In this document: positions 1 through 64,000 of the stretch, piece after piece | Layout: each line of letters opens with the position of its first letter | How positions within the stretch are numbered: the stretch's first letter is position 1 | From: Leptolyngbya sp. PCC 6406 | GTDB lineage: Bacteria; Cyanobacteriota; Cyanobacteriia; Phormidesmidales; Phormidesmidaceae | DNA: 64,000 nt | Direction: 5' to 3' | Assembly: GCF_000332095.2 (NCBI RefSeq) | Contig: NZ_KI913949.1 | Span: 1,086,291-1,150,290 of the forward strand | Program-made: the position numbers and the translations under genes | Notes under the pieces: generated by a model | The model's database searches: none | What the model was told of the DNA's origin: nothing | Seen by the model: only the letters and a program-made list of their open reading frames with translations

Positions 1-38
1 CAGTCTAGCCATTGTAGAAAAGTCCTCTTTACCCTACC

Positions 39-75
39 TCTCAATGGTAAGGTCATTTCAGCCACCCAGTACTAG
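39..75. repeat. Truncated CTAG-ended repeat, type B (one end)
   Basis: This stretch matches the terminal part of the complete 108-bp element at 20587-20694: GTAAGGnnATTTCAGCCA, then a short variable stretch and GTACTAG. Only one end is in the window. It abuts the type A copy that begins at 72, sharing its CTAG. Confidence 0.6.
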
Positions 76-217
76 TGGTCTGCGGCGGAAATATCCTAAC
101 CGTTCTATCGTGGTACATCTCGGCCCCTCACCCTAGCCCTCTCCCAGGGGGAGAGGGGACCGAAAAAGGTTGGGCTGGTGCGACAATAGTGGACTGATTT
201 ACGCCCTGCGGTACTAG
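72..217. repeat. CTAG-ended MITE-like repeat, type A, copy 1
   Basis: A 146-bp block bounded by CTAG. One end reads CTAGTGGTCTGCGGCGGAAA; the other, read inward on the opposite strand, is CTAGTACCGCAGGGCGTAAA. The interior holds a CCCCTCACCCTAGCCCTCTCCC / GGGGAGAGGGGACC hairpin. It has no coding capacity. A second copy follows and shares its terminal CTAG; a third lies at 53469-53613. Confidence 0.75.
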
Positions 218-384
218 TGGTCTGCGGCGGAAATATCCTAACCGTTCTATCGTGGTACATCTCGGCCCCTCACCGTTCGGCTGAGCTCACGCCGAAGCCC
301 TAGCCCTCTCCCACGGGGCGAGGGGACCGGAAAATGTTGGGCTGGTGCGACAATAGTGGGCTGATTTACGCCCTACGGTACTAG
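214..384. repeat. CTAG-ended MITE-like repeat, type A, copy 2
   Basis: A 171-bp copy of the same element, tandem to copy 1. It differs mainly by about 23 extra bases after CCCCTCACC (TTCGGCTGAGCTCACGCCGA). Together these copies fill the gap downstream of natH. No ATPase gene follows natH within the window. Confidence 0.75.
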
Positions 385-416
385 AGCGTGTAGACAATTA
401 ACTTAGCTGGGACAGG

Positions 417-1634
417 TTAATGCTCAGTGTTGAGCTTTTCTTCCAACTTGCGACTAGCCAGGGACATGGAGTAGCAGAAAACCCAGTAAATCACCCCCAA
501 GAACAGATACATCTCCGCATAGCGTCCCAGGTAGCTGGGGTTGGCTAGGACCGATCGGCCCATGCCCAGCAGTTCCGCTAAGCCCACGATCGCTAGGAGC
601 GTCGTGTCCTGAAAGAGACTAATGAACTGACCCACGATCGCGGGAATGGCGATTTTCAACGCTTGGGGCAAAACAATCAGCCCCAGGGTCATGGGGGTAT
701 TTAGCCCCAAGGATGCAGCAGCTTCCTGCTGGCCTCGGGGCACCGCCTGCAAACCTGCCCGCACATTTTCCGCTAGATAGGCGGCACTAAATAGGGCTAG
801 GGCAATGATGGCCCGAATCACCCGGTCCGGTCGTGCCCCTTCCGGCAGGAACAGGGGAATCATCACCTGGCCCATAAACAGAAACGCTACCAAGGGGACG
901 CCCCGGACTAGCTCGATATAGGCCGTAGACAACCAGCGCACAACGGGCAACTCACTGCGGCGACCCAGGGCCATCAGCAGCCCTAGGGGAAAACATAGGG
1001 CAATGCCACTGACAGCAGAGAACAGCGTCAGGGTTAACCCACCCCAGTCATTGGTCACCACATTTCGGAGGCCCAAGCCACCCCCGATCAGCCACAGCGC
1101 AGCGAAATAGGACAAAAACCACAGCAGGGAAAGCCCTTTCCCCAATCCCGGCACCTTTTGTCCTACCCCGTATCCTACCCAGGCCGTTGCCGCCACAATT
1201 GCCACCATGGGCAGCAAAATAGCGCTACTGGGCCGAGTCGGCGGAAACAGGACAAAAAAGGCACAAACGACCCCCAGACCCACCAGTACCGATGGGCTGA
1301 ATAGACGGGGGAGATTGCGGGCGATAACCCCCCAAGACAGTCCTGCTAGGGTGCAAATAATCCCCAATAGAGTCCATATCCGCCAGTATTCTGCCGAGGG
1401 ATAGGTGCCTGACATCAACAGGCCGATATTGTTCGGAATCAAGATCCACTGGGCCTTGGTAAAGGCCCAGATCACCATCTGATAGGCTCCAAATCCCAAA
1501 ATCGCAGTAATGATGATCGTCAGCAGGCTGTTGAACCAGTCGTTGAACAGGTTTTTACGCACCCATGCGAGGGGGCCAGTCTTGACTAGGGCAGGGGGGC
1601 CAGAGGAAAAGGAATCGGGAGTTGCGGTGGTCAT
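417..1634 (-). CDS. natH: Polar amino-acid ABC transporter permease (NatH/AapM type)
   Basis: Inner-membrane permease of a general L-amino-acid ABC importer. The 405-residue product is hydrophobic, with an N-terminal cytoplasmic stretch, several membrane segments and a C-terminal permease domain. The ABC-contact EAA loop (QEAAASLGLN) sits near residue 303. The long N-terminal extension separates this family from short HisM-type permeases and fits NatH/AapM/BztC. The start is 3 bp after the stop of natG, so the two are co-transcribed. Cyanobacterial NatF-NatG-NatH-BgtA systems also need a binding protein and an ATPase. Neither lies next to this pair: glmM is upstream and repeats lie downstream. 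The family is secure; substrate preference is inferred. Confidence 0.88.
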   Translation of the reverse strand: MTTATPDSFSSGPPALVKTGPLAWVRKNLFNDWFNSLLTIIITAILGFGAYQMVIWAFTKAQWILIPNNIGLLMSGTYPSAEYWRIWTLLGIICTLAGLSWGVIARNLPRLFSPSVLVGLGVVCAFFVLFPPTRPSSAILLPMVAIVAATAWVGYGVGQKVPGLGKGLSLLWFLSYFAALWLIGGGLGLRNVVTNDWGGLTLTLFSAVSGIALCFPLGLLMALGRRSELPVVRWLSTAYIELVRGVPLVAFLFMGQVMIPLFLPEGARPDRVIRAIIALALFSAAYLAENVRAGLQAVPRGQQEAAASLGLNTPMTLGLIVLPQALKIAIPAIVGQFISLFQDTTLLAIVGLAELLGMGRSVLANPSYLGRYAEMYLFLGVIYWVFCYSMSLASRKLEEKLNTEH

Positions 1635-1637
1635 GGC

Positions 1638-2795
1638 TTAGCGCTCCTTAAACTGCACCGCTCGGTTGAGCTGGTTCATAACAACGGTGATGGCTAGACA
1701 CATCACCAAATAGGTGGCCATCAAGACCACAAACACCTCTACAGGGCGACCTGTCTGATTAAAGGTGGTGTTGGCAATGGAATAGATTTCCGGGAAGGCA
1801 ACAGCGAAGGCCAGACTGGAGTTCTTGGTCAGGTTCATGTACTCGCTGTTGAGGGGGGGGATGATCACCCGCATGGCCTGGGGAAAGACGACGAGTTGCA
1901 TGACTGCCCCAGCGGACAGACCCAGCGATCGCGCTGCTTCCCACTGGCCTCTAGAAACCGATTGGATGCCTGCCCGGACAATTTCCGCGACAAAGGCAGA
2001 AGTGTAAAACACTAGGGCTGATAGGGCTGCCACATATTCCCGCGAGAGGCGTAACCCGCCCGTAACACCGCCACCCTCTACGGCCTCAGGAACGCGCCAG
2101 TTCAACCCAAAGATGACGATTAGGAGCACAATCGCCACCAGCCCCACTAGGCCGTAAAGCTGGGATTGACCGCCAGTTGCGGTCGCCACCCGAACTTGGG
2201 TGTACCACCCCCAAAGGAAAAAGCTGCCTACTAAGCCCACCACAATGACCCCAATTCCGAGCAAGGCCAGTTGGGCCGTTGCCGGCCAGAGTAGATAGGC
2301 CCCTCGGTTGTTGAGATACATCAGCCCCAAAACATTAATTTGGTCTGCGGGCCGGGGCAGATTGCTATAGACCGCGAAGTACCAAAAGAAGAGCTGGAGT
2401 AGCAGCGGAACGTTGCGTACTAGGCCAACGTAAGCCCGACTGATTTTATAGAGGAGCCAGTTGGGGGAAAAACTGGCGACCCCCGCTGTCACCCCGACAA
2501 TGGTGGTGAAGACAATGCCCGCAATTACCAGGGTTACGGTGTTCGATAGCCCTACGGCGAGAGCTTTCCAGTAGGGATCCTGGGGCAGGTATCTGATGGC
2601 GCTCTCGCCAATGCTGAAGCCCGCTGGGTTGAGTAAAAACCTAAAGCCAAAAGGGCTACCCTGACGAATCAGGTTTCGATTTAAGTTGCCTAGGAAAAAG
2701 GCAATTAGTGCCCCGACTACCAGAACGGTCAACACCTGGAAGGCAATTTTCCAGAATCGCTCGTCCCGCAGCAGCGTCTTCACGTTGAAGGCCAT
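1638..2795 (-). CDS. natG: Polar amino-acid ABC transporter permease (NatG/AapQ type)
   Basis: Partner permease of natH; the two probably form the heterodimeric channel of an acidic/neutral amino-acid importer. It has 385 residues, a first membrane helix at about 18-35 and a C-terminal permease domain with the EAA loop (GQWEAARSLGLS) near residue 283. A long insert between early helices is typical of AapQ/BztB/NatG. The ATG at 2795 lacks a strong Shine-Dalgarno sequence. It lies about 100 bp downstream of glmM on the same strand, so read-through is possible. The G/H assignment rests on operon order and length. Confidence 0.87.
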   Translation of the reverse strand: MAFNVKTLLRDERFWKIAFQVLTVLVVGALIAFFLGNLNRNLIRQGSPFGFRFLLNPAGFSIGESAIRYLPQDPYWKALAVGLSNTVTLVIAGIVFTTIVGVTAGVASFSPNWLLYKISRAYVGLVRNVPLLLQLFFWYFAVYSNLPRPADQINVLGLMYLNNRGAYLLWPATAQLALLGIGVIVVGLVGSFFLWGWYTQVRVATATGGQSQLYGLVGLVAIVLLIVIFGLNWRVPEAVEGGGVTGGLRLSREYVAALSALVFYTSAFVAEIVRAGIQSVSRGQWEAARSLGLSAGAVMQLVVFPQAMRVIIPPLNSEYMNLTKNSSLAFAVAFPEIYSIANTTFNQTGRPVEVFVVLMATYLVMCLAITVVMNQLNRAVQFKER

Positions 2796-2897
2796 TGTTT
2801 GATCACTAGAGGGTGGGATTAGTCAGCACCATAGGGCAAAATGCCGCTCAAATAAAGTTGCATTGGTTACAGCAGGTCTCTGATGGGCGTAATGGCC

Positions 2898-4361
2898 TCA
2901 CCCCACGAGATGTTGTCGGACGGTTAGGGCAATGTGATCAGTCCAGTGATCCACTAGGGATTGGTGCTCGGCTTCTACCATGACGCGAATCAGGGGTTCT
3001 GTACCGGAGGGGCGCACCAGCACCCGGCCCCGATCTCCCATGTCTGCTTGGGCTGCCGCGATCGCAGTTTGGATCGGCGCAGAGTCTTGCCAATGCTTAA
3101 TGCGATCGCGATCCGCGACCCGCACATTTTCTAACCGTTGGGGATAGGTTTGGAAACTTCGATCCACCAGAGCGGAAAGAGAGCCGCCACACTGATGAAC
3201 CAAATCCGCCAAGTGCAGCGCCGTCAAAATACCATCCCCCGTCAGACTGTAGTGGTGGCAGAGAATATGACCCGATTGTTCGCCCCCCAACTTAGCCCCC
3301 CGCTCCACCATGGCAGCATGAACGTATTGATCCCCCACCTGGGTGCGGACTAAGGTTCCCCCCAAGTGATTCCAGGCCCGCTCGAAGCCCAAATTTGCCA
3401 TCACCGTCGAGACAATCGTGTCCTCCGGCAGGCGGTTCGTGTCCCGCAGGGTCTTGCCCCAGAAATAAAGAATGTAGTCACCGTCTACGATCCGTCCCTG
3501 GGCATCCACCGCCAGCACCCGATCGGCATCGCCATCAAAGGCAAAACCGATGTCAGCATTGTGGGCCTGAACCGCTGCTTGCAGGGCTCCTAGGTGGGTA
3601 GAGCCACAGTTGACATTAATACGATCGCCATCCGGTAACCCGTGGAGCCCCACAATGTTCGCCTGGGTGCCCGCAAATGCTCGCTCAGCAATACCCGCCG
3701 CCGATCCCCAAGCCATATCCAGTACAATCCGCATTCCCCCCAATGCCAAACCTGTGGGAAAGGGATCGTGGAGAAAGTCCAGGTAGCGATCAATCAGCTC
3801 AGGACGGCTATAGCACTGGCCCCAGCGCCCCGTTGCCGCCGGTTGCAGGTCTCCAGTGCCCCGCAGTGCCGCCTCAATACGCTGCTGAAGGAGAACCGGC
3901 AGCTTGGTGCCATCTGCGGCAAAGAACTTGATGCCATTATCCGCCGGAGGATTGTGGCTAGCGGAAATCATAATGCCGCCGACCGCCCCCATAGCCTTGG
4001 TCAGGTAGGCCACCGCTGCCGTCGGGCACAGCCCCAACTGCCACACATCTAAACCCGCCGAGGTCAACCCCGCCGCCAAGGCTGTGGCCAACATATAGCC
4101 AGAGGTGCGCGAGTCCTGACCCACCAAAACAGGTCCCACAGCACCACCCTGCTGCTGCAACACCAAACCTGCCCAGTAGCCGACCTGCATCGCCAGAGGA
4201 GCTGTCAACAGTTGCCCCGCCTGCCCCCGAATTCCATCGGTGCCAAACAGGGGAGAGGTCGGTAACACCAGCGATCCCCACTGGGTTGTCTCCACTGTAG
4301 GCACTGCCCCATTCACCGCCAAGCGTACAGAAGACCCTACCATTGACCGATCGCTCCTCAC
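2898..4361 (-). CDS. glmM: Phosphoglucosamine mutase
   Basis: Converts glucosamine-6-phosphate to glucosamine-1-phosphate for UDP-GlcNAc, peptidoglycan and LPS synthesis in the cytoplasm. The 487-residue protein has the catalytic phosphoserine loop ISASHNP (Ser at about 135), the metal-binding loop DGDADR near residue 270 and the phosphate-binding RPSGTEP near the C-terminus. TDGIRG near residue 41 is the usual N-terminal motif. The first 30 or so residues extend beyond the common core. An internal ATG seven codons in is an alternative start. All key residues are present. Confidence 0.95.
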   Translation of the reverse strand: MRSDRSMVGSSVRLAVNGAVPTVETTQWGSLVLPTSPLFGTDGIRGQAGQLLTAPLAMQVGYWAGLVLQQQGGAVGPVLVGQDSRTSGYMLATALAAGLTSAGLDVWQLGLCPTAAVAYLTKAMGAVGGIMISASHNPPADNGIKFFAADGTKLPVLLQQRIEAALRGTGDLQPAATGRWGQCYSRPELIDRYLDFLHDPFPTGLALGGMRIVLDMAWGSAAGIAERAFAGTQANIVGLHGLPDGDRINVNCGSTHLGALQAAVQAHNADIGFAFDGDADRVLAVDAQGRIVDGDYILYFWGKTLRDTNRLPEDTIVSTVMANLGFERAWNHLGGTLVRTQVGDQYVHAAMVERGAKLGGEQSGHILCHHYSLTGDGILTALHLADLVHQCGGSLSALVDRSFQTYPQRLENVRVADRDRIKHWQDSAPIQTAIAAAQADMGDRGRVLVRPSGTEPLIRVMVEAEHQSLVDHWTDHIALTVRQHLVG

Positions 4362-4500
4362 ACACGCACACTATCCAGTGGAGAATACCATTTCTCTTTA
4401 GAAATCTTTGGATCTGTAGCCAGTTCCCCCATTGGCCCCCAGATCCCCCGTTCACCTCTCAAAATTTAAAATTCTATTGACAGCAGCATCCATTGAGCGC

Positions 4501-4538
4501 GGTTTCCACACCCCCACACCCCCACACCCCCACACCCC
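4501..4538. repeat. CACACCC microsatellite
   Basis: Short tandem CCCCCACA units lie directly before the DUF309 start codon. A G-strand version of the same motif occurs at 6540-6630. Such purine/pyrimidine-skewed tracts could influence expression, but nothing more can be seen. Confidence 0.6.
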
Positions 4539-4976
4539 ATGCCTCCCCCCCCTACCTTCCGGGATGGAATCGCCCAGTTTAATCAAGGTGAGTTCTACGA
4601 TTGCCATGACACCCTAGAGGCGATTTGGATGACGGCGGATATCCCTGACAAGCCTTTTTACCAGGGTATTTTACAAATCGCTGTGGCTCTCTATCACCTG
4701 AGTAATCACAATTGGCGAGGGGCGGCAATTCTTTTTGGGGAGGGCAGTCGCCGTCTAGAACCCTACGAACCAACCTATTACGGTATCAATGTCACAGATC
4801 TGCTGGATCGGGCGGCGGAGTGGTTAATCGCCCTTCAAGAGTTGGGACCGGAGCAGGTGGCACAGGTGGCTACGGCATTAATCCCGCCTCAGGCCCCTGA
4901 GATGCTCTCTGAAGCAGACTCCAGTCCTAGGGCAGTTGCCTTACAACTCCCGTCGCCTCAGATTTTGCCGAGTTGA
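4539..4976 (+). CDS. DUF309 domain protein
   Basis: A 145-residue protein of the DUF309 family, whose function is unknown. The family core is visible: FNQGEFYDCHDTLEAIW near residues 13-29 (conserved H and E in a short helix), FYQGILQIAVALYH near 38-52, then a helix with RGAAILFGEG and RRLEPYEP. The last 40 residues are Pro/Ala-rich and not part of the domain. The first ATG falls inside a CACACCC tract and no clear ribosome site is seen, so the start is tentative. It stands alone between divergent glmM and a convergent regulator gene. Confidence 0.82.
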   Translation: MPPPPTFRDGIAQFNQGEFYDCHDTLEAIWMTADIPDKPFYQGILQIAVALYHLSNHNWRGAAILFGEGSRRLEPYEPTYYGINVTDLLDRAAEWLIALQELGPEQVAQVATALIPPQAPEMLSEADSSPRAVALQLPSPQILPS

Positions 4977-4989
4977 GTCCTGGATGCAT

Positions 4990-5200
4990 GGCGTGGGGGT
5001 GGGGGGAAGGTGATAGGTGACAGGTGATAGGTGATAGGGAAGAACCCTAGGGGCGGGTTTTGCCAGGATTAGGTGGGTGATTCAGGACTGGGCTGGCAAA
5101 ACCCGCCCTGCCCCGTGCCGGGTCATCTAGTTGTTTTGTTTTTTCCGTAGGGGCGCGTTTCCGCGCCCAATGCAGGATGTCGCCGTAGGGGCGCGGGTTT
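4990..5200. repeat. Intergenic repeats: GGTGATAG tandem units and hairpins
   Basis: Holds tandem (A)GGTGATAGGTGACA units at 5008-5038, an inverted repeat GGGGCGGGTTTTGCCAG ... CTGGCAAAACCCGCCC (about 5049-5106), and a GTAGGGGCGCG / GCATCCTGCA-type unit at 5145-5196. The last unit recurs in opposite orientation before recF at 47575-47720. Confidence 0.65.
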
Positions 5201-5265
5201 TTGTTTGTGCTAATCCAGGGAACGCTGCCAAGCCCCGAGCCCTCTCCTCAAACCCTTTTTTCGGT

Positions 5266-6531
5266 TTAGATTCCCCCAGAAGTGGGGGGCGGAGCTGAGG
5301 GCGGGGAGGTGGGTTTGCGATCCAAACGAATTGCTTGCTCTAGGGCAATCTTCTCTCTGGCCCGATCGGCATAGGGCTGAAGTTGCTCCAGGGATTGCCC
5401 GGTGAGAAGGGTGAGATTTTCCAAGCTGATGCCTCGCATGAGCATGTCGATACACCAGGTTTGGTGGGCCTGGATTAGTTTGGGGGGCTGCCCTTCGGGG
5501 GTACGGAGTCCTTCAGTCCAACGTTGCCAATGGTGCTGCACCGTAGTCAGGGTGAGGGGGGTATCGGTCTCGTCTAGAAATAGGGCAGGCAGATCGTCTT
5601 TACGGGTTTTGAGCCACTTGGTCAGGGGATTGTTTTTGGGTGTACCGTAGCGCTTTCCGCCAATCCACTGGTTGATAGCGACTTGGCGACGGCCCTGGGG
5701 GCTGCTCAGGCGTAACAGTTGTTGTTGGGGCTCGCTGCTGTGATGAATCCGTTGCAGATAAACGACCTCTGTGGGGAATAGGCCCGCGCCTAGGATGCCA
5801 TAGGCGAGGGCATAGTCTTGGGGGCTGGCTTTGCGGGCTGATTGGAGAATGGTCTGCACCAGGGAGGGGGGTAGGTCCATTACGGTTGTAGCGGGGGTAT
5901 CAGTGGCAGGGGCAATAGGGATGGGGAGTCTCAGGGCGGTGATGGGCTGGGGTCTCAAAAAGAGCTGGGTCACGGTGTCTATGAATTGGTCTTGGTGAGG
6001 CCAGAGTTGATGGGCTTCACTGGTGCATTCAATAACGGCGTAGCCCAACAGTAGACAGTGGAGGAGGGCCGCAAACTGGTCGGGGGACAGAGGCGGGGCT
6101 AGATCGGCATCTGCGATCGCGGGGGCAAAATATTCCGCCACACTACGGGTAGCCTGGGTCAGGCATTGCCCGATGGCCCGCCGATTTTCGGGTGGATATT
6201 GGTCTGCCTCACCGATCAGGGAGCGTACCAGTTCCGGCACCTGACCCAACAGGCGGAGATTGGCCTGGACATAGGCCGAAAAGCTCTGGGCTAGATCAGT
6301 ACTGGGCGGCAGCGATCGCCGTAGGGTTTCTGGCAATTCAGCAAAGAGGGGAGATTCCTCAATCACTGTCAGCAATAGACCGTACTTGTTGCCAAAGTTG
6401 CGAAACAGCGTGACCTCGTTCACCCCCGCCAAGTTGGCGATTTGGCGCGTGGTGGTATTGCTAATTCCCTGGGACACAAATAGGTCTAGGGCAGCTTGGA
6501 TTAAGCGATCGCGGGTGGAGGGAGAGGTCAT
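5266..6531 (-). CDS. TetR-family regulator fused to a degenerate tyrosine-recombinase-like domain
   Basis: A 421-residue protein. Residues 1-60 are a TetR helix-turn-helix (TTRQIANLAGVNEVTLFRNF), followed by a helical ligand-domain-like region to about 200. The C-terminal half is unusual. GILGAGLFPTEVVYLQRIHH looks like the GLRxSEL region of tyrosine recombinases, and MLMRGISLENLTLLTGQS ... PY resembles the LLxxGxxLxxIxxLLGHS ... Y block. The catalytic Arg of GLR is replaced, the HxLRH site reads roughly LIQAHQ, and GHS is GQS, so recombinase activity is unlikely. It probably serves as a DNA- or partner-binding module. It is divergent from desC, whose upstream region carries paired palindromes. 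The TetR call is strong; the second domain is a pattern-based inference. Confidence 0.8.
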   Translation of the reverse strand: MTSPSTRDRLIQAALDLFVSQGISNTTTRQIANLAGVNEVTLFRNFGNKYGLLLTVIEESPLFAELPETLRRSLPPSTDLAQSFSAYVQANLRLLGQVPELVRSLIGEADQYPPENRRAIGQCLTQATRSVAEYFAPAIADADLAPPLSPDQFAALLHCLLLGYAVIECTSEAHQLWPHQDQFIDTVTQLFLRPQPITALRLPIPIAPATDTPATTVMDLPPSLVQTILQSARKASPQDYALAYGILGAGLFPTEVVYLQRIHHSSEPQQQLLRLSSPQGRRQVAINQWIGGKRYGTPKNNPLTKWLKTRKDDLPALFLDETDTPLTLTTVQHHWQRWTEGLRTPEGQPPKLIQAHQTWCIDMLMRGISLENLTLLTGQSLEQLQPYADRAREKIALEQAIRLDRKPTSPPSAPPPTSGGI

Positions 6532-6539
6532 GGGAGGAC

Positions 6540-6668
6540 GGTGGGGGGGTGTGAGGGTATGGGGGTGTGAGGGTGTGGGGGTGTGTTGGCGAAGCCTGCC
6601 CGAAGGGCTTGGGTGTGAGGGTGTGAGGGAATTTTGAGTTTTGAGTTTTGAGTTTTGAGTTTTGAGTT
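6540..6668. repeat. GGGTGTGAGGGTGTGG and TTTTGAG tandem tracts
   Basis: G-rich GGGTGTGAGG units at 6540-6628 are followed by a TTTTGAGT heptamer repeat (five units, 6634-6668). The complementary ACTCAAAAC tract occurs at about 47730-47760 before recF. They lie in the divergent gap between the TetR-like gene and desC. Confidence 0.7.
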
Positions 6669-6681
6669 GAATGTCCCGTAG

Positions 6682-6812
6682 GGTGCATAACGCTAAGGCG
6701 TGGCTTCGCCCACGCGAAGCAATGCACCATCTTCAGTTGGGGTTGGAGGGTGCATAACGCTAAGGCGCGGCTTCGCCTTTTATGTCGCTTGCGCAACGCG
6801 AAGCAATGCACC
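6682..6812. repeat. Two copies of a GGTGCATAACGC/GCAATGCACC hairpin repeat
   Basis: Copies at 6682-6728 and 6749-6812. Each starts GGGTGCATAACGCTAAGGC and ends GCGAAGCAATGCACC, so the ends pair. The second copy has an enlarged loop. A third copy in the other orientation lies at 28263-28309. Confidence 0.7.
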
Positions 6813-6928
6813 GCAGAGATGCCGCGCCTAATGAAGGATGCCCGGTGAGTGGGTGACCGATATTGGTCTGGTGGTGGGATGTTATTTAATTGCACGTCCC
6901 TTAGTAGGGCAGTAGGAGGCTAGAGGAG

Positions 6929-6999
6929 ATGCAAGTGTCACTTGCATGTTTTGGGAAATACTGTTAGCGTATCGCTATGGATGTAAGTGACACTTGCAT
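6929..6999. promoter_or_regulatory. Paired 19-bp palindromic operators upstream of desC
   Basis: ATGCAAGTGTCACTTGCAT at 6929-6947 is a perfect 9-1-9 palindrome. ATGTAAGTGACACTTGCAT at 6981-6999 is the same site with one mismatch. Their centres are 52 bp apart, about five helical turns, so dimers bound to both would face the same side of the DNA. The second site ends about 37 bp before the preferred desC start. The adjacent divergent TetR-like gene is the obvious candidate to bind here, but that is inference. Confidence 0.65.
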
Positions 7000-7036
7000 C
7001 TCACCATAACAGGCGATGCTAAACAAGGACATTCCT

Positions 7037-7912
7037 ATGATTTCTAGTCCAGCAGGGGCAGCCCTAGCCCCCTACAACACTCAGCCGACCCAGCAGTTTA
7101 GTTGGATTAGCCTCGGTTTTTTTAGTGCGTTTCACCTCATTGCACTAGTGGCCGCCCCCTTCTTCTTCTCTTGGTCAGCCCTGGGGGTTGCCGTCTTGCT
7201 GCACTGGCTATTTGGCGGCATCGGCATTTGTCTGGGTTATCACCGGATGCTTAGTCACCGGAGCTTTCAGGTGCCCCGCTGGCTCGAATATGCGATCGCA
7301 TTTCTCGGCGCTTTATCCATCCAAGGCGGACCTATCTTTTGGGTAGCGGGGCATCGACGGCACCATGCCTTCACAGAAGACGTAGCCGCCGATCCCTACT
7401 CCGCCAAACGGGGATTTTGGTGGAGCCATGTGCTCTGGCTAATCTACCTACAAGCCGATACCTTTGATCAAAAGCGCTACGGCAAATATGCGCCAGACCT
7501 TATGCGCCAACCCTTCTACCGTTGGCTCAACCGCTATTTTCTGCTGCTCCAACTGCCCCTAGCCGCAGGACTCTATGCCCTAGGCGGTTGGTCTTGGGTG
7601 ATCTACGGCATCTTTGTCCGGGCAGTGTTTCTGTGGCACGCCACCTGGTTTGTCAACTCCGCCACCCACCGCTGGGGCTATCGCACCTTTGCCGCCAAAG
7701 ACAATTCCCGCAACCTGTGGTGGGTCTCCCTCCTGACCTACGGAGAAGGCTGGCACAACAACCACCATGCCCATCCCCGTGCCGCCCAGACGGGCTGGCG
7801 CTGGTGGGAAGTGGATGTCACTTGGTGGACCATTCAACTCCTACGGCGGTTAGGCTTAGCGAAACGGGTCGTAGCCATGACGCCCCAGGGCACCACCCGC
7901 ATCCTGAGATAG
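7037..7912 (+). CDS. desC: Acyl-lipid/acyl-CoA delta-9 desaturase (DesC type)
   Basis: Membrane di-iron desaturase that introduces the first double bond into stearoyl chains of membrane lipids. The three histidine boxes are present: HRMLSH, HRRHH and HNNHH, spaced as in cyanobacterial DesC. Hydrophobic segments flank them. I prefer the ATG at 7037 because AAGGA lies 7 bases upstream; an ATG at 7016 gives seven more residues but a poorly spaced ribosome site. The gene is divergent from the TetR-like regulator and preceded by the paired palindromes, suggesting regulation of lipid unsaturation. A strong hairpin terminator lies at 8105-8134. Confidence 0.92.
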   Translation: MISSPAGAALAPYNTQPTQQFSWISLGFFSAFHLIALVAAPFFFSWSALGVAVLLHWLFGGIGICLGYHRMLSHRSFQVPRWLEYAIAFLGALSIQGGPIFWVAGHRRHHAFTEDVAADPYSAKRGFWWSHVLWLIYLQADTFDQKRYGKYAPDLMRQPFYRWLNRYFLLLQLPLAAGLYALGGWSWVIYGIFVRAVFLWHATWFVNSATHRWGYRTFAAKDNSRNLWWVSLLTYGEGWHNNHHAHPRAAQTGWRWWEVDVTWWTIQLLRRLGLAKRVVAMTPQGTTRILR

Positions 7913-7918
7913 TTCATT

Positions 7919-8104
7919 AGTAAAAACTCAATCCGAGTAAAAACTCAATCCGAATGACGGCTGTGCGCACAATAGATTTAGAGACGTTCTGTCGGGAAAA
8001 TAACTGAAACAGAAAAATTACCCCAACGCTCTGGAAATCCCAGCCTTAGGGGTGAAGTCAACTTCATCGAAGACATCTGTCTCACTCCCTGATAACACAT
8101 GCCT
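7919..8104 (+). other. Intergenic region, possible 3' UTR or small RNA
   Basis: No ORF. It contains a direct repeat AGTAAAAACTCAATCCGA (7919-7951) and an inverted repeat TGAAGTCAACTTCA (8052-8065). It ends at a very strong intrinsic terminator. The length and hairpins would allow a small RNA of up to about 190 nt, but I could not match it to 6S RNA, Yfr1 or Yfr2. It may simply be the desC 3' UTR. Confidence 0.3.
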
Positions 8105-8134
8105 AGCCCGGTTTGTTCGCAAACCGGGCTTTTT
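8105..8134 (+). terminator. Intrinsic terminator with UUCG loop
   Basis: An 11-bp perfect stem, AGCCCGGTTTG and CAAACCGGGCT, closes a TTCG tetraloop and is followed by a T run. It is oriented to end desC, or the RNA between desC and this point. Confidence 0.88.
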
Positions 8135-8140
8135 CTGGTT

Positions 8141-8216
8141 GTAGGTTGGGTGCAGCGCTAGCGGAACCCAACATGGCCCACCGCTGTTGGGTGACCCTTC
8201 GTTTTACCCAACCTAC
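8141..8216. repeat. GTAGGTTGGGT inverted-repeat element
   Basis: A 76-bp element with ends GTAGGTTGGGT and ACCCAACCTAC. It sits between the desC terminator and the 3' end of the carotenoid oxygenase gene. Confidence 0.65.
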
Positions 8217-8247
8217 GCAGACTCACAAAGGCAAAGTTGACTGAGTA

Positions 8248-9753
8248 CTAAGGACCGAAGTAGGTCTCCGTGAAGCTGCCGTGGAGGCCGTAGGGGACAT
8301 GGTGGTGGAGTTTGAGTCGGGCTATGGGACCTGCCGAAATATTCTGCCCATTGACAATGATCACATCCGAGCATTGGCGAGCGGCATTGTAGGTGAGGCA
8401 TAGCACCCAGCCGTCATCCTCCACCGTGGCCCCTGGACGGGGCACAAAGATCGGTTCTCCCATGAAGCCCCGAGGGGCCTCGCTCCACATCTGCTCCTCA
8501 CCCGTGAGTAGATCCCGCTTTAGGAGTGCCTGGAGGGGCGCATTGCCCGTAGGTTGGTGGGCTGCCCCTATATAGAGATAACGGTAGGGGCGACCAACGC
8601 GATCTCGGTGCAGCGTTGGGAACTCGCAACAGCGTTCAACCAAAGTTTTGGCTGTCAGTTTCCGCGTCGCTACATCCACGGTGAACCGACAGAGTTGCCC
8701 CTCCGGCAGTTGGCTAAAGTCCACCATCTCGTAGCCCATACCCTCATCCAGAGATGGAAACTTCCGATAGGCAATAGAATCGATCACCACCTGGCCATCC
8801 TCTTCAAAGGCATTGGCATGGTGAAAAACAAAGCAGGGGGGAGCCTCAACCGTAATTACCGCCCCCTGACCTTGGCGGGGGATTAGCAGCACCTTGGTCG
8901 GCTGCTTGGGGTTGAAATGAATGCATTCCGCTGCCCCCTTGCTCCCCAAAATAAACCCCAAGGGATTGAAGCTAACGGGATTTTGGAAAAAGATGGCGTA
9001 ATTCGGCGTAATGGCAAAGTCATGGAGAAAGGCAAAGCCGGGAACAGTGGTGCGATAGCCTTTTGAGGCCGATTCTTGACCATCGCGGTGCAACAGCCGT
9101 CCCTCTGCATCAAACTCCAACAGGGTAATCGTGCTCGACATCCCCGCCTTAAGGGAAAAGGTTACCAAGCGCGGCGGTACTCCCCCATCCCCCGGATCAA
9201 TACGGGGATGGGCCGCAAAGGCGTCCCCTGGCTGAAGTAACCCATCTAAATTATCCAGCCCCAGAGTTTCCAGGGTCGTGGGATCCAGACGGTGGGGCTC
9301 CGCCGCCTCCCACAACGCCAAAAGCTTTTGGCCCCAGTAGATGACGTGGGTATTGGCAATATTCTTCAGCCGTAGATCAAAGGCATTAGCCCAGAGTCCC
9401 CCAGGCTTTTGGGTACCAAAGACCCCCCGATACAGGGGCTTCTGGGCCTGCTGTTCCGCCACATAGCCCGCTGTCTGCACAAAGCGATTGCGATAATAGG
9501 CCCGCCCTTGGGAGAAGGCAATGCTGCTGATCATGCCGTCTCCATCGAAGGGATGGCGGACGGGGTATTCATGGATATCCAGTAGCCCCGGCCCGTTGCG
9601 AAACAGAGTGCCGCTCAGTTCCGGGGGAATGACTCCCTCCACCGCGTCAATCCAGTAGGCAAACTCCTTCGGCTGGGAACGGTAGCCACTGCGCCAATCC
9701 GCCAAGGTGTAGGACAGATCAGTAGTTGCAGTGGAGGCAGGTAGGGTTGGCAT
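8248..9753 (-). CDS. Carotenoid oxygenase (apocarotenoid-15,15'-oxygenase family)
   Basis: Non-heme iron dioxygenase that cleaves polyene chains of carotenoids or apocarotenoids. The 501 residues match the full family length. Recognisable blocks are HPFDGDGM near residue 70, AHPRIDP, FLHDFAITPNY, FHHANAFE and the C-terminal GLHGSFTE. The His residues of the later blocks correspond to the four iron ligands of the seven-bladed propeller. It is closest in pattern to cyanobacterial ACO/Diox1 rather than plant NCED. It is a monocistronic gene separated from the upstream gene by a 13-bp-stem hairpin. Exact substrate is unknown. Confidence 0.9.
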   Translation of the reverse strand: MPTLPASTATTDLSYTLADWRSGYRSQPKEFAYWIDAVEGVIPPELSGTLFRNGPGLLDIHEYPVRHPFDGDGMISSIAFSQGRAYYRNRFVQTAGYVAEQQAQKPLYRGVFGTQKPGGLWANAFDLRLKNIANTHVIYWGQKLLALWEAAEPHRLDPTTLETLGLDNLDGLLQPGDAFAAHPRIDPGDGGVPPRLVTFSLKAGMSSTITLLEFDAEGRLLHRDGQESASKGYRTTVPGFAFLHDFAITPNYAIFFQNPVSFNPLGFILGSKGAAECIHFNPKQPTKVLLIPRQGQGAVITVEAPPCFVFHHANAFEEDGQVVIDSIAYRKFPSLDEGMGYEMVDFSQLPEGQLCRFTVDVATRKLTAKTLVERCCEFPTLHRDRVGRPYRYLYIGAAHQPTGNAPLQALLKRDLLTGEEQMWSEAPRGFMGEPIFVPRPGATVEDDGWVLCLTYNAARQCSDVIIVNGQNISAGPIARLKLHHHVPYGLHGSFTETYFGP

Positions 9754-9840
9754 AGGGAGGCAGATTACGCTTCATTAAGCAGTACTTTAATAAATTGTAA
9801 TCTTCCCTCGACGATTTCCGGCCTCCAATCCCTGAAGGTA

Positions 9841-9869
9841 ATGGGCAAAGGGCTATGCCCTTTGCCCAT
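9841..9869. terminator. Perfect 13-bp stem hairpin
   Basis: ATGGGCAAAGGGC, loop TAT, GCCCTTTGCCCAT. It lies just after the VWA gene stop on the minus strand and before the carotenoid oxygenase start, so it could end VWA transcription. There is no clear T run. Confidence 0.5.
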
Positions 9870-9883
9870 CCTACGGATACTCC

Positions 9884-10792
9884 TTATGCTTGCCGTAACA
9901 CCGAACTTAGAGTTGCGGCCCCAAACAGCATTAAGGCCACCGTGACACCAGGTTCTGGCACCGAGGTTCCTGGCCCAGGGTCGGGGGGAAGCACCACAAT
10001 TTCCTTCTTGATTTTGTTCAGAACTGCTTGCTCGAAGTCACTAAAGCTGGCTGCAACCTCTACAAAGGAGCCCTCCCCACCAATGACATTGTTCGTGTAG
10101 TAGTCATCCAGGGTACTCGATGGGGAATCTAAAATGGGCAACCCATTGATAATCACCCCTTGATCCAAGAGGTTCTGCCGTGCGGCGGCTAAGGTATTGA
10201 GATTACCGCCAGAATTATTAGTCCCATCCCCGGAAATATCCAGTACACGGCGATTGGTGGTGAAGGTGCTGGTATTGGCAAAGAGATCCGATGCCTTTCC
10301 CATTGCGTTAATGATACTGGTTAAGGGGCCGACACTGGGAACGCCCAGTGTACCGGGTCGGGCTGCCCCGGCAATGAGGTCGGCAAATTCATTGGAGGTG
10401 GTAGCGTCGGTAATGTGAAACCAGTCGATGGTGGTGGCTGCTGTTGTCGCCCAGTAGGAAAAAGCGACAGCAATGCCCCCCGGAGTATTTTCAATCCGGT
10501 CGATCACCTCCGCATTGCGGAAGGCCGCAACATAGCCATTTCGTTGGATGGCAAACTCATTCGCGTCTACGCTACCAGAGACATCTACGGACAGTACCAG
10601 CTTAGTGCCCACCAGGGTCGCACTGTAGGCAACCTGGGCGAACATAGCCCCCAGGGTCATAAACCCAGAGACTAGGCTTACTACCCCTAAAAGTTTGCGC
10701 CTGGGCAAGCGGATGCTTGGGAGAGGCTGGGGTTTATCAGAATTAGAGGTGTCATTCGGCTGTTGCTGGTAAAAGGCTACGATGGGGCGCAT
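9884..10792 (-). CDS. DUF1194-type VWA domain protein with PEP-CTERM sorting tail
   Basis: A secreted or surface protein of 302 residues. A Tat-like or signal-anchor segment (RRKLLGVVSLVSGFMTLGAM) lies near residues 31-50. A von Willebrand A/DUF1194 domain follows, with the metal-dependent adhesion site DVSGS at 70-74 and SGDGTNNSGG near 190. The C-terminus carries VPEP, a hydrophobic helix and a final Arg, the PEP-CTERM signal for exosortase-type processing. Role is unknown; VWA/PEP-CTERM proteins are often exported with exopolysaccharide. It stands alone, with a 430-bp gap upstream. Confidence 0.8.
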   Translation of the reverse strand: MRPIVAFYQQQPNDTSNSDKPQPLPSIRLPRRKLLGVVSLVSGFMTLGAMFAQVAYSATLVGTKLVLSVDVSGSVDANEFAIQRNGYVAAFRNAEVIDRIENTPGGIAVAFSYWATTAATTIDWFHITDATTSNEFADLIAGAARPGTLGVPSVGPLTSIINAMGKASDLFANTSTFTTNRRVLDISGDGTNNSGGNLNTLAAARQNLLDQGVIINGLPILDSPSSTLDDYYTNNVIGGEGSFVEVAASFSDFEQAVLNKIKKEIVVLPPDPGPGTSVPEPGVTVALMLFGAATLSSVLRQA

Positions 10793-11224
10793 CGTTAAGT
10801 CTCCTGAGAAAATTTGCTATAGCAATCCTGTATGAACTTTTTTGAGCAAACGTCTTCGTGGGTTTTTTCCTGGTGGAGAGGCTGCGCGAACGCGGCTGCA
10901 CCCACACTACGACGGCCTTCAAAAATCAAATGGAATTGCTATAAATTGGAACCACTGATTCATCACGACCATAACTTGTATCCTTTAGCAGTGAACAGTG
11001 TACGTACTTTCCACATCCCAGGAATCTCGTAAAACCTCACGCAAAATTCATATAAAGGACGGGAACTTTACGTGAATTTCATGATTTACCTATGTAAATT
11101 TTATGAGTCAGTATATGTGTTGACTTTTGGATCCTTAGTCACATAGACCGAGGCGCAGCGGATTTGATGACGATAGGCACAAAGCTTTGCCACGGTTGAA
11201 AGGCAAGGCAATGGCGAACCAGAT
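10793..11224. other. Intergenic gap without recognised gene
   Basis: About 430 bp between the VWA gene and the dihydropyrimidinase gene. It includes a split ATTGCTATA repeat (10814 and 10932) and an AT-rich part at 11035-11135 that may hold a promoter. I see no gene, RNA or terminator that I can support. Confidence 0.4.
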
Positions 11225-12640
11225 TCATAGCACCCGGCCCGAGGCGCTGCGGGGCTGGTACTGGCCCATGCCCGCCCGCCCCAACCAGCGATCGCAATCG
11301 ACAATGCACTGCCCCCGTAGAAACACCTTTTTCACCTTGCCCGTCACCTCCCGTCCTTCAAAGAGGGAATAGTCCACGAGGGAATGGTGGGTGCTGGCGC
11401 TGAGGGTGTGGGTTTCGTTGGGGTCAAAGAGGACAATATCGGCATCACTGCCCACGGCGATTGTGCCCTTGCGGGGAAAGAGGCCAAACATCTTGGCTGG
11501 GGCGGTGGCGGTGAGTTGGACAAAGCGATTGAGGTTAATCCGCCCCGCCCGAACGCCCCCGTCGTAGAGCAGAGTGAGGCGCAGTTCCACCCCAGGGGCT
11601 CCGTTGGGGATTTTAGAAAAGTCGTCTTGACCAAACCGCTTAGACTTCAGCAGACCCAGGGGATTTTCGTTGAAACAAAAGGGACAGTGGTCCGTTGCCA
11701 CCAGTTGTAGATCGTCGAACTGGAGTCCCCGCCAGAGGGCATGTTGGCATTTGTGGTCCCGCAAGGGCGGCGTCATCACATATTTCGCCGCCTCAAAGCC
11801 CGGTCGCTCGTATTCATGATGGTCCAGAAAGAGGTAATGGGGGCAGGTTTCAGCAAAGGCATGGATACCGCGATCGCGGGCTTCTACCACCGCCTCTAGA
11901 GCTTCCGCCGCCGACAGGTGAACAATATAGACCGGCACCTCCGCCAGCTCCGCAATACGAATCACCCGATGGGCCGCTTCCCCCTCCATCAAGCTGGGGC
12001 GGGTAAGTTGGTGATATTGGGGTGACGTATTACCCTGCTCCAATGCCTCCTCGATCAGAGCTTGGATCACCACCCCATTTTCCGCATGGAGATTGACCAT
12101 CCCCCCATGGCCCCCCACCTTGCGCATGGTTTTGAAGATGGCGGCATCATCCACCATCAACACGCCGGGGTAGGCCATATAGAGCTTGAAGCTAGAGACG
12201 CCGTCGTGGTTGATCAGATCCGGCAGTTCCCCCAGAGAAGCAGGATTAATGTCGGTGAGAATGACGTGGAAAGCGTAGTCTACGCAGCACTGGGGTTCGG
12301 CGGCAGCGAGGCGGCGATCTAGGGCCGCCTTGGGGCTGTCGTTGTGGAACTGCTGGGCAAAGTCGATGATGGTGGTGGTGCCACCAAAGGCGGCGGACAC
12401 TGTCCCCGTTTCAAAGCTGTCACAGGTATAGATGTCGTTGCCCATGGGGGTTTCCATGTGGACATGGGCATCAATACCACCGGGCAGCACCAGTAATCCC
12501 GTAGCATCATGGTGCTCGGCCTCCGCTACGGAGAGACTGCGGCCAATGGCCTCGATCTGTCCGTCCTGGATCAGAATGTCGCCGATGTAATCGTCTACGG
12601 CGGTGATGATGCGACCGCCTTTGATCAATACCTGAGTCAT
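11225..12640 (-). CDS. Dihydropyrimidinase / D-hydantoinase
   Basis: A cyclic-amidohydrolase of the amidohydrolase superfamily, opening dihydropyrimidine or hydantoin rings. Metal-site residues are visible: HVHME (the HxH pair), FKLYMAYPG (the carbamylated Lys), NLHAEN and VHLSAAE (His ligands), and VATDHCPF (the Asp). I chose the ATG at 12640, which begins MTQVLIKGG, the canonical first beta-strand; an upstream in-frame ATG at 12694 would add 18 atypical residues. It follows purH by about 56 bp on the same strand, so co-transcription with a nucleotide gene is plausible. Confidence 0.9.
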   Translation of the reverse strand: MTQVLIKGGRIITAVDDYIGDILIQDGQIEAIGRSLSVAEAEHHDATGLLVLPGGIDAHVHMETPMGNDIYTCDSFETGTVSAAFGGTTTIIDFAQQFHNDSPKAALDRRLAAAEPQCCVDYAFHVILTDINPASLGELPDLINHDGVSSFKLYMAYPGVLMVDDAAIFKTMRKVGGHGGMVNLHAENGVVIQALIEEALEQGNTSPQYHQLTRPSLMEGEAAHRVIRIAELAEVPVYIVHLSAAEALEAVVEARDRGIHAFAETCPHYLFLDHHEYERPGFEAAKYVMTPPLRDHKCQHALWRGLQFDDLQLVATDHCPFCFNENPLGLLKSKRFGQDDFSKIPNGAPGVELRLTLLYDGGVRAGRINLNRFVQLTATAPAKMFGLFPRKGTIAVGSDADIVLFDPNETHTLSASTHHSLVDYSLFEGREVTGKVKKVFLRGQCIVDCDRWLGRAGMGQYQPRSASGRVL

Positions 12641-12696
12641 GAATTTAAGGGATGGGGAACAATTAGAGTCAATTGTGCCCAGGCAAGGGATCACTT

Positions 12697-14256
12697 TTAG
12701 TGTAAAAAGTGACGCACCTCTGTCAGCACCATCACTAAACCCAATTCATTCGCTGCTTGGATGGAGTCTTCGTCGCGTTTGCTGCCGCCCGGTTGCACGA
12801 TGGCGGTAATTCCGGCGGCGGCGGCTGTCCGCACGGAGTCGTCGAAGGGGAAAAAGCCATCACTGGCCAGGATTGCCCCCTGTGCCTGCTCTCCCGCTTG
12901 GGTCAGGGCGATCTGGACCGATCCTACCCGGTTCATTTGCCCCGCACCGATACCCAGGGTGGCGCGATCGCGGGTAACGACAATGGCATTAGACTTCACA
13001 TGCTTCACCACCCGCCAAGCAAATAGCAGTTCCTCTAGCTGGGCTGTATCTGGCTTGCGCTCCGTCACCACCCGCCACGTCGCCGGATCGTCTGGGAGGT
13101 CATCGGCGGTCTGGACCAAGAGTCCCCCGGCGATGGCTCGGGGCAGGTGGTGGGGCCCCTGGGTCAAATCCGCCAACAGTAGCACCCGCAAATTGCCCTT
13201 CTTCTTCAAAATCGTCGCTGCCTCTGGGTCACAGCCAGGGGCAACAATACATTCCAAAAAAGTCTGGGTAAGGGCGGTGGCGGTGGCTTTGTCAATAGGC
13301 TGGTTGAGCACCACAATGCCACCAAAGGCCGATACATTATCGGCATTGAAGGCCCGTGTATAGGCGTCGGCGAGGCTACCTGCGATCGCAACACCACAGG
13401 GATTCGTATGCTTCAGCACCGCCGCCGCTGGCACCACCGGGGGAAACTCCGCCATCAAGCGGCGAGCCGCCTCCAGATCCACCAGATTGTTGTAGCTCAG
13501 GGGTTTGCCCTGGAGTAGCTCCGCCGCCGTCCAACCCGAGGGCACTGCCCCCACCTGATACCAGTGGGCGGGTTGGTGGGGATTTTCGCCATAGCGTAGG
13601 GTTTGGTGCTGGGTGGCGGTGAGGGTCCAGCGCTCCGGCAGGGGAACCCCGGCCTCGGTATCCGTCGCCGTTTCTAGGGTCAGATATTGGGCAATGGCCT
13701 GATCGTAGCTAGCGGTATGCCAAAAGGCTTGGCGAGCACAGGCAGCGCGGAAGGCGGGGGGAACGCTGCCGTCATGCTCCGTCAGCGCCTGAACATACTC
13801 CTCGTACTGGTTGGGGTGACACAACACCGTGACATAGGCATGGTTTTTGGCTGCCGCCCGCAACAGGGTAGGGCCACCAATATCAATTTGCTCAATCGCC
13901 TCCGGTAGCGTCACCTCTGGCTGGGCGATCGTCTGCTCAAAGGGATAGAGATTGACCACCACTAGGTCGAAGGGGCGGACATCGTTATCCGCCATATCCG
14001 CCTGGTCGCTGGATAAACCAGGACACCCCAGAATGCCGCCGTGGATGCGGGGATGGAGGGTCTTCACCCGACCCCCCAGAATCTCCGGGGATCCGGTAAA
14101 GTCTGCCACCTTGGTGACGGCTAGACCCGCATCTGCGATCGCGCGGGCCGTGCCGCCACTGCTGACTAACTCAAAGCCAAATTGCTCCACCAGAGCCAGC
14201 GCCAGCGCCACTAACCCAGTCTTGTCCGACACACTCAGTAGTGCTAGCCCCGCCAT
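12697..14256 (-). CDS. purH: Bifunctional AICAR transformylase / IMP cyclohydrolase
   Basis: Catalyses the last two steps of de novo IMP synthesis. The N-terminal cyclohydrolase domain begins LLSVSDKTGLV and contains VKTLHPRIHGGIL. The transformylase domain has LRYGENPHQPA, LKHTNPCGVA and SFNADNVSAFGG-like blocks, ending with QPGGSKRDEDSI. The ATG at 14256 has GGGAG about 7 bases upstream and gives about 519 residues, the normal length. Longer in-frame starts exist but would overlap the divergent esterase gene at 14351. Both genes share a promoter region of about 95 bp. Confidence 0.95.
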   Translation of the reverse strand: MAGLALLSVSDKTGLVALALALVEQFGFELVSSGGTARAIADAGLAVTKVADFTGSPEILGGRVKTLHPRIHGGILGCPGLSSDQADMADNDVRPFDLVVVNLYPFEQTIAQPEVTLPEAIEQIDIGGPTLLRAAAKNHAYVTVLCHPNQYEEYVQALTEHDGSVPPAFRAACARQAFWHTASYDQAIAQYLTLETATDTEAGVPLPERWTLTATQHQTLRYGENPHQPAHWYQVGAVPSGWTAAELLQGKPLSYNNLVDLEAARRLMAEFPPVVPAAAVLKHTNPCGVAIAGSLADAYTRAFNADNVSAFGGIVVLNQPIDKATATALTQTFLECIVAPGCDPEAATILKKKGNLRVLLLADLTQGPHHLPRAIAGGLLVQTADDLPDDPATWRVVTERKPDTAQLEELLFAWRVVKHVKSNAIVVTRDRATLGIGAGQMNRVGSVQIALTQAGEQAQGAILASDGFFPFDDSVRTAAAAGITAIVQPGGSKRDEDSIQAANELGLVMVLTEVRHFLH

Positions 14257-14350
14257 GGTCCTGCTCCCAAACGCCATCCAATCACTATACAGAAAAGCCC
14301 CAGAACGGTAGAACAGGAAAGCAAACGCCCTTTCCCACCCCAAAGCCACC

Positions 14351-14983
14351 ATGACTCTCCGGGCCATCACCCAACCCGCCACCACAGGTATCGTTGATTA
14401 TCTCTTTATTGGCCTCCACGGTTGGGGAGCCAATGGTGCAGATCTGGCCGCCCTAGGCACCTACCTCAACTTGCCTCACTACACCAAGATCTTTCCCGAC
14501 GCCCCCCTGCCCCTGCCCCAGGTGCCGGGGGGCTGCATGTGGTACGACTTCCCTGCTGGGTACGATTTTCGCTCCTCGCCCCAAGTCGAACACCAGGCAG
14601 ATCTGCAAGCCACTCGTCAGCAGCTCCGGGACTGGATTGAGGCGACGGCAGCGGCGATGGCCGTGCCCCTAGAGCGCACGGTGGTGGCGGGGTTTTCCCA
14701 GGGCGGGGCCATGGCGATGGATGTGGCCTTGCAACTTCCCCTGGCGGCGGTGCTGGTGTTGAGCGGCTATCTTCACAGCGATCCCCAGCCCCATCAGCCC
14801 TCCAGCCCGGTGTTCATGGTTCACGGGCGACTGGACCCTGTGGTGCCCATCGCAGCAGCCCACCAAGCCCGCGATCGCCTTCAGTCTCTCCAGGTCTCGG
14901 TGGCCTATCAAGAATGGGATATGGGCCACGAAATCACCCTCCCCGTGCTCCAGGCCATCCAAGAATTTTGCCAAGGTCTGTAA
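14351..14983 (+). CDS. Carboxylesterase / phospholipase, alpha/beta-hydrolase
   Basis: A 210-residue serine hydrolase of the phospholipase/carboxylesterase (Abhydrolase_2) group. The nucleophile elbow GFSQGG lies near residue 117, the acid in HGRLDPVVP near 160 and the catalytic His in MGHEI near 195. An oxyanion region follows FIGLHGWGAN near the N-terminus. It is cytoplasmic, with no signal peptide. Substrate is unknown; small esters or lysophospholipids are typical. Divergent from purH. Confidence 0.85.
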   Translation: MTLRAITQPATTGIVDYLFIGLHGWGANGADLAALGTYLNLPHYTKIFPDAPLPLPQVPGGCMWYDFPAGYDFRSSPQVEHQADLQATRQQLRDWIEATAAAMAVPLERTVVAGFSQGGAMAMDVALQLPLAAVLVLSGYLHSDPQPHQPSSPVFMVHGRLDPVVPIAAAHQARDRLQSLQVSVAYQEWDMGHEITLPVLQAIQEFCQGL

Positions 14984-15018
14984 CGGAGATTGGGGCTGAG
15001 GCTCTGCCAATCCAGTCC

Positions 15019-15084
15019 AGGGGACGGGTTCCTAGAAAGGAGGCTGGCTAAGGAGTAAGGCCATGGTCTAGGAACCCGTCCCCT
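15019..15084. repeat. 66-bp palindromic element (AGGGGACGGGTTCCTAG ends), copy 1
   Basis: Perfect 17-bp inverted ends AGGGGACGGGTTCCTAG / CTAGGAACCCGTCCCCT surround a loop of about 32 bp that includes GGCTGGCTAAGGAGTAA. Four more copies of 66-67 bp are at 39246, 40657, 45256 and 46263. Confidence 0.8.
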
Positions 15085-15207
15085 TTGCCAACCCAGATTG
15101 CGCGATTGGCTGGAATCGAGGTAGATTGGGCGCTCAGAGTTCAATCCCTGGAGTCGCATGGCCAGAAGCGGCCAAAGACCATCGCTACCAGTCGATAGTT
15201 GATTGGC

Positions 15208-15280
15208 GTAGGCTGGGTCAAACGAAGTGAGACCCAGCATCAAGACAGGCTTGCTGGGTCGGCGTGCCTTGCCCCAGCCG
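15208..15280. repeat. GTAGGCTGGGTC element, copy 1
   Basis: Starts GTAGGCTGGGTCAAACGAAG and ends with the complementary GCCTTGCCCCAGCC. A full copy is at 41660-41734 and partial ones at 40600-40639 and 41532-41555. This copy overlaps the 3' end of the WD40 gene and supplies its last residues. Confidence 0.75.
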
Positions 15281-17000
15281 ACCAGACTGCCCGTGGCGCT
15301 TCTGCGCCCTGGGTTGACGATGCTGGAGCGTCTAGGCAAAGGGCGCGATCGCTATCTGTGGCCAGGGAACTCTGGCGCAGAAACGACCCCAACCGCCCAC
15401 AGGACCGCGCCACCAACCCCTCTAGATCATCCACCGGGAACAGCTTCACCACTTCGTCCCGGCTCCCTAGAACTGTTTGCACCACCGCCGCCCACCGCCA
15501 ATCCGGGGACAGATCACCCAACCGCCCTTCATGCTGGGCAATTTGCTGCCCATTCAAGTCCCAAATTCGTGTGGTGGCATCCTCCCCGCTGGTGGCAATG
15601 TGCTGGCTATTAGGAGAGAAGCTTACTTGCCCGACCCAGCCCTGATGGCCCTCCAGCAGGGCGATTGGATTACCCGCTAAGTCCCAAATTCGTGTGGTAC
15701 CATCCTCCCCGTTGGTAGCAATGTACTGGCCATTGGGAGAGAACAGCACTTGCAAGACCCAGCCCTGATGGCCCTCCATGAGGGCGATTTGATTGCCCGC
15801 TAAGTCCCAAATTCGTGTGGTACCATCCTCCCCGAGTGTGGCAAGTTGCTGGCCATTGGGAGAGAAGCGCACTTGCCTGACACTGCCCTGATGACCCTGC
15901 ATCAGGGCGATTTGATTGCCCACTAAGTCCCACAGCCGCGCGGTGCCATCCGTCCCGCTGGTGGCAAGTTGCTGGCCATTGGGAGAGAAGCGCACTGCCA
16001 AGATCCAGCCCTGATGGCCCTCCATGAGGGCGATTTGATTGCCCGCTAAGTCCCAAATTCGTGTGGTACCATCCTCCCCGTTGGTGGCAATGTGCTGGCC
16101 ATTAGGAGAGAAGAGCACTTGCCTGACACTGCCCTGCTCGCTCTGCATCAGGGCGATTTGATTGCCCGCTAAGTCCCATAGCCGCGCGGTACCATCCGTC
16201 CCGCTGGTGGCAATGTAGTGGCCATTGGGGGAGAACAGCACTTGCGAGTCCCAGCCCTGATGGCCCTGCATCAGGGCGATTTGATTGCCCTCTAAGTCCC
16301 ATAGCCGCACGGTGCTATCCCCTCCGTTGGTAGCAATGTGCTGACCATTAGGAGAGAAGAGCACTTGCCAGAAACGGCCCTGCTCGCTCTGCATCAGGGC
16401 GATTTGATTGCCGTTCAAGTCCCATAGCCGTGCGGTACCATCCGTCCCGAGGGTGGCAATGTGCTGGCCATTGGGAGAGAAGCGTACTTGCCCGACCCAA
16501 CCCTGATGGCCTTCTAGGCGGGTTGCGCGAATCGTGCCTAGGGCGATTTGCAGCGCTAGGAGAGGACTGGTGGCGGGGGAATTGGCCAGGGCGGTGATGC
16601 CGTGTTTCTGGTTTAGGGCATCAAGGGTACTGGTTGTCCGTGGGGCTGCTACTAGGGGCTCTGTTTCTTGAGATTGAAACGGTCGGAGGGCCGAGGCTCC
16701 AGCGCGTTCCAGTTGGGTTCCGGCTTGGACGAGGCGTTGTTGGCCTAGGGCAACAGTCATTACCCCCAGAGTGCCTGTTGTTACCAGTGCTGCCACCGCT
16801 ACCGTCCCGGTCAAAAATCGGCGGGTGGGCTGATTTTTGACCGGGAGGATCTGCTGTTCTGTTTGCCTCTCTGGGTCGGGGGTGCGGGCGGGGTTGGTGG
16901 TTTGAAAAAACTGGCGCAGGTCAAGCACAGCGATCGCTCCGAGAAGGAAAACAATGCCGAAGGGGGTAACAGGTTCCCACTTTATATCGCCATCGCTCAA
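15240..17000 (-). CDS. WD40-repeat membrane-anchored protein
   Basis: A 586-residue protein with a transmembrane segment near residues 60-85 (FLTGTVAVAALVTTGTLGVM), a helical linker, then eight near-identical 41-residue WD40 units (FSPNGQHIATxGxDGTxRxWDL) and a degenerate ninth. The repeats are so alike that they look recently amplified. Linker and blades match the C-terminal half of cyanobacterial nSTAND-WD40 proteins, but no NTPase is present. The start is TTG at 17000, overlapping the stop of the small repeat ORF upstream (TTGA), which implies translational coupling. The last 28 or so residues come from an inserted GTAGGCTGGGTC repeat, so the native C-terminus is probably lost. Confidence 0.82.
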   Translation of the reverse strand: MSDGDIKWEPVTPFGIVFLLGAIAVLDLRQFFQTTNPARTPDPERQTEQQILPVKNQPTRRFLTGTVAVAALVTTGTLGVMTVALGQQRLVQAGTQLERAGASALRPFQSQETEPLVAAPRTTSTLDALNQKHGITALANSPATSPLLALQIALGTIRATRLEGHQGWVGQVRFSPNGQHIATLGTDGTARLWDLNGNQIALMQSEQGRFWQVLFSPNGQHIATNGGDSTVRLWDLEGNQIALMQGHQGWDSQVLFSPNGHYIATSGTDGTARLWDLAGNQIALMQSEQGSVRQVLFSPNGQHIATNGEDGTTRIWDLAGNQIALMEGHQGWILAVRFSPNGQQLATSGTDGTARLWDLVGNQIALMQGHQGSVRQVRFSPNGQQLATLGEDGTTRIWDLAGNQIALMEGHQGWVLQVLFSPNGQYIATNGEDGTTRIWDLAGNPIALLEGHQGWVGQVSFSPNSQHIATSGEDATTRIWDLNGQQIAQHEGRLGDLSPDWRWAAVVQTVLGSRDEVVKLFPVDDLEGLVARSCGRLGSFLRQSSLATDSDRALCLDAPASSTQGAEAPRAVWSAGARHADPASLS

Positions 17001-17239
17001 TCAAAGCGCCAAGTTTCCCCGTCAATGGTGCAGGCCATCGTGCGATCGCGGATTTCCCCGCCAATAGTACAGACCACCGTGCGATCGCGGATTTCCCCGC
17101 CAATAGTGCAGAACATGGCGCGATCGCGGATTTCCCCGCCAATAGTGCAGAACACCGCGCGATCGCGAATTTCCCCATCAATGGTGCAGAACACCGTGCG
17201 ATCGCCCTCACTGACGAAGATAATGGGTAATATTTTCAT
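16997..17239 (-). CDS. Small protein of five 13-residue repeats
   Basis: An 80-residue ORF starting MKILPIIFVSEGDRTV and built of five units with the consensus RDRTVxCTIGGEI. The units are encoded by a 39-bp DNA tandem repeat, each containing a HIP1 octamer. Stop overlaps the WD40 start codon by two bases. Alternating hydrophobic residues suggest a small beta-repeat fold. I do not recognise the family with confidence. It could instead be a non-coding tandem repeat kept in frame because 39 is a multiple of three; conservation of CTIGGEI argues for translation. Confidence 0.5.
   Translation of the reverse strand: MKILPIIFVSEGDRTVFCTIDGEIRDRAVFCTIGGEIRDRAMFCTIGGEIRDRTVVCTIGGEIRDRTMACTIDGETWRFD
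17014..17208. repeat. 39-bp tandem repeat containing HIP1, five units
   Basis: Unit: TTTCCCCGCCAATAGTGCAG followed by AACACCGTGCGATCGCGGA. Five units run head to tail, each with GCGATCGC. Located in the leader of the WD40 gene and inside the 80-residue ORF. Confidence 0.9.
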
Positions 17240-17293
17240 TGCCAGAATGCGTTTGCCCTACCCGATCGCGCCCCCCAGCTATAATCCATCGGC

Positions 17294-17692
17294 ATGACTG
17301 CCAAACGTTTCCACTCCCTCTTGGCGGGGTGCTTGCTCTCCGGCGCGATCGCGATTCATGGCGGTACGCCTACCCTGGCCCAAACCCCCGCCCTGGTGAC
17401 TACCGCCCCCACGCCCCGAGAGCGGGTGGAAGCCCTGTGGCAAGGGCATCAGATCTCGGTGATTCTGGCGGGACTATTGTTGGGGGGCTACTTGGGGGTG
17501 TTGTGGTTGCGGCCTCTGTGGTTGCTGAAGCTGCCCGCCCAGGATATTGCCGTGCCCTGGACGACGTGGAAGCTGCCCCTGAGCTTGGTGCGGTGGTTTA
17601 AGTACCGCGATTGCGTCCTCGACACCTGGGTCAACCAGCACTGGCAGGTGGCCCAAGGGGAATTCCTGAAACTGGCGACGAGTCTCTATTAA
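17294..17692 (+). pseudogene. Truncated N-terminus resembling nSTAND/NACHT membrane proteins
   Basis: 132 residues: a signal peptide (LLAGCLLSGAIAIHGG ... LAQ), a short spacer, a membrane helix (ISVILAGLLLGGYLGVLWL), then WLLKLPAQDI and WFKYRDCVLDTWVNQH. In cyanobacteria this order (helix, PLWLLKLP, LKYRPRVLDAWV) commonly precedes a NACHT-type NTPase domain in large nSTAND proteins. Here the frame stops at about the point where the linker to the NTPase should begin. I read it as a decayed nSTAND gene head; it may still be expressed as a short membrane protein. It lies between a WD40 gene on the other strand and the SEFIR-GUN4 gene. Confidence 0.5.
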
Positions 17693-17722
17693 AGGCTCTC
17701 TCGCCGACTCGTAGAGAGAAAC

Positions 17723-17728
17723 TATAAT
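17723..17728 (+). promoter_or_regulatory. Consensus -10 box TATAAT
   Basis: A perfect TATAAT about 26 bp before the preferred GTG start of the SEFIR-GUN4 gene. No good -35 is seen at the expected distance. The leader would be short, about 20 nt. Confidence 0.5.
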
Positions 17729-17754
17729 CGATCCAAAGCTTGGCGGAGAAACAC

Positions 17755-19320
17755 GTGACCGAGGAAACACAAGCACCGACCAAAGTCTTTATCAGCTATA
17801 GCTGGGACTCAGAAGCCCACAAAGACCGTGTGTTGGCGTTGGCAAACACGCTGCGAAACCCTTGGGGAATAGAAACTGATATAGATCGATACGTTAGAGC
17901 CAAGCATCCATTTACTCCCCCACAGGGGTGGGACTTGTGGATGGAAAAAAGGATTGAATGGGCTGAGTTTGTGCTGATAGTTTGTACGGAAACCTATCAG
18001 CGGCGATTTAGAGGGGATGAAGAACCTGGGATTGGACGAGGAAGCACCTGGGAAGGAACGATCATCAGGCAACATCTTTATAACAATCAATTGGCATGCA
18101 CTAAGTTTATTCCCGTTGTCTTTTCGTCTCAAGATTTACCCCATATTCCCATCATTTTCAATGGAAGCGATAAATATATACTTGAGGATGAAAAAAGCTT
18201 AACAGAACTGTGTTATCGCCTCAGAAAAGAGCCGATTATTGCAATACCAGACGTTGCAATAGCAAAACTAAAAGCACCTTTAGAACCAAAGTTTTTCACA
18301 GATCAAACACAGCCTCCACTAGTTTCCTTTGATGCTTCTCGAACAATAAAAGTAAGGGTTCATCGAGCTTTTTTCACTAATAGCCCAACCGAGTATTACT
18401 TCATAAATGTGACAAATTTATCACCTGTAAGGCTGTTAGAAATAACTCATATCTGGTACGAAGATGACAAAAATCATCATATATCAGTGGCTCAACCTTC
18501 AAGAACGCTTCCTGTAAGGTTAGACTTGGATCAATCTTGGGAAACATGGATTTCTGTAAATGAGCTTCCTGTAGATAATCGTGAGCATGCTTGCCAAAAC
18601 TTCTATGTGAGGATATCCACAGGAGATGTCTTTAAATCTGAAGCAAACCTGCATGTTCCTCTCCGTGGAACAGTTCCAGGGGGGGCAGTTCAAACTCAAC
18701 AGATGCAGCAGAGGCTAGAAAGGGTGTATGGGAGCCAGATTGAGCAAACAAGCACCAAGGAAATTGCCTCTCAACAAGGATTGGAAAAACAAGAACAACC
18801 GACAAACACTTTGACAGAAAAGGCGACTGGGCCAGAGAACCTGCTGAAGTTAGAAGACCTGCTGAAGGCGGAAAAAATAAAAGAAGCAGACGAGCAAACC
18901 AGAAAGCTAATTTTGATGGAAAACCAAAATAAGCCTTTAACTGCTCCCGAAATTAGACGGCTTTCTTTGGATTTACTTGACAGCATTGATCGGCTCTGGA
19001 TGAAATATAGTGCTGGAAAGTTTGGATTGAAAGTTCAGCAGCAGATGTGGCAAAAAACTCAGGAGCCAGAAAAACCACGCTTTACTCTCTTTGCTAAAAA
19101 GATAGAGCCTTTAACTGAATCACAGATATGGAACCGACTGGGATGCTTAGTAGGCTGGCGTAGTGAGGATGAGAAGCTATTGCCAGATTCAAAACTCAAT
19201 TTCTCGATCAAAGCTCCTCCAGGCTGTTTCCCCCGGACTAGATTGTGGTTACATGGTGGTTATGGAAATACTATGAAGCAGTTTGTGGCGTTAATGGAGC
19301 GAGTGGGACAAATGGAGTGA
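17755..19320 (+). CDS. SEFIR-GUN4 domain protein, predicted conflict/signalling effector
   Basis: About 520 residues. The N-terminus is a SEFIR (TIR-like) domain: KVFISYSWDSEAHKDRVLALAN, then EWAEFVLIVCTETYQRR and a GSTWEG ... LYNN block holding the conserved W-E pair. A central beta-rich region (about 200-300) of unknown family follows. The C-terminal 150 residues are a GUN4 domain: LLKAEKIKEADEQT, IDRLWMKYSAGKFGLKVQQQ, CLVGWRSED and IKAPPGCFPR. GUN4 binds porphyrins in Mg-chelatase regulation; in such fusions it may act as sensor or adaptor. I prefer the GTG at 17755 (GGAG six bases upstream); a TTG at 17740 is the alternative. Base composition is visibly AT-richer than the flanking core genes, which suggests transfer. 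Confidence 0.82.
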   Translation: MTEETQAPTKVFISYSWDSEAHKDRVLALANTLRNPWGIETDIDRYVRAKHPFTPPQGWDLWMEKRIEWAEFVLIVCTETYQRRFRGDEEPGIGRGSTWEGTIIRQHLYNNQLACTKFIPVVFSSQDLPHIPIIFNGSDKYILEDEKSLTELCYRLRKEPIIAIPDVAIAKLKAPLEPKFFTDQTQPPLVSFDASRTIKVRVHRAFFTNSPTEYYFINVTNLSPVRLLEITHIWYEDDKNHHISVAQPSRTLPVRLDLDQSWETWISVNELPVDNREHACQNFYVRISTGDVFKSEANLHVPLRGTVPGGAVQTQQMQQRLERVYGSQIEQTSTKEIASQQGLEKQEQPTNTLTEKATGPENLLKLEDLLKAEKIKEADEQTRKLILMENQNKPLTAPEIRRLSLDLLDSIDRLWMKYSAGKFGLKVQQQMWQKTQEPEKPRFTLFAKKIEPLTESQIWNRLGCLVGWRSEDEKLLPDSKLNFSIKAPPGCFPRTRLWLHGGYGNTMKQFVALMERVGQME

Positions 19321-19444
19321 AATGGTTTTGTCTAACCGCTCGTAAGACTAGGTTTTAGAATTTGAAGTCAACTAAGATCTGCTCTGGCTTAAAAAGTTTG
19401 TGGTTATATAATTTGCATTAAAGCAATCTTTGCGTTCAATCCTT

Positions 19445-20554
19445 ATGTCGGACACCATTGAAGTCTTCATTTCTTACTCTAAGCAAGACAAAGCATTGCG
19501 TGATGGATTGCTTTCCCACTTACGCCCCCTCGAAGCAAAAGGCATCATCAGTTGGCACGATCGCCAAATCCTACCGGGTACCGAGTGGGACGCAGAAATT
19601 AAAGCCCGCCTCAACGCCGCAGACATTATTTTGCTGCTGATCAGTTCTGACTTTTTAGCAACTGACTACTGCACCCGAGTTGAGATCCCAGAGGCATTGC
19701 GGCGACATGAAGCGGGCGAAGCTACAGTAATGCCCGTCATTTTGAGATCATGCGGCTGGCGATATACTCCCCTGGCAAAGATCCAGGCGTATCCTGAAAA
19801 GGCTGAGCCAATCAAAAGTTGGAAAGATATTGATGAAGCCTATACGAATGTGGTGAATGGGGTCTATCTTGCTGCAACAAAGATTAAGGAACGACGTAGT
19901 AGTCAGGCACAGGAAGAACAGGAATGCATCCAGCAAGAGCAGCAACCATCCGATCAAACGAGATCATCGCCTGACGCTCTAAGGGGAGATTATGCTCACT
20001 TAGAAGCACTAATGAAGGCAGGTAAGTGGAAAGAGGCAGATTATGAAACTGCCAAGCAAATGTCCGATGTGATGGAACGACAAACAGAATTACTTCGGGT
20101 TAAAGATATTGAGCAGTTTCCTTGTGCTGATCTCCGCATGATGGATCAACTTTGGGTGAAGTATAGCAAGGGCAAGTTTGGATTCAGCGTCCAGAAACAG
20201 ATCTGGCAGAAATGGGGTAGCCCAACTGAGTACAGTACGCAGTGGAAAAAGTTTGGTGAAGAGGTGGGATGGAAAAAGAAGGGCGTTCTCGGAGTAAAAA
20301 ATGATTGGAAAATCTTCAGCGAAGTGATTTTTGACATTTCAGCACCATCTGGTCACCTCCCTATTGGTTGGAACAGCGTTATGCAACTGGGGAAATGGAA
20401 GAAAGATTTTCACAACGCATGGGCTTATGGGTGGACGACTAGTAGTTGGGAACATATTATCAGAAGGTCACCTAGTTATGTTTCTTCTCTCGTGTCAAGA
20501 CTTGTAAGCTGTGCAGGTACAGAAAGGCCCAAGTCTCAAGAATTAGAAGAGTAA
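19445..20554 (+). CDS. TIR-GUN4 domain protein, predicted conflict/signalling effector
   Basis: 369 residues. The N-terminal TIR domain begins EVFISYSKQDKALRDGL, continues with GIISWHDRQILPGTEWDAEI and has LLLISSDFLATDYCTRVEIPEAL, where the Glu matches the catalytic Glu of NAD-cleaving TIRs. A charged Gln/Glu-rich linker follows. The GUN4 domain is clear: LMKAGKWKEADYET, DLRMMDQLWVKYSKGKFGFSVQKQIW, GWKKKGV and ISAPSGHLPIGW. It follows the SEFIR-GUN4 gene by about 125 bp on the same strand. The two share the GUN4 half but differ in the TIR-superfamily half. The ATG at 19445 starts right at the TIR; a TTG at 19430 is less likely. An adjacent CTAG-ended repeat lies just after the stop. Confidence 0.85.
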   Translation: MSDTIEVFISYSKQDKALRDGLLSHLRPLEAKGIISWHDRQILPGTEWDAEIKARLNAADIILLLISSDFLATDYCTRVEIPEALRRHEAGEATVMPVILRSCGWRYTPLAKIQAYPEKAEPIKSWKDIDEAYTNVVNGVYLAATKIKERRSSQAQEEQECIQQEQQPSDQTRSSPDALRGDYAHLEALMKAGKWKEADYETAKQMSDVMERQTELLRVKDIEQFPCADLRMMDQLWVKYSKGKFGFSVQKQIWQKWGSPTEYSTQWKKFGEEVGWKKKGVLGVKNDWKIFSEVIFDISAPSGHLPIGWNSVMQLGKWKKDFHNAWAYGWTTSSWEHIIRRSPSYVSSLVSRLVSCAGTERPKSQELEE

Positions 20555-20586
20555 CATTAAGCGCAATTAAAACAATACGGCGTTTC

Positions 20587-20694
20587 CTAGTACCGGGTGG
20601 CGGAAGTGTCCTTGCCATCGCGAAATGCCAGTAGGCGATATAGCTTAGGCTCATAGGACTTAATAGTAAGGCGATTTCAGCCAGCCGGTACTAG
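20587..20694. repeat. CTAG-ended MITE-like repeat, type B, complete
   Basis: A 108-bp element with inverted ends CTAGTACCGGGTGGCGGAA and CTAGTACCGGCTGGCTGAA (17 of 19 match). It shares CTAGTACCG and AAAT-like end features with the type A copies but has a different interior. It sits just after the TIR-GUN4 stop. Confidence 0.75.
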
Positions 20695-20781
20695 TTGGAT
20701 GAGGTACAAATTTATATCTAAGATTCCCGCATGGCAAGGATTTTAGGGATCGTGCTGTACCTCACGGGAGTAATAAACGCT

Positions 20782-20921
20782 TTAACGCTCTTCAATAGCT
20801 TCCGCTAGAGGTTATTTGAAATAACCATTTTTCGTTCCCGATCGCCTGACAGTCAGCAGGATTTCCGACGAGTAATCAGCATTACAGATTTTGTCTGCCT
20901 AGAGTCATTGAAGAGCGTTAA
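20782..20921. repeat. 140-bp block with perfect 15-bp inverted ends
   Basis: TTAACGCTCTTCAAT at 20782-20796 and ATTGAAGAGCGTTAA at 20907-20921 are exact inverted repeats. The interior has no ORF. It lies in the gap before the ThsB-like gene. It could be a miniature element or a long-range hairpin. Confidence 0.6.
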
Positions 20922-20970
20922 GCCGAGGAAAAGTGGCGTGAAGAGTTAGTAAATCGCTACACAGATTTGT

Positions 20971-20995
20971 AGGGTAGGCAGTGCCCACCCTACTC
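20971..20995. repeat. GTAGGGTAGGCAGTGCCCACCCTAC hairpin repeat
   Basis: A near-perfect palindrome; a second copy (with AATG for AGTG) lies at 22779-22803. The two copies bracket the ThsB-like/membrane/NUDIX trio. Confidence 0.7.
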
Positions 20996-21040
20996 CCTAG
21001 GGCACTACATATCAGGTACACCTCAGGAAATACTTGAGAC

Positions 21041-21070
21041 TTGACGCTATGGGCAGAGCCTTCGTACAAT
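21041..21070 (+). promoter_or_regulatory. Sigma-70-like promoter of the ThsB-like gene
   Basis: TTGACG (21041-21046), an 18-bp spacer, then TACAAT (21065-21070). The start codon is 35 bp further on, with GGAG five bases before it. Confidence 0.65.
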
Positions 21071-21105
21071 AGTACTATCCACTTGGCCAGTTTCCTGGAG
21101 TTCTT

Positions 21106-21618
21106 ATGCCTAGAAGAGTTTTCTTTAGCTTTCATTACCAGCGAGATATCTGGCGTGTCAATGTTGTACGCAACCATGCCAAGGTGAAAAGTGGATATCA
21201 AGAAGCTGGCTATTGGGATTGCTCTCTTTGGGAATCAACAAAGAGAACAGGCGAAGTTGCGCTCAAGCGACTGATTAATTCAGGTTTACAAAATACATCC
21301 GTTACCGTTGTGCTGATTGGCACTGAGACATCTGAACGTAAGTGGGTTCAATATGAAATTGAGGAAAGTTACAAACGCGGCAATGGAATGCTGGGGATAT
21401 ACATTCACAACATTAAGAGCATAAACGGATTTGCTGACTCGAAAGGTCGCAACCCTTTTGATAGCTTCACTCTCGAAAAGCCCGGTCTGTATTCCCATAT
21501 GCCGAAGACTTACGTTAGCATGTCTCAGATTTACCCAACCTATGACTGGGTTTACAACGATGGATACAATAACTTTAGCAAGTGGGTTGAAGATGCAGCG
21601 AGGGCTGCGGGTCGATGA
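21106..21618 (+). CDS. ThsB-like TIR protein (DUF1863 / MTH538 fold)
   Basis: 170 residues. RRVFFSFHYQRDIWRVNVVRN at the N-terminus, AGYWDCSLWES near 43 and VTVVLIGTETSERKWVQYEIEESY near 67-92 are the hallmarks of the ThsB/DUF1863 TIR family. The Glu in YEIEES corresponds to the conserved active-site Glu. ThsB proteins of Thoeris defence sense phage infection and make a cyclic ADP-ribose-type signal that activates an effector. No ThsA (SIR2-SLOG, TM-macro or caspase-like) is adjacent. Instead a convergent NUDIX/membrane pair starts 12 bp past its stop. It has its own promoter and a good ribosome site. The gene is AT-rich compared with core genes. Confidence 0.88.
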   Translation: MPRRVFFSFHYQRDIWRVNVVRNHAKVKSGYQEAGYWDCSLWESTKRTGEVALKRLINSGLQNTSVTVVLIGTETSERKWVQYEIEESYKRGNGMLGIYIHNIKSINGFADSKGRNPFDSFTLEKPGLYSHMPKTYVSMSQIYPTYDWVYNDGYNNFSKWVEDAARAAGR

Positions 21619-21630
21619 TTGACAAGCTTC

Positions 21631-22143
21631 CTATGGCGATGCTGGCAGTGGCACCACCAGCAGCAAAATCGTGATCAAGAACGTAATCAAATACGGCAGG
21701 TTTGCCCAGGACTTGAGCGTGTTAGGAATCTGCTCCAGGAATTTAGTTGAGTTGTCGGGTTTGATAAAATTCCCTTTAACTTTCTCGATCCATTCCTGAT
21801 CGTCAGGAATAATATATCCACTCAAAATTCGGGCTAATCGATTAAAGTTATCGCGAAATTTTCGCTCCAGATATAAATAGTAAACATCCAAGACACCAAA
21901 TAGCGCAAAAGCGACAAATGCCAACACAAACAAAGCTGCACTGTGATTAGTAAACCCAAAGCCTGCGATTGCTGCCCAAACGGTGATGCCAACTTTTTTG
22001 ACTTCTAATGAGTTATTTGCCATGCGAGCGATCGCACTTTGCAACATCTCAGCTTGCTTAATCAAGTAGTCCTGATTCTTTTCAACCCAGTCTGAAACGT
22101 TAGTTGGCATGGTTTTCATAAAGGGATAGCTGCCTAAATTCAA
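21631..22143 (-). CDS. Three-helix membrane protein, SLATT-like, candidate effector
   Basis: 170 residues. An N-terminal amphipathic helix (about 18-48) leads to a hairpin of two membrane helices at about 51-66 and 69-91, a cytoplasmic helical stretch with KFRDNFNRLARILSGY, and a third membrane helix at about 150-167. The layout recalls SLATT-type pore-forming effectors of nucleotide-centred conflict systems, but the match is structural only and I cannot name a family. The start is 4 bp after the NUDIX stop, so the two form an operon. Internal ATGs at codons 9 and 12 are alternatives. It is convergent with the ThsB-like gene. Confidence 0.6.
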   Translation of the reverse strand: MNLGSYPFMKTMPTNVSDWVEKNQDYLIKQAEMLQSAIARMANNSLEVKKVGITVWAAIAGFGFTNHSAALFVLAFVAFALFGVLDVYYLYLERKFRDNFNRLARILSGYIIPDDQEWIEKVKGNFIKPDNSTKFLEQIPNTLKSWANLPYLITFLITILLLVVPLPASP

Positions 22144-22147
22144 GATC

Positions 22148-22687
22148 TTAGTCTGTATTTTTAAAGAGTGTCTTTCTTAGCTTCAAGTATCCAATTTGGC
22201 AAGCTGAATACTCACAAGATTCTAAATACTGAAATGGATGCCATTCATTTTTGGCGATCGACTCCATATAAGTGCCATCCTGTTGAGCCACATCTGGTTT
22301 CATGTTTGTGACATCAGCATAGTACAGATAGCAGATCTCATTCACCTGAGTTCCCACAATATACCGACCCAACGGTGACACCTGAACCCGATACCCCGTC
22401 TCCTCATACACCTCCCGTTGAGCCGCCGATTCCGGCGACTCCCCCTCCTCTAACGCTCCTGTCACTGGACAGGGAAACAGCCTGAACTTTCCATCCACTT
22501 CTCGGTTATCAATACAAAGATGCTGTTGACGAATTAATACCTCACACTGGTCAGGACTTTCGCCAGTTCTTCTGAGCAAAAATACGGCAACGGAGTCTTT
22601 GCCTTTGCGCTCTAAATATTGAAATCCTCTGGGAGATTCCTTAACTAAAATCCACTGAGTACTAAAAATGACTCTATCCATATTCAT
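22148..22687 (-). CDS. NUDIX hydrolase
   Basis: 179 residues with a perfect Nudix box at about 77-99: G(x5)E(x7)REVYEETGY, carrying all metal-binding Glu residues. The upstream part (GKDSVAVFLLRR, VLIRQQ) and downstream EWHPFQYLE fit ADP-ribose/NDP-sugar pyrophosphatase-like members. In this place it may cleave or sense an NAD-derived nucleotide made by the neighbouring TIR proteins, which is inference. It is first gene of a two-gene unit with the membrane protein. An ordinary house-cleaning NUDIX is the alternative. Confidence 0.88.
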   Translation of the reverse strand: MNMDRVIFSTQWILVKESPRGFQYLERKGKDSVAVFLLRRTGESPDQCEVLIRQQHLCIDNREVDGKFRLFPCPVTGALEEGESPESAAQREVYEETGYRVQVSPLGRYIVGTQVNEICYLYYADVTNMKPDVAQQDGTYMESIAKNEWHPFQYLESCEYSACQIGYLKLRKTLFKNTD

Positions 22688-22704
22688 TATTTATGATCTA
22701 CATT

Positions 22705-22803
22705 GCGCGTCCCCCGGCGGCTCCGCCGCCATTCCCAAGAGCCAGCGCCGCCAGCGCCGCCTCCCAGACTTTCAGTAGTAGGGTAGGCAATGCCCACCCT
22801 ACT
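22705..22803. repeat. GC-rich GGCGGCTCCGCCGCC repeat plus GTAGGGTAGGCAATGCCC hairpin
   Basis: GCGCGTCCCCCGGCGGCTCC ... CGCCGCCTCCCAG at 22705-22770 is one of about eight copies of a GC-rich palindromic repeat in the accessory regions. It is followed by the hairpin at 22779-22803. Confidence 0.7.
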
Positions 22804-22852
22804 CTTTAGGTCACTATGGAACATCCACAAAGCCTACCTGTCACCCCAACGA

Positions 22853-23350
22853 TCAAGGTAGGTCAATCTCGTTAACAAGTTGTAGAACACTGTTGTACAA
22901 AGGTTCTGCAATCCAAAACCCAGCTTCATTAATCAACGCACCCAATAAAGGCTTCACCTCAACAATCAAGCCTTTACTTTTCGCTTCAACTAAGACTCCC
23001 AAGATACCTGTGTAGTGGAGATTCAGCCTACCTGCGACTAGCCGACCTCGGCGTTCATCAATCAAAACTTGATCAGCTTTCATCTCGACTGCTAGAGCGA
23101 TCGCTTCTGCTTCTCCAATATCAAGTTCGTTACTCAATGCTTCAACAAGAGTGCGATCGCTAATAGCACGAGTTTGAATCCAGCTAAAGGTTTGAACTTC
23201 GGTCGCACCTGCAACAGGAAAATTGGGGTCGGTTAGTTCTTGATAAACAGCTTCGGGAATAAGAACCTTTCCATACAGGTGATGAAGGAGGTGTAGGTGG
23301 TTAATTGCAGCGAGGTTATTAATAGGTGATGTATCACTGACAATAATCAC
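22853..23350 (-). CDS. DUF3368 PIN-like toxin
   Basis: 165 residues starting MIIVSDTSPINNLAAI, where the Asp is the first PIN acidic residue. GEAEAIALAVEMKADQVLIDERRGR supplies the further acidic residues. DUF3368 proteins are PIN-fold presumed RNases paired with UPF0175 antitoxins. The start overlaps the antitoxin stop by 4 bp (ATGA), as in other such pairs. A decayed second copy of this module is at 39386-39504. Confidence 0.88.
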   Translation of the reverse strand: MIIVSDTSPINNLAAINHLHLLHHLYGKVLIPEAVYQELTDPNFPVAGATEVQTFSWIQTRAISDRTLVEALSNELDIGEAEAIALAVEMKADQVLIDERRGRLVAGRLNLHYTGILGVLVEAKSKGLIVEVKPLLGALINEAGFWIAEPLYNSVLQLVNEIDLP

Positions 23351-23598
23351 AATCTACCCATTTCCCGTAGATTTTGAATGTCCCGATCAAAATCCTCTAC
23401 GCCGTAATGGACTGGGATCCGACGACTGGCAAGTAAGTGCTGAAATGCAACGCGGTGGATTCCAGCAAATCGACTAGCTTGAGCAAGGGTAAGCTTTTCC
23501 TGTTGAAAGAGCATAACAGCAATTTCCTGACGCATTTCAGCCTCAGTCATACAAGTTGCAGTTAGGACTTCATCAGGGACAATAACACTCATGGCCAC
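23347..23598 (-). CDS. UPF0175 antitoxin
   Basis: 83 residues with a winged-helix-like UPF0175 core: LTATCMTEAEMRQEIAVMLF, KLTLAQASRFAGIHRVAFQ and the terminal RIPVHYGVEDFDRDIQNL. First gene of the module; it is expected to neutralise the downstream DUF3368 toxin and autoregulate. Confidence 0.88.
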   Translation of the reverse strand: MAMSVIVPDEVLTATCMTEAEMRQEIAVMLFQQEKLTLAQASRFAGIHRVAFQHLLASRRIPVHYGVEDFDRDIQNLREMGRL

Positions 23599-23670
23599 AC
23601 TCCTTGCTACTTAATCCTATTGTACGTTTCCGCATCCCAAGCAGAGACGGGGACGCAGGAGAAGGGACTA

Positions 23671-23755
23671 AATCGCACCCAGCCGACCACTGGGCGCGCC
23701 CCCCAGCGGCTCCGCCGCCATTCCTAGAGGTAGAGCCTCGGCACGAGGGGGCTAG
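23671..23755. repeat. GC-rich GGCGGCTCCGCCGCC / AGAGCCTCGGCACGAG repeat
   Basis: Begins CGCACCCAGCCGACCACTGG, passes GGCTCCGCCGCCATTCC and ends GAGCCTCGGCACGAG. Closest relative is 25382-25494. Confidence 0.7.
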
Positions 23756-23832
23756 ATCAATCCAATGGCGTCATCTCCAACAGCCCCGGCTTCCCCAAAT
23801 AATTGCGATGTTTCCGACTGGGATGTAGGGAG

Positions 23833-24069
23833 CTAACGTGACTCGTTGTTTTGGGTCGATATGTTGACGGAGGTTAGTTGGGTGCTGGCGACTTGGTGAA
23901 TGCAGTTGAGCCAGTCTTGCCATGCAGCGGGGTCAGCAGTCTGATTGTTAGCAGCAATCATGAGATCAGATAAAAGACCTCCAATATCATCAGACTCGGT
24001 GCGCTCATACACCTGTTCTAAAAACAGCACCATCGCCTCAAAGGCTTGGCGTTCTGTAAGTTGTTCCAT
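23833..24069 (-). CDS. Small acidic protein, probable immunity protein
   Basis: 78 residues, acidic and helical: LTERQAFEAMVLFLEQVYER, DDIGGLLSDLM, DPAAWQDWLNCIHQV. The pattern (FLExYYExTxSDDIGxLL ... DPxxWxDWL) recurs in small bacterial proteins next to toxin domains. It starts 23 bp after the neighbouring ORF, the usual toxin-immunity order. The immunity role is inferred; the family is not firmly recognised. Confidence 0.5.
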   Translation of the reverse strand: MEQLTERQAFEAMVLFLEQVYERTESDDIGGLLSDLMIAANNQTADPAAWQDWLNCIHQVASTQLTSVNISTQNNESR

Positions 24070-24092
24070 GACTTTTACCTCTTACCTAGAAT

Positions 24093-24410
24093 CTAATTAA
24101 GTTCTGGTGAGCCTGCCAACCCTGTGTCAGGATGCCAGGTTCTAGGAGTCGCGTTGATGCCAGCATTGCGGATTTCTCCTTTCCTGACTTGAACCCAAAC
24201 TTGAGCGCCACTAGGCAAGATTTGACTGTACCAATCCGTTTTGTATTTGTCTTGACCGAGGTGGTAGTTGGGATTCATTGCGGTGTCAATCAGTAATTGA
24301 CGAATGGCGGGTGTGTCTTCAGAAAAGTGTCCTAGGGCTTGGCGAAAAATATGGGGAGCATTTTTATTGATGCCTGCTTCTAGTTGATCGGGTTGGACGG
24401 GTGGAGACAT
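24093..24410 (-). CDS. Orphan toxin-domain-like protein
   Basis: 105 residues without secretion signal. The C-terminal part, WYSQILPSGAQVWVQVRKGEI then RNAGINATPRTWHPDTGL, resembles C-terminal toxin tips of CDI/polymorphic toxins in which such a G-x-QxW-x-x-V-R-x-G-x-I block ends the protein. The N-terminal half is helical. There is no delivery domain, so it looks like a displaced toxin cassette with its immunity gene downstream. It may alternatively be a chromosomal toxin-antitoxin toxin. Moderate to low certainty. Confidence 0.45.
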   Translation of the reverse strand: MSPPVQPDQLEAGINKNAPHIFRQALGHFSEDTPAIRQLLIDTAMNPNYHLGQDKYKTDWYSQILPSGAQVWVQVRKGEIRNAGINATPRTWHPDTGLAGSPELN

Positions 24411-24447
24411 TTTGAAGTGAGGAATCAGACAAGTTTTATTGCCACAC

Positions 24448-24548
24448 TGTTTGGCTCCGCCGCCATTCCCCCGCCCCCGGCAGCAGAGCCACTCCTAGAG
24501 GCAGAGCCTCAAGATAGCGTGTCGAGGCAGAGCCTCGGCACGAGGGGG
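24448..24548. repeat. GC-rich GGCTCCGCCGCCATTCC / GAGGCAGAGCCTC repeat
   Basis: Overlaps the 3' end of the next gene, whose last residues (LVPRLCLDTLS) are read from this repeat. Confidence 0.65.
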
Positions 24549-24769
24549 ACACTACTTTGCGGCAGGTTGGCTACAAACTCCTGTGCTTCCTGATCAGACA
24601 AGAAGCCTTCCTCTTTGGCAGCTTTGCAAGCTTGGTAAAACAAGAGGTCTTCAATCTCTTGACGATTGTGGGTGATAAGGGCGGCTAGGAAACCCTGCTT
24701 GGCATCGTCGGGTAAAGCCTGGAAAAGGTTGTAGAAGTGGTGAGACAGTTGAAGCGATTGAGTAGTCAT
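24509..24769 (-). CDS. Hypothetical small protein with repeat-derived tail
   Basis: 86 residues: MTTQSLQLSHHFYNLFQALP, then an amphipathic region EEIEDLLFYQACKAA-like and FLSDQEAQEFVANLP. No family recognised. The final 11 or so residues are encoded by the GC-rich repeat, so the original C-terminus was replaced. It may be an antitoxin-like or regulatory protein given its neighbours; that is only context. Confidence 0.45.
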   Translation of the reverse strand: MTTQSLQLSHHFYNLFQALPDDAKQGFLAALITHNRQEIEDLLFYQACKAAKEEGFLSDQEAQEFVANLPQSSVPLVPRLCLDTLS

Positions 24770-24779
24770 TAACCGCATC

Positions 24780-25070
24780 TCTAGGATGGTTTCTCTGGCC
24801 GATGGTCTATAGCTGCTATGATACCGCCACTTTCCCTCCCACCGTTCCCACCCTCTGCATAGGAATGCTGCCCGTGGCGCTCCTGCGCCCTAGAAGTCGG
24901 GCTGGCTCCCTTCTACCAAGTGGGTGATGCATCTAGGCAAGGGGAAAACCGGAGCTTTATTCTCGGATATTCTTTGGCTACCGGGTTATTGCTGGCGATT
25001 TATGTTGAAAGGGGCGTGAGAACTCGTCTCATTTCCGCCCGTGTGGCCACCCGTTCTGAGCGTGATCTCT
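24780..25070. other. Gap without recognised gene
   Basis: About 290 bp. I see no ORF, RNA gene or clear promoter. TGCCCGTGGCGCTCCTGCGCCCT at 24869-24891 recurs in part near 15291. Confidence 0.35.
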
Positions 25071-25382
25071 ATGGGCAGTCCTGAAGAACCCTGGGAGTTG
25101 ACAATCACCCCCCGCCCCACGGAAGCGGTTGCTCTTTCTATCCCTATAGATACGCTGGCCTCTCTGCGGGTCGTCGCCGCGCAGAAACAGATGTCCCTGG
25201 AAGGGTTACTGAAGTTTTATATTGGGCGGTGTTTGCGGGCGGATTTAACCCAACTGCGGGCAGGGCAAACCCTGGAAGCAGCGCAGCAGGTGTTGAGCGA
25301 GTATTTACAGTCCGAGGAAGCAGCAGCGGCACTGGTCGCCACGATTCGCCAGCGCAGTGGGTGGCCCCAAGATGATTCCTGA
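25071..25382 (+). CDS. Hypothetical small protein, possible ribbon-helix-helix antitoxin
   Basis: 103 residues: AVALSIPIDTLASLRVVAAQKQMSLE... LLKFYIGRCLRADL. A short strand followed by two helices (VALSIPxDTLxxLxxVAxxxxMSxExLLKxYIGxGLR) is typical of RHH-like antitoxins common in cyanobacteria. The C-terminal 40 residues are helical. I chose the ATG at 25071, just before the domain. No toxin gene follows; a GC-rich repeat begins at the stop. Confidence 0.55.
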   Translation: MGSPEEPWELTITPRPTEAVALSIPIDTLASLRVVAAQKQMSLEGLLKFYIGRCLRADLTQLRAGQTLEAAQQVLSEYLQSEEAAAALVATIRQRSGWPQDDS

Positions 25383-25494
25383 CTCGCACCAGCCGACCGC
25401 TGGCGCGTCCCCCGGCGGCTCCGCCGCCATTCCAGAGCCTAGAGGCAGAGCCTCAGGATCGCGTGTCGAGGCAGAGCCTCAGCACGAGACAAAG
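25382..25494. repeat. GC-rich GGCGGCTCCGCCGCC / GAGGCAGAGCCTCAG repeat
   Basis: CGCACCAGCCGACCGCTGGC, GGCGGCTCCGCCGCCATTCC and two GAGGCAGAGCCTCAG units. Same family as 23671-23755. Confidence 0.7.
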
Positions 25495-25578
25495 TGCGGA
25501 ATGTGGGATGCACTCTTTAGCGCCAGAGTTAATGAAAATGCCCACCAAGATTATCCAGAATTATCCAGACAGAGCAGA

Positions 25579-26151
25579 TTACCAAGTCCTGGGCTGGAAC
25601 CGATCATCGTTCAAAATCACCACCGTCTCCCCCGACTGCGCCAAGACAAACAACCCCTTGCGATAGGCATAGCGAGACACCTCCAACGGCACCACCATTC
25701 CCGCCACCGCCCCCATGGCCTGCACATCGCTGTAGCGGGGCATCAGCCGCTTGAACTTCGCGAGTCGTTCCAGATGCTCATCCACATCCCCTTGGGACAG
25801 CTTGCTTTTCACTTCCACAAGGATCGCCTCAGTGGTGTTGACCACTAGGAGGTCGATTTCCAACCCGGCGTCATCCCGCTGGATCGACACCTCCGGCAAA
25901 ATCTCATGGACCTCAATTCCCCGCTGTTTAAATAGGCGCAACACCGCAGGCCGCACCTGCCACTCCACAAATTCCCCCAAGCGGTTACCCAGCTTGCCAA
26001 GTTCCTGTTGCAGGTTTTTCATGCGGCGATCGTTCTCTTCCACATGCAAGCGGAACAGGCGATCAGTTTCCTTTTGAGCAGCGGACAGCTCTTTCTGGGA
26101 AATTGCCACTTCATTCAAAATCCGCCAAACGTCATCTGCGGTGGTGGCCAT
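25579..26151 (-). CDS. DUF3782-type PD-(D/E)XK nuclease-like protein
   Basis: 190 residues. The N-terminal half is a coiled coil (about 12-65). The C-terminal half has the restriction-endonuclease-like core: EIDLLVVNTTEAILVEVKSKL, with the Asp and the ExK of PD-(D/E)XK. DUF3782 proteins are abundant in cyanobacteria; their role is unknown. There is no partner gene. The ATG at 26151 begins the usual N-terminus. Confidence 0.8.
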   Translation of the reverse strand: MATTADDVWRILNEVAISQKELSAAQKETDRLFRLHVEENDRRMKNLQQELGKLGNRLGEFVEWQVRPAVLRLFKQRGIEVHEILPEVSIQRDDAGLEIDLLVVNTTEAILVEVKSKLSQGDVDEHLERLAKFKRLMPRYSDVQAMGAVAGMVVPLEVSRYAYRKGLFVLAQSGETVVILNDDRFQPRTW

Positions 26152-26215
26152 GGCAGTGGTGTCAACGATGGGTCAATATCTACCTATTCTCATTTTATGC
26201 GTGGATGCCAGTGAG

Positions 26216-26291
26216 GTTTTGTGGGGGTGCGGGCGGGGTTCGTGGCTTGAAAAAACTCGCGGATGTTAATTACGGTGTTTACGGCACGCTG
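26216..26291 (-). pseudogene. Relic of a WD40-gene N-terminus
   Basis: Reads INIREFFQATNPARTP on the minus strand, matching VLDLRQFFQTTNPARTP of the WD40 protein at 15240-17000. Only about 25 codons remain before a stop. It marks a lost paralogue beside the argS promoter region. Confidence 0.55.
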
Positions 26292-26338
26292 ATCTCTGCG
26301 GCCCACGACAGCTTTAGGGTTTACTATACTGGCTGCGC
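26292..26338 (+). promoter_or_regulatory. Block shared by the argS and serS upstream regions, with TATACT -10
   Basis: A 47-bp segment nearly identical to 36092-36137 before serS (three substitutions and one indel). It includes GGGTTTACTATACTGGCTGC, where TATACT (26325-26330) could be a -10 box 99 bp before argS. It may be a shared promoter/regulatory block or just a dispersed repeat; see findings. Confidence 0.45.
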
Positions 26339-26428
26339 TCTATCCCGTAACTCGGGGGATTCCCCCATGCTCTAGGATTGGAAAGGTTCGAGACCTAATT
26401 GTTGACCTAGCCCGAGACCTGAGAGCCT

Positions 26429-28186
26429 ATGTTGGCCGCGATCGCAACCCTCACCACCCGCCTAGACCAAGCCCTGGTTAGTGCCTTTGGACCAGATCTG
26501 GCCGGGACCGATCCGGTCTTGGTACCCGCCAGCAACCCTAAGTTTGGGGACTTTCAGGCCAATGGGGCCATGGCCTTGGCCAAACGACTGAAGGACAAAC
26601 CCAGGGCGATCGCGGAAAAAATTGTCGCCCACCTAGAGGTGACGGATCTCTGTGAGCCGCCGGAAATTGCGGGGCCGGGGTTCATTAACCTGCGTCTCAA
26701 GGCTACCTATATAGAGGCCCAGCTCAACGCCCTCACCGGGGATGAGCGCCTAGGGGTGGCGGCGGTGGCCCAGCCCCAGAAGGTGATTGTGGATTTCTCT
26801 AGCCCCAACATCGCCAAGGAGATGCATGTGGGCCACCTGCGTTCCACCATCATCGGCGACTCTATTGCTCGGGTGCTGGAGTTTGCGGGCCATGATGTCC
26901 TGCGGTTGAACCATGTGGGCGACTGGGGTACCCAGTTCGGCATGTTGATCACCCACCTGCAAACCGCCTGTCCAGAAGCCCTCACCAGTGGGGGCAATGT
27001 AGATATCGGTGATCTGGTCACCTTCTACAAACAGGCTAAGGAGCGGTTTGATCAGGATGAGGATTTTAAGGCGCGATCGCGGGAAGCCGTCGTCGCCCTC
27101 CAATCCGGTGACGCCACCGCACGGGCCGCCTGGACAGCCCTCTGCAACCAATCCCGCAAGGCATTTCAGACCCTCTACGACCGCCTCGATATCTGTCTAA
27201 CGGAACGGGGAGAGTCCTTTTACAATCCCTTCCTCGCCGATGTGGTTCAGGAATTAGCCGCCCAGGGGCTACTGGTGGCGGATCAGGGAGCCCAAGTGGT
27301 GTTCCTGGAGGGATTCTCCAATAAAGAGGGAGATCCCCTGCCGCTGATTATTCAAAAATCCGACGGCGGCTTTAACTACGCCACCACGGACCTCGCCGCC
27401 ATTCGCTACCGCACCCAGGAGGATGGAGCCCAGCGCATTCTCTATGTGGTGGATGCGGGTCAGGGCAACCATTTTGCCCAGGTGTTCCAGGTGGCGGCGC
27501 GGGCGGGCTGGATTCCCGAGGGGGTGGAACTCACCCACGTTCCCTTCGGCGTGGTTCAGGGGGAGGATGGCAAAAAGTTCAAAACCCGCTCCGGCGAAAC
27601 CGTGCGGCTGAAGGATCTGCTGGATGAGGCGGTAACGCGATCGCGAGTTGACCTAGAGACCCGCATTCAAACCGAGGGCCGGGAAGAGACGGAGGAATTC
27701 ATCCAAACCGTGGCAGAAACCGTCGGCATTGGCGCGGTGAAATACGCCGACCTGAGTCAAAACCGCACCAGCAACTACATCTTTAGCTACGACAAGATGC
27801 TGGCCCTCCAGGGCAACACCGCCCCCTATCTGCTCTACGCCTATGTGCGGGTGCAGGGCATCAGCCGCAAGGGAACCATTGATCTTAGTCAGTTGGGGAC
27901 GGATGCAGCGGTGCATCTCGGCGATGACAGCGAATTCACCCTCGCCAAGCACCTGCTGCAACTGGATGAGGTAGTGGCGGAGGTAGCCAGGGATCTCCTC
28001 CCCAGCCGTCTCTGCCAATACCTGTTTGAACTGAGCCAAAAGTTCAACCAGTTCTACGATCGCTGCTCCGTACTCCAGGCGGAGGAACCCCAGCGTACCT
28101 CCCGCCTGATTCTCTGTGACCTCACCGCCCGCACCCTCAAGCTGGGGCTGTCCCTCCTGGGGATCGCCGTCCTAGAGCGGATGTAG
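26429..28186 (+). CDS. argS: Arginyl-tRNA synthetase
   Basis: Class I synthetase charging tRNA-Arg in the cytoplasm. 585 residues, the normal length. The N-terminal Add-1 domain (about 1-110) has [14 protein letters not shown]. The active-site HIGH motif appears as HVGH in [14 protein letters not shown] near 130. [14 protein letters not shown] and [10 protein letters not shown] follow. The C-terminal anticodon domain ends [17 protein letters not shown] at 26429 gives the standard start. It stands alone and is preceded by the block shared with serS. Confidence 0.96.
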
Positions 28187-28206
28187 CCCCCGCCCCATTC
28201 CGTGCC

Positions 28207-28260
28207 CTAGTACTGGGCGGCAGAAATCCTGTGCCCATTTTCCCTAGGTGTTGCATTTGT
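28207..28260. repeat. One end of a CTAG-ended MITE-like repeat
   Basis: CTAGTACTGGGCGGCAGAAAT matches the type A terminus, but the rest of the element is absent; the sequence passes into a GGTGCATT hairpin repeat. Confidence 0.55.
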
Positions 28261-28262
28261 GC

Positions 28263-28347
28263 GGTGCATTGCTTCGCGTGGGCGAAGCCGCGCCTTAGCG
28301 CTATGCACTTAATGACACTTCGGCGAACAAGGGGCTTAAGCCCCTTG
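28263..28347. repeat. GGTGCATTGCTTCGC hairpin repeat and CAAGGGGCTTAAGCCCCTTG palindrome
   Basis: 28263-28309 is the third copy of the hairpin repeat seen at 6682-6812. 28328-28347 is a 20-bp perfect palindrome, repeated exactly at 52149-52168. Confidence 0.75.
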
Positions 28348-28419
28348 CCTAGCCACCTGGTACACCATTAACCCGCAGATTCCTACCCTTTACCCTTTAC
28401 CCTGCACCCTTTACCCTCT

Positions 28420-29880
28420 ATGACCTCCCCCACCGCTGCCCCTGAAAATCCCCTTCTGACCCTAGACTACGTGCCTGCCCTAGAGGCCATCGGCGATGAC
28501 TACTACGATCAAGTCGCGGCGGCGGACTTTCCTCAGCACCAGTTGCGGTTTCGTAATGATGCCGTTTTGCGGCACCTGGGCCTCGATCCCAGTCAGGTCG
28601 AAGATAGCCATTTCATCGAAGCCTTTGGCCAGTTCCAGGGGCGGGAACCGCTGCTGGCCCTGCGCTACCACGGCTACCAATTCGGCACCTACAATCCCTT
28701 TTTGGGGGATGGCCGGGGCTTTCTCTACGGCCAAGTGCGGGGACTGGATGGAGAACTCTACGACTTTGGCACCAAGGGCTCGGGGCCGACCCCCTATTCT
28801 CGGGGGGGAGATGGTCGCCTCACTCTCAAGGGCGGCGTGCGGGAGGTGTTGGCTGCCGAAGCCCTTCATGCCTTGGGGGTCCGCACCTCTCGCACCCTGA
28901 GCCTGATTGAAACCGGGGAACAGCTCTGGCGGGGGGATGAGCCCTCCCCCACCCGCTCCTCGGTGATGGTGCGCTTTAGCCGCTCCCACATTCGCTTTGG
29001 CACCTTTGAGCGGTTGGACTATCTAGACCGGACAGACCTGATCCAGCGGCTGCTGGAGCATGTGATTGACATTTACTATCCAGCGGCCCGCCTCTGCACC
29101 GATGCAGCGGAGCGCTATGCCCAGTTCTACGATGAGCTGGTAGATCGCACCGCCGCCCTAGCCGCCCAGTGGATGGCGGTGGGGTTTTGCCATGGGGTGC
29201 TGAATACGGACAATATGTCCATCACGGGGGAGAGCTTTGACTATGGCCCCTATGCCTTTATGGATCGCTATGATCCCCAGTTTACGGCGGCCTATTTTGA
29301 CTACAGCAGTCGCTACTGCTATCGCAACCAGCCCGGAATCTGTCGCTGGAACCTGGCCATGCTGCAAAAGCCCCTTCAGCGGGTAATGCCGAAGGAAACC
29401 TTAGTGGCGACCCTAGAGCAGTTTTTGCCCCGCTATGAGGCCCATTACCAGGGGTTAATGCTTCAGAAGCTGGGGTTTGCCCAATTGCCGGAGCCCCTAG
29501 GGACAGCGTTGGTGGCGGCGACGGTGGCGCTGCTGGCGGCGGTGGAGGTGGGGTATTCTCGCTTCTTTGTGGAGCTGGCGCAGCAGTTTTCGCCCCAATG
29601 GCGGGGGGAAGCAGAGCAAATTTTGGCGGCGGCGGTGCAGGGGTCTGACCCCGCTGCCCTGCCGCCCCTGCACCACTGGCGGCAGGTCTACCACCGCTGT
29701 TTGCAAGCCATACCGGAGACGGAACTGCCGGGAGTGCGCGATCGCATTCGAGCTACTAACCCGGTTACGGTGCTACTGCGGCCTGAAATTGAGGCGGTGT
29801 GGGAACCGATCACGGTGGAAAATGACTGGCAACCCTTTGCCGACCTGCTCAAGCGGGTACAAGAGCCATTTTTGCCCTAG
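28420..29880 (+). CDS. selO: Protein adenylyltransferase SelO/YdiU (UPF0061)
   Basis: Pseudokinase-fold enzyme that transfers AMP to protein hydroxyls (established for E. coli SelO). 486 residues, full family length. The family blocks are [33 protein letters not shown] near 65-90, [20 protein letters not shown] near 124-145, [30 protein letters not shown] and [13 protein letters not shown], the last with the metal-binding N and D. No C-terminal selenocysteine or Cys motif is seen, as in many bacterial forms. Monocistronic, following argS after a repeat-filled gap. Confidence 0.93.
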
Positions 29881-29910
29881 GGATCTGAGGATGTGAGGTA
29901 GAGTCGATAA

Positions 29911-30111
29911 CTTCTTCTACTAAACGCCCTGGAAGAGTATGTGTTGATTGCTCAAGATCAGCGACGAGTGGAGTGTTGGCGACGGCGATCGCCCCAGGAT
30001 GGGTGGCATAAGATGGTCTATCAAGCTGAGGACACCGTTGTGTTGGAGAGTATTGGGTTGACAATGACGATGACGGATCTCTACCAAGGGGTAACGGTGT
30101 CGGCGGCTTAG
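29911..30111 (+). pseudogene. C-terminal relic of a Uma2-family (DUF820) protein
   Basis: After a stop codon, the frame reads LNALEEYVLIAQDQRRVECWRR ... HKMVYQAEDTVVLESIGLTMT then DLYQGV. This matches the C-terminal third of Uma2/DUF820 nuclease-like proteins (EYxLIDQxxxxVExYRR, LxSIxLxLxLxxIYxxV). The N-terminal catalytic part is missing, so it is a gene remnant. Confidence 0.65.
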
Positions 30112-30121
30112 GATGAACGCA

Positions 30122-32029
30122 CTAGGCAGATTGATGCTCAAGTTGGTTGCGATGCTGGGTCAAGAAATCAATCGCCCCCGCTTCGCTCAGGGGATGGCTG
30201 AACCAGTAGCCCTGCATGTGCGCACAGCCGAGGGAATTGAGGAGAGTGGCTTGGGCTTCGGTTTCTACCCCCTCCGCTACCACATCTAAAAATAGACCCT
30301 GGGCAAGGGCAATAATTGCGATCGCAATCGCTTGGTCTGGAGGACTGTCCACCAACTCAGTAATAAAGGAGCGATCGATCTTCAACCGATCCAGGGGCAG
30401 CACCTTCAACGCATGGAGAGCAGAGTAGCCCGTGCCAAAATCATCAAGGCTGATTTTCACCCCCATTACCCTCAGTTGCGCCATCATCTCTTGGCTGGCC
30501 TTGAGCTTGCGGAGAGCCACCGTCTCTGTAATTTCTAGCTCCAGGCAGGTGGGATCGTAGTTAACCGCCTCAACCGCCCGCTGAATTTGGGCCATCAACT
30601 GAGGATGGTGAAACTGTCTCGCCGAAAGATTGATCCCCAAAGTTAGATGACCAAAGCCGAGGGAATGCCAAATCTGGGCTTGGGCGATGCCCATACTCAA
30701 AACCCACTCACCGATGGCAATAATTAACCCCGTCCGTTCCGCTAACTTCAGAAAGGATTCTGGCGACAGCAGTCCGAGGCGAGGATGTTGCCAACGTAGT
30801 AAAGCTTCCATCCCCACCACGCTTCCCGTGACACTGTCCAACTGGGGCTGAAAATAGAGGCGGAACTCTCGATTGCCGAGAGCCTGATACAATTCATTTT
30901 CCAGCAGCAAGGCTTCAGCGGCATCGGCATTCATACTAGCCGTATAAAACCGATAGGTATTCCGACCCGCATCCTTCGCCTGGTATAGGGTGACATCGGC
31001 ATGGCGCAGTAATGTCTCCGCATCGCGGCCATCGTGGGGAAACAGGCTCACCCCAATACTGGTACTGATATGCAGGGGATGACTGTGAATCTCAAAGGGC
31101 TCCCGCAGACTCTCCAACACCCGTTCACAGGCATCCGCTACAGCCTCCGCCGTTTCGACTGGGTGCAAAATCACCGTAAATTCATCTCCACCCCAACGCA
31201 CCAGCGTGTCTCCTTCTCGGAAACAGGTGCTCAATCGCTGGGCCACTTCCTGCAACAGCAGATCACCCACAGCATGGCCCAGGGTGTCGTTAATCGCCTT
31301 GAATTCATCTAAATCTAGGAATAGCAGCGCCACAAGGGCCTGCTGGCGATCTGCTTGAGCCAAGACCTGGGGTAAGCAGGCATTAAAGAAGGCCCGGTTG
31401 GGCAGCCCGGTGAGGGTATCGTAAAACGCCTGGTGGCGAATCGTTGCCTCCGTTTGTTTTTGTTGAGTGATGTCGCGAAAAAGCCAGCGAAAGCTGGAAA
31501 CTTTGCCAGCGAGATCGCGGGTAATCGACAAGGTGAGCGCCCCCTCAAAGGGGGGATCATGACGGGGGCAGATCTGGACATGCCAGTCTTTCATTCGGGG
31601 TTTGTCAGAGCCATTAAAGCGGCACAGCTCTAGGAGTTTTGTATGGAACTCTGCTCGGGCCTCCTCTGTAACAAACAACACCAGCGGTTTCCCGATCAAA
31701 AAATCCTGGGACGCTTGCAGCATAGACGCGATCGCATAATTCGCCTCCTGAATGATCCCCTTACGGTCGGTGACGATGTAGCCATCGGGGGCCAAGTCAA
31801 ACAGATCTTGATAGCGCTGGCGCTCCACCCTCAGATCATGGTGGGTGCGGACGAGGGCTTGATTTTGAAGCTGGAGTTCCTCGTCAGAGGTCTGCAACTC
31901 CTCCAGAACAAAATAGAGTTCCTTCAGAGCCTCCGACATCAAATCATGCTGCACCGGGTTTTCTGTCGCCCGCTGACGGAGCAGTAAGGCCCGCTGATAT
32001 ACGGCTTCGATCTGTAGGGAAATGCTCAT
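30122..32029 (-). CDS. PAS-GGDEF-EAL cyclic-di-GMP signalling protein
   Basis: 635 residues. Residues 1-65 form a coiled coil (VLEELQTSDEELQLQNQAL), then a PAS domain (about 66-190; DLFDLAPDGYIVTDRKGIIQ). The diguanylate cyclase domain has DTLTGLPNRAFF and an intact active site RWGGDEFTV near 300. The EAL domain has MEALLRW and later LEITETVALR and IDDFGTGYSAL-like LDDFGTGYSAL blocks, so both synthesis and hydrolysis could occur. It lacks membrane segments and is soluble. No operon partner. A direct repeat upstream (about 32064-32113) may be regulatory. Confidence 0.93.
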   Translation of the reverse strand: MSISLQIEAVYQRALLLRQRATENPVQHDLMSEALKELYFVLEELQTSDEELQLQNQALVRTHHDLRVERQRYQDLFDLAPDGYIVTDRKGIIQEANYAIASMLQASQDFLIGKPLVLFVTEEARAEFHTKLLELCRFNGSDKPRMKDWHVQICPRHDPPFEGALTLSITRDLAGKVSSFRWLFRDITQQKQTEATIRHQAFYDTLTGLPNRAFFNACLPQVLAQADRQQALVALLFLDLDEFKAINDTLGHAVGDLLLQEVAQRLSTCFREGDTLVRWGGDEFTVILHPVETAEAVADACERVLESLREPFEIHSHPLHISTSIGVSLFPHDGRDAETLLRHADVTLYQAKDAGRNTYRFYTASMNADAAEALLLENELYQALGNREFRLYFQPQLDSVTGSVVGMEALLRWQHPRLGLLSPESFLKLAERTGLIIAIGEWVLSMGIAQAQIWHSLGFGHLTLGINLSARQFHHPQLMAQIQRAVEAVNYDPTCLELEITETVALRKLKASQEMMAQLRVMGVKISLDDFGTGYSALHALKVLPLDRLKIDRSFITELVDSPPDQAIAIAIIALAQGLFLDVVAEGVETEAQATLLNSLGCAHMQGYWFSHPLSEAGAIDFLTQHRNQLEHQSA

Positions 32030-32063
32030 ATTTTAATCGCCTGTGTTAAAAGGGTATCGAACA

Positions 32064-32113
32064 AAAGCTTGAAATCTTGAAGTAATGTTTGAAAAAAGCT
32101 TGAAATAATGTTT
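32064..32113. promoter_or_regulatory. Direct repeat upstream of the GGDEF-EAL gene
   Basis: AAAAGCTTGAAAT followed by AATGTTTGA occurs twice within 50 bp, AT-rich, just upstream of the start at 32029. It could be an operator or a chance tandem duplication. Confidence 0.35.
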
Positions 32114-33000
32114 GATTGAGTGATGCGACGTAACCCTTCACCTCCCCCCTACCCTCGAACGAGGGATCAAGGGTGGTAGTGGTTTAGCCGAGGGAGGAGT
32201 GAATTGCTCCAATCCAAAAGATGAAGAGTGAGGTGCTACGGCCTCAAAGATAAGATCCAGCCATGGCAATATTCATCCTTAGGAGAATAGCTAGAAGAAG
32301 CCAGAGTCTTGTCAGATCAGATCTTCAGGACTTTTGGTGTACTTCGTAGTTCCAATAAGGGACTTTCAGGAAAATAAACTACCCGCTGATCGGGCTTGCT
32401 CCCTGGAGAGCCATTACATGTTGGCGCAGCCTGTCTGAAAGACATACGACTTCGCTCAGCCCTCGATCACTGAAGCCTCGATTACTGAAGATTGAGCGAA
32501 GTCGTTCGCGTAGCGTCTCCCGAAGGGAGAAAACCGGGCCACTGGGGACACTATTAACCCGCAGATCCCTAACCGCCATAAACTATATCTAGCCGTCGTA
32601 GTGTGGGTTAAGAAGCGTTCGTGCAGCGTCTCCACACTGACACAACTGTCCGCCACCTACATCCGCCATTGGGTCAGGAAACCTGAACCCTACATTCAAT
32701 GAAAATTTAATGAAAGAATGAAACCCAACTTAGGGACGCGATCAAGGTGAGGGCGTCACCTCATTGCGATAGAAAGGATCTAAATGCTAATTAAGCAAAA
32801 ACTCATCTGCAATCCTTACTCTGTCTTGGATTCGCGGATCTGACCTCTATGTTCAACCCATCGCTTGCCGGAACACACAGTTGATGTCCGATGGGGAATT
32901 AAGATACTGAAGAGATGTACATTGCCTACATCTCAGTCTTACCATGTATAAGATGCTGTGCCGGTAAAGATTCAAGTCTATTTCTGGAAAAATCTCAGAA
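32114..33000. other. Large gap of about 890 bp with dispersed repeats
   Basis: No supported gene. CCTACCCTCGAACGAGGGATC-type inverted repeats lie near 32148-32175. GTTCGCGTAGCGTCTCCCGA AGGGAG and a second AGCGTCTCC motif (32505-32635) match repeats common in cyanobacterial genomes. The part at 32700-33000 is AT-rich and shows no feature I can name. Confidence 0.45.
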
Positions 33001-36000
33001 TTAAGACTGGGGATCACTAATATCTTCAATGGCTAGGAGAATCAGTCGCTGGCCCTCCCCTTGGATCATCTCAGAGGCATTGAGCAATAGAGTTCTCGGC
33101 CCGATCTGCTCAAAGTCGTGGATGATCTCAAAGTCTTTAATTTGCTGATGGTGGGGCAAAATATCTTCTAACAGTGCTCGAAACTGGGGATTGTTCCATT
33201 GACCATTCCCCAACTCAAGGATGGAGCGGTTTTCCGTCTGACTGGGTGCCACCTGAAAAAGATCATAAAATTTCTGATTTGCCGTCACCACATGCAGATC
33301 ACTATTGAGCACCACCAGCGCTTCCCGCACCGTTTGCACAATTGCCTCAGCATAGTTCCGCGCCGCCTCTAATTCCTTCCTACTTCGTTCTAGGGCGTCA
33401 ATATCCACCAGTACCACCACCGCCCCATCCATGCGATTATCCACCGTGAGATAGGGCCGAATCCGCAAGTCATACCAGTGCCCACCCTGAGATTGCACCG
33501 TTTGATTTGACACGGCAAGAGTATCGATAACGGTGGTGATTTTCTGCTCTAGATCCCCAATTTTAAGAGTATGATTTATATTGCTAAAGGGACGATCAAT
33601 ATCACTGTCAATCAGATTAAAAATGATGCCGGCAACGGGGGTAAAGCGGCGAATGCGTAGCCCTCGATCCAATATTAAGATGGGAATACTTATGCCGCTC
33701 AATAGATTCTGAAAATCATTGTTAATCAGCGTCGCTTCCGCATTGCGTCGGTACAATTCTTCGTTAATGGTGCTGAGTTCTTCATTGGTCGCCTGAACCT
33801 CCTCCTTAGCGGTTTGCAACTCTTCATTTGTACTTTGGAGTTCCTCATTACTAGAGAGTACCTCCTCATTAGCGACCCGAAAATCCTGGTTGGTGGCCTC
33901 CTGCTCCTCAATGATGGCTTGAAGATGCTCACTAGTGGTGGCTAATTCCTGCTGGAGTCGCTGAACTTCTGAGCGGTCTGCCCTAGACAATTGGGCCTGC
34001 TTTGGATCTAGATCTACCCCATTCTTCTGATCTGGCGATACGGTGATCTGGGTCTTAAACAACACCAAAAAGTACTTTTCCTGAATCCCTGCGGGTTGAA
34101 AGGGAATCACATCTAGGCGAATGTGTCGGATCCCCATAGGGGCATCACTCGATTGGATCTCCTCCTCCCTTAGGGGAATATCCATTTTGCTAACGGTTTG
34201 GTCCGTCTGTTTAGCCTGATGCAGTGCCGTTTGGAGTTCCAATCTTAGGCTTTCCTTAGCCATCTTGATTAGATTTAGGCTGGCTCTTCCTGGTGCAGGC
34301 TCTAGATAAGCCCCGGTTTGGCCTCGAAATTGCACAATATCGTAATGGGGATTGACCACGACCCCCACCGACCCATAATGGGCCAAGGCAACCTGATCTG
34401 CTGTCTCGTATAGTGCCCTGTCGCTGGCTTTTCCTTTGCTTCGATTGACCTGGGGTGTTGCAAATCTAGGGGGTTCACTACTGGCGATGAAGTTCATATT
34501 CAATGGTCGTGAGGAATATTGCTTGGTATAGAGTTTTTGCTTGCTCTCTACCACTGCAAATTGATCAGAAAATTCCCCGACACTTTCTGATGTTCCTAGG
34601 AGCAAAAATCCCGTGGGCTTGAGGCCATAGTGAAACATAGGCAAGACTTGCCCTTGCAACGTTGAGCCAAAGTAAATCAAAACATTGCGACAGCTAATCA
34701 GGTCTAGATTGGAAAAAGGCGGATCACTAATTAAGTCTTGGCGCGCAAAGATACATAGCTCCCGCACGTTGGTTTGTACCTTATAGCCGTTTTCCACCGG
34801 CACAAAGAATTGTTTGAGCTGATCAGGGGAAACATTCGCTACCTTATTGTGGGAATACACCCCCAAGCGGGCAAATTCGATGGCGGAGTCACTGACATCG
34901 GTGGCGAAAATCTGGATCCCAGGGGCATCGGTGCGGTGGCGCAAAAACTCCAGCAGCGAGATGGCAATGGAGTAGGCTTCTTCTCCTGTGGAGCAGCCCG
35001 CCACCCAAATTCGGATCGGAGTCTGGGGGGAACGATTTTTTGCGATCGCAGGAAAGACATGACGCTTGAGTGCCGCAAAAGCTTCCTCATCGCGAAAAAA
35101 GCTGGTGACGTGAATCAAGATCTCCTGGTGCAGTGCCTGCACCTCCTCCGGATGCTTTCGCAGATATCGCCCATAGTCCTCTAGGTGCTGTAGGCGGTAG
35201 AGGGCCATCCGCCGGAAGATCCGCCGCCTGAGGGTGGTGGGTTTATAGTGCTGAAAATCGACCCGCGTGGCAGTTTTCAGCAGCCCCAGGATCATCGAGA
35301 AGACTTCCTGTTCACTGCTGGAGGTGGAAGCCAGGTTTTCAGGTTTGGCCGTGGAGACATAGGGATGGTGACTAATCTTGGCCAGTTCTTGGGCGATCTC
35401 CTCTGGCAACAGCACAAAGTCCACCTGCCCCGTCGCGATCGCCTGACTTGGCATACTCCTCACCTGGGCCGATGTCTCGGTCTGGGCAAAGGTAATCCCC
35501 CCCGCTGCCTTGATCGCCTCTAGCCCCAAAGTGCCGTCAGAGTCTCCCCCCGACAGCACCACACCGATGGCTTTGTTGTGGCGGTCCATTGCCAAGGACT
35601 CAAAAAAGGTATCAATGGTCTTGCTGGTGCCATGAACTTTTACTCGGGGGACAAGATGTAATTTCCCCCCCTCTAGGGTCATGGTGGTATTGGGGGGGAT
35701 CACGTAGACATGGTTGGGGGCGATCGCCATCCCATCCTGAGCATCACCCACCGGCATCGATGTCGTCCTTGCCAAAATCTCGCTCAGAAAGCTGTCATGG
35801 CTGGGATCTAAATGCTGCACCAAGACAAACCCCATGCCTGTGTCGTTAGGCAGGTGGCTCAGCAATTGAGTAAAGGCTTCCAACCCCCCCGCCGACGCCC
35901 CAATGCCCACAATGGGAAATAGGGTTGTAGAAGGCTCGGAGGACTGGGGAGTCGTGGCCTTCCCACTGGTATCAGATTCGGGCATAGGGGCAGAGGAATC

Positions 36001-36018
36001 AGCGGCAGACGATGACAT
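33001..36018 (-). CDS. CheB-CheR-PAS fusion protein
   Basis: 1005 residues. A CheB methylesterase domain (about 33-220) keeps its triad: GASAGG Ser, VQHLDP His and SGGDSDGT Asp. A CheR methyltransferase domain follows (about 240-510; FFRDEEAF, VAGCSTGEEAYS for SAM, SCRNVLIYF). A long coiled coil of NEELQSTNEELQ units (about 690-770) leads into two PAS domains (about 780-1000). Related proteins often end in a histidine kinase; here the protein stops after the last PAS, so a separate kinase would be needed. There is no receiver domain on the CheB part. Soluble; monocistronic. Confidence 0.92.
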   Translation of the reverse strand: MSSSAADSSAPMPESDTSGKATTPQSSEPSTTLFPIVGIGASAGGLEAFTQLLSHLPNDTGMGFVLVQHLDPSHDSFLSEILARTTSMPVGDAQDGMAIAPNHVYVIPPNTTMTLEGGKLHLVPRVKVHGTSKTIDTFFESLAMDRHNKAIGVVLSGGDSDGTLGLEAIKAAGGITFAQTETSAQVRSMPSQAIATGQVDFVLLPEEIAQELAKISHHPYVSTAKPENLASTSSSEQEVFSMILGLLKTATRVDFQHYKPTTLRRRIFRRMALYRLQHLEDYGRYLRKHPEEVQALHQEILIHVTSFFRDEEAFAALKRHVFPAIAKNRSPQTPIRIWVAGCSTGEEAYSIAISLLEFLRHRTDAPGIQIFATDVSDSAIEFARLGVYSHNKVANVSPDQLKQFFVPVENGYKVQTNVRELCIFARQDLISDPPFSNLDLISCRNVLIYFGSTLQGQVLPMFHYGLKPTGFLLLGTSESVGEFSDQFAVVESKQKLYTKQYSSRPLNMNFIASSEPPRFATPQVNRSKGKASDRALYETADQVALAHYGSVGVVVNPHYDIVQFRGQTGAYLEPAPGRASLNLIKMAKESLRLELQTALHQAKQTDQTVSKMDIPLREEEIQSSDAPMGIRHIRLDVIPFQPAGIQEKYFLVLFKTQITVSPDQKNGVDLDPKQAQLSRADRSEVQRLQQELATTSEHLQAIIEEQEATNQDFRVANEEVLSSNEELQSTNEELQTAKEEVQATNEELSTINEELYRRNAEATLINNDFQNLLSGISIPILILDRGLRIRRFTPVAGIIFNLIDSDIDRPFSNINHTLKIGDLEQKITTVIDTLAVSNQTVQSQGGHWYDLRIRPYLTVDNRMDGAVVVLVDIDALERSRKELEAARNYAEAIVQTVREALVVLNSDLHVVTANQKFYDLFQVAPSQTENRSILELGNGQWNNPQFRALLEDILPHHQQIKDFEIIHDFEQIGPRTLLLNASEMIQGEGQRLILLAIEDISDPQS

Positions 36019-36091
36019 AGGGGGGTATTCCCGTGTAGGCGGAAGTGAGGAGTCTGCTGGGCAACGGCGGAAATCGCTTTTTGTTCACCCA

Positions 36092-36137
36092 ATCTCTGCG
36101 GCCTGCGACGGCTTTGGGTTTACTATACTGGCTGCGC
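36092..36137 (+). promoter_or_regulatory. Block shared by the serS and argS upstream regions
   Basis: ATCTCTGCGGCCTGCGACGG then CTTTGGGTTTACTATACTGG. TATACT at 36124-36129 lies 63 bp before the serS GTG. Counterpart of 26292-26338. Confidence 0.45.
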
Positions 36138-36167
36138 CATACTGGTTCGCGCTTTAATTCGCCTTAA

Positions 36168-37469
<1,302 letters not shown>

Positions 37470-37506
37470 GGGCTGGCAGAAGGCAGTTTTGTAACCTGAG
37501 TTCGGG

Positions 37507-38130
37507 TTAAGCGGCTTGAGGAAGAGCAAAGTCAAGATTGAGCGACGGCTTCTTGGGCTGATGGCAGTAAGCAATCAAGCCATAGATGACATTGACCATG
37601 AAATTGGTGGGGCTGCGATGCCGAGAATGCTCAATCTGGGAAATGTTTTTGAGCTGGTCAATGATGGTCTCAACAATGGAGCGCTTGCGGGCCAGTAACT
37701 TGTCCGTAAAGCGCATCAGTTGATTTTTCATATTGCGCTTGGATTTGGCAAAGAACTCAATGCCATAGGTTTCAAAGAGGGTGTTAGCCAACGCCTTAGA
37801 CACATAACCACGGTCGGCAAAGACCTTGCCATAGCAGCCTTTGAGCAAGCTCTCCACTGGCTTACGGTCATCAGTATTGCCCGGTGTGATCTCAATATTG
37901 AGCAACTCGCCCTGGTCATTCACGACCAGATGGAGTTTGAAGCCAAAGAACCAATCCACCGAGATTTTGCCACGAGCCGCTATGCCTCGGAAGACTTTGT
38001 GGCGGCGGATGCGACGGTTATGACAAACCTTCAGGCTGCTGCTATCGATGAAGCTAATGCCACTACAGGTGCCAAAGCAGTGTTTCAGATACACACACAG
38101 GGGCAGCAGGGCCGAGGGGGTCCATTCCAC
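37507..38130 (-). pseudogene. IS982-family transposase, N-terminus missing
   Basis: 207 residues of a protein normally about 290 long. Typical blocks: FGTCSGISFIDSSSLKVCHN (first Asp of the DDE triad), WFFGFKLHLVVNDQGELL, TPGNTDDRKP (second Asp), VFADRGY, RSIVETIIDQLKNISQIEHS (Glu) and RHRSPTNFMVN. The frame opens at VEWTPSALLPLC exactly at the junction with the second IS copy, so the beginning was lost by recombination. Confidence 0.85.
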
Positions 38131-38235
38131 GTCAATCTGGTGTCAGGCATGATCGCCTACGCCTACCACCCCGATAAGCCCTCGCTGGGCATCCCTAACG
38201 ATGAGCTTAAAGCCCTGCCACAAGCAGCTTTTTAA
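38128..38235 (+). pseudogene. IS982 transposase C-terminal fragment
   Basis: HVNLVSGMIAYAYHPDKPSL ... LKALPQAAF aligns with VNVIYGLIAYCHQPKKPSL ... ALPQAA of the minus-strand copy. Only the tail remains. Confidence 0.7.
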
Positions 38236-38251
38236 CTGTCGAACTCACGTT

Positions 38252-38572
38252 AACCAAGCCCTAGCCACTTTTGCTGAGCAAGTCGGGGCTAGCCCTCATC
38301 AGCAGATCCTGTTGGTGATCGATGGAGCCGGATGGCACACCAGTAAAGACCTGGTCGTGCCGGACAGCATTCATCTGGAGATATTACCCCCCTACTCACC
38401 CGAGTTGCAGCCGGCAGAACGGCTCTGGCGACTCGCCGATGAACCCTTAGTTAATCGCTGCTTTGACACTCTCAGTGATCTCGAGTATGTCCTTGAGGCC
38501 CGCTGCCGCACGTTGCTGTCAATGCAATCCGAGATTAAAGCCCTGACCAACTATCACTGGTGGCCCGTATGA
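38252..38572 (+). pseudogene. IS630-family transposase C-terminal fragment
   Basis: Reads ALATFAEQVG ... ILLVIDGAGWHTSK (second DDE Asp) and LPPYSPELQPAERLWRLADE (Glu), the classic IS630/Tc1 tail. No N-terminal DDE part is present upstream; an IS982 end abuts it. Confidence 0.8.
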
Positions 38573-38607
38573 CAAGTCCAATCATTGCGGGGGTATGCTA
38601 CTCGGAT

Positions 38608-39155
38608 TTAGTATAAAACCACTTCCATCTGAGCCACAAAGCGTGGCAAGTCCCGTTCTGGGATGCAAAAACGTTCTACTTTCCAAGGGCGTAACTTGTT
38701 TTTTTTAACGTCCGTCGCACCGTCTCTCGCGAGATCTGCGCCACAATTTGTCGGGCTTTCAACTGCTGGGTGAGCAGTTCGAGTGTCCAGCGGGTGCGTC
38801 CCTCAGGGGCTTCAGAACAGCACAGGGCAATGATTTGAGCCTCCAAATGCCCATCCACCACCGGGGCAACTGGCGGTGTTGCTCGGACTCGTCGGTTGAG
38901 CGCTGGTTGTTCCCCGTCCGCTAAGAAGCGGTAGCGAATCCGTCCCACCGTGTTGCGGTGCAGATTGAGTGCTGCTGCAATCTCCTCATCCGTCCAGTGT
39001 CTGGTTGCCCACTCTCCCTCGTCCGCCATCAGTAGAACTTGGGCATGGAGGATTTTCTTGGCAGGGGCGTGACCATTGCGACTGATGTCTTCCAATCGGT
39101 GGCGTTGCTCAGCACTTAAACAAATTTTATTTTCATCTTTTTTCCCGCGCCCCAT
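38608..39155 (-). pseudogene. IS630-family transposase N-terminal half with A8 frameshift site
   Basis: 159 residues of helix-turn-helix region (LSAEQRHRLEDISRNGHAPA, WTDEEIAAALNLHRNTVGRI) end shortly after TLKKTSYALGK. A run of eight A (T8 at 38699-38706) lies just before. The shifted frame continues NKLRPWKVERFCIPERD to FVAQMEVVLY and then stops at 38608. Frameshifting on an A run is normal in IS630, but the DDE domain is missing, so this copy is dead. Confidence 0.75.
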
Positions 39156-39245
39156 TGTAAAACTCCTGCATCGACACTTCTTATTGCACTATTTTAGCTG
39201 TGTCGATCCACCACAAAAGCCGATCTTCTGTAATTCTCATTTCCC

Positions 39246-39312
39246 AGGGGACAAGTTCCTAGGCCATGACTTTACTCCGTGGCCAGCCTCCCTATCTAGG
39301 AACCCGTCCCCT
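39246..39312. repeat. 66/67-bp palindromic element, copy 2
   Basis: Ends AGGGGACAAGTTCCTAG (two changes) and CTAGGAACCCGTCCCCT; the loop is in reverse orientation to copy 1. It sits where the N-terminal part of the UPF0175 relic should be. Confidence 0.8.
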
Positions 39313-39385
39313 TTGCCAATCTGGGCTGCGAGACTGGGCTAGAATCGAGCCATCTGGAGGGGAGATTCTGGACAATGGGGTTAGT

Positions 39386-39504
39386 CATTTCCGAATCCCT
39401 ATCCATTATGGCCTTGAAGATTTTCGGCAAGACCTGAGAACCCTAGAAGTCAATGATTGGCGATGATCGTCGTTAGTAAATCTGTGGGAGAGCGGCTGCA
39501 ATGA
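39386..39504 (+). pseudogene. Relic of a UPF0175/DUF3368 toxin-antitoxin pair
   Basis: HFRIPIHYGLEDFRQDLRTL matches the antitoxin C-terminus RIPVHYGVEDFDRDIQNL at 23347-23598. Its TGA overlaps an ATG (ATGA at 39463), and the next frame opens MIVVSKSVGERLQ and stops, recalling the toxin start MIIVSDTS. Both genes are destroyed. Confidence 0.6.
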
Positions 39505-39559
39505 GAGTAGGGCTGCAAGTGACAGGGGTATTGGGAGTTTTACAGTTGGCATAGGGTTC

Positions 39560-39907
39560 CTATAGGGGCAAGAATTCAACATGATTGACGAAGTCTGCTA
39601 TGTCGCAAGCGTTGGCGATGAACTCTAAATCACGAATACAGTCACCAATACTTGCGAGTTGCTGATGGCTGTAGACAATGCCACTGAAAGCTTGTCCTGA
39701 TTCTAAATAGGCGTTAGCGATCGCAAAGAAGTCATCATCACGGGTAAACAGAACCCGCTGTAATTCCCCCGCCCTTACCAGCACACTGGGGTCATCTAAG
39801 CCCGCGCGATGATCTTCTTGGACGGTTAAAACATCAACATTGCGTAGCCGCAGCCCCAAGGTGATTTGGCGGGGCACTTGTTCGTCCATGTAAAAGCTGA
39901 TGGTCAC
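39560..39907 (-). CDS. DUF5615 PIN-like protein, probable toxin
   Basis: 115 residues: SFYMDEQVPRQITLGLRLRN, where the Asp starts the Mut7-C/PIN-like acidic site, VLTVQEDHRAGLDDPSVL and VLFTRDDDFFAIANAY with further Asp residues. DUF5615 proteins pair with DUF433 proteins as toxin-antitoxin-like modules, and the DUF433 gene is 10 bp upstream. Expected to be an RNase-type toxin; not shown here. Confidence 0.82.
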   Translation of the reverse strand: MTISFYMDEQVPRQITLGLRLRNVDVLTVQEDHRAGLDDPSVLVRAGELQRVLFTRDDDFFAIANAYLESGQAFSGIVYSHQQLASIGDCIRDLEFIANACDIADFVNHVEFLPL

Positions 39908-39917
39908 CTGATCAACC

Positions 39918-40226
39918 CTATGGTTGGAGCTTTGCCACGATCGATGGGGGAGCGGTGGCTTGCTGTTGCTTGGCTAGGGCAAGGCGGCGATCGATATCGG
40001 CATCAATGTCTGCTTTGTGATCCCAGTAGTAAGCCAGGGCGGAATAAATCTGGCTCATGGTGATATGGGGGTATTGAAAGTGCAGTTCTGCTGGACTCCA
40101 GCCGTAGGTGAGGTGGGAGGTCACGAGCTCTACCACTTTCATGGTGGTTTCGGCGATATGGGGAACGCCATCATCCTTAAGCCTGATGTACTTATACTCG
40201 GTGGACTGATGGGTGGTTTCAAGCAT
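39918..40226 (-). CDS. DUF433 protein, probable antitoxin
   Basis: 102 residues from the ATG at 40226. The DUF433 core is VVELVTSHLTYGWSPAELHF then QYPHITMSQIYSALAYYWDH, a winged helix. An upstream in-frame ATG (40355) exists, but the extra residues do not belong to the domain. Operon with the DUF5615 gene. Confidence 0.82.
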   Translation of the reverse strand: MLETTHQSTEYKYIRLKDDGVPHIAETTMKVVELVTSHLTYGWSPAELHFQYPHITMSQIYSALAYYWDHKADIDADIDRRLALAKQQQATAPPSIVAKLQP

Positions 40227-40364
40227 GGCGTTGTTTGCGATGTTGACCAAGTCAGCTATGTCGAGTGTAACCGCTCCATGGTGGCGACAGGTTTCATTTA
40301 GGAGATAGCAGATTTCCCTGATAGGGCGGCTGTTCTGGATGTTTTGGGCACCCACTGCTCTCGG

Positions 40365-40463
40365 TTCCAGGCGGAAGAGCCGCCCCCGGAGGCTCCCAGC
40401 CAGAGGCTGGGAGCCAGGGCAAATGGAAAAGGAAGAAATTCAAAAATCCTCGTCTTCGTCGAT
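40365..40463. repeat. GC-rich repeat with GAAGAAATTCAAA tail, copy 1
   Basis: AGCCGCCCCCGGAGGCTCCC, AGCCAGAGGCTGGGAGCCAG and AAGGAAGAAATTC ... TCCTCGTCTTCGTCGATG. A near-identical 97-bp segment is at 41563-41660, and a partial copy lies at 47159-47275. Confidence 0.75.
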
Positions 40464-40592
40464 GGGTTGCAGGTCTTGCTGCACCCAGTTTCGCCAAACG
40501 CCTAACACTTCGGCACTGGCTCCTGCCTGCACCAGGGCAGTGGTGACAGGCCCAGGATCTTGTTTGAGGTGGGGGAAGGTGAGTAACAACAT
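40440..40592 (-). CDS. Small 50-residue protein, unknown
   Basis: MLLLTFPHLKQDPGPVTTAL, then AEVLGVWRNWVQQDLQPIDE and an acidic end DEDF. No family recognised. The acidic tail codons (IDEDED) also appear in the duplicated segment at 41636-41660, so part of the gene's 3' end has been copied with the adjacent repeat. Possibly the remnant of a longer gene. Confidence 0.4.
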   Translation of the reverse strand: MLLLTFPHLKQDPGPVTTALVQAGASAEVLGVWRNWVQQDLQPIDEDEDF

Positions 40593-40656
40593 GGCGATAG
40601 GACAGGTTTGCTGGGTCGGCGTGCCTTGACCCAGCCTACAAATTCTGTCTCTGCCC

Positions 40657-40722
40657 AGGGGACGGGTTCCTAGAGGGGAGGCTGGCTACGGAGTAAAGTC
40701 GTGGTCTAGGAACCCGTCCCCT
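40657..40722. repeat. 66-bp palindromic element, copy 3
   Basis: Perfect AGGGGACGGGTTCCTAG / CTAGGAACCCGTCCCCT ends, same orientation as copy 1. Preceded by a partial GTAGGCTGGGTC element (40600-40639). Confidence 0.8.
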
Positions 40723-40872
40723 TTGCCAATTCGGGCTGGGAGATTGGGCTAGGATCAAGCCATCTGGAGGGGAGATTCTGGACAATGGACTTAGTCATTA
40801 CTTAAGCAGAAGAGAAAGTTGGATCTGTTAGTAATGTGGCATGATTGGCGGTAGAGCTATTAAACGAAGAAT

Positions 40873-41088
40873 ATGGCTACCTATCAAGATATCCGTCGCC
40901 AAGTTGAGAATCTTACCCCAAATGAGCAACTTCGTTTACTAGAAGAGTTGGCTGGGATAGTACGTCACCGTATGCTTCTCAAGCCCAAGCGTAGCATTAT
41001 GGAATTGGAAGGACTAGGAAAAAAAACCTGGTATGGGATTGATGCTCAAGAGTACGTTAACCAGGAGCGTACTTCATGGAATGGCTGA
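40873..41088 (+). CDS. Antitoxin of a VapBC-like pair (DUF2281-like)
   Basis: 71 residues: YQDIRRQVENLTPNEQLRLL EELAG then RSIMELEGLGKKTWYGIDAQ and EYVNQERTSW. The short helical N-terminus followed by a toxin-wrapping tail ending E-Y-V-x-x-E-R-x-S-W is common for antitoxins of PIN toxins in cyanobacteria. It overlaps the toxin gene by 13 bp. Confidence 0.78.
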   Translation: MATYQDIRRQVENLTPNEQLRLLEELAGIVRHRMLLKPKRSIMELEGLGKKTWYGIDAQEYVNQERTSWNG

Positions 41089-41522
41089 TGCAACTGCAAG
41101 GTCAAGTTGTGGGCTTGGATACTGCACCACTCATTTACTTGATTGAGCAAAATGAGACATATTTGGAGCTTGTTCGTGCCTTTTTTGGGGCGATGAGTCA
41201 AGGTGAGTTTCAAGTTGTTACGTCTACGTTGACGCTGACCGAAGTTTTAGTCCATCCACTACGCTCAGGCAATGTAGAACTTGCTGGCCAGTATCGCGAT
41301 ATTTTTCTTGACCAAGAGAACTTATTTACGCTACCTGTTTCTGTTGAGATTGCCGAAATTACCGCCCAGTTAAGAGCAACACAAAACTTGCGAACTCCAG
41401 ATGCAATCCAGATTGCATCTGCTATGCAAGGAGGTGCCATGTTTTTCTTGACTAATGATATCCATTTGGCTGCTGTCTCTGATTTGGAAGTCTTGGTTTT
41501 GGATGCTCTTCAGACTGCATAG
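41076..41522 (+). CDS. PIN-domain toxin (VapC-like)
   Basis: 148 residues. Acidic residues of the PIN active site: GLDTAPLIYLIE (Asp), LTLTEVLVHP (Glu), LRTPDAIQIASA (Asp) and LTNDIHLA (Asp). Such toxins are RNases cutting tRNA or rRNA. Expressed from the antitoxin gene by overlap. Confidence 0.88.
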   Translation: MEWLMQLQGQVVGLDTAPLIYLIEQNETYLELVRAFFGAMSQGEFQVVTSTLTLTEVLVHPLRSGNVELAGQYRDIFLDQENLFTLPVSVEIAEITAQLRATQNLRTPDAIQIASAMQGGAMFFLTNDIHLAAVSDLEVLVLDALQTA

Positions 41523-41562
41523 TTCAGTTGACGTAGGCTGGGTCAAACGAAGCTTCGCGATC

Positions 41563-41734
41563 TCAGGCGGCAGAGCCGCTCCCGGAGGCTCCCAGCCAGA
41601 GGCTAGGGGCCAGGGCAAATGGAAGAGGAAGAAATTCAAACCTCCTCGTCTTCGTCGATGTAGGCTGGGTCAAACGAAGTGAGACCCAGCATCAGGACAG
41701 GCTTGCTGGGTCGGCGTGCCTTGACCCAGCCTAC
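41563..41734. repeat. GC-rich repeat copy 2 and GTAGGCTGGGTC element copy 2
   Basis: 41563-41660 duplicates 40365-40463. 41660-41734 is a complete GTAGGCTGGGTC ... GACCCAGCCTAC inverted element. Confidence 0.75.
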
Positions 41735-41832
41735 AAATTCTGACTAGGAGCCAGGACGATGGTGAAACCCTTGTGGGATAGTTGCAGAGGATCTGGGAAT
41801 TCTGGCTTTAGCTATAGCCCCCAGGTTTCAAG

Positions 41833-44385
41833 ATGGCAGCCCCAACTTCTCCTGAGCACATCGAATACTTGTGCAAAATCTATGACCTGACAGCACGAAG
41901 GCCCACAGGACATACTCCATTTGCGCACCAAAGCGAGGCCCTTAGGGCACTACATCAATGGTTTACCCAAAAGCCAGCCCAACCCGGCGGCATTTTGGCC
42001 CTGCCGACAGGGGGCGGTAAAACCTTTACTGCATGGCATTTTCTCTGCCGGGGGCCATTATCTGAAGGCTACAAAGTCCTGTGGTTAGCCCATACCCATC
42101 ACCTGCTAGAGCAAGCCTTCTATAGCTTGGAACGAGAGGTTGGGCATATTCAGCAACGCAAAACTCTGACTGTCCGTGTAGTCTCAGGTACTAAAGGACA
42201 TTTCAAAGCAGCGGAGATCAAACCAGAGGATGATGTTGTAATTGCCACTCTGCAAACTGCCCGCAATGCCTACAACAACAATCAGAAAGCATTTCACGCC
42301 TTCATTAAGTCAGCGGGCCACAAATTGTTTGTGGTTTTCGATGAGGCCCATCATGCTCCGGCAACGAGCTACTGCCAATTGCTCAATAGTTTTCGCGATC
42401 GCTCACCCAAGCACTTTCTACTAGGTCTAACTGCAACCCCAACTTACAACAATGCTAGCAAAAAGGGATGGTTAGCGAAACTCTTCCAGCAGAGAGTTTT
42501 ATATACAGTTAATGTAGATAGACTTATCCAAGAAGGGATTCTAGCAAAGCCCATCTACGAACATGAAAACACCCAAGTAGATGTGGAGCTAAAGGAAGAA
42601 CAATATCGAAAATGGATGCAGGCAAGTCGCGATCTTCCCGATGACATCGTGACTCAATTGGCGAAAAACAAAGGTCGCAATGAATTGATCGCAGAAGTTT
42701 ACGCCAGAAACGCAAAGCGGTATGGCAAAACCATCATCTTTGCAGATCGCAGAGCTCAATGCGTTTATTTAAAAGAGGCTCTACAACGAAGAGACATCAA
42801 AGCTGATTTCATGTTTACGTATGTAGAAACAGAGCCAGCCACAGCAGATGAGCGCAACAAAATAGACAAGACCCATAACAAAGAGGTTCTAGAAAAGTTC
42901 AAGAGAGGTGAAATTCAGGTTTTAATCAACGTTCAAATGTTGACCACTGGAACGGACATTCCAGATGTAGAATCAGTCTTTTTGACTCGACAAACCACCA
43001 GCCAAATTTTATTAACCCAAATGGTGGGTCGGGCCTTGCGAGGGCCGAAGGCTGGAGGTACTGAGCAGGCTTATATCGTCTGCTTTATTGACAACTGGCA
43101 ACAGGTGATTGACTGGGCAAAATTTGATGACTTAGAAGGTGGTATCGAGATTGGTGATCGACCACCTACCAAGCCCAAAGAGATTGAATATATTTCGCTT
43201 GATTTAATTCGCAAGTTAGCCCAAGTAGAATTTGAGGTGACACCAGGGCCATTCTTAAGCCTTATTCCTATCGGCTGGTATCTCACGGAAATTGAACTGG
43301 TTGACAACAACGAAGATTCAGAAGTAGTTCAGCGCCTCGCCATGGTGTTTGAGCATGAAAAGGATGCCTACAGTCACAGTATCGACTTCTTCCAAAGAAT
43401 GAGCCCAGAAGATCTGGATAATTTAGTGCACGTTGACTACGAAAAGGAGCCAGATAGTCATTCGATATTTTCGATAATGGAGCGCTTCTTCCCAAATACT
43501 GAAGGGAACCAAAATCGCCTGCTGACGAACCTGTATCAAATCGCAAAGCACATTGCTCAAAACGGCGAAGAGCCAGAATGGTTTGATTTCGATGCTCGCA
43601 AAGAACATGATCTAGATTTGATTGCCCAGGACAGTATTGCTAGGGATCTTCGCATGAGTGAGATCGAAGAATTTCTGGCAAGCGAATATTCACGTGAAGA
43701 CAGATTTTGGCAAGTATTTTATAAGAATCTTGCCAACTTCAGAGTTTATTTTGATGCTTGTGTAAGGAGAGTTAAGCAGTTAGGTATAGAACCACCTAAT
43801 CCGCCCGGTGGCGAGGGAGTCGGGCCATCAACGACAGAATTAGACGAGGCGACTAAGGAACAAGTTAAAGAACGCGATTATTCTCAATGTCAATGTTGCG
43901 GTACTGACAAGTGGTTGCAGGTAGATCACATCAACCCTAAATTCCATGGTGGCACTCATGATTTAGAAAATCTCCAGATGCTTTGTCGGGCATGTAATCA
44001 GAAAAAAGGCATTGAAGAAATCAACTTCCGCAAGCACCAATCGCCACTGTCAAAACCTAGCAACCCATTTCCAAACGAACTTCTCAAAGTTCAGAACGTG
44101 TATTCAATGACGCAATGGGAAAGATGCTTGCGTAAGAGTATCAACTTCTTTTATCAAGCGGCAGTAGTAAAAGGGATTCGGCGGGTTGATGATTTTGAAC
44201 ATGCAACCGAGACTGGTAAACGCTGGGAGGTGTATCTGTATCCCGAAAATGATCCCAAATGGATTCAACCCCACCTCAAGACAATAGCAGCGAACATTCG
44301 TCGAGAAACTTACTGTGTAGGCATCCAGCAACCCACCCGAATTGTAATTAGCAACGGCAAGGTGACGGTTACGTCTGAAAGTTAG
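41833..44385 (+). CDS. DEAD/DEAH helicase-HNH nuclease fusion, predicted defence protein
   Basis: 850 residues. The SF2 helicase part has LPTGGGKTFTAWHF (Walker A), VVFDEAHHAP (motif II), LGLTATPTY (III), TTGTDIPDVESVFLTRQT and QMVGRALRGP (VI). A middle region of about 230 residues has no recognised domain. An HNH domain near 680-740 has zinc-binding CQCCG and CRACNQKKG around DHINPKFHGGTHDLENLQML, with the catalytic His. A basic C-terminal tail follows. No methylase or specificity gene is adjacent, so it is not an ordinary restriction system. It may act alone against foreign DNA, which is inference. AT-richer than core genes and flanked by toxin-antitoxin pairs. Confidence 0.85.
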   Translation: MAAPTSPEHIEYLCKIYDLTARRPTGHTPFAHQSEALRALHQWFTQKPAQPGGILALPTGGGKTFTAWHFLCRGPLSEGYKVLWLAHTHHLLEQAFYSLEREVGHIQQRKTLTVRVVSGTKGHFKAAEIKPEDDVVIATLQTARNAYNNNQKAFHAFIKSAGHKLFVVFDEAHHAPATSYCQLLNSFRDRSPKHFLLGLTATPTYNNASKKGWLAKLFQQRVLYTVNVDRLIQEGILAKPIYEHENTQVDVELKEEQYRKWMQASRDLPDDIVTQLAKNKGRNELIAEVYARNAKRYGKTIIFADRRAQCVYLKEALQRRDIKADFMFTYVETEPATADERNKIDKTHNKEVLEKFKRGEIQVLINVQMLTTGTDIPDVESVFLTRQTTSQILLTQMVGRALRGPKAGGTEQAYIVCFIDNWQQVIDWAKFDDLEGGIEIGDRPPTKPKEIEYISLDLIRKLAQVEFEVTPGPFLSLIPIGWYLTEIELVDNNEDSEVVQRLAMVFEHEKDAYSHSIDFFQRMSPEDLDNLVHVDYEKEPDSHSIFSIMERFFPNTEGNQNRLLTNLYQIAKHIAQNGEEPEWFDFDARKEHDLDLIAQDSIARDLRMSEIEEFLASEYSREDRFWQVFYKNLANFRVYFDACVRRVKQLGIEPPNPPGGEGVGPSTTELDEATKEQVKERDYSQCQCCGTDKWLQVDHINPKFHGGTHDLENLQMLCRACNQKKGIEEINFRKHQSPLSKPSNPFPNELLKVQNVYSMTQWERCLRKSINFFYQAAVVKGIRRVDDFEHATETGKRWEVYLYPENDPKWIQPHLKTIAANIRRETYCVGIQQPTRIVISNGKVTVTSES

Positions 44386-44452
44386 TCCTTCCTGACAAGA
44401 TTGCAATGGGAGCGCAAGGGCGTTTGTTTGAGAAGAGTAATGCTTTCGCCGC

Positions 44453-44611
44453 AATCTTCCATTTTTGAACTCATTACAGCGGTAGCAGGCAGTGCAGGAT
44501 ATGTTCCATGACCAGGGGCATTCCAGTTAGCCGCGATGACGCTTGGCAATATTCACAGCGATGACTGGCTTCCTCAATCACCTGCCGCCGCAGGTCAGCA
44601 GCAATGCTCAT
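44453..44611 (-). pseudogene. HNH endonuclease gene with internal deletion
   Basis: Starts MSIAADLRRQVIEEASHRCE YCQASSRLTGMPLVMEHI, the usual start of a cyanobacterial HNH protein. The frame then breaks; the distal zinc site CYRCNEFKNG appears in another frame about 10 codons on. The 30 or so residues between, including the second His/Asn region, are deleted. Its start overlaps the preceding gene's stop by ATGA, so it was the second gene of a pair. Confidence 0.65.
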
Positions 44612-45036
44612 GCTGGCGTGGGTAAATCAGCCAGCTTAGGCAACTTGTGTCCCCGCCATCGCAGCAGCGACCAGGCGTAGGCTTTACGCAACATGAGATG
44701 ATCCGCAGCCTGTCTTAGGGCAGTCAATTCCTGGGTTTCTTCCGCAGAAAGTTGGGCCGTTTCATTCTTTTGCAAAAGCTCAGTGTGGCGATCGCTTTGG
44801 GCCGGGTGAGTTTGGGCTTGGACAATCGTCAGCAACTCATCAGTGCTCAAGGCTTGCATCGCCAACAACTCGGTCTTCTGTAGCTCGGGCGGCGCATTCT
44901 CAGCCGAGGGGGGCAGATTACCCAGCACACTTTGAGCCACCAACGTCTCGATTGATTGCTGCGTGGCCGCAGCGATGCGCATCAGTTGACGCATCACAGG
45001 CTCCGGCAATTCGATGGTAATTTGCTGCGTCAGCAT
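44608..45036 (-). CDS. Hypothetical partner of an HNH endonuclease
   Basis: 142 residues from the ATG at 45036 (MLTQQITIELPEPVMRQL). A beta strand plus helix N-terminus resembling RHH proteins is followed by a helical body with LSAEETQELTALRQAADHLM LRKAYAWSLLRWRGHKLP. In cyanobacteria this type commonly precedes a small HNH gene, as here. Its role is unknown; an antitoxin-like control of the HNH protein is possible. The partner is now broken. Confidence 0.6.
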   Translation of the reverse strand: MLTQQITIELPEPVMRQLMRIAAATQQSIETLVAQSVLGNLPPSAENAPPELQKTELLAMQALSTDELLTIVQAQTHPAQSDRHTELLQKNETAQLSAEETQELTALRQAADHLMLRKAYAWSLLRWRGHKLPKLADLPTPA

Positions 45037-45255
45037 AGGTGCGATCGCGGTAGCAGGTGAAGATTTGAGGTTGCAGGCGCAGGTGCGTGGCACCTCAGAA
45101 CTGTGATCAGTATCCGGGCTACGGGGGGTGCAGCAGCGGCCCTTGGGTTAATCACACTCTCTGGCTTCATCCTAATGGTAAGCGTCCTAGACATGTCGTT
45201 GGTTGAGGATAGTGTCCTGCCGATGAAGCGACAGGACTGTCAATTATTTGCATCC

Positions 45256-45321
45256 AGGGGACGGGTTCCTGGGTCATGGCGTTGCTTCGTAGCCAGCCCC
45301 CTTTCTAGGAACCCGTCCCCT
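45256..45321. repeat. 66-bp palindromic element, copy 4
   Basis: AGGGGACGGGTTCCTGG and CTAGGAACCCGTCCCCT ends; opposite orientation to copy 1. GC-rich GAGGCTCTGCCTC repeats follow at 45350-45440. Confidence 0.78.
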
Positions 45322-45513
45322 TTTCCTAGGCTACCCCTGGGCACCCCCCGCTGAGGCTCTGCCTCTCAGAAACCCGTCCCCTTTCCCCCGCCCCCAGGGA
45401 ACGGGAGGCAGAGCCAGCCCCCGCAGGCTCTCAGCCATCGGCACCACATTGAGATGCACCCCTGCGATCGCTATATTCGCTATATAATGTCAGCAGCTTT
45501 CATGCTTGCTGCC

Positions 45514-45726
45514 ATGACTTCTCAACAACTCGAAGAGCGCTCCCAGCACCTCGAAGCGCGAGTTGCAGCCCTAGAAACAGAACTGGCGCAGCTCAGGCAG
45601 GTGTTGTCTGCATTTCTGCAAAAGCCAACCCCCTGGTGGTCAGCGATCGCAGGCAGCTTTGAAAATGATCCTACCTTTGATGCCGCGATCAACTTTGGGC
45701 AAGACTGGCGCAAGACCGCCGATTAG
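45514..45726 (+). CDS. Coiled-coil antitoxin-like protein
   Basis: 70 residues from the ATG at 45514: SQQLEERSQHLEARVAALET ELAQLRQVLSA coiled coil, then PWWSAIAGSFENDPTFDAAI and NFGQDWR. The C-terminal WWxxIxGxFxxDPxFDEAxxxGxxWR is a frequent antitoxin tail in front of PIN toxins. The toxin starts 15 bp on. Confidence 0.75.
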   Translation: MTSQQLEERSQHLEARVAALETELAQLRQVLSAFLQKPTPWWSAIAGSFENDPTFDAAINFGQDWRKTAD

Positions 45727-45741
45727 GTAGCCTGCTGCGGT

Positions 45742-46164
45742 ATGTATATCTTTGATACTGACCACCTCAGCTTCATTCAGCGTAAAAACCCAGCAGGCCA
45801 ACGCATTCTACAAAGACTTGCTGCCATTAAAGGAGCCGAGGTAGCAGTCACCGTCATCACTTACGAAGAGCAGCTTAGAGGGCGGCTGCGGGTCGTCGCT
45901 GGGGCAAAAACAGTCGAAGAGCAAGTTTCTGCTTACCACTGGCTACAACAACTTGCCCTTGATTACAGTGTGATTACCATTGTGCCCTTCGACACCAATG
46001 CCGCTCAAGCTTATGTACGGTTACGAAAAGCCTACCCTCGCCTCGGCACAATGGATCTGAAAATTGCTGCGATCGCGATTTCACTCCAAGCAACTCTTCT
46101 GACCCGCAACACCTCAGATTTTAAGCAAGTAGCAGACTTGTTAGTTGAAGACTGGTCAGCATGA
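45742..46164 (+). CDS. PIN-domain toxin (VapC-like)
   Basis: 140 residues: YIFDTDHLSFIQ (first Asp pair), VTVITYEEQLRGRL (Glu), RLGTMDLKIAAIA (Asp) and LLTRNTSDFKQV (Asp). Full-length PIN toxin of a type II pair. The downstream region holds a palindromic element. Confidence 0.9.
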   Translation: MYIFDTDHLSFIQRKNPAGQRILQRLAAIKGAEVAVTVITYEEQLRGRLRVVAGAKTVEEQVSAYHWLQQLALDYSVITIVPFDTNAAQAYVRLRKAYPRLGTMDLKIAAIAISLQATLLTRNTSDFKQVADLLVEDWSA

Positions 46165-46262
46165 CAGGCATCAGTGCTATCTCTGCCATAGCTGCGATCG
46201 CCCTGCGCGCAGTGAGGCCCACCAACCCATTGATACAATAATGAGGCCATAACCTTTGACCC

Positions 46263-46328
46263 AGGGGACGGGTTCCTAGGCCACAGTTTTACTTCGTAGC
46301 CAGCCCCCTTTCCAGGAACCCGTCCCCT
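46263..46328. repeat. 66-bp palindromic element, copy 5
   Basis: AGGGGACGGGTTCCTAG ... CAGGAACCCGTCCCCT; opposite orientation to copy 1. Confidence 0.8.
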
Positions 46329-46495
46329 TCGCCCAGCAGGACTGGTGGGGTAGATTTGGCACTGTATCCTCTAAAACATGGCTAAATCAGCGGGGAGAGA
46401 TCGCGATCGCTCTTCATGCAGCAGGTGAACTCTGGCGTGTGTCCTCCAAGGACAAAGTGATACATTAGGCAAAAACAGGGTGATATTTAAGGCAA

Positions 46496-46831
46496 ATGAC
46501 TTTCCTGGTACAGGATGCGATCATTTCCGAGGAGAAGCTGACACAGTACCTACTCATTCCATTGCCCAAGGATGATAAGTCTAAGTTTTTAGAGCAGGCA
46601 GGCTATTCTCTGAAAAATTGGCATCAGCTTGAGCAAGATCTACGTTCGCAAGTATTGACAAAGTCTGCTGAACTGGTCGAGACCAATCGCTTTGGTAAAA
46701 AGTATCGTATTCGAGCCTGCCTCAAGGGTGTCAATGGCGTTGAGTTGAATGTTTTAACCATCTGGATGGTCACGACTGAGGCAACAAAATTTGTGACATT
46801 AGTGCCAGACAAGGGGGCGGATCATGAGTGA
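46496..46831 (+). CDS. DUF6883-like protein
   Basis: 111 residues: EEKLTQYLLIPLPKDDKSKF LEQAGYSLKNWHQLEQDL, then FGKKYRIRACLKGVNGVELN and VLTIWMVTTEATKFVTLVPD. This matches the small DUF6883 family, usually beside DUF4926 proteins, and resembles BECR-like RNase toxins in strand order. It overlaps the next gene by 8 bp. Confidence 0.7.
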   Translation: MTFLVQDAIISEEKLTQYLLIPLPKDDKSKFLEQAGYSLKNWHQLEQDLRSQVLTKSAELVETNRFGKKYRIRACLKGVNGVELNVLTIWMVTTEATKFVTLVPDKGADHE

Positions 46832-47150
46832 TAAATATTCTTTATTCTCCAAGGTTGCCTTAGCGATCGATTTACCGGAACACAATCTAAAAAGAGGAAG
46901 TGTTGCCACTATCGTTGAGCACTACCCTATGGCTGATGGCGAGGAAGATGGCTACAGTCTGGAAGGATTCAACGTACCTAATATCACCGTGGAAGTAATC
47001 GCATCACAAATTATCCCAGTACATCAATGGGAACAAGAGGCGGAAATTCTGGCTAAGTTGCGTCAATTATCTCCAGCCCGGTTACTTCAGATTGAGGAAT
47101 ACATCGACTTTATGCTGCAAAAAGATGCAGTAGGTCGAAAAAGTGCATGA
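46824..47150 (+). CDS. DUF4926 protein with C-terminal extension
   Basis: 108 residues. DUF4926 core: YSLFSKVALAIDLPEHNLKR GSVATIVEHYP, then DGYSLEGFNVPNITVEVI. The tail LRQLSPARLLQIEEYIDFML resembles antitoxin dimer helices (DUF2281-like). With the DUF6883 gene it forms a probable toxin-antitoxin-like pair; which member is toxic is not known. Confidence 0.75.
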   Translation: MSDKYSLFSKVALAIDLPEHNLKRGSVATIVEHYPMADGEEDGYSLEGFNVPNITVEVIASQIIPVHQWEQEAEILAKLRQLSPARLLQIEEYIDFMLQKDAVGRKSA

Positions 47151-47574
47151 TCACTAATTTCTGCAAAAATCCTCGTCTTTACCCCTGGTGCCCAGGCAGA
47201 GCCTAGGCCCCCCCGCTGAGGCTCTGTCTCTCGATCCCAGGCGGCTCCCAGCCAGAGGCTAGGAGCCAGGACGAACAGTGCTGGGGTTAAAAGGCTTCAC
47301 GGGGCAAACTGATCCTTTAGCGCTGATAATGCCGTTGCGCCATCCAGTAACGGGTGAACGTGACGGGAAAGATACTGGCGGTTGGGATGGGCAGGGTTGA
47401 GCGCTTCAATGGAACCATGTCACAGTGGACCAGGTTGAAAAGATGGGGCATAGGCAAACACGCTGGTCTGGATTTGCAGGCGTCAGTAAATGTGCGATCG
47501 CATAGAGTGTACCGGGGGGAGCCGGTAGGGTTCCGCAGACTCCAACACCATCTCTAGATTTGAGCGAAGATTTC

Positions 47575-47765
47575 CAGCATCCTCCATTGGGCGCGGGCAC
47601 CGCACCCCTACGGCGACATCCTGCATGGGACATGAGCACCGCACCCCTACGGCGACATCTTCCATGGGACGCGGGCACTACGGCGACATCCTGCATTGGG
47701 CGCGGAAACCGCGCCCCTACCGGAAAATTCAATTCAAAACTCAAAACTCAAAACTTAAAACTTAA
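47575..47765. repeat. CTACGGCGACATCCTGCAT tandem units and ACTCAAAAC tract
   Basis: Three or four degenerate units of about 45 bp (GCGGGCACCGCACCCCTACGGCGACATC-type, broken here) at 47588-47718, then AATTCAAAACTCAAAACTCAAAAC. Same family as 5145-5196 and 6634-6668. Confidence 0.7.
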
Positions 47766-47811
47766 AATTCCTAGACCCTGTCACCTGTCACCTACTCCCC
47801 CACTCCCCTCC

Positions 47812-48942
47812 ATGTACCTCAAGACCCTACAACTGAGGCAGTTTCGCAACTACGGGGCACAGGCCGTGGAGTTCACAGCTCCTAAGACAATCCTGCTGGG
47901 GGACAATGCCCAGGGCAAATCCAATCTGCTGGAGTCGGTGGAGCTACTGGCCACCCTCAAATCCCATCGCACCAGCCGCGATCGCGATTTGATTCAATCG
48001 GGGGCGACCCTGGCCCAGATCACCGCCACAGTGGATCGGGAAGTGGGCTGGGCGGATCTGGGACTGGTGCTGCGGCAGGCGGGTCGCCGCACCGCTAGCC
48101 GCAGTGGCGAAAAGCTACGGCGGCAGGTAGACTTTCTCGGGGCGTTGAATGCGGTGCAGTTCTCCAGCCTAGACCTGGATTTAGTCCGGGGGGGACCGGG
48201 GGAGCGGCGGGTGTGGCTCGATACCCTGCTAATGCAGCTAGAGCCCGTCTACGCCAGTATTCTGGCGGAATACAACCAGGCGTTGAAACAGCGCAATGCC
48301 CTACTGCGGCGCGCAGAGGACCGATCGCCAGACCCTACCCAGATGGCCCTGTGGGATGCCCAACTGGCCACCCTGGGGACGCGGGTGATGCGGCGGCGAT
48401 CGCGGGGGCTGGCCCGATTGGCTCCCTTAGCCGAAACCTGGCACCGGGACATCAGCGGACAGACGGAGGGACTGCGGGTGGACTACCAGCCCAATGTGCC
48501 CCTAGAGGGGGATGAGCCGGGGGAGATTCAAGCCGCCTTTTTGGACAAGATTCGACAACGCGCGATCGCGGAGCAAATGCAGCACACCAGCCTCGTCGGT
48601 CCCCATCGCGATGACATTGCCTTCACCATCAACGACACCCCCGCTCGCCAGTACGGCTCCCAAGGGCAGCAGCGGACCCTCGTGCTGGCCCTCAAACTGG
48701 CGGAACTGAAGTTGATTGAGTCGGTGGTGGGGGAGCCGCCCCTGCTGCTGCTGGATGATGTCTTGGCGGAACTCGACCTGAATCGCCAAAACCAGCTCCT
48801 CGACACCATCCAAGACCGCTTTCAAACCCTGATTACCACCACCCATCTGGGCTCCTTCGATGCCCAGTGGCTCAATTCCTCTCAAATTCTGACGGTGCAG
48901 GCTGGCCACATCACCGCTGCGGCCACTGTCCTCCAGCCCTGA
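47812..48942 (+). CDS. recF: DNA replication and repair protein RecF
   Basis: SMC-like ATPase that loads RecA at gaps. 376 residues from the ATG at 47812, giving the standard start [14 protein letters not shown]. Walker [14 protein letters not shown] near 31-43, the ABC signature region near [18 protein letters not shown] (about 280), Walker [13 protein letters not shown] near 305. The open frame extends upstream into repeats, which are not coding. No dnaA/dnaN neighbours, as is usual in cyanobacteria. Confidence 0.95.
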
Positions 48943-49001
48943 GATGGGCTCTGTCGGGTGGGCACTGCACCGCACCTGGTTCTCGGGCATCAACGTAACT
49001 G

Positions 49002-49107
49002 CCGAGGAATTCAGGAGTTAGGAGCCAGAAGCCAGGAGGGTACTGAATTCTAGCTCCTAACTCCTAACTCCTCCCCAGGAGATTTGTCCCCCTTTGAGTT
49101 GATACCC
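49002..49107. repeat. 106-bp direct repeat flanking dprA, downstream copy
   Basis: CCGAGGAATTCAGGAGTTAG ... CTCCTAACTCCTAACTCCTC ... GAGTTGATACCC. Same orientation and length as 50290-50395. Internal AGGAGTTAGGAG / CTCCTAACTCC arms can form a hairpin. Confidence 0.85.
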
Positions 49108-49115
49108 TGTCCTCA

Positions 49116-50282
49116 TCAGGAAGCCCGCTGGTAGCGGCTTCCCGGTAGTTGGTTCACCAACCCCATCAGCTCTAGCTGGGTTAGGGCGCTGAGCACCTCC
49201 CCTGTGGTCAAGGGCTGGGCTTGGATCACAATGGCATCCAAGGTCAGGGGCTCTCCCTGTAATACTTGCCAGACCTGCAACAGCGGTGGAGCCAGGTCCG
49301 GGGGAGGCAGAGGGGTGGGGGGTGGGGAGGCGGTAGATCCTGGTTCTCCATCCACCGGGATCGCCCCCATGGCGGCGACCAGGGTGTCTTCCTCTAGGAC
49401 CAGTTGCGCCCCTTGATTCACCAGTTCCAAACAGCCTCGGCTGCGGGGATTATCTAGGGAACCGGGGAGCACATACACATCGCGGCCATAGTCATTGGCA
49501 AGGCGGGCGGTGATCAGGGCTCCCGATTTGGCTGGGGCTTCGGTGACCAGCACGGCCCGACTAATCCCGGCAATGATGCGGTTACGGCGGGGAAAGTGGG
49601 CGCGATCTGGACCAGTGCCGGGGGGATATTCGCTGAGTAAAAGACCCCGATCTGCGATCGCGCGATGCAAATCCCGATTAACGCTGGGGTACACCACATC
49701 TACCCCCGTCCCGAGGACGGCAATGGTGGCTCCCTGGTGTTCTAGGCAGCTCTGATGGGCTTCACGATCGATGCCATCCGCTAGCCCTGAAACCACCGTC
49801 ACCCCTGCCCGACTCAGGGCAACCGTAATGCGGCGGGTCCAGCGTCGTCCGTAGTCCGAGGGACTGCGAGTTCCCACAATACCCACCGCAGGGCGGATCT
49901 GGCATTGACTCAGGAGCGCCAAATCCCCCTGGTAGTAGAGCACCGGAGGCGGATCGGCGATTTCAAATAGCAGGGCAGGGTAGGCGGCATCAGCGGGAGT
50001 CAGATAGGCCCCCGGCGCAGCGGGCACGACGGGCTGAATTTGGGTTAGATCTCGCTGGTGACGCTGCTGGGCAATGGCCCCCGCCAATTTAGCCCCGATG
50101 CCCTCAACCGCCTGGAGCGACAGCGCATCCGCCATCCAGGCATCCGCCAGCGAGCCAAAGTGATCGTGCAACCGTTTGAGGGTGACGGGGCCAACCCCAT
50201 CAATGCGGCTCCAGGCCCACCACAATACCCGTTCTGATACCGTTGATGCCAAGGTCGTTGATGCCAAGGTCGTTGATGCCAA
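49116..50282 (-). CDS. dprA: DNA-processing protein DprA
   Basis: Protects incoming single strands and loads RecA during transformation. 388 residues. N-terminal helix-hairpin-helix-like region (SRIDGVGPVTLKRLHDHFG, VEGIGAKLA), Rossmann core with VGTRSPSDYGRR near 147, VVSGLADGIDREAH, LGTGVDVVYP and NRIIAGISRAVLVTEA, and a C-terminal winged helix (TGEVLSALTQLELMGLV). The N-terminal LASTT triplication comes from a 15-bp direct DNA repeat at 50237-50281, so the true start may be a later codon near VSERVLWWAW. Flanked on both sides by the 106-bp direct repeat. Confidence 0.94.
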   Translation of the reverse strand: MASTTLASTTLASTVSERVLWWAWSRIDGVGPVTLKRLHDHFGSLADAWMADALSLQAVEGIGAKLAGAIAQQRHQRDLTQIQPVVPAAPGAYLTPADAAYPALLFEIADPPPVLYYQGDLALLSQCQIRPAVGIVGTRSPSDYGRRWTRRITVALSRAGVTVVSGLADGIDREAHQSCLEHQGATIAVLGTGVDVVYPSVNRDLHRAIADRGLLLSEYPPGTGPDRAHFPRRNRIIAGISRAVLVTEAPAKSGALITARLANDYGRDVYVLPGSLDNPRSRGCLELVNQGAQLVLEEDTLVAAMGAIPVDGEPGSTASPPPTPLPPPDLAPPLLQVWQVLQGEPLTLDAIVIQAQPLTTGEVLSALTQLELMGLVNQLPGSRYQRAS

Positions 50283-50289
50283 ATTGGTT

Positions 50290-50395
50290 CCGAGGAATTC
50301 AGGAGTCAGGAGCCAGAATCCAGTACTCTCCTAGATTTTGGCTCCTAACTCCTAACTCCTCCCCAAGAGATTTGTCCCGCTTTGAGTTGATACCC
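50290..50395. repeat. 106-bp direct repeat flanking dprA, upstream copy
   Basis: CCGAGGAATTCAGGAGTCAG ... GAGTTGATACCC; starts just upstream of the dprA start codon. Confidence 0.85.
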
Positions 50396-50413
50396 GATTT
50401 CTACCTTTCTGTA

Positions 50414-51097
50414 CTAGCCAACTCCCTCTGATGGGGCTTGGCGCTGCTGGGCCAGATAGACAAAGACGCTCTTGTCCCCTACATCATCGGGAATTGCCTG
50501 CACTAGTTTCCGCAGAGCAAAGACGGTGAAGCCCACCGCCCAGATTATCAGCATTCCCGTCGCCCAAGGGACGGACCAAACCCCCGCCAAGTGGCCCAAA
50601 AGGAGCAGGGGAACGAGGGGAGTCAGCACTTTTGCCTCCAAACGATTAAAGCAAAAGGCTTCCTTAAAGTAGATGCCCGTCAGCGCCACAAAGGTAAAGC
50701 CTACCCCCCAGAGCGTTACGGGATGCTGGTACACCGTCTGGACAAAGGGGGCAGCATCACCATGGGCCACCACCAGGGAGGCCACGCCCCCCACCAGCCA
50801 AAAGACCTGGAGTAGGCGGTGCAGGGGCTTGAGATAAATATGAATAGTCCACAGGCTCACCCCTAAGGCCAGCCAAAATAGACCATAGAGGCCACTCACC
50901 ACCGCCAGTGCCCAGTCGGGGCGCTGGGGCCAGAGAACGACCATCGTAGACAAGACGAGGCTCAGGGCTGCGATCGCAAGTCCACCGCGATAGACCCGCA
51001 CCCCCCAGCGATCATCTTCAGTAATTGTAAATTCCCCAAATTGGCCCTGGTAGACCTCGGAGGTTGGAGGGGAAGTAGAGGGAGACGGAAAAACCAT
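50414..51097 (-). CDS. DUF2301 membrane protein
   Basis: 227 residues with about six membrane helices from residue 38 on. The family blocks are VYQGQFGEFTITEDDRWGVR VYR near the N-terminus, IHIYLKPLHRLLQ, and GIYFKEAFCFNRLEAKVLTP. DUF2301 is restricted largely to cyanobacteria and plastids; function unknown. Confidence 0.87.
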   Translation of the reverse strand: MVFPSPSTSPPTSEVYQGQFGEFTITEDDRWGVRVYRGGLAIAALSLVLSTMVVLWPQRPDWALAVVSGLYGLFWLALGVSLWTIHIYLKPLHRLLQVFWLVGGVASLVVAHGDAAPFVQTVYQHPVTLWGVGFTFVALTGIYFKEAFCFNRLEAKVLTPLVPLLLLGHLAGVWSVPWATGMLIIWAVGFTVFALRKLVQAIPDDVGDKSVFVYLAQQRQAPSEGVG

Positions 51098-51447
51098 GGC
51101 ATTTCACGACGGAGACAACCTGCCTTCAGCCTAGATCATCACCCCCAGATCCACCGATCTGGCCCCAGCCCCTCAAAAACTTCACATCCCTGTCATCTCT
51201 GTTGAACATCTCTGTCATACCCATTTCCTAAGCTGCTCCATAACTGAGGCATAGACAGTCAGACAGACAAACCGTGCCTTGCAGCACCACCGATTTCGGG
51301 CAAACTCTAGGCCCCTCGGAACTGATTGGAACTGATTAGGGGAGTCGCACCCAGGATAGTAGCCAAGTCATCTCCCCATCAGACTTCGACAAAGGCGATC
51401 GCCCGAGTCCCGCGTGGGCTGCTGATGTAAGTAACAAGGACTCAACC
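51098..51447. other. Divergent intergenic region
   Basis: About 350 bp between DUF2301 and DUF4168 genes, presumably holding both promoters. CATCTCTGTCAT-type direct repeats occur at 51190-51223 and a GACAGTCAGACAGACA tract at 51254-51269. No gene. Confidence 0.4.
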
Positions 51448-51933
51448 ATGGTCACATCCAAACTGCTCCGAGGTTCCCTAGCCGCTCTTCTCCTAATCGG
51501 GTTCCCGAGCGCCGGGGCAGCCCTAGCCCAAACCCAGGAACCCCTACCGCAGCAACCACAAATTCAGGTTTCTGGCGGGCAAATTGACCTCTTCGTCAAT
51601 GCCTACAAGGCTATTCAACAAATCCAGCAGGACATCCAGCCAGAACTGGTCGCCGCTGTTGAGGCAGAGGGGCTGACGGTGGAAGAGTTCAACACCATTG
51701 CCCAAGCCCAGCAAGCGCCGGAAACGGCGGAACAGGTACCGCCGGAACAGGTGCAACAGTTTGCCCAAGCATCGGAGCAAGTCGTGGAACTTCAGCAGGC
51801 CGCTCGGGCAGATATGCAGGAAGCCATTCAGGCAGAAGGTCTCACTCTGGAGGAGTTTGACGCCATTTTAGAGGCGGCCCAGCAAGACCCCACCCTGCGG
51901 GCAGAAATTAACCAGCGTCTAGCGGAGGACTAA
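51448..51933 (+). CDS. DUF4168 secreted protein
   Basis: 161 residues with a signal peptide (LLRGSLAALLLIGFPSAGAA LAQ) and a Gln-rich helical mature part. Two DUF4168 half-repeats: LVAAVEAEGLTVEEFNTIAQ and MQEAIQAEGLTLEEFDAILE. Predicted periplasmic; function unknown. Confidence 0.85.
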   Translation: MVTSKLLRGSLAALLLIGFPSAGAALAQTQEPLPQQPQIQVSGGQIDLFVNAYKAIQQIQQDIQPELVAAVEAEGLTVEEFNTIAQAQQAPETAEQVPPEQVQQFAQASEQVVELQQAARADMQEAIQAEGLTLEEFDAILEAAQQDPTLRAEINQRLAED

Positions 51934-52250
51934 AGCTGGAACTACAGCAGTCACAAGTCCGTTTAGGGCAAGACTGCGAGCCAATTTGCTTTGCCACTAA
52001 GCACCTACGGTGCTCGGTGTCTTAAGCAAATTGGCCAAGGCTATAGCTATTTTCAGGGAATATTCCACAGGACAGACGGGGATGATCTTCCCTACCTATG
52101 GCCCCATTACTGGGGCCTATAGCGGTTCTCACTCGGGTTAAGTACAGGCAAGGGGCTTAAGCCCCTTGTTCCCCGAATTGCCATCAAGTTGAGCTGTACC
52201 TCATCCATTAGGGAACCGCTATAAACCAGTGTTGAATGAGGAACCATCCT
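51934..52250. other. Intergenic gap with palindrome
   Basis: CAAGGGGCTTAAGCCCCTTG at 52149-52168 is an exact copy of the palindrome at 28328-28347. GAGCTGTACCTCATCC (52191-52206) is complementary to GGATGAGGTACA at 20697-20708, part of another dispersed motif. No gene seen. Confidence 0.5.
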
Positions 52251-52511
52251 ATGAAATGGACACAATTGAAATGGACGCAATGGGCCGTATTGCCCTTTTT
52301 AGCGGGAATCTCTGTCGTGGGGGTGGCCTGTGGGGGGGGAGACGTGCCTTCCGAAGAGCCTGTTCCTGATGGGACCGCCCCGGTAGAACCTACGGAACCT
52401 GCGGCTCCAGGGGAACCAGTAGATCCAACGGCTCCCACAGACCCCGCAGCTCCTGGTCAGGATGGCCCAGGAGGGGGTGAGCCGGGGCAGCCCGTCGATC
52501 CACCCCAATAG
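52251..52511 (+). CDS. Small Pro/Glu-rich putative lipoprotein
   Basis: 86 residues from the ATG at 52251 (GAGG about 9 bases upstream). A hydrophobic N-terminus (WAVLPFLAGISVVGVAC) ends in a Cys that could be lipidated, then a low-complexity Pro/Glu/Gly/Ala mature part with EPTEPAAPGEP-like units. The lipobox (VGVAC) is imperfect. No family; likely a surface or periplasmic anchor protein. Confidence 0.55.
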   Translation: MKWTQLKWTQWAVLPFLAGISVVGVACGGGDVPSEEPVPDGTAPVEPTEPAAPGEPVDPTAPTDPAAPGQDGPGGGEPGQPVDPPQ

Positions 52512-52580
52512 ATCCATTATTTGCAAAACCCGTGCTGTGGCGGACCCTGTCCATCACAGCACCACACCACAATAGACCGA

Positions 52581-53396
52581 CTACTCCCACAGCATATTCA
52601 CTCTATCTCCCACCTGGGCCTGAAAATGGGCCTGGGCACTGCCTTGATTCACCGCGATCTCAATCCAGCCATGGCTACCCACTAGGGCTAGAGGGGTCGC
52701 GATGGGAACCTCCCCGTAGGTCTGTCCTATGGGGAGGGTTTCGTTTTTGAACAGTACTCTAGCGGTCGAGGGCAAGGGCACAGGGGCGGGCAGGGTTGTG
52801 ATCAGGTTGCCAAAGCGATCGTAGCCCTGCACTTGACCCACCCCGTCACTGCTTTGGGCCTCAGGGCGATCTAGAGGTAGGGTGACCAAGTCTGGCACCG
52901 GAATCTCCGGTCCCAAGGCGGTAATGGGAACGCCTAGGGCCAAATGGGCCGCTACAGGGGCAAAAATGTCCCGTCCATGGAAGGTGCGGCTGGGGGTCGG
53001 GGTGCGCCAATACTGGGGTTGGGTTAGGGCCACCGCTGTGATCAGGGATTCAGTTTTGTCTGGGGCTACTGGGGGGGAGGCTAACTGGTCCTGCACTACC
53101 CCCATCAAGACCCCATTATCTGGCCCGACGAGATAGCCCTGGGGAAGTGCGATTGCAAGTTCCCGACGATCGGTCCCCACCCCCGGATCCACTACCACCA
53201 CATGCACGGTTCCAGCGGGAAAGTAGGGATAGGCCAAGATCAGGGCTAACCGCGCCGCCACTACATCTTGGGGGGGAATCTGGTGGCTGAGGTCAATCAC
53301 TTGGGCGGTGGGAACCAGTGTGGCGATCACCCCCTTCATCACCCCCACATAGGGATCCTGGAGGCCAAAGTCCGTCAGTAGTGTCAGGGGTGCCAT
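52581..53396 (-). CDS. SAM hydroxide adenosyltransferase (DUF62)
   Basis: Hydrolyses S-adenosylmethionine to adenosine and methionine; same fold as chlorinase and fluorinase. 271 residues from the ATG at 53396: LLTDFGLQDPYVGVMKGV, IDLSHQIPPQDV, VHVVVVDPGVGTDRR, GPDNGVL, TFHGRDIFAPVAAHLA and a C-terminal beta-barrel domain with YDRFGNLITTL. The Asp-Arg-His set of the hydrolase is consistent with RD in GRDIFAP. A hairpin plus T run lies immediately before the start codon. Confidence 0.9.
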   Translation of the reverse strand: MAPLTLLTDFGLQDPYVGVMKGVIATLVPTAQVIDLSHQIPPQDVVAARLALILAYPYFPAGTVHVVVVDPGVGTDRRELAIALPQGYLVGPDNGVLMGVVQDQLASPPVAPDKTESLITAVALTQPQYWRTPTPSRTFHGRDIFAPVAAHLALGVPITALGPEIPVPDLVTLPLDRPEAQSSDGVGQVQGYDRFGNLITTLPAPVPLPSTARVLFKNETLPIGQTYGEVPIATPLALVGSHGWIEIAVNQGSAQAHFQAQVGDRVNMLWE

Positions 53397-53401
53397 AGAC
53401 C

Positions 53402-53430
53402 AAAAAAGAGGGGCAATATTGCCCCTCTTT
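53402..53430 (-). terminator. Intrinsic terminator between petA and DUF62 gene
   Basis: On the minus strand, AAAGAGGGGCAAT / ATTGCCCCTCTTT is a perfect 26-bp palindrome followed by T6. It fits the end of petCA transcription, but it lies only a few bases before the DUF62 ATG, so it could also attenuate or block that gene. Confidence 0.75.
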
Positions 53431-53468
53431 AGCGTTGTATTTGAGCGTTTTCTCTGGGATGAAGACAC

Positions 53469-53613
53469 CTAGTACCGCAGGGCGTAAATCAGTCCACTAT
53501 TGCCGCGCCAGCCCAACATTTTCCGGTCCCCTCTCCCCTTGGGAAAGGGCTAGGGTGAGGGGCCGATTGTGCCACGGTGGAACGGCCAGGGTATTTCCGC
53601 CGCCCAGTACTAG
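53469..53613. repeat. CTAG-ended MITE-like repeat, type A, copy 3
   Basis: A 145-bp copy with the best preserved ends: CTAGTACCGCAGGGCGTAAA and, inverted, CTAGTACTGGGCGGCGGAAA. It lies between the petA stop and the terminator. Confidence 0.8.
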
Positions 53614-53618
53614 GAGAG

Positions 53619-54617
53619 CTAGAGGCTAAGACCTTCGGCGGCTTGGACGCGCTCTACCTGCTTCTTCTTCAGCACCAGCATAATCTGGGTGAGCATGACA
53701 GCGGCGATGAAGGCAATCAGTCCCTTAATCCGACCGGAGCTTTGCAGCACAATCTCCGTATCCACCTGGCCAAAACCACCCACATTGGTATCGGCGGTGA
53801 GGGAGGCACCAGCAGCAACGGTTTCCCCTTCCGTGACGATCAGTTCAGGACCAGCGGGTACGTCCTTGACGACGGCTTCTCCCGTGTCGGACTGGATAGT
53901 GATCTGGTAGCCCCCAGCTTCTACACCGGCAATGGCGGTGATAGTGCCCGCCGTCGGCGCTTTAACTACCACGTTGTTGGTGTTTTGGCCGTTGGGGTAA
54001 ATCTGACCTCGGCCCCGGTTGCCGCCGACATGAACAGCATACTTGCCGAACTTGACCGCCTTGTTTTGAGACGGATCGGGGGAGAGGATGGGGAAGACAA
54101 TTTCCTGGTATTGCTCACCGGGCAAGGGGCCAACAATGAGAATGTTTTCCTTGTCTTCGGCGTAGGGCATGAAGTAGGTGTTACCCACCTCTTCCTTCAA
54201 TTCCTCCGAGATGCGGTCGGGAGGGGCAATCCTGAAGCCTTCGGGCAGTATCAGGACTGCACCGACGTTGAGCCCACCCTTGGAGCCGTCACCCAACACC
54301 TGCTGGGCCTTCAGGTCGTAGGGAATTTTGACCACAGCCTTAAAGACCGTGTCTGGCAGGACAGATTGGGGAACTTCGATCTCGGTGGGCTTGGCCCCCA
54401 GATGGCAGTTGGCGCAAACAATGCGCCCGGTGGCTTCCCGAGGAGATTCGTAGTTCTCCTGAGCCCAGAAGGGATAGGCTTCGGCGGGCTGGGGAAGCAC
54501 GAGACTTCCGGAAACCACAACCAGGGCAACCGCGATCGCGATCGCGGTGGATTTCGCTAGGGGGTGCAGCCAACCCAGGATGGGGTTGCACCGACTCAAT
54601 AGGGCTCGCATCTTCAT
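53619..54617 (-). CDS. petA: Cytochrome f
   Basis: c-type cytochrome subunit of the thylakoid b6f complex, passing electrons to plastocyanin or cytochrome c6. 332 residues. A signal peptide (about 1-47, ending LPQPAEA) precedes mature YPFWAQ, whose N-terminal Tyr is the sixth heme ligand. Heme site CANCH at about 70-74. The small domain and the C-terminal membrane helix ([22 protein letters not shown]) are intact. Downstream of petC by 80 bp on the same strand, the standard cyanobacterial operon. Confidence 0.97.
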
Positions 54618-54697
54618 TTAGGTATTAGCTATCAAGGGATGTGCAAACAACACAGCAGCGGACTAGAGATTAGGACAGCGGGTTATCAGACGACTGC

Positions 54698-55240
54698 CTA
54701 AGCCCACCAGGGATTTTCCCCCGTGCGGAAATCGGTTTCTGACCACTCCGTTAGAGAAACCGTGTCATCTTCCGTGACATCGGCATGGGCTAGGGCCAGA
54801 GAGAGGGGGGCGGGACCGCGTACCACCTTGCCAGTGGAGTCGTATTGAGACCCGTGGCAGGGGCAGATGAACTTGTTCTCGCTGCCATTCCAGGGCACCA
54901 CACAGCCGAGGTGCGTACAGACCGAGTTGATGCCGTACTGCTCTAGGGAACTGTCTTCTGTAACCACCAGATAGGTGGGGTCGCCCTTAAGTCCCTGCAC
55001 CAAGACGCGCTCGCCCGGTCCATGGGTCTGTAAAAACTGGCTAGCAATGACATCCTTGCCCAGCGAATCCTTGGCAAGGAGCCCCCCCCCGGCTGTACCG
55101 CTGGAAGGGGGGATAAAGTATCGAACCACCGGATACAACATGCCGCCCACGGCTCCCGAGGCAGCACCGAGGGTCAGTAGGTTCATAAATTGGCGGCGTC
55201 CCAAATCGGGGACATCGGACATTCCAGACGCTTGAGTCAT
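54698..55240 (-). CDS. petC: Rieske iron-sulfur protein of the b6f complex
   Basis: 2Fe-2S subunit that accepts electrons from plastoquinol. 180 residues. An N-terminal membrane anchor ([20 protein letters not shown]) with a Tat-like RR pair. Cluster ligands in CTHLGC (about 108-113) and CPCHGSQYD (about 126-134). First gene of petC-petA. An alternative ATG lies six codons in. Confidence 0.97.
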
Positions 55241-55697
55241 ATTCCAGGCAGGGTGTTGAGTTCAGTACAAACTAATTAACAAACTACAGGCGCTAGTAAC
55301 GGAGAATGGTTTCAGGGGAAGGACTTGGCGTCCTTCAAACGCGAATCTGACCCAGGGAACGTCCCTTCGGGCCTGACCCTGTATGAGTTCTTCGTCACAT
55401 AAGTTTGCAGACTTCTACGGGTATTATTGCATTCCCCCGTCTCTGAGATCGCCCCTACCGTGAGGAACTGGATAGGAAGGGGGCCAGAGGTGTCTAGATG
55501 ATGGGTCGCGATCGGGGCGATGGGTGGCTCCTATTTCCCCCCCTATTCCCCTACGCATCGGCCCAATGATTGCCAGGGTGGGCATTTCGACCAACCTGAG
55601 GGGGATTCTAGGGGACGAAAGACTGCGATCGCGCCCCCGGCCCTGGGGGGATGATGGAAATGTGAAAAAATATGAACGCTGCGGGGTTGGAGTACCC
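55241..55697. other. Divergent control region petC / DUF3067 gene
   Basis: About 450 bp. It must hold the petCA promoter. A GACCCAGGGAACGTCCCTTCGGGCCTGACC hairpin-like stretch (55349-55378) and a possible GGGTATTATTGC are seen. An open frame at 55524-55697 runs into the DUF3067 gene but has no coding character. Confidence 0.4.
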
Positions 55698-56012
55698 ATG
55701 ACCGGAGAAGACCTACACGAACTCATTGTCCAAAAATGGGGCTATTCCTTTGATGTGCAGTTCCGTCGCCAGCAAGGGCAAATCTTTTTCCAGGTAATGT
55801 GGCGCTACCTAGAGCAGGCGTCCTTCCCTATGGACGAGGCCCAGTACCAGGCCCACCTCAACAGCATCGCCACCTATCTCATGGGCTGGGGGCAAGCAGA
55901 CCATGTTCGTACCGCCATTACCGAAACCCGCGATCGCCCCCGCCTCGGCAAAGCGGTCAGCATTCCCCTCGATCTAGGGGAACGCGCCTCCGAGTGGCTC
56001 TTAGATTTTTGA
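55698..56012 (+). CDS. DUF3067 protein
   Basis: 104 residues from the ATG at 55698: TGEDLHELIVQKWGYSFDVQ, IFFQVMWRYLEQASFPM, YQAHLNSIATYLMGWGQADH VR and KAVSIPLDLGERASEWLL. DUF3067 is a cyanobacterial/plastid family of unknown function. It is divergent from petC, which may hint at a photosynthesis-related role but no more. Confidence 0.85.
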   Translation: MTGEDLHELIVQKWGYSFDVQFRRQQGQIFFQVMWRYLEQASFPMDEAQYQAHLNSIATYLMGWGQADHVRTAITETRDRPRLGKAVSIPLDLGERASEWLLDF

Positions 56013-56039
56013 CCCCCCCTACCCCGCCAGAACAGCACC

Positions 56040-56094
56040 CTAGTAACGCAGGGCGTAAATCAGTCCACTATTGTCGCACCAGCCCAACCTTTGG
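56040..56094. repeat. CTAG-ended MITE-like repeat, type A, one half
   Basis: CTAGTAACGCAGGGCGTAAA followed by TCAGTCCACTATTGTCGCACC, as in copy 3, then interrupted. The devC relic follows at once. Confidence 0.65.
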
Positions 56095-56146
56095 CCTGAT
56101 CTCCGTCCGCAAGGCTGTCACCGCCGACCCTGCCGACGTGTTTTAG
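56095..56146 (+). pseudogene. C-terminal relic of a devC gene
   Basis: Reads LISVRKAVTADPADVF then stop, matching the last residues of DevC (AIAVRKVQDADPADVFGL) encoded at 59130-59180. About 17 codons remain. It lies just before the AAA-PIN cassette. Confidence 0.65.
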
Positions 56147-56205
56147 TTAACATGGGGCCTATCCAGGACGTGGGAGAGACAACCTGCCGCTCCCCCAATA
56201 ATGAA

Positions 56206-57453
56206 ATGCTAAAAAAACTCGTTTTCGAGAACTGGAAAAGCTTCCGATATGCAGAGCTGGACATCGAAGCCCTGACAGTGTTGATTGGCACTAATGCTAG
56301 CGGCAAGTCCAATGCCCTGGATGGTTTGGCATTCTTAAATCGGATGGCTCAGGGAAAAGATCTCCAATCAGCCCTGGCAGGAGATCCTCAAATTCTTCCC
56401 CTGAGAGGTGGCATTGAATGGGCAGCCCTCAGGCCCGAAACCCAATTTACCCTACAGATCTTGATTGGTTCTGAAGATGAAAGGACGGATTACCTATATC
56501 GGATTACCGTTGAAACGCTACCTAGGGTACAACTCGTTGCTGAGTCCCTAGATCGCATTCGTAAACGACCAAGAACTGATAAGAATCCTTATCAAATTCA
56601 TCTTTTTGAAACCGATGAAGTGGCCGCCGATAGTCCCAGCATTACCGCTAGACTTTACAACGAGAAAAGCGGTACGCCCAAGGAAATGCACCGCTCCACC
56701 TCAATCCTAGGTCAACTGGGCGGATTAACCAGTCTACGCAAAGATATTACGGAAGGGATTGATCGGGTTGCCAGTATTTTGGAAGAAATCCTGATTTTAG
56801 ATCCCATTCCCTCCAAAATGAGAAATTATTCTCCCTTAACGGAGTACCTCTACAGTGATGCCTCCAATATTGCTGGGGTGCTGGCCGCGCTCAGCGATGA
56901 TGAGCAACATCAGCTCGAAACTACGATGTCTAAGTATGTCAGCCAGTTGCCAGAACGGGATGTGCGTCGAGTTTGGGCGGAACCTGTGGGCAAGTTCGGG
57001 GCTGATGCCATGTTGTACTGCGAAGAAACTTGGGTCAGCGATCAGAAGGCTGAAATTATTGATGCCCGTGGCATGTCCGATGGCACCCTACGATTTTTGG
57101 CGATTTTAACCGCTTTGCTGACTCGACCGGAAGGCAGTCAAGTCGTCATTGAGGAGGTTGACAATGGCCTGCATCCATCCCGATCGGGGCTTTTATTAAA
57201 GATGTTGTTGGAGATTGGTGATCAGCGCCACATTGATGTGCTGATCACCACCCATAACCCAGCCTTGCTGGATGAATTGGCCCTAGAACTAGTCCGCTCT
57301 GTCGTTGTGGCCCATCGCGATCCCCATACGGGAGATAGCAAGTTAACAGTCTTGGAGGATTTACAAGCGTTGCCCAAACTTCTTGCCTCGGGTCCTTTGG
57401 GGAAAGCTGCCAGCCAAGGGTTGATTGAGCGCACCCTAGAGCGGGCTAGCTAG
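56206..57453 (+). CDS. AAA ATPase of the OLD/RecF-like class, predicted defence ATPase
   Basis: 415 residues from the ATG at 56206. Starts LKKLVFENWKSFRYAELDIE, Walker A LIGTNASGKSN near 27-37, then a long insert. The ABC-like signature is DARGMSDGTLRFLAI near 290, Walker B QVVIEEVDNGLHPS near 315 and the switch His in LITTHNPALLDEL near 345. This is the ATPase layout of RloA/AAA_21-type proteins that partner a small nuclease. The next gene, a PIN-like protein, starts 10 bp on. An in-frame ATG at 56152 would add 18 residues. Role in phage or plasmid exclusion is inferred. Confidence 0.85.
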   Translation: MLKKLVFENWKSFRYAELDIEALTVLIGTNASGKSNALDGLAFLNRMAQGKDLQSALAGDPQILPLRGGIEWAALRPETQFTLQILIGSEDERTDYLYRITVETLPRVQLVAESLDRIRKRPRTDKNPYQIHLFETDEVAADSPSITARLYNEKSGTPKEMHRSTSILGQLGGLTSLRKDITEGIDRVASILEEILILDPIPSKMRNYSPLTEYLYSDASNIAGVLAALSDDEQHQLETTMSKYVSQLPERDVRRVWAEPVGKFGADAMLYCEETWVSDQKAEIIDARGMSDGTLRFLAILTALLTRPEGSQVVIEEVDNGLHPSRSGLLLKMLLEIGDQRHIDVLITTHNPALLDELALELVRSVVVAHRDPHTGDSKLTVLEDLQALPKLLASGPLGKAASQGLIERTLERAS

Positions 57454-57462
57454 GGGCTACCC

Positions 57463-57993
57463 ATGCCACAGAAGGTCTTGATTCTGGACACCTCCATCCT
57501 CTGTGTTTGGCTGAACATCCCTGGGAAGGAAAGCTGTGGCCCTGATAGCGATCGCTGGAACCTGTCCCGTCTAAAGCCCTATCTGGAGCAAGCGATTGCC
57601 GCTGGAGCCACCCTGGTTTTACCCCTTGCTAGCATCATTGAAACCGGTAATCATATTGCTCAGCTTAGGCCGAGGCGACGGGATCTGGCCTTAGCTCTGG
57701 CCAACATTATGAAACAGGCTGCCGATGAAACTACGCCTTGGGCTGCTTTCACCAGCCAGAAGGATTTGTGGGATGCTGCTGGACTCAAGCAGATAGCAGA
57801 TGAGTGGCCCGATCTAGTGGTGCAAGGGGTTTCCTTAGGGGATGCGGCGATCAAATCCGTCGCCGATCATTATGTAAGGCTAGGGTATGAAGTGGAAATA
57901 CTGACTGGGGATTCAGGGTTGAAAGCGCTAGAACCACTGCCATCTCAAGAATTTCGGCGGCGGCGACGCCGACAGAGACAAGAGGAGCATTGA
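57463..57993 (+). CDS. PIN-like nuclease paired with AAA ATPase
   Basis: 176 residues. VLILDTSILCVWLNIPG has the first Asp, LPLASIIETGNHIAQL a Glu, LGDAAIKSVADHY an Asp and VEILTGDSGLKALE the last Asp, the PIN acidic set. The C-terminus is a basic run (RRRRRRQRQ) that may bind nucleic acid. It follows the ATPase and is only 5 bp before devC. Predicted effector nuclease of a two-gene system. Confidence 0.72.
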   Translation: MPQKVLILDTSILCVWLNIPGKESCGPDSDRWNLSRLKPYLEQAIAAGATLVLPLASIIETGNHIAQLRPRRRDLALALANIMKQAADETTPWAAFTSQKDLWDAAGLKQIADEWPDLVVQGVSLGDAAIKSVADHYVRLGYEVEILTGDSGLKALEPLPSQEFRRRRRRQRQEEH

Positions 57994-57998
57994 TCTGC

Positions 57999-59180
57999 AT
58001 GTTGTTTTCCAAGCGGACGCCGCTAGCGTGGCTAAATCTTACCCACGATCGCCTCAAGTTTGTCACTTCGTTGCTGGGGGTCGGGTTTGCGGTGCTGCTG
58101 ATGTTTTTGTTTACGGGCTTTATGAATGCCCTGTACGACAGCCAGCTTCAGCTCTTGTCACGGCTCAACGGCGAAATCATCATGGTGAATCGCCTTAAAA
58201 GCAACATGTTTGTGCCGATTTCTTTTGCCCGCCGCCGATTAGATCAGGCCCGTGCCTTTGAGGGGGTAACGGATGCCTACGCCCTTTACCTCAGCGACGC
58301 CAACTGGAAAAATCCCGAGACTAAGCGGACTCGCCCGGTGCGAGTGCTGGCCTTTAATTTGGCGGATCCGGTGTTACCCATGGCGGAAATTACCGCCCAT
58401 CGCAGCCAGCTTCAGCAGCTCAATACCGCTCTGATTGACACTCGGGCTCGGGCTGAATTGGGTCCAGCGGAGGCGGGTATTACGACGGAACTGGCGGAGC
58501 GGGAGATTCGCATCGTGGGGACGTTTTCCCTGGGGACTGACTTTGCCTCGGGCAATGGCAATCTGATCATGAGCGATGTGAATTTTCTGCGGTACTTTGC
58601 CAATCGGGGACCAGAGGAAGATGAGCGCAGTTTTGCTACGGCGGATGTGGGGCTGATCAAGGTGGCTCCTGGTACCGATGTGGATCGCTTGGTGGCGGTA
58701 CTTCAGAATCAACTGCCCAAGGATGTGTTGATTTTGGCGCGGGATGGACCGGAGGGCTTTGTGGAGCGGGAGCGGCGGTATTGGCAAGAGAACACGAATA
58801 TTGGCTTTGTGTTTAGCCTGCTGACTGCGATGGGCTTTGTGGTGGGCATCATTTTGGTCTACCAGATCCTGTATACCGATGTGGCTGACCACTGGGCGGA
58901 ATATGCCACGCTCAAGGCAATGGGCTACAGCAATGGTTTTCTCTTCTGGGTGGTGATTCAGGAGGCGCTGATTCTCTCAACCCTGGGCTTTATCCCCGGT
59001 TTCTTGGTGGGGAATCTGCTGTATGAGGCTACGGGAAATGTGACGGGGCTCCTGTTTCAGATGACGTTGACGCGGGTGGTGGTGCTCTATGCCATGACCT
59101 ATGTGATGTGTTTGATTTCTGGCGCGATCGCAGTTCGCAAGGTCCAAGATGCTGACCCAGCGGATGTGTTTGGTCTGTGA
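57999..59180 (+). CDS. devC: DevC-type ABC exporter permease (MacB/FtsX fold)
   Basis: 393 residues. First membrane helix LLGVGFAVLLMFLFTGFMNA (about 23-42), a large periplasmic domain (about 45-260), then three helices (VFSLLTAMGFVVGIILVYQI, a second around 315-335 and a last ending ISGAIAVRKV). YATLKAMGYSNGFLFWVVIQ is the coupling-helix region. DevC works with DevB (membrane fusion) and DevA (ATPase) in glycolipid or peptide export through TolC. Neither is adjacent here. It follows the PIN gene by 5 bp, so its transcription may now depend on the AAA-PIN promoter. Confidence 0.9.
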   Translation: MLFSKRTPLAWLNLTHDRLKFVTSLLGVGFAVLLMFLFTGFMNALYDSQLQLLSRLNGEIIMVNRLKSNMFVPISFARRRLDQARAFEGVTDAYALYLSDANWKNPETKRTRPVRVLAFNLADPVLPMAEITAHRSQLQQLNTALIDTRARAELGPAEAGITTELAEREIRIVGTFSLGTDFASGNGNLIMSDVNFLRYFANRGPEEDERSFATADVGLIKVAPGTDVDRLVAVLQNQLPKDVLILARDGPEGFVERERRYWQENTNIGFVFSLLTAMGFVVGIILVYQILYTDVADHWAEYATLKAMGYSNGFLFWVVIQEALILSTLGFIPGFLVGNLLYEATGNVTGLLFQMTLTRVVVLYAMTYVMCLISGAIAVRKVQDADPADVFGL

Positions 59181-59231
59181 GGTCTGTGATACTGAAAACT
59201 AGGGGCCAGAACTGGCCCCTAGAACTAGCCC

Positions 59232-59771
59232 CTAGAACTGGCCCAGAGTGAGAATTCTCAGCCAGGGACCAATAGCCTCTAGGACTTCACCGTAGGCTGA
59301 AATCAGGCGATCGCCCTGCACGACAATATCGGGACTGGGATAGACCCGCAGAACTTCAAGGAGGGACAGTTCTCCATCGGCTGCGGAGGCCAAAATTGCG
59401 GCCCGCAGGGCCGATCGACCATCAACACCTGAGAGGGGTTGGATCGATTCACCGACTAGATCTAGCAGACGCTCTCCGGCGGGGGTATTGAGGGCGATAT
59501 TCAATACCGTGGGGTTAACACTGACGGGTTCTAGGAGCACCTTTTGCAAGGCGGCAGGTTCCTGATTAGCCAACCCCAGGAGTTGGGACAGATCTTCAGA
59601 GACTTCCCCCGTTGTCGCTAGGGTATCTAGCTCAGCGATGGGAATCTCCATGGCTAGGGAGCCGTAGGTGAGTACGATGCGGTCGGCGGCAGTGGCGGAG
59701 AGTGGCCCTAAGCCCAGCCCCCCCAGCAGTCCTAACCCTGCGCCTATCCATTTCATCCAGCCTATGGTCAT
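59232..59771 (-). CDS. DUF1400 secreted protein
   Basis: 179 residues from the ATG at 59771. Signal-like helix (GAGLGLLGGLGLGPLSATAA) then the DUF1400 pattern: DRIVLTYGSLAMEIPIAELD TLATTGEVSEDLSQLL, a central helical part and ALRAAILASAADGELSLLEV. DUF1400 often precedes an alpha/beta-hydrolase domain in cyanobacteria; here it stands alone. Its start overlaps the upstream gene's stop (ATGA). Last gene of the minus-strand operon beginning at 62655. Confidence 0.8.
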   Translation of the reverse strand: MTIGWMKWIGAGLGLLGGLGLGPLSATAADRIVLTYGSLAMEIPIAELDTLATTGEVSEDLSQLLGLANQEPAALQKVLLEPVSVNPTVLNIALNTPAGERLLDLVGESIQPLSGVDGRSALRAAILASAADGELSLLEVLRVYPSPDIVVQGDRLISAYGEVLEAIGPWLRILTLGQF

Positions 59772-60517
59772 GGTTTTTGTCCTCGCGATCGCAGGCGATA
59801 GAGCACAGTTCCCGTGCCCCCCAGCAGTACCATAGCCCCCAGTAGCGGAAGCTGCCATCCCCAAGGGGCATCATTTCTAGACGACGTAGGGGCGGCCCCG
59901 GCGGGTTCCCCAGATGAAGCAGGGGTTTCTGCCGGAGCCGTTGTGTCAGCAGTCGTCTCCACTGCATCCTCAGGCTCAGTACCGGATGCAGCAGTCTGGT
60001 TTACAGTCTGCCCCGCTTTTACAGTCTGCCCCGCTGCCACCAGTACCGGAAACTGGAGTTCAAAGGGGGTAAAGTTCCCCGAGCCCTGGGGTTGCCCCGC
60101 CAGCACCAGTTCATAGGCTCCCACCGTGGGAAAGGTGACCATTGCCCCCGGAATTTGGCGATAGTCTTCAGCGGAGACGGGTTCTAGGGTGGGGTTGTCT
60201 ACCACAGCACCTTGGGCATCGTAAAGGATGAGGGTGCAGTCACAGTCTGCTAGGGGCACCGACTGTCCCCCCGCTAACGTCAGGGCAAACCACACCTGGG
60301 AGGGGGTTCCAGCCTGGGGCATGTCGTTGGGCTCGATATGTAGGGTGGCTCCCACATCCTGGGCCACCTGGACTTGGTGGGCTAGGGCGGGGGCTAGGGT
60401 GGCAGCTAGAACTGAGAAGACGACTAGGAGGCTGAGGCTCCCGATTGCCGACCTAAATCCTGAGGCATCACTGGGTCGTTTAGGACTGGAGGGGGGGAGA
60501 GGATTTGGGAGAGACAT
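59768..60517 (-). CDS. Exported membrane-anchored protein, unknown
   Basis: 249 residues: signal peptide (LSLLVVFSVLAATLAPALA), a beta-sandwich-like domain (about 50-165; LHIEPNDMPQAGTPSQVWFA L, CDCTLILYDAQG, FPTVGAYELVLAGQP), a Thr/Glu/Pro-rich linker containing a VKAGQTV duplication, and a C-terminal membrane helix (LPLLGAMVLLGGTGTVLY). The domain resembles periplasmic metal-chaperone or FixH-like sandwiches, and the next gene upstream encodes a DsbD/TauE-like transporter, so a metal or redox role is possible. Overlaps that gene by 38 bp. Confidence 0.6.
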   Translation of the reverse strand: MSLPNPLPPSSPKRPSDASGFRSAIGSLSLLVVFSVLAATLAPALAHQVQVAQDVGATLHIEPNDMPQAGTPSQVWFALTLAGGQSVPLADCDCTLILYDAQGAVVDNPTLEPVSAEDYRQIPGAMVTFPTVGAYELVLAGQPQGSGNFTPFELQFPVLVAAGQTVKAGQTVNQTAASGTEPEDAVETTADTTAPAETPASSGEPAGAAPTSSRNDAPWGWQLPLLGAMVLLGGTGTVLYRLRSRGQKP

Positions 60518-61748
60518 ACCACTTTTCCAGATTCAACAAAGACCAAATTCGGCGCGATCGCACTGCTAGCACCATCAGCGCCAGTCCCACCAGTAGCCCC
60601 GTGTGGATCAGGGGCAATCCCTGCCAGCGGGTTGTGCCCAGGTAGCTAGACCCCGTCAGAATGCAGTGGAGCACCCCCAACCCCAGGGCAGGAAGACTGA
60701 GGAGGTGGAGGCGTCGCCACTGTGTCCCCAACCAGCGCTGGGCCTGGGGGGAACTGGTGAGGGCCAAGGGTAGCATTATCGCTAGGGCCATCGCCCCGGC
60801 GACGATGCCCCACTGGTGTTGGGGCATCATGAACCTTAGTGCGGCGGGGTTCCAGCCCCAACTGTGTTCCAGCATGTGGACCGTGTGGGCCAGGGCCAGC
60901 CCCCAGGCTCCCACCCCCAGCAGCCGTCGATATTGCCTTGGCCCTGGCCACAGTTTGCTAATGGGGCGGGCAATTAGGGCCAGAACCAAACACAGCAGCG
61001 CCAGGTGGCCGGTGTAGTCCACCATTAAATCCCCTGTGCGGGTCAGGGTGAGTACACCGATGCCCAGGGTGATCCAACCCCCAAGGCGAAAAAGCTGACT
61101 GGCGCGATCGCGGCTAAGCCAAGCACTGGAGGCCCCCACCGCCACCATCATCGGCAGCGTCCCCAGACCAAAGGCTCCCAAGGTAGCTGCGCCCCCCAAC
61201 ACGGAACTGGTAGCCGCTGCCTTAATTTGGGCGGCATAGAGAAAGCCACAGGGCACCAGTCCCCACCCCAGCCCCAGCAGGGCTGGAGTCCACCAGCGAT
61301 TTCCTTGGGACATCCGGGCCATGGCCCCCTGGAGGCGATTATGGATCGCCCCCTGGAGGGGATGGAGGAAGGGTAGGCGGGGCAATAGGCTGGGAGCGAC
61401 TTGGCGCAACCCGAACCAGATCAGCAGCAGTCCTGTGGCCAGGGCAATTCCCCGCCGCAGGGGACTGCCCACCCCCGCCATGGTGCCCCCCGCCACCAAC
61501 ACCGAGCCCAGCCCTCCAATGGCTGCTCCCACGAGCATATAGCTGCACAGTCGCCCCAGATTTAGGGCCAGGTGAAAGCCCAACTGCTGCCAGCGGGAGG
61601 GAGCTGAGTCCCGTCCCGTAGGATTCGCCTGGGGGCTATCTGATGGGGCGCTTAGGGAAAAGGCGATGGCGATGGGGCCACACATACCCAGGCAATGACC
61701 AAAACTGCCTAGGAATCCCAGGCTGGCCACGAGAACCAGATCCAGCAC
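60480..61748 (-). CDS. SafE/DsbD_2-like transporter fused to a ferric-reductase-like membrane domain
   Basis: 422 residues, about eleven helices. The first half has GHCLGMCGP near 17-25, the hallmark of the SafE/CcdA-like (DsbD_2) family that moves reductant or copper. GWGLVPCGFLYAA near 165-180 gives the second Cys-Pro. The second half has paired His in HTVHMLEHSW and RRLHLLSLPALGLGVLHCIL in a heme-binding ferric-reductase-like bundle. The fusion suggests electron transfer across the membrane coupled to a metal or thiol step. It starts 4 bp after the TPR gene and overlaps the next gene. Confidence 0.78.
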   Translation of the reverse strand: MLDLVLVASLGFLGSFGHCLGMCGPIAIAFSLSAPSDSPQANPTGRDSAPSRWQQLGFHLALNLGRLCSYMLVGAAIGGLGSVLVAGGTMAGVGSPLRRGIALATGLLLIWFGLRQVAPSLLPRLPFLHPLQGAIHNRLQGAMARMSQGNRWWTPALLGLGWGLVPCGFLYAAQIKAAATSSVLGGAATLGAFGLGTLPMMVAVGASSAWLSRDRASQLFRLGGWITLGIGVLTLTRTGDLMVDYTGHLALLCLVLALIARPISKLWPGPRQYRRLLGVGAWGLALAHTVHMLEHSWGWNPAALRFMMPQHQWGIVAGAMALAIMLPLALTSSPQAQRWLGTQWRRLHLLSLPALGLGVLHCILTGSSYLGTTRWQGLPLIHTGLLVGLALMVLAVRSRRIWSLLNLEKWYVSPKSSPPLQS

Positions 61749-61752
61749 GGCT

Positions 61753-62655
61753 CTACCCCTCCAAGGCCAAAAACTGGGCCAGGGCGTCAGCCACCGCCGG
61801 GGGCCAGCGGCGAATGGTGCGAATCCAGTCCAAATCCCGATAGCGGCTATCTAAGCCGGAGACGGCGACCCAGTGACTTTCCGCTTCCCCTTGTTGGCCG
61901 TCCACCCACAGGGCGGCGGTGAGGGCCGCTCGGGCATCGGTGAAGTTGGGATAACGGCGCACCACCGCCCGTAGGGTCTTGATCGCGGGTTTGATGTCTC
62001 CTATTTGATATTGGGCAAGGCCATAGTTGACCCGCGCTAGGGCGAATTCTGGATCTAGATCAGCGGCGGTGCGGTAATCCGCGATCGCAGCTTCCCAATG
62101 CTCCAGCCCCGCCTCCGCATTACCGCGATTGTTGTAGGCTGCCGCCTCTTGAGGATCTAGGGCCAGCACCTGGTTGTAATCCGCGATCGCGGCCTCCCAG
62201 TCCCCCAGCATTTCGTAGGCTGCCCCCCGGTTTAGGTAGGGATCGGGAGCCTCGGGGGCTAGGGCAATGGACTGGCCATAGTCCTCAATCGCCTCCCGCA
62301 GGTGCAACTGGCTAGCCCGCACCAGGCCACGATTACTCCAGATAGCTGCTTCCTCGGGCAAAAACTCCAGTAGATCGCCCCAGTATGCCTCCGCCCGATC
62401 ATACTGCCCCGCCTGACTGGCGGCAAAGGCTTTTTCCCGCAGGCTGGCAATGGCTTCAATGTCAGCGGGGGAGAGATGGGTCAGGTCAGTAGCCGCGATG
62501 GCCTGAGACCAGTCAAAGACCATGGCGGGACGCGCTAGCGGCACTGCCCACAGTAAGGCAGTCACTAGCACCACCCAAAATAGCCGCACCAGCACCTTTA
62601 GCGTGGTAGCCCAAAAGTCGGGAGAAGATACAGCGGTATCAGAAAAGAAAATCAT
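61753..62655 (-). CDS. TPR-repeat exported protein
   Basis: 300 residues. N-terminal hydrophobic signal anchor (LKVLVRLFWVVLVTALLWAV). Five or so TPR units from about residue 68: AEAYWGDLLEFLPEEAAIWS, AIEDYGQSIALAPEAPDPYL NRG, AIADYNQVLALDPQEAAAYN, AIADYRTAADLDPEFALARV. First gene of the operon; may scaffold the membrane complex that follows. The promoter should lie at 62660-62720. Confidence 0.88.
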   Translation of the reverse strand: MIFFSDTAVSSPDFWATTLKVLVRLFWVVLVTALLWAVPLARPAMVFDWSQAIAATDLTHLSPADIEAIASLREKAFAASQAGQYDRAEAYWGDLLEFLPEEAAIWSNRGLVRASQLHLREAIEDYGQSIALAPEAPDPYLNRGAAYEMLGDWEAAIADYNQVLALDPQEAAAYNNRGNAEAGLEHWEAAIADYRTAADLDPEFALARVNYGLAQYQIGDIKPAIKTLRAVVRRYPNFTDARAALTAALWVDGQQGEAESHWVAVSGLDSRYRDLDWIRTIRRWPPAVADALAQFLALEG

Positions 62656-62727
62656 AGGGTCGGAGCAGAGAACTCCTCTAGCCTATCGAGATCTCTCCCC
62701 TAAGGGGAACCTTTTGTTCATCACTGC

Positions 62728-62781
62728 CCGCACAATAGCCAGTAGCCTTACGCAATCGTAAGGCTACTGGCTATTGTGCGG
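62728..62781. repeat. Perfect 25-bp inverted repeat hairpin
   Basis: CCGCACAATAGCCAGTAGCC TTACG, loop CAAT, and its exact complement. A 25-bp perfect stem is far longer than a usual terminator. It adjoins a truncated CTAG-ended repeat (about 62779-62862). Confidence 0.85.
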
Positions 62782-62862
62782 CGTAAATACTCTGACCGTT
62801 TCATTGTGGTACACCTCGGCCCCTCACCCCAGCCCTCTCGCAAGGGGAGAGGGGACCGGAAA
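62779..62862. repeat. Truncated type A CTAG-ended repeat
   Basis: GTTTCATTGTGGTACACCTC GGCCCCTCACCCCAGCCCTC and GGGGAGAGGGGACCGGAAAAT match the interior of the type A copies; both ends are missing. Confidence 0.6.
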
Positions 62863-62885
62863 ATATGGACATTAATAAACGTAAT

Positions 62886-62990
62886 TCTGTCATGCTGCGG
62901 AGTGACTCCAACGGAGTAACGGAGCGAAGTCGAGACATCTCGATTGTTGGCGGAGTCCGAGATTCCTCCTTACGTCGGAATGACAGCATT
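62886..62990. repeat. CTGTCATGCT / CGGAATGACAG inverted repeat
   Basis: Ends CTGTCATGCTGCGGAGTGAC and TACGTCGGAATGACAG, with AGCGAAGTCGAGACATCTCG inside. This type of repeat is widespread in environmental bacterial genomes. Confidence 0.6.
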
Positions 62991-63044
62991 TAATTATGTC
63001 CACCTACTTACAAGGAACTGGGGGATAAGGTATAGCTTGAGCCA

Positions 63045-64000
63045 ATGGTTTCGGGCCTGTCCCATGACCCCAGGGCAACGCAATATCTGACGCAATATCC
63101 AGAAATGGGAGACACCGCAGCGCAACTAGAACTAGAAAAAGAGCGGCGGCAAAACCGTTGGCTGATCTATGCCTTGGGGGGCGGCTGGGGACACCTCAAT
63201 CGAGCCATTGCCTTGACCCAGGCAGTCCCCCATTTCGTAGACATTCTGGTCAATAGTCCCTACACCGCGACGGTGCAAGCCTCCCTTCAGCGGTCTGATA
63301 TCACCCTGCACGGCCTGCCCGAGGGACTCTCGGTGAATGGTGTCCCCCCCTATATCCACCACTGGATTACCCAACATCCTGCGGACTGCCTGATCGTCGA
63401 TACCTTTCCCCGAGGACTAGTGGGGGAGCTAGCGGACTTGCTGCCAGCACTGGAGATGCCCCGTATTTTGGTGCATCGTGACCTAGATCCCCGTTACCTT
63501 GCTGCCAAACAGATTCCCGGCTTTGTCCAGCAGCATTACGACCGCATCCTGGTTCCCGGCGAAGAGAGTGCGCCACTGCGTCATTTGCCCCAGGCTAGGT
63601 TGACCGCGCCTTGGCTATTGCGGGAGAGCCATGAGCTAAGCGCAATGCGTGAGACCGTGCGCGATCGCTATCGTCTACAGGGTGACCAGCCCCTTATCCT
63701 CATTTGCGCGACAGGTCGCCCCGACGAGTTAAGCCTATTTGGGGAGTTAGTTCGGGCGATCGCCGAAACCCATCCTTACTGCACGGTGCGCTGCCTTGCC
63801 CATCGTTGCCCACCGACCTGTCCCCCTAATCTGTGGATCACCCACTGGCCGGGTATTGAAGTACTCCAACTTGCCGATATCGTCATCGGCGGCGGTGGCT
63901 ACAACCTCACCTACGAATGTGCTGCCTTGGGGAAGCCTCTCATTGCCCTGCCCTTGCCCCGGCGGTACGATCGCCAGTTTGATCGCAGTTGTAGACACAG
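63045..64000 (+). CDS. MurG-like GT-B glycosyltransferase, partial
   Basis: The reading frame is open from ATG 63045 to the window edge (at least 318 residues), so the 3' end is not seen. WLIYALGGGWGHLNRAIALT near residues 38-57 is the N-terminal GT-B loop. LIVDTFPRGLVGELA and ILICATGRPDELSLFGEL are core strands, and VIGGGGYNLTYECAALGKPL IALP is the nucleotide-sugar-binding block of MurG/UDP-glycosyltransferases. An ATG at 63105 just before the domain is the alternative start. Sugar and acceptor unknown. Confidence 0.82.
   Translation, partial: MVSGLSHDPRATQYLTQYPEMGDTAAQLELEKERRQNRWLIYALGGGWGHLNRAIALTQAVPHFVDILVNSPYTATVQASLQRSDITLHGLPEGLSVNGVPPYIHHWITQHPADCLIVDTFPRGLVGELADLLPALEMPRILVHRDLDPRYLAAKQIPGFVQQHYDRILVPGEESAPLRHLPQARLTAPWLLRESHELSAMRETVRDRYRLQGDQPLILICATGRPDELSLFGELVRAIAETHPYCTVRCLAHRCPPTCPPNLWITHWPGIEVLQLADIVIGGGGYNLTYECAALGKPLIALPLPRRYDRQFDRSCRH

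Follow-up and report, generated by a model that had tools for sequence, protein, structure and literature searches.

A TetR-type regulator fused to a degenerate tyrosine-recombinase domain is a predicted repressor of an adjacent cyanobacterial desaturase gene

Results

Genes and features of the locus

The 64,000-nucleotide stretch of Leptolyngbya sp. PCC 6406 DNA that we analyzed (hereafter the window) carries a gene for a regulator that joins a TetR-type N-terminal half to a degenerate copy of the catalytic domain of tyrosine recombinases. The coding strand of this open reading frame, which an earlier note on the same DNA had left unstated, is the minus strand. A desaturase gene lies on the opposite strand, and the intergenic region between the two genes holds a pair of palindromes (operators A and B) together with a predicted promoter. 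In the list below, residue numbers refer to the 421-amino-acid protein, catalytic positions were mapped by profile alignment, and residue counts are taken from an alignment of 72 homologous sequences.

5266..6531, minus strand: regulator gene, 421 amino acids, TetR N-terminal half plus degenerate tyrosine-recombinase domain
6370..6504, minus strand: TetR_N helix-turn-helix (HTH), residues 10-54 (PF00440, E 5.2e-12)
5317..5877, minus strand: degenerate tyrosine-recombinase catalytic domain, residues 219-405 (profiles, AlphaFold, Foldseek)
5776..5778, minus strand: codon of F252, at the catalytic Arg I position (Arg in 1/72 homologues)
5464..5466, minus strand: codon of H356, at the catalytic Arg II position (Arg 29, Gln 27, Lys 7 and His 5 of 72)
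5395..5397, minus strand: codon of Q379, at the catalytic His/Trp III position (Trp 16/72, His 0/72)
5371..5373, minus strand: codon of Y387, at the nucleophilic Tyr position (Tyr 63, Phe 7 and Leu 2 of 72)
6930..6946, strand not assigned: operator A, perfect palindrome TGCAAGTGTCACTTGCA, one of two genome sites with at most one mismatch
6942..6947, plus strand: TTGCAT within operator A, the predicted -35 element of the desaturase promoter
6962..6970, plus strand: predicted extended -10 element TGT-TAGCGT, 17 bp after the -35 element
6982..6998, strand not assigned: operator B, TGTAAGTGACACTTGCA, one mismatch, just downstream of the -10 element
7016..7912, plus strand: DesC-like fatty acid desaturase gene, the predicted target, with its ATG at 7016 or 7037 (PF00487, E 2.6e-23)

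DesC-type desaturases are understood to introduce the initial double bond of membrane lipids in cyanobacteria. Members of this desaturase family are located directly upstream of the regulator and divergent from it in 85 of 87 loci, with no intervening open reading frame of at least 80 amino acids; the 87 loci include some that are duplicated between two collections and five whose regulator is TetR-only. The exceptions are L004, which is at a contig end, and L055 from genome G013, wherein regulator and then desaturase follow one another on the same strand. This tandem layout recurs in L065 from genome G047, a locus that a length filter had excluded from the 87. Our neighborhood comparison revealed no conserved partner gene other than the desaturase. 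In the window, a DUF309 gene (4539-4976; PF03745, E 1.3e-25) resides between glmM and the regulator. The intergenic gap of the window is 484 bp, compared to 35-44 bp in the nearest relatives (L002 and L003), and it is swollen at positions 6545-6812 by minisatellites of GGGTGTGA and TTTTGAG units and by two copies of a GTGCATAACGCTAAGGCG...GCAATGCACC repeat.

The N-terminal half is a TetR protein

The TetR-like character that the earlier note had assigned to this protein is borne out by the helix-turn-helix at residues 10-54, which scores 45.8 bits against a curated cut-off of 24. This match is followed by a weak Pfam match to a TetR effector domain, and the full-length AlphaFold model (pLDDT 85, pTM 0.51) includes an all-helical effector and dimerization part with helices up to residue 191. 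The linker at approximately residues 197-212 is predicted to be disordered, and the model does not fix the mutual placement of the two halves. When the full-length model is used as a Foldseek query, TetR structures are also matched, among which FadR of Bacillus halodurans ranks first, and FadR-type acyl-CoA regulators are among the top fold matches of the TetR half. These matches are not a specific pointer to an acyl ligand.

The C-terminal half has the fold of a recombinase catalytic domain

Taken alone, the C-terminal half of the window protein yields no Pfam match, and its NCBIfam match to XerA (residues 302-388, E 0.22) is at chance level. At the level of the family, the order of recombinase core elements that the earlier note had perceived is real. 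The Phage_integrase model (PF00589) is matched by 22 of 27 homologous C-terminal domains on their own, with a best E value of 7.8e-10, and the domain of L008 reaches 36.8 bits against the curated cut-off of 27.1. Furthermore, a profile of the C-terminal family aligns with cyanobacterial integrases over 158 columns (hhalign probability 97.7%, E 1.6e-12), whereas the TetR half, used as a control in the same comparison, gives an E value of 0.38. A profile search of PDB sequences (hmmsearch) with the C-terminal family likewise retrieves the archaeal Xer protein 4a8e (E 9.7e-7).

Structure prediction, the check that had been set beforehand, points to the same fold and not to an unrelated one. The AlphaFold model of the recombinase-like domain (207 amino acids) has a pLDDT of 91 and a pTM of 0.84, and all 31 of its Foldseek matches in the PDB at E<=1e-3 are tyrosine recombinases or integrases, including XerA (E 1.9e-7), XerH, Tn1549 Int, lambda Int and Cre. 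The N-terminal core-binding (SAM-like) domain of recombinases is absent from the window protein, where the TetR half and the linker take its place. An ordinary tyrosine integrase domain (G000:C1:1076217-1076654; PF00589, E 2.3e-33) is encoded in the same genome approximately 10 kb before the window.

The catalytic residues are lost

The residue replacements described in the earlier note are found where profile alignment places them, with LFP at the Arg I position (F252), QAHQ at the HxxR motif and GQS in place of GHS (Q379). One refinement is that H356 of the QAHQ sequence is the residue aligned with the second catalytic Arg, and the position of the second His is occupied by I353 (His in 1/72 homologues). 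The catalytic Lys position near G280 holds Lys in 0/72 homologues. The nucleophilic Tyr, which had been singled out as the one residue retained, is indeed present as Y387 and is Tyr in 63 of the 72 sequences.

No member of the family in this alignment carries the full catalytic set. The alignment of homologues, proposed to see if the catalytic residues are lost throughout, shows that the catalytic set is lost across the family: nearly all sequences lack Arg I, Lys and His, and the Arg II position is still Arg in 29 of 72. Judged by these residues, the C-terminal domain appears to be an exapted tyrosine-recombinase catalytic domain that is incapable of cutting DNA.

The domain is maintained, but is nearly neutral in charge

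The recombinase-like domain has a mean pairwise identity of 0.52 and the TetR effector half one of 0.43, and this difference argues that the former is kept by selection; the helix-turn-helix reaches 0.68. Within the dead domain, residues 281-313 have a mean identity of 0.69, on par with the helix-turn-helix. At nine positions, 65 or more of the 72 sequences have a basic residue, and five of these positions (R282, R294, K308, R310 and K311) are within residues 282-311. In contrast to true integrase domains, whose net charge is +4.35 per 100 amino acids, the domain carries only +0.5, which weakens the case for a general grip on DNA. Thus, of the earlier description of a DNA-gripping domain without catalysis, the second part stands with the loss of the catalytic set, while the gripping is called into question by the near-neutral charge and by lineages that do without the domain.

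Distribution of the fusion and of TetR-only versions

We drew homologues from two sources, of which GTDB contigs provided 29 loci, all of them cyanobacterial. The other source was whole genomes of the class: among 194 of these, 154 exhibit some match, in many cases confined to the TetR part. When the query was the C-terminal domain by itself, 38 of 77 genomes were matched, always as the fusion, which occurs as one copy per genome in about half of the sampled cyanobacterial genomes. We encountered no stand-alone or non-TetR version of the domain in the class-wide or phylum-wide genome samples. The fusion occurs across many sampled cyanobacterial families and so is neither recent nor local, nor is it an artefact of assembly. 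Two homologues are irregular: one from a metagenome-assembled genome is cut into two open reading frames by an in-frame stop (L007, 5998-7248), and another (G010:C71:45963-47504) is matched in three pieces that belong to a single 530-amino-acid frame, implying insertions inside the protein.

TetR-only versions are located beside the same desaturase family in L061, L062, L063, L091, L092 and L150-L153, and no remnant of the C-terminal domain is detectable near these genes. The TetR-only loci retain operator A and the promoter, and thus the TetR half suffices to define the operator. Operator B has decayed in the six TetR-only loci of one genus, where a ATGTCAAG-like remnant is found (L061, L062, L091 and L150-L152), but it is kept in L063, L092 and L153, so this operator is not strictly dependent on the domain. 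We had considered the joint loss of operator B and the C-terminal domain as evidence for a connection between them, and dropped it when it failed in these three other loci. By these sequence comparisons, the dead domain would appear to modify the function of the regulator rather than create it.

Paired operators flank a predicted extended -10 promoter

The intergenic regions have in common a 17-bp palindrome, TGCAAGT-N3-ACTTGCA, that occurs in two copies in nearly all loci, mostly 46-49 bp apart from center to center (52 bp in the window, the usual range being 46-52 bp with this value included). In the 5,776,957-bp genome to which the window belongs, no sites other than operators A and B come within one mismatch of the palindrome, and a reversed pattern used as a control has 0 sites at this threshold in the same genome. 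A scan of the window at three mismatches gives 3 matches against 2.9 expected and is uninformative alone. In the tandem genomes G013 and G047, two perfect sites 48 bp apart lie directly before the desaturase gene, between it and the regulator, indicating that the operators travel with the desaturase. Among 28 desaturase upstream regions from 18 genomes that lack the regulator, no site is better than four mismatches, which is the level of shuffled sequence. The genome-wide count and these site-free upstream regions rule out chance palindromes, and the operators and promoter layout appear to depend on the presence of the regulator. The palindrome is conserved in this intergenic position, and a TetR dimer is predicted to bind it.

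Operator A abuts the start codon of the regulator in many loci. Toward the desaturase, its end reads TTGCA and so resembles a -35 element. The pattern TAnnnT follows the TTGCAn of operator A by 16-18 bp in 67 of 71 non-redundant loci, compared to 6.7 expected (maximum 14) when spacers are shuffled. A G is found two bases before this TA in 63 of 64 sequences and a T three bases before it in 54, a placement that identifies a -10 element of the extended type. In the window, the -10 hexamer spans 6965-6970, and operator B begins 12 bases past its end. We had also entertained this inter-operator motif as the -10 element of the regulator itself, for which the spacing does not fit, and as a half-site for the C-terminal domain, which was abandoned because an extended -10 element directed toward the desaturase explains the motif. 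Since the promoter accounts for the inter-operator sequence, no separate site for the C-terminal domain is visible. The arrangement of operator A over the -35 element and operator B past the -10 element has the geometry expected for repression. An element resembling TACTGTAAC (GTTACAGTA on the opposite strand) recurs past operator B in the desaturase 5' region of several loci, for example L035, L038 and L050.

Discussion

A probable local repressor of the adjacent desaturase gene

We consider it probable, at roughly 75%, that this protein acts locally, as a repressor dedicated to the DesC-like desaturase gene next to it. The stronger part of the case lies in the target gene, its operators and the layout of its promoter, none of which figured in the earlier note. 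A TetR-type dimer would bind TGCAAGT-N3-ACTTGCA at two places, and because operator A covers the -35 element and operator B the transcript start, the bound protein would close the extended -10 promoter that the two operators enclose. Autoregulation is also probable: in many genomes operator A abuts the start codon of the regulator, which would then hold down its own synthesis. By analogy with DesT, FabR and MadR, the regulator probably responds to the acyl pool, with acyl-ACP or a lipid as the signal to its TetR core.

The C-terminal domain would most likely either join two operator-bound dimers or lie on the approximately 30 bp of promoter DNA between them. A role as a clamp or bridge between operator-bound dimers is a tentative proposal, to which we assign distinctly less than even odds. 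The distance between the operators ranges from 42 to 60 bp across loci, crossing a helical turn, which disfavors a rigid bridge but is still compatible with a flexible one. At odds that fall slightly short of even, we suggest that a recombinase domain became a functional part of a lipid regulator through an ancient exaptation, which deep-branching cyanobacterial genomes already have, and that it serves as a clamp across the promoter or as a docking site for an acyl carrier or another partner.

Other explanations of the same observations differ greatly in merit. With target and operators unchanged, the recombinase-like domain might make no DNA contact and instead dock or sense another molecule, such as acyl-ACP, RNA polymerase or a protein that serves the desaturase as redox partner. 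We regard this as unlikely, if well worth considering. It would agree with the near-neutral charge, with the greater identity of the whole domain relative to the effector half, and with a segment (residues 281-313) as well conserved as the helix-turn-helix, and XerD binds a protein partner via the corresponding domain (5dcf, XerD with FtsK gamma). The basic stretch R282, R294, K308, R310 and K311 could meet an acidic partner, but it comes after the beta-hairpin with which recombinases contact DNA and so fits a DNA contact equally well; no partner gene other than the desaturase is conserved in the neighborhoods compared. Activation of the desaturase, or activation combined with repression, in the manner of the TetR-type protein FasR is improbable. 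Although TetR-fold activators exist (FasR is annotated as an activator in NCBIfam), the placement of operator A on the -35 element and operator B at the transcript start is the usual geometry of repression.

There is very little to recommend a regulator that mainly controls itself with the desaturase as a bystander: the abutment of operator A on the regulator start in many loci would suit it, but tandem genomes have the operators between the two genes and not before the regulator, and the inter-operator promoter is oriented toward the desaturase. Least credible is a recombinase of a mobile element carrying a TetR domain that is working now or was until recently. The homology to catalytic domains is true and the Tyr is kept in 63 of 72 sequences, but Arg I, Lys and His are absent almost throughout, Arg II and His/Trp III are not maintained, TetR replaces the core-binding domain, and the gene is present once per genome at a fixed place beside a lipid gene. 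The residue counts among the 72 homologues led us to discard this explanation.

Comparison with known systems

Genes for desaturases or for unsaturated fatty acid synthesis are regulated by TetR proteins in other bacteria, namely by DesT in Pseudomonas, FabR in E. coli and MadR in mycobacteria (PMC8872791). They share with the window protein the placement of a TetR protein at a desaturase gene, here with a predicted operator at the desaturase promoter, but they lack a recombinase-like domain. The NCBIfam model for FabR (PRK11202) scores 17.1 bits against a cut-off of 151 and that for Bacillus-type FadR 23.4 against 200, and no DesT or MadR model is among the NCBIfam matches of the window protein. 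The protein would work like a desaturase regulator of the DesT/FabR/MadR type, yet by sequence it is not a member of FabR.

In the open-access literature that we searched, where absence is weak evidence, neither a TetR-recombinase fusion nor this operator is described, and we found no dedicated transcriptional repressor of a DesC-type desaturase gene. Our findings offer a concrete regulator, a predicted operator and a promoter layout for a cyanobacterial DesC-like desaturase. If the domain is indeed an exapted clamp or docking module, it would represent a new use of the recombinase fold inside a TetR protein and would supply a missing link in the way cyanobacteria set membrane desaturation.

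With XerA, XerC, XerD, XerH and lambda-type integrases, the C-terminal domain shares the catalytic-domain fold and the order of its elements; it differs from them in its lost catalytic set, missing core-binding domain, near-neutral charge and fusion to TetR. It carries the fold of a recombinase, yet judged by its residues it is not one. A close parallel is MrpR (YopR), the master repressor of the Bacillus prophage SPbeta, which has a recombinase fold and carries out no recombination (PMC10516654). Both are repressors, by prediction in our case, with a tyrosine-recombinase fold that has lost Arg and His and kept Tyr. MrpR differs in that it has the whole fold, with core-binding and catalytic domains, resides in a prophage, is not joined to TetR and retains the Lys (PMC10516654), whereas the protein described here has the catalytic domain alone, fused to TetR and encoded by a chromosomal gene beside a lipid desaturase. 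Besides MrpR, it would thus be a clear case of a recombinase fold that selection has kept after the loss of catalysis, in a regulator of the host and not of a prophage.
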